From Caenorhabditis elegans (Eukaryota > Nematoda > Chromadorea > Rhabditida > Rhabditidae): a stretch of DNA of 64,000 nucleotides. Positions 1 through 64,000 of the stretch are shown piece after piece (the first letter of the stretch is position 1; the number at the start of each line of letters is the position of its first letter). The notes below the pieces were generated by a model. That model did not search any database and was not told the DNA's origin. It saw only the letters and a program-made list of their open reading frames with translations. The DNA is taken from the NCBI RefSeq assembly GCF_000002985.6, contig NC_003282.8:62001-126000 (forward strand), in the 5' to 3' direction. Made by a program: the position numbers and the translations under genes.

Positions 1-1640
1 AGACAAAAACCTGAGGTTTAGAAGAACTCATATATTCAAAAAACGCATTCACTTTGGATGCTTATATCTCCTCGAAAAAAAATTTTTATGGCTATGTGAT
101 CAACTACAAAGTTGTTTATCTTAATCTAAAGTACAACTTTGTAGTTGATCGTTTTTTATCAAAAAATTTGTTGGTTGAGATAAAGTTGTGTAAAGTTCGA
201 CACCTTCATGCTTGTATTTTCTACTTCTTTTTATCTTCATATCTCGACCACAAATTTTTTTGAGGAAAAACAATCAACTACAAAATTGTACTTTAGATTA
301 AGATAAGCAACTTTGTAGTTGAACACTTTGTCATAAAAATTTTTTCCGCGAAGATAAAAGCATCCAAAGTGAAAGCGTTTTTTGAACTTAGGAGTTCTAC
401 TATACCTCAGGTTTTCGTTTGATCTCGTGTTCAGAACATCGAGACTGAAAAAACAATCAATTTCACAGTTGTCTATAACGTCTGATCAAATTATGAAAAG
501 TTTTCAAAAAAAAAATTCGAAAAAATTTTAGAAAATTTTCATAAGGGGGGACCCTTTGGAATTTTTTTTCAAAAAAATCCAAAAAATCATTTTTTCTAAA
601 GTTGTCAATTATTTATCAGATATTGTAGAAATATGTTCACTTGTTCGTTTCCATAAGTTTTCTTACCAAATGTGGTGCTTTCGAAAACTAAGAAACTGTA
701 AAAACCTCTATTCATCCAACTGATCTACCTACTATGCAAGTTTTTCGAAGTCATGCCCCAGATCGGGCAAGCAAGATATCAAAAATTGTCAACTACAAAC
801 TTGTTTAAGTTGTTATGGAACATGTTTCATGTTTAATAGTTGTTTGCTTTCTGTGCAGAGTGCCGAGATATCATCAGTCAAAATCAGTGATATTTGACTC
901 AATTAGGTGCTCCTATCTGTTCACCACATTTGGTAAGAAAACTTATGGAAACGAACAAGTGAACATATTTCTACAATATCTGATAAATAATTGACAACTT
1001 TAGAAAAATAATTTTTTGGATTTTTTTGAAAAAAAATCCAAAGGGCCCCCCCTTATGAAAATTTTCTAAAATTTTTTCGAATTTTTTTTTTGAAAACTTT
1101 TCATAATTTGATCAGACGTTATAGACAACTGTGAAATTGATTGTTTTTTTCAGTCTCGATGTTCTGAACACGAATTCAAACGAAAACCTGAGATATAGTA
1201 GAACTCCTAAGTTCAAAAAATGCTTTCACTTTGGATGCTTTTATCTCCGTGGAAAAAATTTTTATGACAAAGTGTTCAACTACAAAGTTGCTTATCTTAA
1301 TTTAAAGTACAATTTTGTAGTTAAACGTTTTTCATGAAAAAAATTGGTGATCGAGATAAAGTTGTGTTAATTGCGGCAGCTTCATGCTTTTATTCTCTAC
1401 TTCTTTTTCTGTTCCTATCTCGACCACCATTTTTTTTTGTAAAAAATGATCAACTATAAAGATGTACTTTAGATTAAGATAAACAACTTTGTAGTTGATC
1501 GCTTTGTGATAAAAAAATTTTTCACAGAGATATACGCATCCAAAGTGAATGCGTACATTGAACTTTGCGGTTCGACTATACCTCAGGGTTTTGCCTGAAA
1601 TTGTGTTCAGAACATTCAAACTAAGAAAAACGATCAACTT
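1..1640. repeat. large imperfect palindrome (foldback/MITE-like element)
   Basis: The left arm (clearest at about 245-675) reappears as its reverse complement on the right (about 920-1340). For example TTACCAAATGTGGTG near 665 pairs with CACCACATTTGGTAA near 921, and AGGAGTTCTACTATACCTC near 391 pairs with a near-complement near 1190. An outer, more diverged pair (about 1-240 and 1345-1640) carries the same CAACTACAAAGTTG modules. About 245 bp of unique sequence forms the loop. The short ORFs here are alternate readings of the arms, not genes. The left end may lie outside the window. Confidence 0.75.
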
Positions 1641-1749
1641 TACATTTTTCTAATACATCTGACCAAGTTTTGAGTAGTTAGAACAAATTTTGAAAAAAAG
1701 TCCAAAGGGTTAAATTTTTCAATTTTTTTTTAGAAATTTTTAGAAATTT

Positions 1750-2290
1750 TTTTGAAAACTTATCGAAAAATGTTTATATTTTGCACAAATGTGCCAAATT
1801 TTTTGTTTCTTCATTTTGGATAACCAGGACACAATTTCAGATAACAAATTGAGGTACAGAAACAGTATGTTCCAAAAAGGAGCATATTTCGGAATCCTAT
1901 ATCTCCGCGGAGAAAAATTTTATGCTTTAGCGAAGAACTTACAAATTGTTTGGCTTGAAGTGAAGAACAACTTTTTAGTAAGATTTTTTTTCACAAAAAA
2001 TTGGGGACCGAGATATAAACGTAGAAAAATCATGAACATACGAGCCACTTTGAACCAACTTTTATCTCGGCTCCCAATTTTTTTGGTGAAAAACGTCTAA
2101 CTAAAATTGTATTTTTTACTTCAAGGCAAACAATTGTCTAGTTTTTCGCTATTGCATGCTATTTTTCTCCACGGAGATATACGCTCCCAAAGTGAGCTCA
2201 TTTTTCGAGTTTAATATTCCTACCGTACCTGAATTTTTCATCTGGAATTGTGTTGTGAGCATATCGATCAAAAAAACTACCAACTTTTAT
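1750..2290. repeat. second, diverged palindromic repeat
   Basis: This looks like an older copy of the same foldback family. The module around 1900-2000 (TATATCTCCGCGGAG, then a TTTTTCACAAAAAATTGGGG stretch) is mirrored around 2060-2190 (TCCCAATTTTTTTGGTGAAA, then CTCCACGGAGATATA). The arms are less alike than in the neighbouring 1-1640 palindrome. No coding function is seen. Confidence 0.55.
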
Positions 2291-2819
2291 CTTTTGATAA
2301 ATATCTAATCATGTTTTCGAGACAAAAAATTTTTCAAATTTTTTTCCAAAAAAAATCGAATAGTTTTTTTTTCGAAAAATTCCCAAACTTTTAGACAAAT
2401 TATGTAGAAAATAAATTTTTCTTCTGTCGACGGTCATCGAAGCGATCCAATCGTTTTGTGAAGTTGTTGTACTCCTGTAATCAACATTTTTCGAATGACA
2501 TAATCATTTTTATGGAAAAACGAAGAAATCTCGGTTTTTAGTAGTATTTGAACAAATTGAAAATGTTAAGATTAATTTTTAGGGTTTTTTAAAGAAAAAG
2601 TTCGAGAAAAAGAAACGAAAACTTGAGTTCCAAAATTCGAATACTCTATTAAAAATGCTTATGTTCCTAAAATTTTGACATAGGCGCTAGTGATGTTCCA
2701 AAAACCTTTAAGCTGGCCGTCAGCCGTTTTTTTTGCAGTGCTCAAAATTCATATTTACCAAGCTCTCATGAGCTTTCGGAAAAGTTCTTCCACAATTCAC
2801 CGGTGGTTGCAACTTCGAT

Positions 2820-3018
2820 ATATTATCAAAAAATATAAATCGCATGGCCACGTGGTTTTTTGTTTATATATATTTTTCATTTACGCTCCTCCCATGTGTT
2901 ACCTTTAGTTCAATTTTTAAATTCTATTTTATAATAAAATTGCAGGAGGAGCGTAAATAAAAAATAATTAAAAAACAAAAGCCACGTGGCCGTTGCGATT
3001 TATATTTTTTGATAATAA
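2820..3018. repeat. MITE-like inverted repeat
   Basis: TATTATCAAAAAATATAAAT followed by CGCATGGCCACGTGG on the left is mirrored by CCACGTGGCCGTTGCG followed by ATTTATATTTTTTGATAATA on the right. A second inner pair, ACGCTCCTCC and GGAGGAGCG, lies inside. The total is about 200 bp with no ORF, as in a miniature inverted-repeat element. Confidence 0.65.
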
Positions 3019-3188
3019 TAAGATAAAATATGAACTAATTCGATGCAATTTTATAGTTCTTCAAAAATATTCAAAGTTATTTTTTTTTCGAAAAATTTCG
3101 ATCATAGTTCAAATAATTTATGCAAAAAATTTTGTTGTTGGTAAGATTTAAGCTCAAAGTTTCAATATTTTTTCTGGAAAAAACATAC

Positions 3189-3258
3189 CGGTTCATCAAG
3201 TTGGTAGAAGAATTTCTGCTGTCCTTGGTGATCCACAGATTCCGAATCGCCTACTCCT
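3189..3258 (-). other. candidate isolated minus-strand exon
   Basis: On the minus strand this 70-bp block is bounded by an ATTTTCAG acceptor and a GTATGT donor. One frame is open and non-repetitive (VGDSESVDHQGQQKFFYQLD and on). I could not join it with matching phase to another exon, so it may be a relic exon or chance. A MITE lies just beyond it at 2820-3018. Confidence 0.25.
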
Positions 3259-3886
3259 GAAAATATGGTTGCATGAAAAGCTTGAAAGCACTTTTTTTCC
3301 AAATTCCTCTATAGAAATTTCCAAGAACTCCCGAGTCAAGTTTTTGGCGATTAAGCTAAAAGATAAATAACTTTCCGAAAAAAATCTTAAAATTCAACAT
3401 TTTTCCTCGTCCACCACAGGGGTGGGCATTTCTTGATTTTTGAATTCCTTTATTGCATGACATTTCGTCTTTCTTTGATTTTTTTAAAAAAGCAATAAAA
3501 AAATATTTCTCATTAAAATTCAGCTAGAAAAACAGTTTTCCGAAGTTTTTGGAACAATTTTGCGTAATATTTTTTAAAATCATTTTTGATGTTTGAAAAC
3601 TCAAAAAAAGGGAAATAAGAAATTTAAAGTTTTAGAAACAAGATATTTTAGAAACAAGATACCATCAATGTTTAGAATAAAACGAAAAATTCACTACGTT
3701 TTTGCTCAAAATTATCAATTTTGTCGAAAAATAAAACAATTTCTTCACTTTTTAATTGGCTTTTCATGATTTCTTGGTTCCCCGACTTTGAAAACTTAAT
3801 TCGAAGATGAAAAAGTGATTTCCCGCATGGAATTCTTAATATAAGAATTAGTTTTTAAGTTTAAAATTAAAAATTTTTTGTTACAG

Positions 3887-4599
3887 GCGATGAGACCCGG
3901 AAACGCATGAGATTGGAGCTCCAGAAGGAAATCTGCGGAAAAACTTTTCAAGTGAGCTTTTCTTTTAATTTAAAAATTTTTTAAGCAAAAAAAAACTTAC
4001 AAATCATGACGACATCGTTTCTTCATCTTCTCCCGAATCCTTCAAACCTATAAAAATGAACGGCGGAGAGAACCTCGAGTTCTTGAAGCCAAACTAACTG
4101 CGAAACCTCCATTCGTTTCCTTTTTCCTGAATTAATGAAATTTTATATCGATTTAAAGGAGTTACGTAATTCATTGAGAAAAAACAATTGAACCACAGCT
4201 TTAAGACAAAAAACAAAAAAGAGAAACAAATACATTTATTTCGAAGAAAATTTTGTCTGCGCTCTGACGTCGCAGTGTTTGAGTACTTGCGCACCGTAGT
4301 TTCTTTCTTTCGAGAATTAAATAATTAATTATTGAAACAAATCGTTTGTGCCTATTATTGGGAAAATTTATGTAGAAAATATCAGGAAAAACGGAACGAA
4401 GAAATATTTGATTCAATTTAAAAGTAGAATTATAACATTTCATAATCCAAATCTAAAAATTTTGAATGAAAAAAATATGTTAAAATAAATTTCTGAGGGA
4501 TTATTGGAAAATTACTTGCAGGAATCAACTTCGATCGAAATCAACTTCGAGGAAATTTTCGGGAGGTGTTTGATGACCAGCGGCCGAGCAAGACTATAA
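3887..4599 (+). pseudogene. two orphan 3' exons of an unidentified + strand gene or gene fragment
   Basis: Exon 3887-3951 has a TTACAG acceptor and GTGAGC donor and reads DETRKRMRLELQKEICGKTF and on. Exon 4522-4599 has a TTGCAG acceptor, joins in phase 0, reads ESTSIEINFEEIFGRCLMTS and a few more residues, and ends at TAA. AATAAA follows at 4692-4697. No upstream exon with the required one-base leftover was found; the sequence to the left is palindromic repeat. This may be the true last two exons of a gene lying mostly outside the window, or a relic. No family was recognised. The block at 4010-4090 is also open on both strands and could be another exon. Confidence 0.35.
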
Positions 4600-4691
4600 T
4601 TTTATCGATTTCATCCTTTTTTGTACATTATTAGCAATTTTAATTGTTATTTTCATGTTTCTTAACTGTATTTTATTATATTTGTTTAAAA

Positions 4692-4697
4692 AATAAA
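4692..4697 (+). terminator. poly(A) signal AATAAA after the orphan exons
   Basis: A canonical AATAAA lies about 95 bp after the TAA at 4597-4599 and is followed by a change to unrelated sequence. It supports a real + strand 3' end here. Confidence 0.4.
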
Positions 4698-4983
4698 TTC
4701 CTATTTGAAGTGCAGTTCAAAAACTAAATTCGGTATTCATGAATAATTTCCTCGATATTTCAGATTTATTCGCGAATTCCGAACAAATTATCGGAAAATA
4801 CATCAATTATACGTTATTTGTACACGAATCCCGAAAAAATCCTTCGGTATACGCGATTTATTCGCGAATTGTACATGAGTGTTCGGGATACGCGTGTAAC
4901 ACACGTACAATACACATGTTAGCGGGTACTCAAATAATGAGCGCGCGAAGAATTTTTTAACGAATAATACGTGAACCGCAAAT

Positions 4984-5052
4984 CAACTGTGGCAGTGGAA
5001 GCGTGCTGGGCCCATAACCCAGAGGTCGGTGGATCGAAACCACTCGCTGCTA
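4984..5052 (+). pseudogene. tRNA-Met (CAT) pseudogene
   Basis: The core is tRNA-Met-like. Box A-like GTGGCAGTGGAAG starts near 4989. The anticodon stem CTGGG/CCCAG surrounds the loop CCCATAA with anticodon CAT at 5013-5015. The T-arm GGTGGATCGAAACCACT follows. The acceptor stem is broken: the 5' strand (ATCAACTG) does not pair with the 3' strand (CGCTGCTA), and the D-arm entry looks shortened. A decayed initiator-type methionine tRNA copy is the simplest reading. Confidence 0.6.
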
Positions 5053-5792
5053 GAAGATTTTTTGTACTTTTTTGGTAAATTTGAAGCAAAAAAAAATACA
5101 TTTTGGAGCAAATGCATCTCTCAAGAAAATTCCCGGGTTCTCAAATTTGAGATTTATTTTCCAAAAAAAGTTAATAAATATTGAACCGAAATTTCCAAAG
5201 TTCGATTTTTGCAGTAAGTTCAGAAAAAAGTTGAAATTCGCGGTTTTTTTCTGCAGAAAATTTAGAAAAAATTGAATTTCGCACTATTTTTCGAAACACC
5301 GAAAAAAACAATTTTATCTAGAAAAAAATTATTTCTTTAATTAAATACTTCAAAACTTTTTTTTTCAACATTGAAAATCCAGGAAAAATGTAGAAGGTTT
5401 CGCGCAGGTTCTGTAGATCAAATTGTTAGTGGCGGGATATCGGAGTGTCGTTGAAACTCGACCAACCTCGAGAGACGAGAGACAAGTATTACTATTATTA
5501 ATCTAAAATTGAAAAAAAAAAACAACAAGCTATCATCATTGAGAGCAATTTCCTGCTCATCAAGTCATAATCAACACAAAAAAGGGGTCAGAAGTAAACA
5601 AGAAGATGCGCTGCACATCCGTATTTCCTCCACGAAACACTTTCCGCATTCTCGATTACATATTCGCACATATATCGGAAGACGACGTGGTTGAAGCCGA
5701 AGAGGTGGCAAAAAGTATCAGAGCTCTCTCCGTCTCTCTGTGTGCACTCCAGTTTCTTGTGCTTCATCACTACTATCTCGTACTTATGATGA

Positions 5793-5849
<57 letters not shown>

Positions 5850-8800
5850 CTTTTTTTTCATGGCTCTTCCAATTATAGACACTTTGGCTTCATGGTTTTA
5901 TATGGACACCTTAAGATTTTTGGTGCAAAACTGTTTTTTGCTGGAATTTTTAATATTTTTTCTCGTGATAATTTTGTACTGTCTTGGAAAATCCTGTTGA
6001 GAGAAAAAATATGAAAACTGAAATGTTTGTATGAATCTCCAGGATTTCGGAATTTCATTCTATTTTTATGTCTTATGAGTTTTTGAAAACTTACAGTACA
6101 ATTTTATTATTAAAGTTAATTCAGAAAGAACATAGCGCCTAAGATTTTTTTAGGAATTTTTTTTGTGAAAGAACTACAGTTTATATTATTTTCAATTAAA
6201 AATTACAAATTTTGGTGCAAAAATTTTGTGAAACAAATTTTGAAGACGGTTTTTGACTAATGACAAAAATGTCAGATTTTTTCGATCAAAATTTTTGTTT
6301 CAAAACACAAAACACTTTATGACCTACGTAATTTTTTTTTGAAATTTTTCACGAATACATATTATATTTTTCATCACTTAAATCCTCGATCCTAGTATAT
6401 CCTGACATACATTTTATATTTAATATGATCAGTTTTATTGATGCTAATTTTTTGGATATATAATATTTTAGAGAAACAAATTTGTTCGAAATTTTTCCGC
6501 ATAACAATATTTTTTCAGATTTGTTTTAAATTTCTAGAATTTTTTTGTGAAGTAACAACTAAAATATCTAAAACTAACAAATTCTATTATTTTCTCAATC
6601 AGATATTGGCAATACAAACATTATTTGGGAACTTATAATAAAAATAATCTGAGAAAACATTTTTAAACCGATGTTTTCAGTTTTTTTTTAACTAAAAAAT
6701 CTGAAAAATAATAATAAAAATCAGAAAAAAACCGCATTTCCTATGCAGGTAGGCCTTTTATTTTCTGGCCGAATTTTAAAAATGGTTCTCAAAAATCAAA
6801 AATAGACTTTTTTGAAAACATCTCAAACAGTTCCCAAGGTCACGAAGTTTCTGTGTACCACCACTTTTATGCTCCTTAAATTTTGATGCTCTATCTCTCT
6901 GTGTATTTTGATGTGCACGCGGAAAACTCTCAAAAATTGGAGGTTGAAAAGGCGAAAAGCAGGGTCAAAACATTGCCCCGAGGCGAAACAATGAGTACCT
7001 CATTCTCTCTTGTTGCTTTCTTCATATTCCTGCTTTAGGAGCACTTGGAGCACACACACGACTTGCCATTTATTATTATTTTTTCTCTGTATTATTATTT
7101 TCCTTGCCGGACGAGCAACTCTTCATTTTGTTCCTGTGTTTTCCGGTTTTTTCTCTTTTTTTCCAATTTTTTTCCATATTTTTCAAACTCAAAACTCCAG
7201 TCGCTCAACAATTACCGCCGCCTTCCTTTTTTTCCCAGTCGGGGTTTTTTTTACTGAGCCATTTTCTGCTCAAACGGAGCATCAATTATTCATCCCCGGT
7301 GCACTTTGCACCAAAATTTGAACCAGACTAAGCCACGCCCTTTTTTGGTGGGCGGCGTCTGAATTCTCAAATAAATTTTGTTAAGGAGCCCTGATAATAA
7401 AACATTTTGAAAATAACCATTTTGTGGGCGGAGCCTAGCTATCTAATTTTTCAGAGAAATATCTTTTTTTCACCAAGAGATTGCTTTAGCCAAAACTTTC
7501 GAACGGATACACTTTTTGGCCAAGCTTGCAAACTCCGCCCCTTCCAGTGGGCGTCGTTCTCAAAATAAACCTTTCAAAAAATATATATTCGAAATTATAA
7601 GTACATAATTATGCGAAGTTAACTTTGTTTTCACTCTGAACAAACTTGTTCATACTGTAGGCGGAGCTTAATATCCATTTTGTGGGCGGAGTTTATTGGC
7701 CAGTTTTCGGACAATATTTCCAGTTTGTACTCTAGAAATAAACTTTCAACTTTTCGACTACTTTTTGAGAAATCATCAATTTCCAATTATGTATTGTCTG
7801 TTTTGTGGGAAGAGCTTCACAACTATTTTTTGGGCGTGGCCTAATATTAAGCCTAAAATTTCCTTTTTTCTGTAATTTTCCCCGAGCTCGGTGAGCAAAA
7901 ACATAGCACCAATAGAAAAGATTTCAAGTTATTTCAAATTTTGCGATAGGAGCTTCACAACCATTTTCTGGGCGGAGCCTAATATTCAGCCCCAAATTTC
8001 CTAATTTTCTTGCAACTTTCTTTCCGGGCTCTGCCAGCAAAAGACGAAACCAAAACCAGAAGTGAAGCTCATTTTGTTGGGGGCTCTTAATCTCTTGTAA
8101 ATCCTATGACCATGAGCAGTTTGACGTGAATGATATGAGAAGCTGATTACTATCGGATTTAAGTGCTCCGGCCTCGGCAGGGGAGAGAGCAAGAGCCGAA
8201 CCTTTTTGGGGAAGTTTGTTGGGAGGCGGTGTCAAATTTCAGGGGTATTGGGGACCCCAACAAGGGGGAGGGTAAGTGTTTTGCACCTAATGGTCGAAAA
8301 TTGAAATTTTTGGGAACTTCCTAGAAAATTTAAGTTAAAAAAGGTTTTAGAAACTATAGAGAAAGAAGCTGAAAGCCAAGAAGTGGGCGGGGGCAATTTT
8401 TAAAAAATATTTTTTTGTTAGACTTATTTAGTGTAGTTTGGTCAAGTCTCATTTTATTTTTTTTGATCTACCAAAATAGGCTCCGCCCATTTATTGGCAC
8501 CTTCTTCCAAACTTGAATTTTTGAGCCAATTTTTTTTTTCGAAAATGTTTTCCAGAAACAAAATATATGAAAATTTTCTCACGATTCACATTTTTCTGAA
8601 CTTAAGACCTTTTTCAGAGTGCAAAAAATCAAGATAAAGCTTGAAAAGTGCGCACTTTTGTTTTCTTGGTTTTCTTTTCTTCTGCCCCATAAGGATTAAT
8701 TTAGCACAAATCAGGAGTTTTTGTCATTTTTTCATCTTTCACATCAAATTTGGTGTCAAAAGTTTGAAGCTTATTAAAGTTTGAAGTGGGCGTGCTCAAC

Positions 8801-9400
8801 TCGGCCCCGCCCACAAAAGGGGCGGGGTTTATGACATCATAATTGATAAAATAATTTATTAATTTACATAGGATTTTGAAAAATTAAACACAGTTTTCAA
8901 ATCAAATTTTCGAAAAATTAAAATTATGATCCATATTTCGTTTTGCAGAAAAAGTGGGCGGAGCCTAAATCATCCTAAAAAAATGTTGAAGATAACGGTT
9001 TTTAGAAAAATATTTTACAAAAAAGTTTGTGGAAAAAACTCGACTTTTTTTCGAATTTTCAAAATTTACAAAAATAATTTCCAGACAGTTTTTTTTTTGA
9101 ATTCAACCCCCTTTTTTACCAATTCTTATTAAATAAACAAAGCATATCCAACCCAAATCACCCGTCCAAGCCTCACGCGGAAGCCCACCGGGTCAACTGT
9201 TCCTCCTCATGTCCACCCCCACACGCCTGTTGGCTCCAAACCTTTTTTTTTGTTTTTTCTAATTGCTCAATGATCAGATTTTGATTTTTCAGATTGAAAA
9301 TAAACTTTTATAATTATTAGATTTTTGGTTCAATAACTTCTTTTTTCCTTAAAAAAATTAGATCCTAGGACTCCCTGCAGCGTCCTAATTTCCTCGGTCG
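5053..9400. other. gene-free stretch with dispersed repeats
   Basis: AT-rich sequence with homopolymer runs and no convincing splice-flanked coding exon on either strand. From 7320 to 9000 it carries many scattered GTGGGCGGAGCC-like motifs in both orientations, a common worm repeat. The ORFs here are low-complexity F/S/L-rich readings of T-rich DNA. Confidence 0.5.
5795..5846. repeat. (CT)n microsatellite
   Basis: An uninterrupted run of about 26 CT dinucleotides, ending in a C/T-rich tail. The surrounding LSLSLSL ORFs are artefacts of this repeat. Confidence 0.95.
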
Positions 9401-10135
9401 CCGAACAGTTTTCTAGGCCACCAATGACGTCACACCTGTTTTCAATTCAGGCCACCGAACTCCAAAAACCCTGTATGACGTCAATCCACGGGAGCTATTA
9501 GATGGCCGGCATATTTTCTAGGCCATCTGTGACGTCACCCCTTTTTCTTCTTCCACGAGTTTTCTCCACCATTTCTCTTCCAAAAATGGCTCAAGATCAC
9601 CGAAACCAAACTAGATGCTCCCAGAACATGACCATTAAAATATTGGATGAAAAGTCCAAAAAGTGGTACAAACTCTCTTATTGGTCCCCGGGGACAAATT
9701 GTTCGTCATCGTTTCCGCTGACACCTGTCCGCTTCTTTGTCTTTTCTCTATCCCAACTCCGTCCTAAACACCAGTAACTTTTAAACTGATCAAGAGTCCA
9801 TTTTGACGTCGTTTTTTTTTTTGGAATCCGGATGTTTCTGATTCGACCTCCTATTTTTCGCTTCACACATGTGTTTCGGTTCAAAAATAATGGGTGCTCC
9901 CCGGCGTCGGGGGCTCCCGGAGCTCCCGGAGCTCCACGACAACAACAATGACTTAATTTTTCTTTTTTTTCAAAAAAGAATTTTCAAATTAGTTGGAAAA
10001 TTACTTTATTTTTCAAAATACTTTAAAAAAAGGGGTATAAGCCACGCTCATATTTCTGGGTAGGGATTAAGAAAATATCAGATTTGGAGTCAAAAGTTTG
10101 AAGCTTATAAAGTGGGCGTGCTCAACTAGGCCCAA
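8745..10135 (+). repeat. pair of dispersed repeat copies sharing GTGGGCGTGCTCAACT
   Basis: The motif TCAAAAGTTTGAAGCTTAT, then AAGTGGGCGTGCTCAACT and a GGCCC run, occurs near 8756-8806 and again near 10090-10135 in the same orientation. Reverse-oriented GGCTCCGCCC motifs lie around both. These are members of a dispersed family, not genes. Confidence 0.6.
9425..9537. promoter_or_regulatory. three TGACGTCA (CRE-like) palindromes in about 110 bp
   Basis: Exact TGACGTCA octamers are at 9425-9432, 9476-9483 and 9530-9537. The first and third are preceded by TTTTCTAGGCCA, so part of the clustering may come from a local repeat. TGACGTCA is the CREB/ATF consensus. The nearest downstream coding exon is the first tpa-1 exon about 5 kb away, so any regulatory role is inferred. 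Confidence 0.35.
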
Positions 10136-13100
10136 GTTTTCGAGGTTTTTTTTTCGAAAAATTTAAAAAGCCACGCCAATTTCAAGGCCGGAGTCAATTT
10201 TTTCAATTGAAAAAAGTGGTAGATTAAGCTCCGCCCCTTTCTTGCCTTCAACTTTTGCAATATTTTCTGAAAATATGCGTTTCCCATCAATAAATGTCCA
10301 GAATGAAAAGGGCGGGACACCGCAAGCCACGCCCACTTTTTTGGGCGAGTTTTCTTTGTGAAAAACGTAGAGGGATAAGCTCCGCCCCTATTCGAAAAAT
10401 ATATTTAAAATTTATCCAGTTTTTTTCCGGAAATTTATTAATTTAAAAACACTGCCTTGGAAATTTCCTCTTGTTGTTTAACTGATTTTTAAAAAAATTT
10501 TGAAATCCCTTTTGGCCACGCCCACATATTGGCAAATTTTTATTAATTTATGAGACTATGAGGTTTTACGAAAAAAATTTAAAGTTACGGAAAATAAAGA
10601 AAAAATTGTTTTTTTTTAATTAAAAAAAAACAACTTCACTTTTGAGAATGTTCTTAATTTTGAAACTGATTTTTTCCAAATTCTTGAAAGTTACCACTGG
10701 AAATTGAAATTTGTGTCATGGGTGTACAGCTAATTTGCCAAATTCGTCGTGCTCGGCAGGTATTAAGATTTACCGCACACCCCTGATTTGGACGGTTTTC
10801 AGGACAAAAATTAAAACATTCCAAGTTGCCGATTTTCACCGCTCGGCAACCAGCATTTCCGCAAGAAAAAATACCTATCAAAGCTCTATTTCAAGCACAC
10901 ACATATACAATTGCGTGTAACCGACGCCAAAAAAAAGCACCACACCGAACAAAATTTAATTATTTCACCGCCCCCCGCCCGCTCCTCGCCCTGGAGCTCG
11001 TCGCACTCTTCTTCCCCTCTCTCCTGGCGGCTCCTAGTTAAGAGAAGCCAAGTTTGTCTTCTTTTTTTGTTACTTCTACTTTCCTTATATGTTTCCTTGT
11101 TACGTCGGTTTTTGAATACTCTTGTTTTTTTTTTTTGCAAAACACCATTTTACAACAAAAAATTTCGAAAAAAAGTTTTTTCTCAAAATCTTTTAAATTT
11201 TTTTTTGCAATACTAATGATAAAATTTTAAACAGAACACAACACATTTTTTCACCAAGAATATATCTGATCAATGAGCATATTAGCTTTCAGCTTCTGCC
11301 TGATAAGCTTCTCCTCCTTCTGCTAAGAAATTTTCGTGGGATTTTTTTGTTGGATTTCACATGATACCTTCCCTAATCAAATTACTATTATTAGGATTTT
11401 CTTTTCATTTTTCTATATTTTTTTCCAAGAAACATATATGAATAGTTTCTAATTGAAAAGAAGGTGTAAACGAAAAAACACTTTTTTTTTGGAAAAAGTT
11501 TGTGCGAGAACCATAAAATCGTAAGTTAAACTATACTAGGTGTTTAAAAAAATGAAAATTTTTGCCAAAAAATGTTCAAATTAGTTTTAAAAAAGTTAAA
11601 ACTTATTTTTTACATAAATTATTGAATTTTTTTAAATTTAATTTTTTTCGAATAACTAGGTATTTGCCTAGAAATGCTAAATGTTTTTTTTTCTTCTGAA
11701 AACTAAAAGTTTTTCAAAAAAAAAACAAATTTTTCTTAAGGTTTAAATTTTTAAAATATAATTTTTAAGATTAAAAGGTTCTTCAAAATTAATTTTTTTG
11801 CCAAAAAAATTTGTTTTTACTATAAAAAAGACAGTTTTTAATTTCGCGCCAAGATTTATCACAAGTTTTTATAGAAAACAATGCTGGAAAACTGAATTGC
11901 CGCCGAATTTTAGTCCCTTCAATAAATTTTTCAGGTAATATTTTCGGATTTTTGCAGAAAAATTGAATTGTGCATATGTAAACAGTTAATTTTTCAAATT
12001 TTCAAATTTTCAAATTGAAATATTTAAATTACTTCCATTTGAAAACTTATAATTTTGACATCAAAATCATATTGGCAGCTTCAAGTATGATAAATCTTAG
12101 CATGTTATTATTATGTCAGATTTCAAAAAAAAAACATAAATGAGGTGCTTCTTCTAGCCTTGCTTTATCTAATTTATTTCTTGTTATTTAAGTCATCACA
12201 CACATACACACATCGTTAAAAAACCCTCTCCTTTCCCTTACAATAATATGTAAAACCCAAAAAAAGAGCCCCCGGAGCACACAAAAACACACACAAAAAA
12301 GACCCCAATAATTTGGCCAATTTCGTCTTATTGCCTCCGCAATTTTGCTTCTCAAAATTCTAGTGCTCCGGCTCCGGAGCAGCACCTCTTTTCTTTTTCT
12401 TTCTAATTACGCACTGCTATCTGATCGACGGACCCTCTTGCGACGGGGTTTTTTTTCGCCATTTAAACCCAAAATTTCACGCTTTTCCTAGTGTGTCACC
12501 TCCCTCTTTTGTTTCAACTATTGACCTCATGGACCTATTTTCTTCAAGCAGCTCTCTTCAAACTGTCATAACTCAGCTGACTTTAAATATTTTAAAATTT
12601 GACAACTAACAAAATATTGAAAAATTTACTAGTAATATTTTGTTAGTTGTCACTTTTTTCATAATTCAAAAACTCGCGGAGGTATTCCTAGGTGAAGGTA
12701 AAACTCCGTTGATTTTTAATTAAAAAAAAATTGTCACCGATCAAATATTGACAATTTTTCAACTAATTTTGAACCAAGTTCACATATTACTAAACATTTC
12801 AACAAGATTTTTAAAATTCTGCCTAATTCGTTCAAATTCCTTAATAATTTTACAATTTCAATTTTTTTTTTTCCGAGAAATACAGAACCACATAACAAAT
12901 ATTTGTATGCTAATAATGGGAGTTGTACTACCCATTTTTTATATTTACTTACTCCTTATTTGCCAGGAGTCGAAAAATTATCGAAAAAAATTCAATTAGG
13001 AAATGTTTTTCGAGAGAAAATGTTTTTCGGAAAAAACAATTTCAAAATATTTTTTTAAAAAATTGAACATCTTCTCTAATTAAAAAACACACAAAGTTTT

Positions 13101-14369
13101 CCCACAAAATTTATTGGAAAAATTCTGAATATTTTTCGAGAATTGGAATTTTCAAAATTTATATTTCCCGTTAAATTATCAAAAAATATGTAGCAAAGTT
13201 TCCGAATTTGTAACAATTGGAGAAAAAACAATTCAATTCCAGACAATTTTTTTTTGAAAAATCCGAAAAATTTACCCAAAAAATTGTAGAAAACACTTTT
13301 ATTTAAAATTCGCACCATTTTTCAGTTTTGAAACTGACTGTTGAATTTGGCGCCTAACTTTTTTTTTTAACTTGTTTCAGTGTTTCCTCCCGATTCAAAG
13401 TCCATTTGACCTCCGAGTAAAATAACCTAAACTTCCAAGTTTTAAATTTCACACATTTTGCAATTTTCCACGTCATCACCGAGCTCAAATTCCCACGATT
13501 TCATATTTATTCTGGTCTTATCTCTCTTTTTTTGCTCTTTCCTCTTTACCCTCTCTTATTTTTTTGGATTGATTTAGCTCACTGAATTATTTAGATTTTT
13601 CTCTTGCTGCCTCAGGATTTTTGCAACTTTTTAGTCCTGAGATTTGTTAGATTTTGAACTTTTCTGGTAATTTTTGGCAATTCGAGAATTTTAATATTTA
13701 AAAGAAGAGCATCAGGGATTTGAAACTTAAAAACTAAAAAAAATTAAAATTGAAAATTAAAATTTGAAATTTGAACTAGGAAAATTTCATTTTGAGTTCT
13801 AATTTTTCTTAATTTTGTGTGGTATTGTTTCTTAAGATTTAAAAGAATTTTCAGTGTGATCCAAATAGTTAGGCGCCAAACTCAAAAGATCCAAATGTCA
13901 ACCCCATGACTCCTAATATAGATGTTGCACAAATTTAAATAAATTATGCACATAATTTTTAAATACTTCAAAATATACTCTTTTCTTAATACCTATATAT
14001 CAAAAAAAATTCTACTTTCTCTTCAAATGTATAGTTTTGTTTTCTGTTTTTACATTGAAAAAATTTGTTTTTGAAATATTTTTTTACTGTTTTGTAATTC
14101 AAATTCGAATTCCCTATATTTTTTTTTCTGGCAAATTTTGAAATTCTTTGAAAATGCACAGATTTTCAAAAACTCCTGGAAAAACGTGAAGGTATTGGTA
14201 GAAAAAAGTTGTGAACTCGATTTTTATGCTCAAAAATTGCAGATACTTACTGTAACTTACATTTCTCAACCTTTTCGTTATATTTTTCGCTTTTTTCCAA
14301 AAAAATGATCACTAAAACTGTTTTTTTTTTCAGATGAAATAAGAAGCTGAGAAACTGGCGCCGTCGAAA

Positions 14370-48151
<33,782 letters not shown>

Positions 48152-50409
48152 TTGAAATCTCATTTAGCAGCGTTTTTCATTCGTTTTTTTTGAGTCACCA
48201 CGATTTTTTGAGAAAAAAATCCGTGGATATATCCCTGGTAAAATCCTAGGTAGTTGACGTTCACGGAATTCTTGAAATCCATGAAGACTCTTCGCTCAAA
48301 ATCTACTGAAAATTTGAATTTCTGGAATTTTTGTTTTGGAAAACTGGTATTTCGTCAGAAAACAACCCACACTGTGAAGACTTTGTAATTTTTTTAAATT
48401 TTTCTGCATAATATTCCCCGCCCCCGCAAATTTGATGCCACGTGTATAAAAATTCACTGATCAGTAAAGACTGCTTCTCCATATAGATTTTTTTTGATAA
48501 TTAAATTTTAAATAACCCCGCCCCCTCCCTGGCCACGCCCATTAATTTGTATTTCATATCACTTGACATCTCTCCCCGATTTTTGTCTAATTTTCAACTT
48601 TTTTTTTACAATATTGAATTTCCCACGCTTTTTTGTCTTACTTCCATATTTTCTTTGTCAGAGCATTATTATATGTTCTCCAATTATACACATCGACCAG
48701 AGGTTTAGCAATTTCGAGAAAAAATTAAAAATAATAAATGAATTAATTTTTAAACATTTAATTCCTCGCACAGTCACTTTCAATAAAAAATCTAGTGCAC
48801 TTGCACTAGATAATAATCCGTCAAACATCTAAATTTGTTAGATGGCTGAAAAAAATTTGGGCAAAAATAAAAAGTTGCCTAATTTTGTTGAAAACGGGTA
48901 ATTCATGTATGCTGATTTCAGAAAATCTAGGTTTAACCCATTAAAAAAATCCCGACAATCCCCAGGGGTAACGGAAATAGGGGCAACGGATGGACCACAC
49001 TCGGCATCACAAAAATGGGGGAAGTGGAAACCCGGAAGCTGGAGAAGTGTTCATTTACTATTAGTTCTATTAAACGGGAAACCATATAGGGAAATAGTAT
49101 AATAAATGAGAACAGATAAATTAAATTGCTATTTTTTCAAATTTTGGTACTTATTACCATTAGTAAAACGCGATTTTGTTTTCCAAACCAAAATGATGAT
49201 GACACATTTCTCATGATAGACTAATTTTCAGTTGTATTAAGTGCCCCCAAATAAAACCTTTTTATTAAACTCATGCCAAAGTAAGTTGTTGGACAAGTCC
49301 ACCGAATCCTACAATGCAACAATCACTGTCTAGTAAAAAGAGTGAACCCAAAATTTGAACAGGATTGAAACTACTGAGGTTTTACAAGAAAAAAAATTAG
49401 TGTTAAAGAAAACCAGTAAAAATTGACTATTTTAACGATAATTGTCAAAAATTCGAGGGGGTGCTATAGAAGTTGGACGGCCGTTTTTTCAAGTTTTTGA
49501 CCTAATTTCCGTAGTTTTTAAGATATTCTCACAAAAACCGAGGTGTGGCGGTTTTTTAACATTTGTAATCGAACTACATTCACACTTTTTCAAAATAATT
49601 TCCAGAAAGCCTCAAACCCTCAAAATAGAGGGGGGTGCTATAGAAGTTGGACGCACTGTATTTTGTGCGCTTTTCTATGCATCTTATCGTGTATTTTTTC
49701 ATTCATAAACTTATTGTACTCGTAAATAAAAAACTTTTTCAGCCCCTTGACTTGTTTCAAACCTTTTTCTTTTGTTTGAAAGCTTTGAACTTTACTTTTG
49801 AAAAAAGGAATAAGAAACTCACTGATGCTCGCCTTGAAGAAGTGCCACGCGGTAATAGTTAGTTTAGTCGATGCACCATGAATTATAATGCAGTTGGTAC
49901 AGTGGGGTTTCTAGCCTCTGAGATCAGCTCAGAGTGAATTTATTGGAACACGACTTATAACAATAGAAACGAATGGATCATGGGTGATAAGATGGAAAAC
50001 GGGGAATTGGATGAGGGTTCAGTGGAGGAAGACGGGGGTTTGACGATAACTGTACCGTCCTCTCGGACGGGGGAGATTTTATACTCCCAGTGACGGGGCG
50101 GGGCATACAAAGAGATGGAGAGATGGAAAACCAGTGAAGAGAAATAGGGGAGAAACAACATGGTTGATTGGATTGGAAGGAATGCACTTTGTCAACTGAA
50201 TCTAAGTGGGATTAAAGTGCAGATGAGCAATGGTTTAGGAATTTAGGAAAAAGGGTACGGAATCGCGTCCAAATATTTAGATTTTATATTATGAAACAAA
50301 ATAGTCCAATCAGCATCAAATTGGATGCTCAACTTTTTAACAACAATTATGTGACCCGAGAGGACTGGGATATAATATCTGGGAGCAATAGGATGCAAGG
50401 AGATTCACA
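48152..50409. other. tpa-1 3' flank and convergent intergenic region
   Basis: Between the tpa-1 stop and the stop of the convergent USP-OTU gene. No exon was recognised. AATAAA-like hexamers occur in the + direction near 48730 and 48781. The phrase GGTGCTATAGAAGTTGGAC occurs twice (about 49459 and 49635). From about 49900 to 50330 the sequence is richer in G and free of homopolymer runs; it could be the 3' UTR of the minus-strand gene or an old element. Confidence 0.4.
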
Positions 50410-52473
50410 TTATTGGAGTATATAATATAAAACATATCCAGACGAGCGGACAGCGTTGGCCACGTTTTCTTTCGATACATCACGTAATTTATCATCGGAG
50501 CAGCGCAGCCAGCCATCGTTGTCGAGCGATTTCTTTGTGTAGGCAACGTGATGTCCTTTGTTCGGCGAACTTCCGAGGTGACATACAACCGAAACCAGTG
50601 TATATCTTCTAGGAGGCGCATCGCCTCTCTGAAAAAAAGTTGTAGTTTACGTAACAATCACTTTTAGTCGTACCATATTATCCTTTTCGTGCAGCTCTCC
50701 GTGCATTAAACGCTCATTATTGTTTCCTTTTTGCGATGTCATTGTCGACTTCATTGAAGTATTCTTTTTCAATGAGATTGTGGACTCATAATGCATATGT
50801 GTATTTTTCAAATATAATGCTCCTTGTCTTGGTGGACACGTATTTTGTGGAGAATGAGGCATCCATCCACTATCTCCAAGATAAGTCATTATTGCAACGT
50901 TCAGCATATTGGCCATAGCAAAAATTTCACAAGTTGATGCCCAAACTCCTTCACGCATTACGTTGTCAACGTACTTTTCGTATATCTCATCATGACAGTA
51001 CTTTTTGAACTTTGGTTCATTCTTCTTGAGATGTTTGCCGACTGCTTCGCGGAAGATCATATGATGCGATTCCACTCCGGTAAGCCACCACGAAACTGCA
51101 CGATAGAAGCAATTCCCGTCGGCTTCGATTTTTCGTGTAACTCCAGGAAGCTGATACTGGGACATTTCTGATATATGCGCAACCCTTTCTCTCTTGAAAT
51201 GACACCTGAAATAAATATAATACATTTAATGAAAAGAAGATTTCTTTTATACGAACCGCTTTTGGTTTACACCATTTGCGAAGCCCATTCCAACAAGAGT
51301 GTTATCAAAATCCGCCATATTCGAGAAAACATCGAAAAATAACTGTTTCCGAGCTGTTACATCTTCTTGCACCACTTCTTCATCGGCTCCAATATGCAAA
51401 CGGGAATTATTCGAATGAGCATCGTTCTTGTTCAACTCAGAGCACTCCACTGGCATAAAGTTTCTTAACGAAGTGGCATCGAGTTCGAATGTCGGTTCCA
51501 CCCGGCAGTTTTTATTTTTCATTGAAAAACGACTTCCTCGTCCCTCCAGCTCATATCTTTTCAAGGTGACAACCAAACATCTGGAAAATGTTATTTAATT
51601 AAAAACAACTCAAACAGTAAGCTCCTACTCTGGGAATGTTGAGATCCTTTCGCAAACGAAGATATGTTGTGGTTGCAAATGGAGCACTCTTTCTCAATTG
51701 AAGACCATTTTAGCTCCGATGAAACCAAGTTTTGTACCGAACAGCCATTCCTGTAAATTAAAAAAACTTGGTCAAACGTCGCAATATCTTTCTAGATACT
51801 GTATTTATCTTCAAATCTAATACTTTTCCAGAATATAAATATTAATGGGTTAAATGGGCAGAACTTATACTAACATCACAGAAACCTAAGTCATTTCGTG
51901 AATCGGCGTTCAGCTCCTTGTTGTGGCATCTTTGGCACACATACAGTGTCTCCACGTCAATTTTGAAGACTTTTGCTGGATTCAGTGGGCTCTCAAAATC
52001 ATCGATCATCACTGCATTCTCCAAAACGACTTTCATTACATCATCAACAGCTCCGATTAGAGTTAGGAAAAACTCGTGAGCATCATGTTGGTCATCATTA
52101 TTGAATCCTTCGTGGATCTTCCCAACATTCCGACGATATTGGAGCAATTTCTTGAAAGAAAAAAAATGATTTGAAAGAACTATTTTGAAAGAAAAAACTC
52201 ACAGATGTACTAAGTTTCATGACCTCGTTCGGCTCATTCAAGTGACCCCCTAATTGTAAGCAGCTGACGATCTTCAAGAAGTTTCTAAGAACAATGTTGT
52301 TGTTCTTGATATCACATGGTTGCGTTTGATTGATGTTGAGGGAGTTATCAAGGAATCGAATTTTGTACCGGACCATACGATATAGGTTCTCACAGCGAAC
52401 AACCATCGGACCACATGATGACATGGCTTGCAAAGTTGAGTTATAGTAACACGAGTTCCCGGTGTTAACTAAT
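50410..52473 (-). CDS. deubiquitinase: USP domain with an OTU domain nested inside (5' end missing)
   Basis: Predicted to remove ubiquitin or a ubiquitin-like protein. Exons 5' to 3': 52473-52203, 52150-51875, 51750-51629, 51580-51257, 51205-50674, 50628-50410; about 580 aa. USP motifs in order: Cys box NTGNSCYYNSTLQAM, QHDAHEFF, one CQRC pair, FPECLVVTLKRYE, and in the last exon the His box GHHVAYTKK, then WLRCSDD and SGYVLYYILQ. Between LKRY and the His box lies an OTU domain (ADGNCFYRAVSWWLTG, EGVWASTCEI, THMHYES) with candidate catalytic Asp, Cys and His. The OTU exon joins the His-box exon in phase 0 through a 45-bp intron. Oddities: an in-frame TGA at 51694-51696, a weak GTTCGT donor after 51257, and no start codon found. 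It could be a working gene with different splicing or a young pseudogene. Possibly third in the grld-1/tut-1 operon. Confidence 0.72.
50674..51205 (-). other. OTU-domain exon inserted in the USP domain
   Basis: The 532-bp exon encodes about 177 residues. The OTU signature is KIEADGNCFYRAVSWWLTG, with later blocks VGKHLKKNEPKFKKY, REGVWASTCEIFAMANMLNV and LYLKNTHMHYESTISL. Asp and Cys of DGNC and a His in HMHYE fit the OTU catalytic triad. The last ~50 residues (KKNTSMKSTMTSQKGNNNER) look like a linker back to the USP fold. It follows a region resembling a degenerate UBA helix (LVGMGFANGVNQKR). Confidence 0.78.
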
Positions 52474-52675
52474 CTGAAATTTGAATTAACAAAAAAGACT
52501 AGCAAATCTGCGATTTGCCAGGCTTCGCAGTGGGGTGTGGCGTAGATTGTAAAAGTGCAAAATTTCTAGTGCTATTCAGTATTTGAACCAAAATATAATG
52601 GTGTTTTCAAGTGTGAAAAATAACGACAAATGCAACATTTCACTTTTTGGAAAGACGTGAATGCTCAAAACTTCT
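52355..52675. repeat. 321-bp direct repeat, left copy (target site duplication)
   Basis: Starts ATCGAATTTTGTACCGGACC and ends ATGCTCAAAACTTCT. It is repeated at 56511-56831 on the other side of the retrotransposon, with only two mismatches seen by eye. It contains the acceptor and first 119 bp of the USP Cys-box exon. Both ends of the repeat coincide with the element boundaries. Confidence 0.9.
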
Positions 52676-52753
52676 CTGCCGGGTGTCTCACTAGCGGGCG
52701 GTCGTGTGTTTTTTCCTCTCCTCTCGTCGTTGTAAATTATCGATTCGATAGTT

Positions 52754-53468
52754 ATGACGAAGAATAAAAACCAGGCCAAAAAACGCAAGCAGGGATCCGC
52801 AGACAGCGCAGACAGCTCAATGGCAACTAATCCGGTAGAAGAAGAAATGGTACCTCTTTCTGAGTTCCTCAAGCTCAAGGAGTCTTTCAACGCGATGAGT
52901 GCAAGAATGGACAAAATCCTGTCTCTGGTGGAATACATTATTCCACTGAAGACCCATTCGCACTCAGAGCTTGATATTCCAATCTCTTCTGAAAGCGTCG
53001 CCAACCTTTCCGACTCATCTTCTTCGTCACTCTCTTCTCTCAACTATTCAAAACATCCTACTCGTTGAACAGTATTGCTCGTGAGCAGCAAGCAATGAAA
53101 GATAAGGAGACACGTGCAGTTCTTGAATTATTACCGGATGACAAAGATGACAAAAACCAGGACGAGAAAACCTTGGCTATTATTAAAAGGTGGCTTCTCT
53201 GTACGAATTCAATCCACCTATTTCAGTATTCCGTCACCAGTGCAAATCAGTAATGCGTCCCCTCAAAATCCAATTTGACACCAAAACCGACAGAAACGCG
53301 TTCATCAAAATCTACAACAAGGTCATTAAGAAAGAAGAATTTTCGGATCTCACCAGAAAACCTAGAGCCAGAAGAGACTTGACGTTTGATGAGCTGGAAA
53401 CTCTGCGTGCTAGCCGGAAATTTATATACGATGAGAATGTGAAAGCGAAAGAAAGCAGAATCCGGTAA
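52754..53468 (+). pseudogene. retrotransposon ORF1 remnant
   Basis: The first part (from ATG 52754) is basic, then acidic and Ser-rich, with a short coiled coil (EFLKLKESFNAMSARMDKIL). It stops at 53066. Similar-style coding continues in other frames: SIAREQQAMKDKETRAVLEL near 53070-53190, then RPLKIQFDTKTDRNAFIKIY and RRDLTFDELETLRASR up to 53468. The last block resembles the C-terminal nucleic-acid-binding region of LINE ORF1 proteins. At least two frame breaks are visible. Confidence 0.7.
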
Positions 53469-53509
53469 CTCTTTTTTTCCCAAAAATTCCTTTAAAAATC
53501 ATTCTCCCA

Positions 53510-56340
53510 AATGTAGTGTTCTCCCAAATATTAATATTTTTTTTGCCAATGTTCGTGGTGCTTCTAGTCTTTCCAAACTGCATATGCTATTTGACTTCTT
53601 CCTGTCTTCTAATTTTGATTGTCTCTGCCTAACCGAAACGCATTTCAACAGTAGCCTTACTGATAGTCTTCTCTACTCTAAGAATTTTTCTTGTATTAGA
53701 TTTGACAGAGATCCTGACATGCATTCTAAATCCAGCGGCGGCGGCGTAGCTATTTTCTATAAATCATCAATTACGCTAACACAAATCGACATCAATATGC
53801 CACACCATTATCCACTTCACAGAGCTGAGGTTCTAATGTGCCTATTACACAGTGACACTTTAAGCAGTCCAATTACCCTTACCGTTGTATATAGACCCCC
53901 TGATCTGAATGTCGTTGAAAGCTCGGCACTGATCCACCAACTTGACACTTATCTACCCTCGACCCGTTCTATTTGTGTTGGGGATTTCAACTATCCCTAC
54001 GTTGACTGGTCACTTCCCAACCATCAGTTTGCCGCATTTCTGTATTCCAAAAACCTTTCACAACTAGTCACCTTCCCCACCAGAATTTCCTCTAGCTCTA
54101 GCACAATACTTGATTTAGTTATCACATCCAACGACATCCCCATTGCTGGCCCCAACCCGGAAACGCCCATTCTTAATTCCGATCACCATGCGGTATCCCT
54201 CTCAATTCTGGTAGACTATACAGCACATACATACAAGCCTCCTGCAGCTCCACGTCTTAATTTCAGAAAATGTGACTTTACCTCCCTAAATCACCACTTG
54301 GCCAGTATAGACTGGATTAATTTGTTCCAGCTTAACCCTTCAATCACGGAAAAATACGAGGTCTTTCTTGATGTTGTAGATAAACTAATAGAAACCCATT
54401 GTCCCTTAACAAAAACATCATCTACCTATCGCCCCCCAAATATTTTGAAAAGAATACGGAATGCCCGCAAAACCCTAAGTAAGTGTCAAAATTCCCCTGT
54501 TGCTAAATGTGCACTGATTAAAAAAATTAAAATTCTCATGCGCAAGCATAGAAACATTCTAAGATCCAATGATAAAGCAATAAGCATTGGTAAAGATTAC
54601 TCAGCTATTAGGAAACTTATCAAAAGTAGAACTGCAAAATCCAATGCAATTCCACCTATTTTGTTTAATAACCGAACGTGCATATCAGATTTGGAAAAAT
54701 GTGATATTTTTACAAAAATATTTCTGGAGAATTACTCCCCCTCCGTTCCTCCTTCACCCCACACGGACATTCCAAAAACAACTGATAATAATGAGATTTA
54801 TCCTGAAGACATTTTCCAGCCATTTATTGTTGAAAGTGTTCTGAAAAAACTTCCTCCTAAGCTCGGGTTTTCACTCCACCATCTCAACTTTTATATGCTC
54901 AAAAAATGTGCGACACCGCTCGCGTTACCCCTCTCTATTATTTACTCCCAGTCATTGAAAGAATCAACCATTCCCTCCATTTGGAAGCATGCCACTGTCA
55001 TTCCTATACCCAAAAAAGGCAACCCCTCAAATCCATCTAACTATCGTCCAATTAGCTTAACTGATACTATTGCTAGAGTAATGGAGAAAATTATTTCACA
55101 CCGAATCAAGTCTGAATACGGTCACCTCATATCCAAACATCAACACACACGGGTTCCTAAATTTTAGGAGCTGCAAGCCCTCACTCGATCTTCTTCTCTT
55201 TATCATTCTATACTCCATGAACACAAACGTCTGGATATTATATTTTTCGATTTCTGCAAAGCTTTTGATAAAGTCTCTCATGACATACTTATTTCTAAAA
55301 TCAAATCTCTTCGCATCAACCCCGTCTTTTGCAATTGGATATCCTGTTTTCTAAGCAATCGCACTTTCTCAGTCAAAATCAATTCCACAGTTTCCGCTAA
55401 TGCCCTCCCCATTCCTTCTGGGGTGCCCCAAGGAACAGTTACAGGTCCCCTTCTCTTTATATTGTTTTTGAACGACCTACTCCTATCCATACCCCCTTCT
55501 ATTCAATTTTCTTGTTTTGCTGATGATGTGAAAATATTCAGTCACGATCCAATTGAACTTCAAAGCACAATTGATCTCATTGTAGATTGGTCCTTGAAAA
55601 ATCAGTTGCCGCTTGCTCCCACCAAAACGGCCCTACTCCACATAGGAACTCAAAACCCTAGGCATAATTTCAATATTGACTCCCTACCCATCGTCCCCAG
55701 TTCCTCTGTTAGAGACCTCGGGCTTATCACCGACGATAAATTGTCATTCAAATCGCATATCAATAGAACCTCTTCCCTGACACTTCTTAGGGCAAAACAG
55801 ATCCTAAAATCCTTCCCCTCTGGCTCCATTAAATTCTATGTGAACCTGTTTAAAACGTATGTCTCACCAATTCTTGACTATGGGTCCCACATTTACTCCC
55901 CTCCCCCTCATTCAAAACTGTCAGGTGCATTAGAATCCGCTCTCAAATACTACTCAAGAATAATACTACAACGTAACAATATACAATACAAAGTATCGGA
56001 AACATCACATAGAAACACCTCATTAGTTTATTCACTTTCATATAAAAACCGCCTAAGCATTCTCAACATGGCCACAGCCCGCTCAACACGCTTAAAATCA
56101 CAGCTTATTCTCTTGTATAAAATTATAACAAGCGCTGTACATTTCCCAGATGCAAAAAGATTTATTATGCATGTCAGATCTCAACGTCGGCCGATGCTCC
56201 TTTCTCTAGTCAATCCAAAGTCCAAAGGTTTCTTTTCTATTGTCGTTCCCCTCTGGAACAGTATAGTTCACAATGTAGCAACATTCCTTTCCCCCTCCCA
56301 GTTTATGAACCTCATAAACCAACAAATCTCATTCTTTTAA
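53510..56340 (+). pseudogene. retrotransposon ORF2 (endonuclease-reverse transcriptase), broken
   Basis: The N-terminal AP-endonuclease shows NVRG, LTETHF, VVYRPPD, GDFNYPYVDW and SDHHAV. The reverse transcriptase follows: IPIPKKGNPSNPSNYRPISL, DFCKAFDKVSHD, SGVPQGTVTGPLLFILFLND and the catalytic FADDVKIF. The C-terminal part (KFYVNLFKTYVSPILDYGSH) is normal for the class. A frame break and stop near 55145-55167 separate the fingers region from the palm. The real start is upstream of the first ATG at 53584, because NVRG is encoded before it. Confidence 0.9.
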
Positions 56341-56510
56341 ATTTCTCGTTGATTTATCCTCTTCTGTCAAATAGTATTTAGTTTTTTCATACTTAAGATG
56401 GACTCTGACGGGTCTTTCTTATTTTTATGTGTTATTCGATTCTTCCCCGTTGATCTTCTATGTACTACTTTTTGTTACTATTTATCTAATTTTCGAATAA
56501 ACAAACAAAC

Positions 56511-56831
56511 ATCGAATTTTGTACCGGACCATACGATATAGGTTCTCACAGCGAACAACCATCGGACCACATGATGACATGGCTTGCAAAGTTGAGTTAT
56601 AGTAACACGAGTTCGCGGTGTTAACTAATCTGAAATTTGAATTAACAAAAAAGACTAGCAAATCTGCGATTTGCCAAGCTTCGCAGTGGGGTGTGGCGTA
56701 GATTGTAAAAGTGCAAAATTTCTAGTGCTATTCAGTATTTGAACCAAAATATAATGGTGTTTTCAAGTGTGAAAAATAACGACAAATGCAACATTTCACT
56801 TTTTGGAAAGACGTGAATGCTCAAAACTTCT
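56511..56831. repeat. 321-bp direct repeat, right copy (target site duplication)
   Basis: Second copy of 52355-52675. One of the two differences changes the Cys-box GGG (Gly) codon to GCG (Ala) on the minus strand. It keeps a splice acceptor and 119 bp of USP exon that is then cut off by retrotransposon sequence. Confidence 0.9.
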
Positions 56832-56940
56832 GTAAATGTGCTGAAGTTTGTCAAGACAGGGCAAATTTAATTTAATATTAAATTTAGAAATACGATTTCC
56901 GCTTTTCAAATTGCGCTTAACGGATGTCGAAAAATTCTTC

Positions 56941-57165
56941 GTGTATTCGGGCCTGCGGCCCTCAACCTAATTTTTTAGGCTCGGTATAAGCTCAACAGTT
57001 GTCCAACGCTTCTATGTGTATTCGGGCCTGCGGCCCTCAACCTAATTTTTTAGGCTCGGTATAAGCTTAACAGTTGTCCAACGCTTCTATGTATATTCGG
57101 GCCTGCGGCCCTTAAACTGATTTTTTGGTCTCTGAGAAGCTTAATAGCTTAATAAGCTTAATAGC
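56941..57165 (+). repeat. three tandem 75-bp units
   Basis: Units start at 56941, 57016 and 57091 with GTGTATTCGGGCCTGCGGCC (the third reads GTATATTCGG). The first two are nearly identical over 75 bp, and the third diverges after about 35 bp. Each holds the palindrome GGGCCTGCGGCCC and TTTTTTAGGCTCGG. A simple GCTTAATA array follows to about 57230. It lies between tut-1 and the USP-OTU gene. Confidence 0.8.
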
Positions 57166-57404
57166 TTAATAAGCATAAGCTTAATAGCTTAGCTTAATAG
57201 CTTAGCTTAATAAGCATAAGCTTAATAGTTGTAACGTAAATCCGATCAAGATTGCTGAATTTCAGATTTTTAAGTGCATTATTTTTAATTTAACTTTTGT
57301 AACAAGGAAAGAAACAAAAAATCGAAACAAAAACGAGCTAGAACAAGAAATATCACGGGGTTGCAATGGTGAAAAAAATTAATCAACAATTTTTTTTAGA
57401 AAAT

Positions 57405-59697
57405 TTAAAACTGCAAATCCTTGAGTCGCTGTCTGGTCTCCTCATTTTCAGCTGCATCTTCTGCTCCAGCACATCCACATCCTCCACCACCACCACCACT
57501 TCCACAGCCACCCTCCTTATTCAATTCATCCGCTTCTACCGTAACCTTCTTTGATTTTTTCGATTTTCTGACTCCCAAGTCGGTGTTTCCAGTGTTGAGA
57601 CCCTCGATGAGTAGACACGCTTTGCACAGCTTTTGGCTCGTCATGTAACCACACCTGGAAATAAATTATGGGATTTTTCTTTGGAAACTTATTTTTTGCG
57701 CCTTATTGTTCAAAAAATTCGATTTTCCCAAAAACATTTTGAAAACCTAAATTTTTCAACAAACGATTTACAAAAATCTTTTTTTCAAAGAAACGGGCAA
57801 GCGAGAAAATAAGAAATGAAAATTTCGATTTTTGACAAAAAAAAAGGTTTTCAGGATTGTTGGTTGAGGCTCACAATTTTGGTTGAGGCTCTCTATTTTG
57901 GTTGAGGCTCACAGTTTTGGTTGAGGCTCAGGATTTTTGGTTGAGGCTCTCTATTATGGTTGAGGCTCTCTATTTTGGTTGAGGCTCTCTATTTTGGTTG
58001 AGGCTCTTTATTTTGGTTGAGGCTCTTTATTTTGGTTGAGGCTCACAGTTTTGGTTGAGGCTCTCTATTTTGGTTGAGGCTCTCTATTTTGGTTGAGGCG
58101 CTCGATTTTGGTTGAGGCTCTCAGAATTTTTGGGTGAGGATTGGATAAAAAATTGAAGCGATATTCAGAAAAAAAATTGGTTTTAATTTTTTTTAAATAT
58201 AAGTTTTCAATGCTAAATTTCAAATTTGTCTTTTTTTTTTATTTGAATTTTTCTTGAAATTTGAAATTCATTGAATTTTTTTTTAATACATACATTCAGA
58301 AACATTAAAATTCAGATATTTTTTAGATTTTTCAGCCAAAAAAACTCAAATTCAAATTTAATTTATTTTTACCTCTCACAAATTTTCAACGTCGGCATTT
58401 CGACCTCCTTCTTCACGGAAACCTTCTCTCCACTCCGAATCAAGTCAAGAATCGCCCTCGGATGAACTTTCTCAAGATCCCGAACATATTTCCTCGCATA
58501 TCCTCGATAGGCATTCGGTGCGTAGATACATTCCGTATAGAAATATTCCAATTGATTTGTTCTCGCATACATCACAATATCCCTTTCAAAACAGTATTTC
58601 AGAGGTTTGGCACGTGGCAAATCACCTTCCTCTCCGGTGACAATATTCGTGCACCGCTCCAGCCGAGCAATATCACCACGGAGCACATTCATGAGTAAGG
58701 TCTCTGCCATATCATCTGCATTATGTCCTGTAACAAGTTTGGTGGCTCCGATTTTAAAGGCTCCTCGATCTAGAGCCTGTCTTCTGAATACTCCACAAAA
58801 TGTGCAATTATTCTTTTTCCCGATTTTCGCCACGATATCGTCCATAGTCCAACCGTACAGGTCACGATAGCTAAGAATTGTCAGTGGGAGCCCATATTCT
58901 ACACGATTCTTCTCCACGGCAAGCAGGGAATCGTCTCGATAGCCTTTGATGCCTTCGTCGATTGAGAGAAGCTGAAGATCGAGCCCGTAGTCGTGTCGGT
59001 CGTTGAGAGTTTTCATGACGTATGCCAGGACGGTGGAGTCTTTTCCGCCGGATGCTCCGATTGCAACACGTTCTCCTCGCTGGAATTTTATTGGAAGGGT
59101 GGCATCGAAATTTTATAAAAAAGATTATTATACTTTTTCAGGCAAAATCGAAAAATCGACAAAAAAATGTTCCGAAAAAGCCATAAAATTTTTGGTTGAG
59201 GCTAAGGATTTTTGGTTCAGGCTCAGGATTTTTGGTTGAGGCTCTCTGGTTTTTGGTTTTTTTTTTAAATTTTTTTCGTTAAAACTTCTTGAACATTCAC
59301 CCGAATTTCACAAGTTTTCTAAAAAGTTCTTTAAAAACTTATTCGCGGGAAAATTATTTAGATTTTATTGCTTTTTTGTTGATTTTCAACCGAAATGTCC
59401 AAGTTTTTTTTTTTGAAAATTTGATTTAAAAAAATCATTAATAGGTGAAAATATCAAATTTCCGACATTTTCACACAGATTTTCAGTTGGATTTTTTCCA
59501 ATTTCATGATCTTTTCTATCAAATCCCAGTACCTTGAACAGTTTATTGTTCACAATCGCCTCGTGCACATCGTCCTCGAAATTCCTGCTGAAACAGGGTC
59601 CACACAGCTGTGCTCCGTCCTTGGCTTTTCGGATTTTCGCTGGATTGGAACATCCGGATCCGGATTGGCACGGTGGGGGTCCTCGGCGTTTTTCCAT
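57405..59697 (-). CDS. tut-1: cytoplasmic tRNA 2-thiolation protein 1 (CTU1/NCS6 homologue)
   Basis: ATP-dependent thiolase subunit that, with CTU2, makes the 2-thio group of wobble uridine (mcm5s2U) in cytosolic tRNAs. Exons 59697-59533, 59079-58373 and 57654-57405 have phases 0 and 2 and give 373 aa, close to the family length. Motifs in order: N-terminal zinc-type cysteines (CGPCF), PP-loop [47 protein letters not shown] and the C-terminal zinc motif [16 protein letters not shown]. The tail is Gly/Cys-rich. The start is set by the ATG 10 bp after a TTTTCAG acceptor. Second gene in a likely operon with grld-1. Symbol recalled (F29C4.6). Confidence 0.95.
57850..58140 (+). repeat. TTTTGGTTGAGGCTC minisatellite in tut-1 intron 2
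   Basis: More than a dozen units of about 17 bp (TATTTTGGTTGAGGCTCTC) fill the middle of the intron 57655-58372. Same family and strand as the arrays at 59187, 60680, 61310, 62335 and 62965. Confidence 0.9.
59187..59255 (+). repeat. TTTTGGTTGAGGCT units in tut-1 intron 1
   Basis: Three units of the same minisatellite (GGATTTTTGGTTGAGGCT, one reading GGTTCAGGCT) in the intron 59080-59532. Confidence 0.85.
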
Positions 59698-59699
59698 CT

Positions 59700-59710
59700 G
59701 AATTACTCTG
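59700..59710 (-). promoter_or_regulatory. probable SL2 trans-splice acceptor of tut-1
   Basis: AATTTTCAG ends just before 59707, 10 bp upstream of the tut-1 ATG. It lies about 100 bp after the AATAAA of grld-1, the usual spacing for downstream genes in C. elegans operons. Confidence 0.6.
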
Positions 59711-59807
59711 AAAATTCATTATATTTTCTGAAAATTTGTTGAAAAAGAGGTATAAAAATAGATTTAAAAACACGGAATTTCAGAGAAAAATCGCAAAATT
59801 AAGCGGA

Positions 59808-59813
59808 TTTTTA
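59808..59813 (-). terminator. poly(A) signal of grld-1
   Basis: AATAAA on the minus strand, about 115 bp after the grld-1 stop codon and about 100 bp before the tut-1 trans-splice site. Confidence 0.6.
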
Positions 59814-59927
59814 TTATAAAAATTGGGGGAGATTTTTACTGCAATAATATAAATATCAATTTGTATGTGATAAAAGTGAGAATAAATTGTATAAATCGAG
59901 TTATTTACAAGCTCTTGGATGGAGATC

Positions 59928-61012
59928 TTATGGAGTTCCAGGAGCCCGGACGGCAAGAGCTCCGAGCAAGAATGGGCAATTCTCGTTGAAAACGTTCACT
60001 TGTGGTGTGAACTCGGCGAGCAGTTTTAGGGCGAATTCGCAGAATGGGAAGATGTAGAGAATGCCGCCGGGTACGGTTACAACGCCTGAAAATATTGAAT
60101 TTGTAGGTGAAACTTTTTTCTGAAATTTTAGGGCGTTTTAAGGGAATTGGAAAATAAATCTAGCCTAAAATTTAGAAAACTTAGGAATTTTTAAGGTTTT
60201 TCTATACTTTTACCGTATTATTTTTATTTTAATGCATTAAAAATGTAGAGTGTGCTTCTTTTTTGAAATTAAATTAAAAATTGTATATTTTCAGATAATT
60301 TTCACTTTTTTTTCAAAATAAAATTATACATTTTTTATATGAAAAAATATTTTTTAATGTTTTTCTGTATGAATTTTTTTCAAATAAAAAAAAATCAAAT
60401 TTACCTGCAGCTTCTTTATTAGTGAAATAATTAACAAGAGGTTGAAGATCTGAGAGTTCCTTTTTTCCAGTAATTACTCCGAGACTGAGCTCTTTGGAGC
60501 TACATGATGCCAGCTTGTCGAAGAGCAGATTTTGAGACGAAAGGCTCAATCTGAAACACTTTTTAAAATTGCTTTTACTAGTTAAACGTTGTTTTCTTTT
60601 CAGCCATTTTAGATGTATGCCTCTTAATAAAAAGAATTTCAAAAAACGGAATGTTCATTTTTCATTAAACTTTTTTTTAATGTGAGGCTCTCGATTTTGG
60701 TTGAGGCTCACAATTTTGGTTGAGGCTCAAAATTTTGGTTGAGGCTAACAATTTTGGTTGAGGCAAAAAATTTTGGTTGAGGCTAAAAATTTTGGTTGAG
60801 GCTAAAAATTTTGGTTGAGGCTAACAATTTTGGTTGAGGCTCTCGATGTTGGTTGAGGCTCGCGATGTTGGTTGAGGCTTTGATTTTGGTTGAGGCTCTC
60901 AGGAATTTTTGGGTGAGGCTCTCAGGATTTTGGTTGAGGCTCTCGTTTTGGGTGAGGCTCAGGATTTTGGTTGAGGCTCTAGATTTTCTTTTTTTTTTGC
61001 TCTAGATTTTTT

Positions 61013-61043
<31 letters not shown>

Positions 61044-63923
61044 CAGATAGCTCAGTCGGTAGTGGTGGCCGCTAGCAGTCTGGAGGTCACGAGTTCAAGC
61101 CCGGCCTCACCCCCTAGGTTCACCCAGCCTCTATTGGGAAGTGGAGCAATCCACGACTGGATTATCGGCCACAGTCCCCGGCTAGGACGTGGCTTAAATT
61201 ACAGCCCAGAGGGATCACCACCAGGCAGTGTACCTGAATCCCAGATCCGCAGTGCATAGCACTTGAAGAACGGATCGTCCTTTAATCCTTTAATCCTTTT
61301 TTAAAGGCTAAAAATTTTGGTTGAGGCTAACAATTTTGGTTGAGGCTAACAATTTTGGTTGAGGCTAAAAATTTTGGTTGAGGCTAAAAATTTTGGTTGA
61401 GGCTAACAATTTTGGTTGAGGCTCTCGATGTTGGTTGAGGCTCTCGATGTTGGTTGAGGCTTTAATTTTGGTTGAGGCTCTCAGGAATTTTTGGGTGAGG
61501 CTCTTAGGATTTTGGTTGAGGCTCTCGTTTTGGGTGAGGCTCAGGATTTTGGTTGAGGCTCTAGATTTTGGTTGAGGCTCACAATTTTGGGTGAGGCTCT
61601 CGATTTTCCGTTTAAATTCATTGTTTCATTCGTATTATTTATGAAAAAAAATTAAGATTTCGATTTTTCCAGATTTGAGTGAAATTTACATCATCCTAAC
61701 CTTTGCGTAATTAGCAATCTCAACGGAACATCATCCTCATCTCGGAGCAGCTTAACTGGCAGTCTTTCTGCTCCATAAACTCTATAGAATTTCACAGGAT
61801 AATCAGTCTTTTTCAGAGCCATTTTTCCACTCCAAGTAGCCGCATAGGCCTCCTCCAGCTCTGCAAAATTCCTAACAACATCCTTTGGTGATCCTGGCGG
61901 AGTTCTGACAGCGCTGGCTCCGACGGGCGATTTAGAGGCTCTGCGTTTTCGCATAAATTGCTGTTTTTCGGGTTGCGCCGTCAAATCTTTGGCGTAATCC
62001 ACCATAATCGGATGATTTCCCTTCGAAATACACGCTCCACGGAGGCTCCGGCATGCTTCTTGAGATGTGTGAGTGTTCTCGTAGACAACGTAGGCGTACG
62101 GTTGTCCGTGATCGTAGTCAATGTTCTCTACGAAGCCGAACTCGCCGAAAGCTTTCTGAAGGATCTCCTTATCGCACCAGGAGCCGAGGCCACCGACGAA
62201 GAGCCGGCGGGAGACTTGGCTTTTACCGTAGCCGATCTTCATACGGGAACCGCCTGCACGAATCGGGCGGTCTTGTTCTTCGGCTTTTGCTTGGATTGCT
62301 TGATCGACGGTCTGAAAGAATTTTTTAACTTATAAATGTTGAGTGAGGCTAAAAATTGGTAGAGGTTCAGGATTTTGAGTGAGGCTAAAAATTGGTTGAG
62401 GCTCAGGATTTTGAGTGAGGCTAGGGCGAGTTCTTGTTAAAATTCTATGAAGCCGCGAAAAAAATTCGGTCACGAACCTGAAACATGACAAAAGCGTATG
62501 CGGCGTCCGTATTGATTGGCGTCTTTATATCGACTTCTTCCACTTTCCCGTGCTCCTCAAAAACGTGACGAATCTCTCGTTCCTTCACATCCGACGGCAT
62601 ATTTCCGACGAAAAGCGTCCTCGTCGCCTCGTCGTCGTCCTGTTTTAGCCGCCACGTGGATGGTTCCTTAGTCGGGCGGCCCCGATTCCCGCTTCCACTT
62701 CCGCCTTCTCGTTTACTGTCGGCTCCGTGTTGAGCTCGATTAAATCGATCCGGAATGTATTTGCCCTCCTGATCACGTAGAATTCCAGCTGGATCACATT
62801 GAACACGCTTGCCGAGCACTGATTTTAGACGGTCCATTAAGGTGTATCTGACCTTCCGAGCACAATCATTTCTCTCGAAATTCACGTAGGCTAGGCGTTC
62901 GTCTTCTTCCGGGTTTTTGACCACTTTTATCTGAAAAAATTGGTATAAAATTGCGGAAATCTCAGGATTTTTTGGTTGAGGCTCAGGATTTTTTGGTTGA
63001 GGCTCTCTGGATTTTTGGTTGAGGCTTTCTGGATTTTTAGTTGAGGCTCTCTGGATTTTTGGTTGAGGCTCTCAGGATTTTTGGTTGAGGCTTTCTGGAT
63101 TTTTGGGTGAGGCTCTCTGGATTTTTGGTTGAGGCTCAGGATTTTTGGTTGAGGCTTTCTGGTTTTTTGGTTGAGGCTCTCTGGATTTTTGGTTGAGGCT
63201 CTCAGGATTTTTGGTTGAGGCTTTCTGGATTTTTGGGTGAGGCTCTCTGGATTTTTGGTTGAGGCTCAGGATTTTTGGTTGAGGCTTTCTGGATTTTTGG
63301 TTGAGGCTCTCTGGATTTTTGGTTGAGGCTCTCAGGATTTTTGGTTGAGGCTTTCTGGATTTTTGGGTGAGGCTCTCTGGATTTTTGGTTGAGGCTCAGG
63401 ATTTTTGGTTGAGGCTTTCTAGATTTTTGGGGCTTAGGATTTTTATATATATTTTTTGGACTTTTGAAGAATTTATTAACTTTTTAGCAACATTTATAGA
63501 AATCTAAGAAAAATGATTGCTTTTTTAATCGATTTTCGAAATATTAAAATCAAAAATTGGTTCAATTTCAGGAACATTTAGGAATTTCAGATTTCAATTT
63601 TCAAGTTATTTTTACAAAAAAAGTCGATTTTTTGCTGCTTTTACCTCAAACGGAGCATATTTCTTGAGCTCTTGTGTCAGATATTGCTTGATTTGTTCCC
63701 GTTCCAGACGGTCATCGAAGCCGGAAATTCGAAGATTCAGGTAGACTTCTGGTGAGTGGCTTCCGAAGCGTTCCCTGAACAAAATAGAGAAAATTATGAT
63801 TTTTTTATTGGTTTTTTGTGATTTTTTTCGGCAATTTTTTCTTCAAAAAGCTCCTTACCGATAATAACTGGAAAGTCCGTTGCAATTCGGTCGGTATTGA
63901 GGTCTACCGCGTTCTTCTGCCAT
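59928..63923 (-). CDS. grld-1: RBM15/Spenito-like RNA-binding protein with RRMs and SPOC domain
   Basis: Split-ends family RNA-binding protein of the nucleus; the worm gene is known for post-transcriptional control of the glutamate receptor GLR-1. Exons 63923-63859, 63774-63645, 62930-62478, 62311-61701, 60550-60405 and 60085-59928 have consistent phases and give 520 aa. RRM1 spans exons 2-3 (VYLNLRISGF, RLAYVNFE), RRM2 is at the end of exon 3 (TRTLFVGNMP, AAYAFVMFQ), RRM3 is in exon 4 (SRRLFVGGLG, YAYVVYEN), and the SPOC domain covers exons 4-6 (DYPVKFYRVYGAERLPVKLL, then SSKELSLGVITG, GGILYIFPFCEFA). The start is the ATG 6 bp after a TTTCTTCAG trans-splice-like acceptor; an upstream ATG at 63975 is out of frame. 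Symbol recalled (F29C4.7). Confidence 0.92.
60680..60992 (+). repeat. TTTTGGTTGAGGCT minisatellite, left block in grld-1 intron 4
   Basis: About 17 units in the 1150-bp intron between exons 60550 and 61701. The order of unit variants (AAAAATTTT, AACAATTTT, CTCGATGTTGG, GGAATTTTTGGGTGAGG, CTCGTTTTGGGTGAGG) is repeated in the same order in the block at 61305-61605. Confidence 0.9.
61023..61043 (+). repeat. 21-base G tract
   Basis: Uninterrupted G21 directly before the SINE. Runs of this length in C. elegans can form G-quadruplexes and are unstable without the helicase DOG-1/FANCJ. Shorter G/C runs are at 27786-27798 (C13), 28156-28167 (G12) and 41230-41243 (C14). Confidence 0.95.
61044..61303 (+). 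mobile_element. tRNA-derived SINE, about 260 bp
   Basis: The head is tRNA-like: box A TAGCTCAGTCGG near 61049 and box B GAGTTCAAGCCC near 61091, spaced as in a Pol III promoter. A tRNA-unrelated body follows (CCACGACTGGATTATCGGCC, GGGATCACCACCAGGCAGTG). The tail is GCATAGCACTTGAAGAACGG, then ATCGTCC and CTTTAATC repeats ending in T6. A second, 5'-truncated copy of the tail lies at 46870-46937. It is in grld-1 intron 4 between two minisatellite blocks. The overlapping 65-aa ORF is not a gene. Confidence 0.8.
61305..61605 (+). repeat. TTTTGGTTGAGGCT minisatellite, right block in grld-1 intron 4
   Basis: Repeats the variant order of the left block (60680-60992) over about 270 bp, so the two were one array or one was copied. 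The SINE and G tract lie between them. Confidence 0.9.
62335..62425 (+). repeat. TTGAGTGAGGCTAAAAATTGG units in grld-1 intron 3
   Basis: Four or five diverged units of the same minisatellite in the 166-bp intron 62312-62477. They are close to both splice sites. Confidence 0.8.
62960..63435 (+). repeat. TGGATTTTTGGTTGAGGCTC minisatellite with a 130-bp higher-order unit, grld-1 intron 2
   Basis: About 20 units of 19-22 bp in the intron 62931-63644. The phrase GGTTGAGGCTCTCAGGATTT recurs at 63061, 63191 and 63321, so blocks of six or seven units were duplicated as 130-bp modules. Confidence 0.9.
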
Positions 63924-64000
63924 TTTTCGCTGAAGAAATTCGAATTTAATTCGTTTTCGAGAAGAATCGGCATTTTTAGTTAAATTTCTTAGTGATTCAG

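Follow-up and report, generated by a model that had tools for sequence, protein, structure and literature searches.

A short stretch of Caenorhabditis elegans chromosome IV carries the motifs of two unrelated deubiquitinases, an OTU domain standing between the two halves of a USP domain, which raises the question of whether a single protein with two cysteine-protease active sites is encoded there. The window analysed is a stretch of 64,000 nucleotides (NC_003282.8, positions 62,001 to 126,000 of the forward strand), and window positions are counted from its first nucleotide. A preliminary description of the locus, made from the letters of the sequence, had proposed one such polypeptide and had presented the arrangement as an unfamiliar one. 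Taking all of the evidence below together, we consider it likely that the locus is a decayed, 5′-truncated duplicate of the gene duo-1, and that the intact DUO relatives are USPs carrying a tethered, complete OTU domain.

Exon order and motifs at the chromosome IV locus

All exons of the locus lie on the minus strand, within window positions 50410-52473 (IV:112,410-114,473). Exon 1 (52203..52473), whose intron edges are kept in the alignment to the corresponding duo-1 exon, holds the USP Cys box (GNSCYYN, 52460-52440), and the open reading frame containing it matched the Pfam UCH domain with an E-value of 2.1e-5. Exon 2 (51875..52150; UCH, 2.9e-6) contributes the QHDAHEFF block (QHDAHE, 52090-52073) together with the first finger CxxC, while exon 3 (51629..51750), the finger exon with the second CxxC, was recognised by alignment to duo-1 and is out of frame. 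The LKRY block (CLVVTLKRY, 51579-51553) and a linker are found in exon 4 (51257..51580), which joins in frame to exon 5 (50674..51205), the OTU exon (DGNCFYR, 51120-51100; HMHYES, 50799-50782; Pfam OTU, 7.9e-14). Finally, exon 6 (50410..50628; UCH, 4.7e-14) holds the USP His box (GHHVAY, 50556-50539), the CSDD motif (50502-50491) and the stop codon. The OTU exon scored 52.7 bits against a curated cut-off of 23.3 (PF02338). Aligned motif rows confirmed that the OTU Asp, Cys and His are all present in the window copy, and that the USP Cys box, QDAHE block, His box and Asp follow one another in order. The USP and OTU motifs named in the preliminary description are therefore where it placed them, and the Pfam E-values rule out chance motifs.

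Splicing of exons 4-6 (51580-51257, 51205-50674 and 50628-50410) gave a single open frame of 357 amino acids, in which the OTU is located between the LKRY and His-box exons and is in frame with both, ruling out the OTU exon as a separate gene at this locus. The same splicing reproduced the phase-0 join of the OTU exon to the His-box exon across a 45-bp intron (50673-50629), as had been proposed. The three-exon list given earlier thus held as far as its open frame is concerned, but had omitted the finger exon (51750-51629).

Elsewhere in the window, the next gene upstream (57405-57665, minus strand) ends in a zn-ribbon_14 domain (PF16503, 8.1e-14). By eye, a hAT-type transposase is suggested by open reading frames at 47054-47879 (minus strand), which would cover its C-terminal part, and a kinase domain of the protein kinase C type by one at 45769-46308 (plus strand), which would cover its C-terminal half.

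Paralogues and conservation of the nested architecture

The 357-amino-acid protein of exons 4-6 was searched against the C. elegans assembly (100,286,401 bp, 7 contigs) and gave eight matches, two of them the window itself. Two matches fell at V:11,556,682-11,557,935 (F38B7.5; 59% and 65% identity), two at I:10,464,606-10,465,978 (39% and 44% identity) and two, covering USP parts alone, at V:5,904,333-5,904,819 (44% and 47% identity). F38B7.5, whose protein database record has both UCH and OTU, could be equated with duo-1 because mutations of duo-1 are mapped to V:11557570 and V:11556506 in PMC13012089. Likewise, the chromosome I paralogue was taken to be duo-3 on the strength of one table row of PMC4686824, which places a duo-3 variant at I:10465587.

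DUO-1 (V:11.556 Mb) has the same exon order as the window copy, with the OTU between LKRY and His box, but its finger exon is open and it has N-terminal exons, two features that the window copy lacks. In the genome matches to duo-3 (I:10.465 Mb), pieces corresponding to the Cys box, QxDAHE, OTU and His box are ordered as in the window, at a lower identity to the window copy (39-44%). The V:5.90 Mb paralogue (L011 2833-4329) has Cys, QQDAHE, finger, LERY and His blocks with no OTU between the last two, and the USP scaffold can therefore exist without the insert. This paralogue grouped among OTU-bearing rows in a tree built from the USP parts only (10 rows, one of seven inner branches starred, with a long-branch warning), and its placement outside those rows was not rejected (AU p = 0.127); the OTU may have been lost from it or gained by its relatives.

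UCH and OTU were listed together in one record for ten database proteins, all from Caenorhabditis, which also argues against the OTU exon being a separate gene; both domains occur together in DUO-1 and in proteins of C. briggsae, C. nigoni, C. remanei, C. brenneri and C. japonica. In one protein search (scoring the 7988 candidates with the most shared words, and with the query rows P0001 and P0005 not listed), 4 of 23 matches had both domains. Neither duo-3 nor the V:5.90 Mb protein appeared among the protein database matches, an absence that means little. Both catalytic triads were kept in 11 of 11 aligned rows, the OTU Asp, Cys and His being retained even where a row is overall just 26% identical to the reference. 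Nesting in other Caenorhabditis, the comparison put forward in the preliminary description, proved to be conserved, and on the evidence of these records and alignments the nested architecture is real and a conserved feature of the genus.

The arrangement is not, however, a new one. The family already bears the name DUO, a class name that denotes USP plus OTU domains, and database records list both Pfam domains. Titles and abstract openings found in the open-licence PMC literature did not describe the USP/OTU nesting, which is not proof of its absence there.

The nested OTU in DUO-1 and the DUO family

The database record of F38B7.5 (P0001, 781 amino acids) is without the finger exon and without 55 N-terminal residues, both of which are encoded by the genome (L009 3508-3630 and 1638-1802; V:11.556 Mb) and needed by the published residue numbering. 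The DUO-1 model used here, 877 amino acids long, consists of P0001, the finger exon and the 55 genome-read N-terminal residues. In this model the USP cysteine is C278 and the OTU cysteine C662, the OTU His is residue 768 and the Pro of MHYEP, three residues after it, is residue 771, with V:11557570 as the first base of its codon. According to PMC13012089, duo-1 has a meiotic role, DUO-1 is an orthologue of USP26 and USP29, and a P771S mutation from a screen was re-created by CRISPR as me149; the main text of that paper makes no mention of an OTU. Since residue 771 follows OTU His 768, P771S lies inside the OTU domain. The V:11556506 lesion is the last base of the duo-1 finger-exon acceptor. 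As the published residue number is the same as that of the spliced model, it provides independent support that the gene model of the authors places the N-terminus, the USP halves and the OTU on a single polypeptide.

The location of P771S suggests that the OTU matters in vivo, and a requirement for the OTU part in the meiotic role of DUO-1 is supported, albeit not proven, by the published genetics. Pro occupies the 771 site in 10 of 10 other rows, so that among the 11 rows the window copy alone has Ser. In other OTU proteases Ser is common after the OTU His; the Ser of the window copy therefore need not be harmful and, for the same reason, no claim is made that P771S destroys the active site. 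The substitution may disturb folding, or the way in which the chain runs out towards the His box.

Structure prediction of the nested protein, another of the checks proposed for this locus, returned one USP fold formed around the OTU. A first AlphaFold model, based on 5 rows, had a mean pLDDT of 41.7, and the OTU alone was usable. In the second model (26 rows, mean pLDDT 60.5), the two USP halves are predicted to make a single USP fold around the OTU; 20 of the 26 rows were other USPs, to which the USP part is partly owed, and the first 110 residues stand at about 54-73. Sequence or model thus shows the order of the domains, their presence on one chain in the records of the relatives, both triads, the insertion point between USP boxes 4 and 5 and the USP fold around the OTU. 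From these elements a mechanism may be envisaged, in which the OTU protease would sit on flexible linkers at the box 4/5 insertion point and the USP halves would close around it, bringing two active sites onto one chain. The USP site would then remove ubiquitin generally, and the OTU would cut the same substrate a second time, with a bias for certain linkages. The preliminary description had also suggested that the two sites might edit chains or that one domain might control the other. That DUO proteins are single chains with two active and unrelated cysteine-protease sites, with an OTU that is essential in vivo and of which P771S is a lesion, is a reading we advance tentatively, rating it at somewhat less than an even chance.

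Rather unlikely, in our estimation, is that the nested OTU of the DUO family serves as a binding or structural insert instead of a second working protease. USP25, USP28 and further USPs carry a large box 4/5 insert, at the same point as the DUO OTU, and in USP25/28 these inserts are described as acting in oligomerisation (PMC6509359) and are not proteases; an insert of this kind would also fit with the V:5.90 Mb paralogue, whose USP boxes are retained without an OTU so that the scaffold does not need one, and with a P771S mutation that could act through folding. A mere scaffold, however, would not need the OTU Asp, Cys and His that are preserved throughout the 11 aligned rows, those at 26% identity included. 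The nearest solved OTU sequences and folds to the DUO OTU are those of OTUD1 and OTUD3, which as solved are separate OTU domains, whereas the DUO OTU is embedded in a USP.

Fate of the window copy

The window locus is the chromosome IV paralogue of duo-1, 5′-truncated and on the minus strand. Its exons and introns match those of duo-1 in the alignment, and the retention of introns indicates that it was duplicated as DNA and not via mRNA. Likeness to duo-1 begins in the intron directly before the Cys-box exon and stops at the stop codon. The duo-1 N-terminal region was not found in the window by tblastn with P0001, the C. briggsae protein P0002 and P0005 as queries (E ≤ 0.05), nor was the 5′ part of duo-1 found in window positions 52400-64000 (best E of 0.33 in blastn and 4.1 in tblastn).

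Relative to duo-1, the window copy lacks 2 bp near the end of its exon 2 and 1 bp within the finger exon, and its second finger CxxC falls in a different frame. When spliced at duo-1-homologous sites, the window copy comprises 581 codons with one internal stop, a TGA at 51696-51694 in the finger exon, which is in frame because the two gaps shift the frame of the stretch between them. The homologous finger-exon frame of duo-1 is open (in the duo-1 splice model, exon 2 to exon 5 are open including the finger exon, with other joins taken from P0001 and corrected exon edges). This TGA rules out an open frame via the duo-1-homologous splice sites, and with such sites it breaks the polypeptide that had been expected to run from Cys box to His box at this locus. 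The idea of a single chain bearing two cysteine-protease sites of unrelated kinds finds its backing in the DUO family records and is not supported at the window locus itself, which looks like a decayed and 5′-truncated copy.

The dN/dS ratio between the window copy and duo-1 was 0.34 (Nei-Gojobori, 528 codons, bootstrap 0.26-0.44) and was lowest in the OTU core (0.24, 127 codons), both being pairwise values that average constraint over the branch leading to duo-1 too. Eight other family members share 95 invariant positions, of which 87 were comparable in all three C. elegans rows; 16 of these 87 were broken in the window copy, compared with 8 in duo-1 and 8 in duo-3. At the 34 invariant OTU positions the counts were 4, 3 and 2, respectively, and since the OTU count of the window copy nearly equals that of duo-1, its excess of broken positions lies mainly outside the OTU. 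By this comparison of sequences the OTU of the window copy appears to have undergone no clear decay, being barely worse than that of duo-1. End branches in the USP-only tree were 0 for duo-1 and 0.66 for the window copy. The window copy may thus have experienced long coding constraint and later relaxation, as a young pseudogene would, although this is not certain.

A LINE-type element (52676..56510, plus strand; Exo_endo_phos_2, 1.7e-13; RVT_1, 9.9e-24), with its reverse transcriptase spread over two frames, interrupts the locus and lies between two direct repeats. The gene-side copy (52355..52675) contains the start of exon 1, the Cys-box exon, and the far copy (56511..56831) carries that exon start once more, there reading NTANSC. 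At 321 bp, the direct repeats around the element (window 52355-56831) are unusually long. They are identical at 319 of 321 positions, and the LINE insertion therefore looks recent; it also appears to have brought about the doubling of that exon start.

We propose that duo-1 was duplicated at the DNA level, with its introns kept and its 5′ end lost, and that the copy would have stayed constrained as coding sequence during a large part of its existence before decaying. The marks of this decay would be the frame-shifted finger exon with its TGA, the change of a family-invariant Pro to Ser and the recent LINE insertion. The window locus is probably a recent pseudogene, and the full nested enzyme is probably not made by it.

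It is improbable that a functional gene persists here in which other splice sites skip or shorten the finger exon, yielding a nested USP-OTU without full fingers or N-terminal region. Among GT/AG joins with donors at 52000-51600, acceptors at 51860-51582 and introns of at least 35 bp, the frame of the window copy stays open in 2 that leave out exon 3 and in 114 that include some middle exon, and a working gene would agree with dN/dS values below 1 (0.34 overall, 0.24 in the OTU core) and with the retention of both catalytic triads. However, every open alternative join has at least one site unused by duo-1, and none employs the full duo-1-homologous set, which yields the TGA. Moreover, the finger-exon acceptor of duo-1 is hit by the published meiotic lesion at V:11556506, so the exon matters there, and the N-terminal exons were not found in the window. 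Still harder to credit is a start 3′ of the TGA giving a short OTU-only deubiquitinase (the whole OTU plus the His half of the USP, with no USP Cys), for which the open 357-amino-acid frame of exons 4-6 and the low dN/dS and slight decay of the OTU core (4 of 34 positions against 3 of 34 in duo-1) could be cited, but the dN/dS constraint also averages in the duo-1 branch, and a USP His half by itself has no obvious function.

As a probable decayed duplicate of duo-1, the window locus is ordinary for a pseudogene; the architecture it displays is true and striking, but the family already has a name and the copy seen there has probably decayed, a caution that an apparent novelty can be a decaying paralogue of a named gene. 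In the family itself, a protease is placed within a protease of unrelated fold, with both triads kept across the genus, and this poses the question of why one enzyme should have two ubiquitin-cutting sites. With a published meiotic missense allele placed in the nested OTU, that question is testable by existing worm genetics. If the two-site reading is true, maintaining the structure of meiotic chromosomes in the germline of the worm would require the OTU in addition to the USP.
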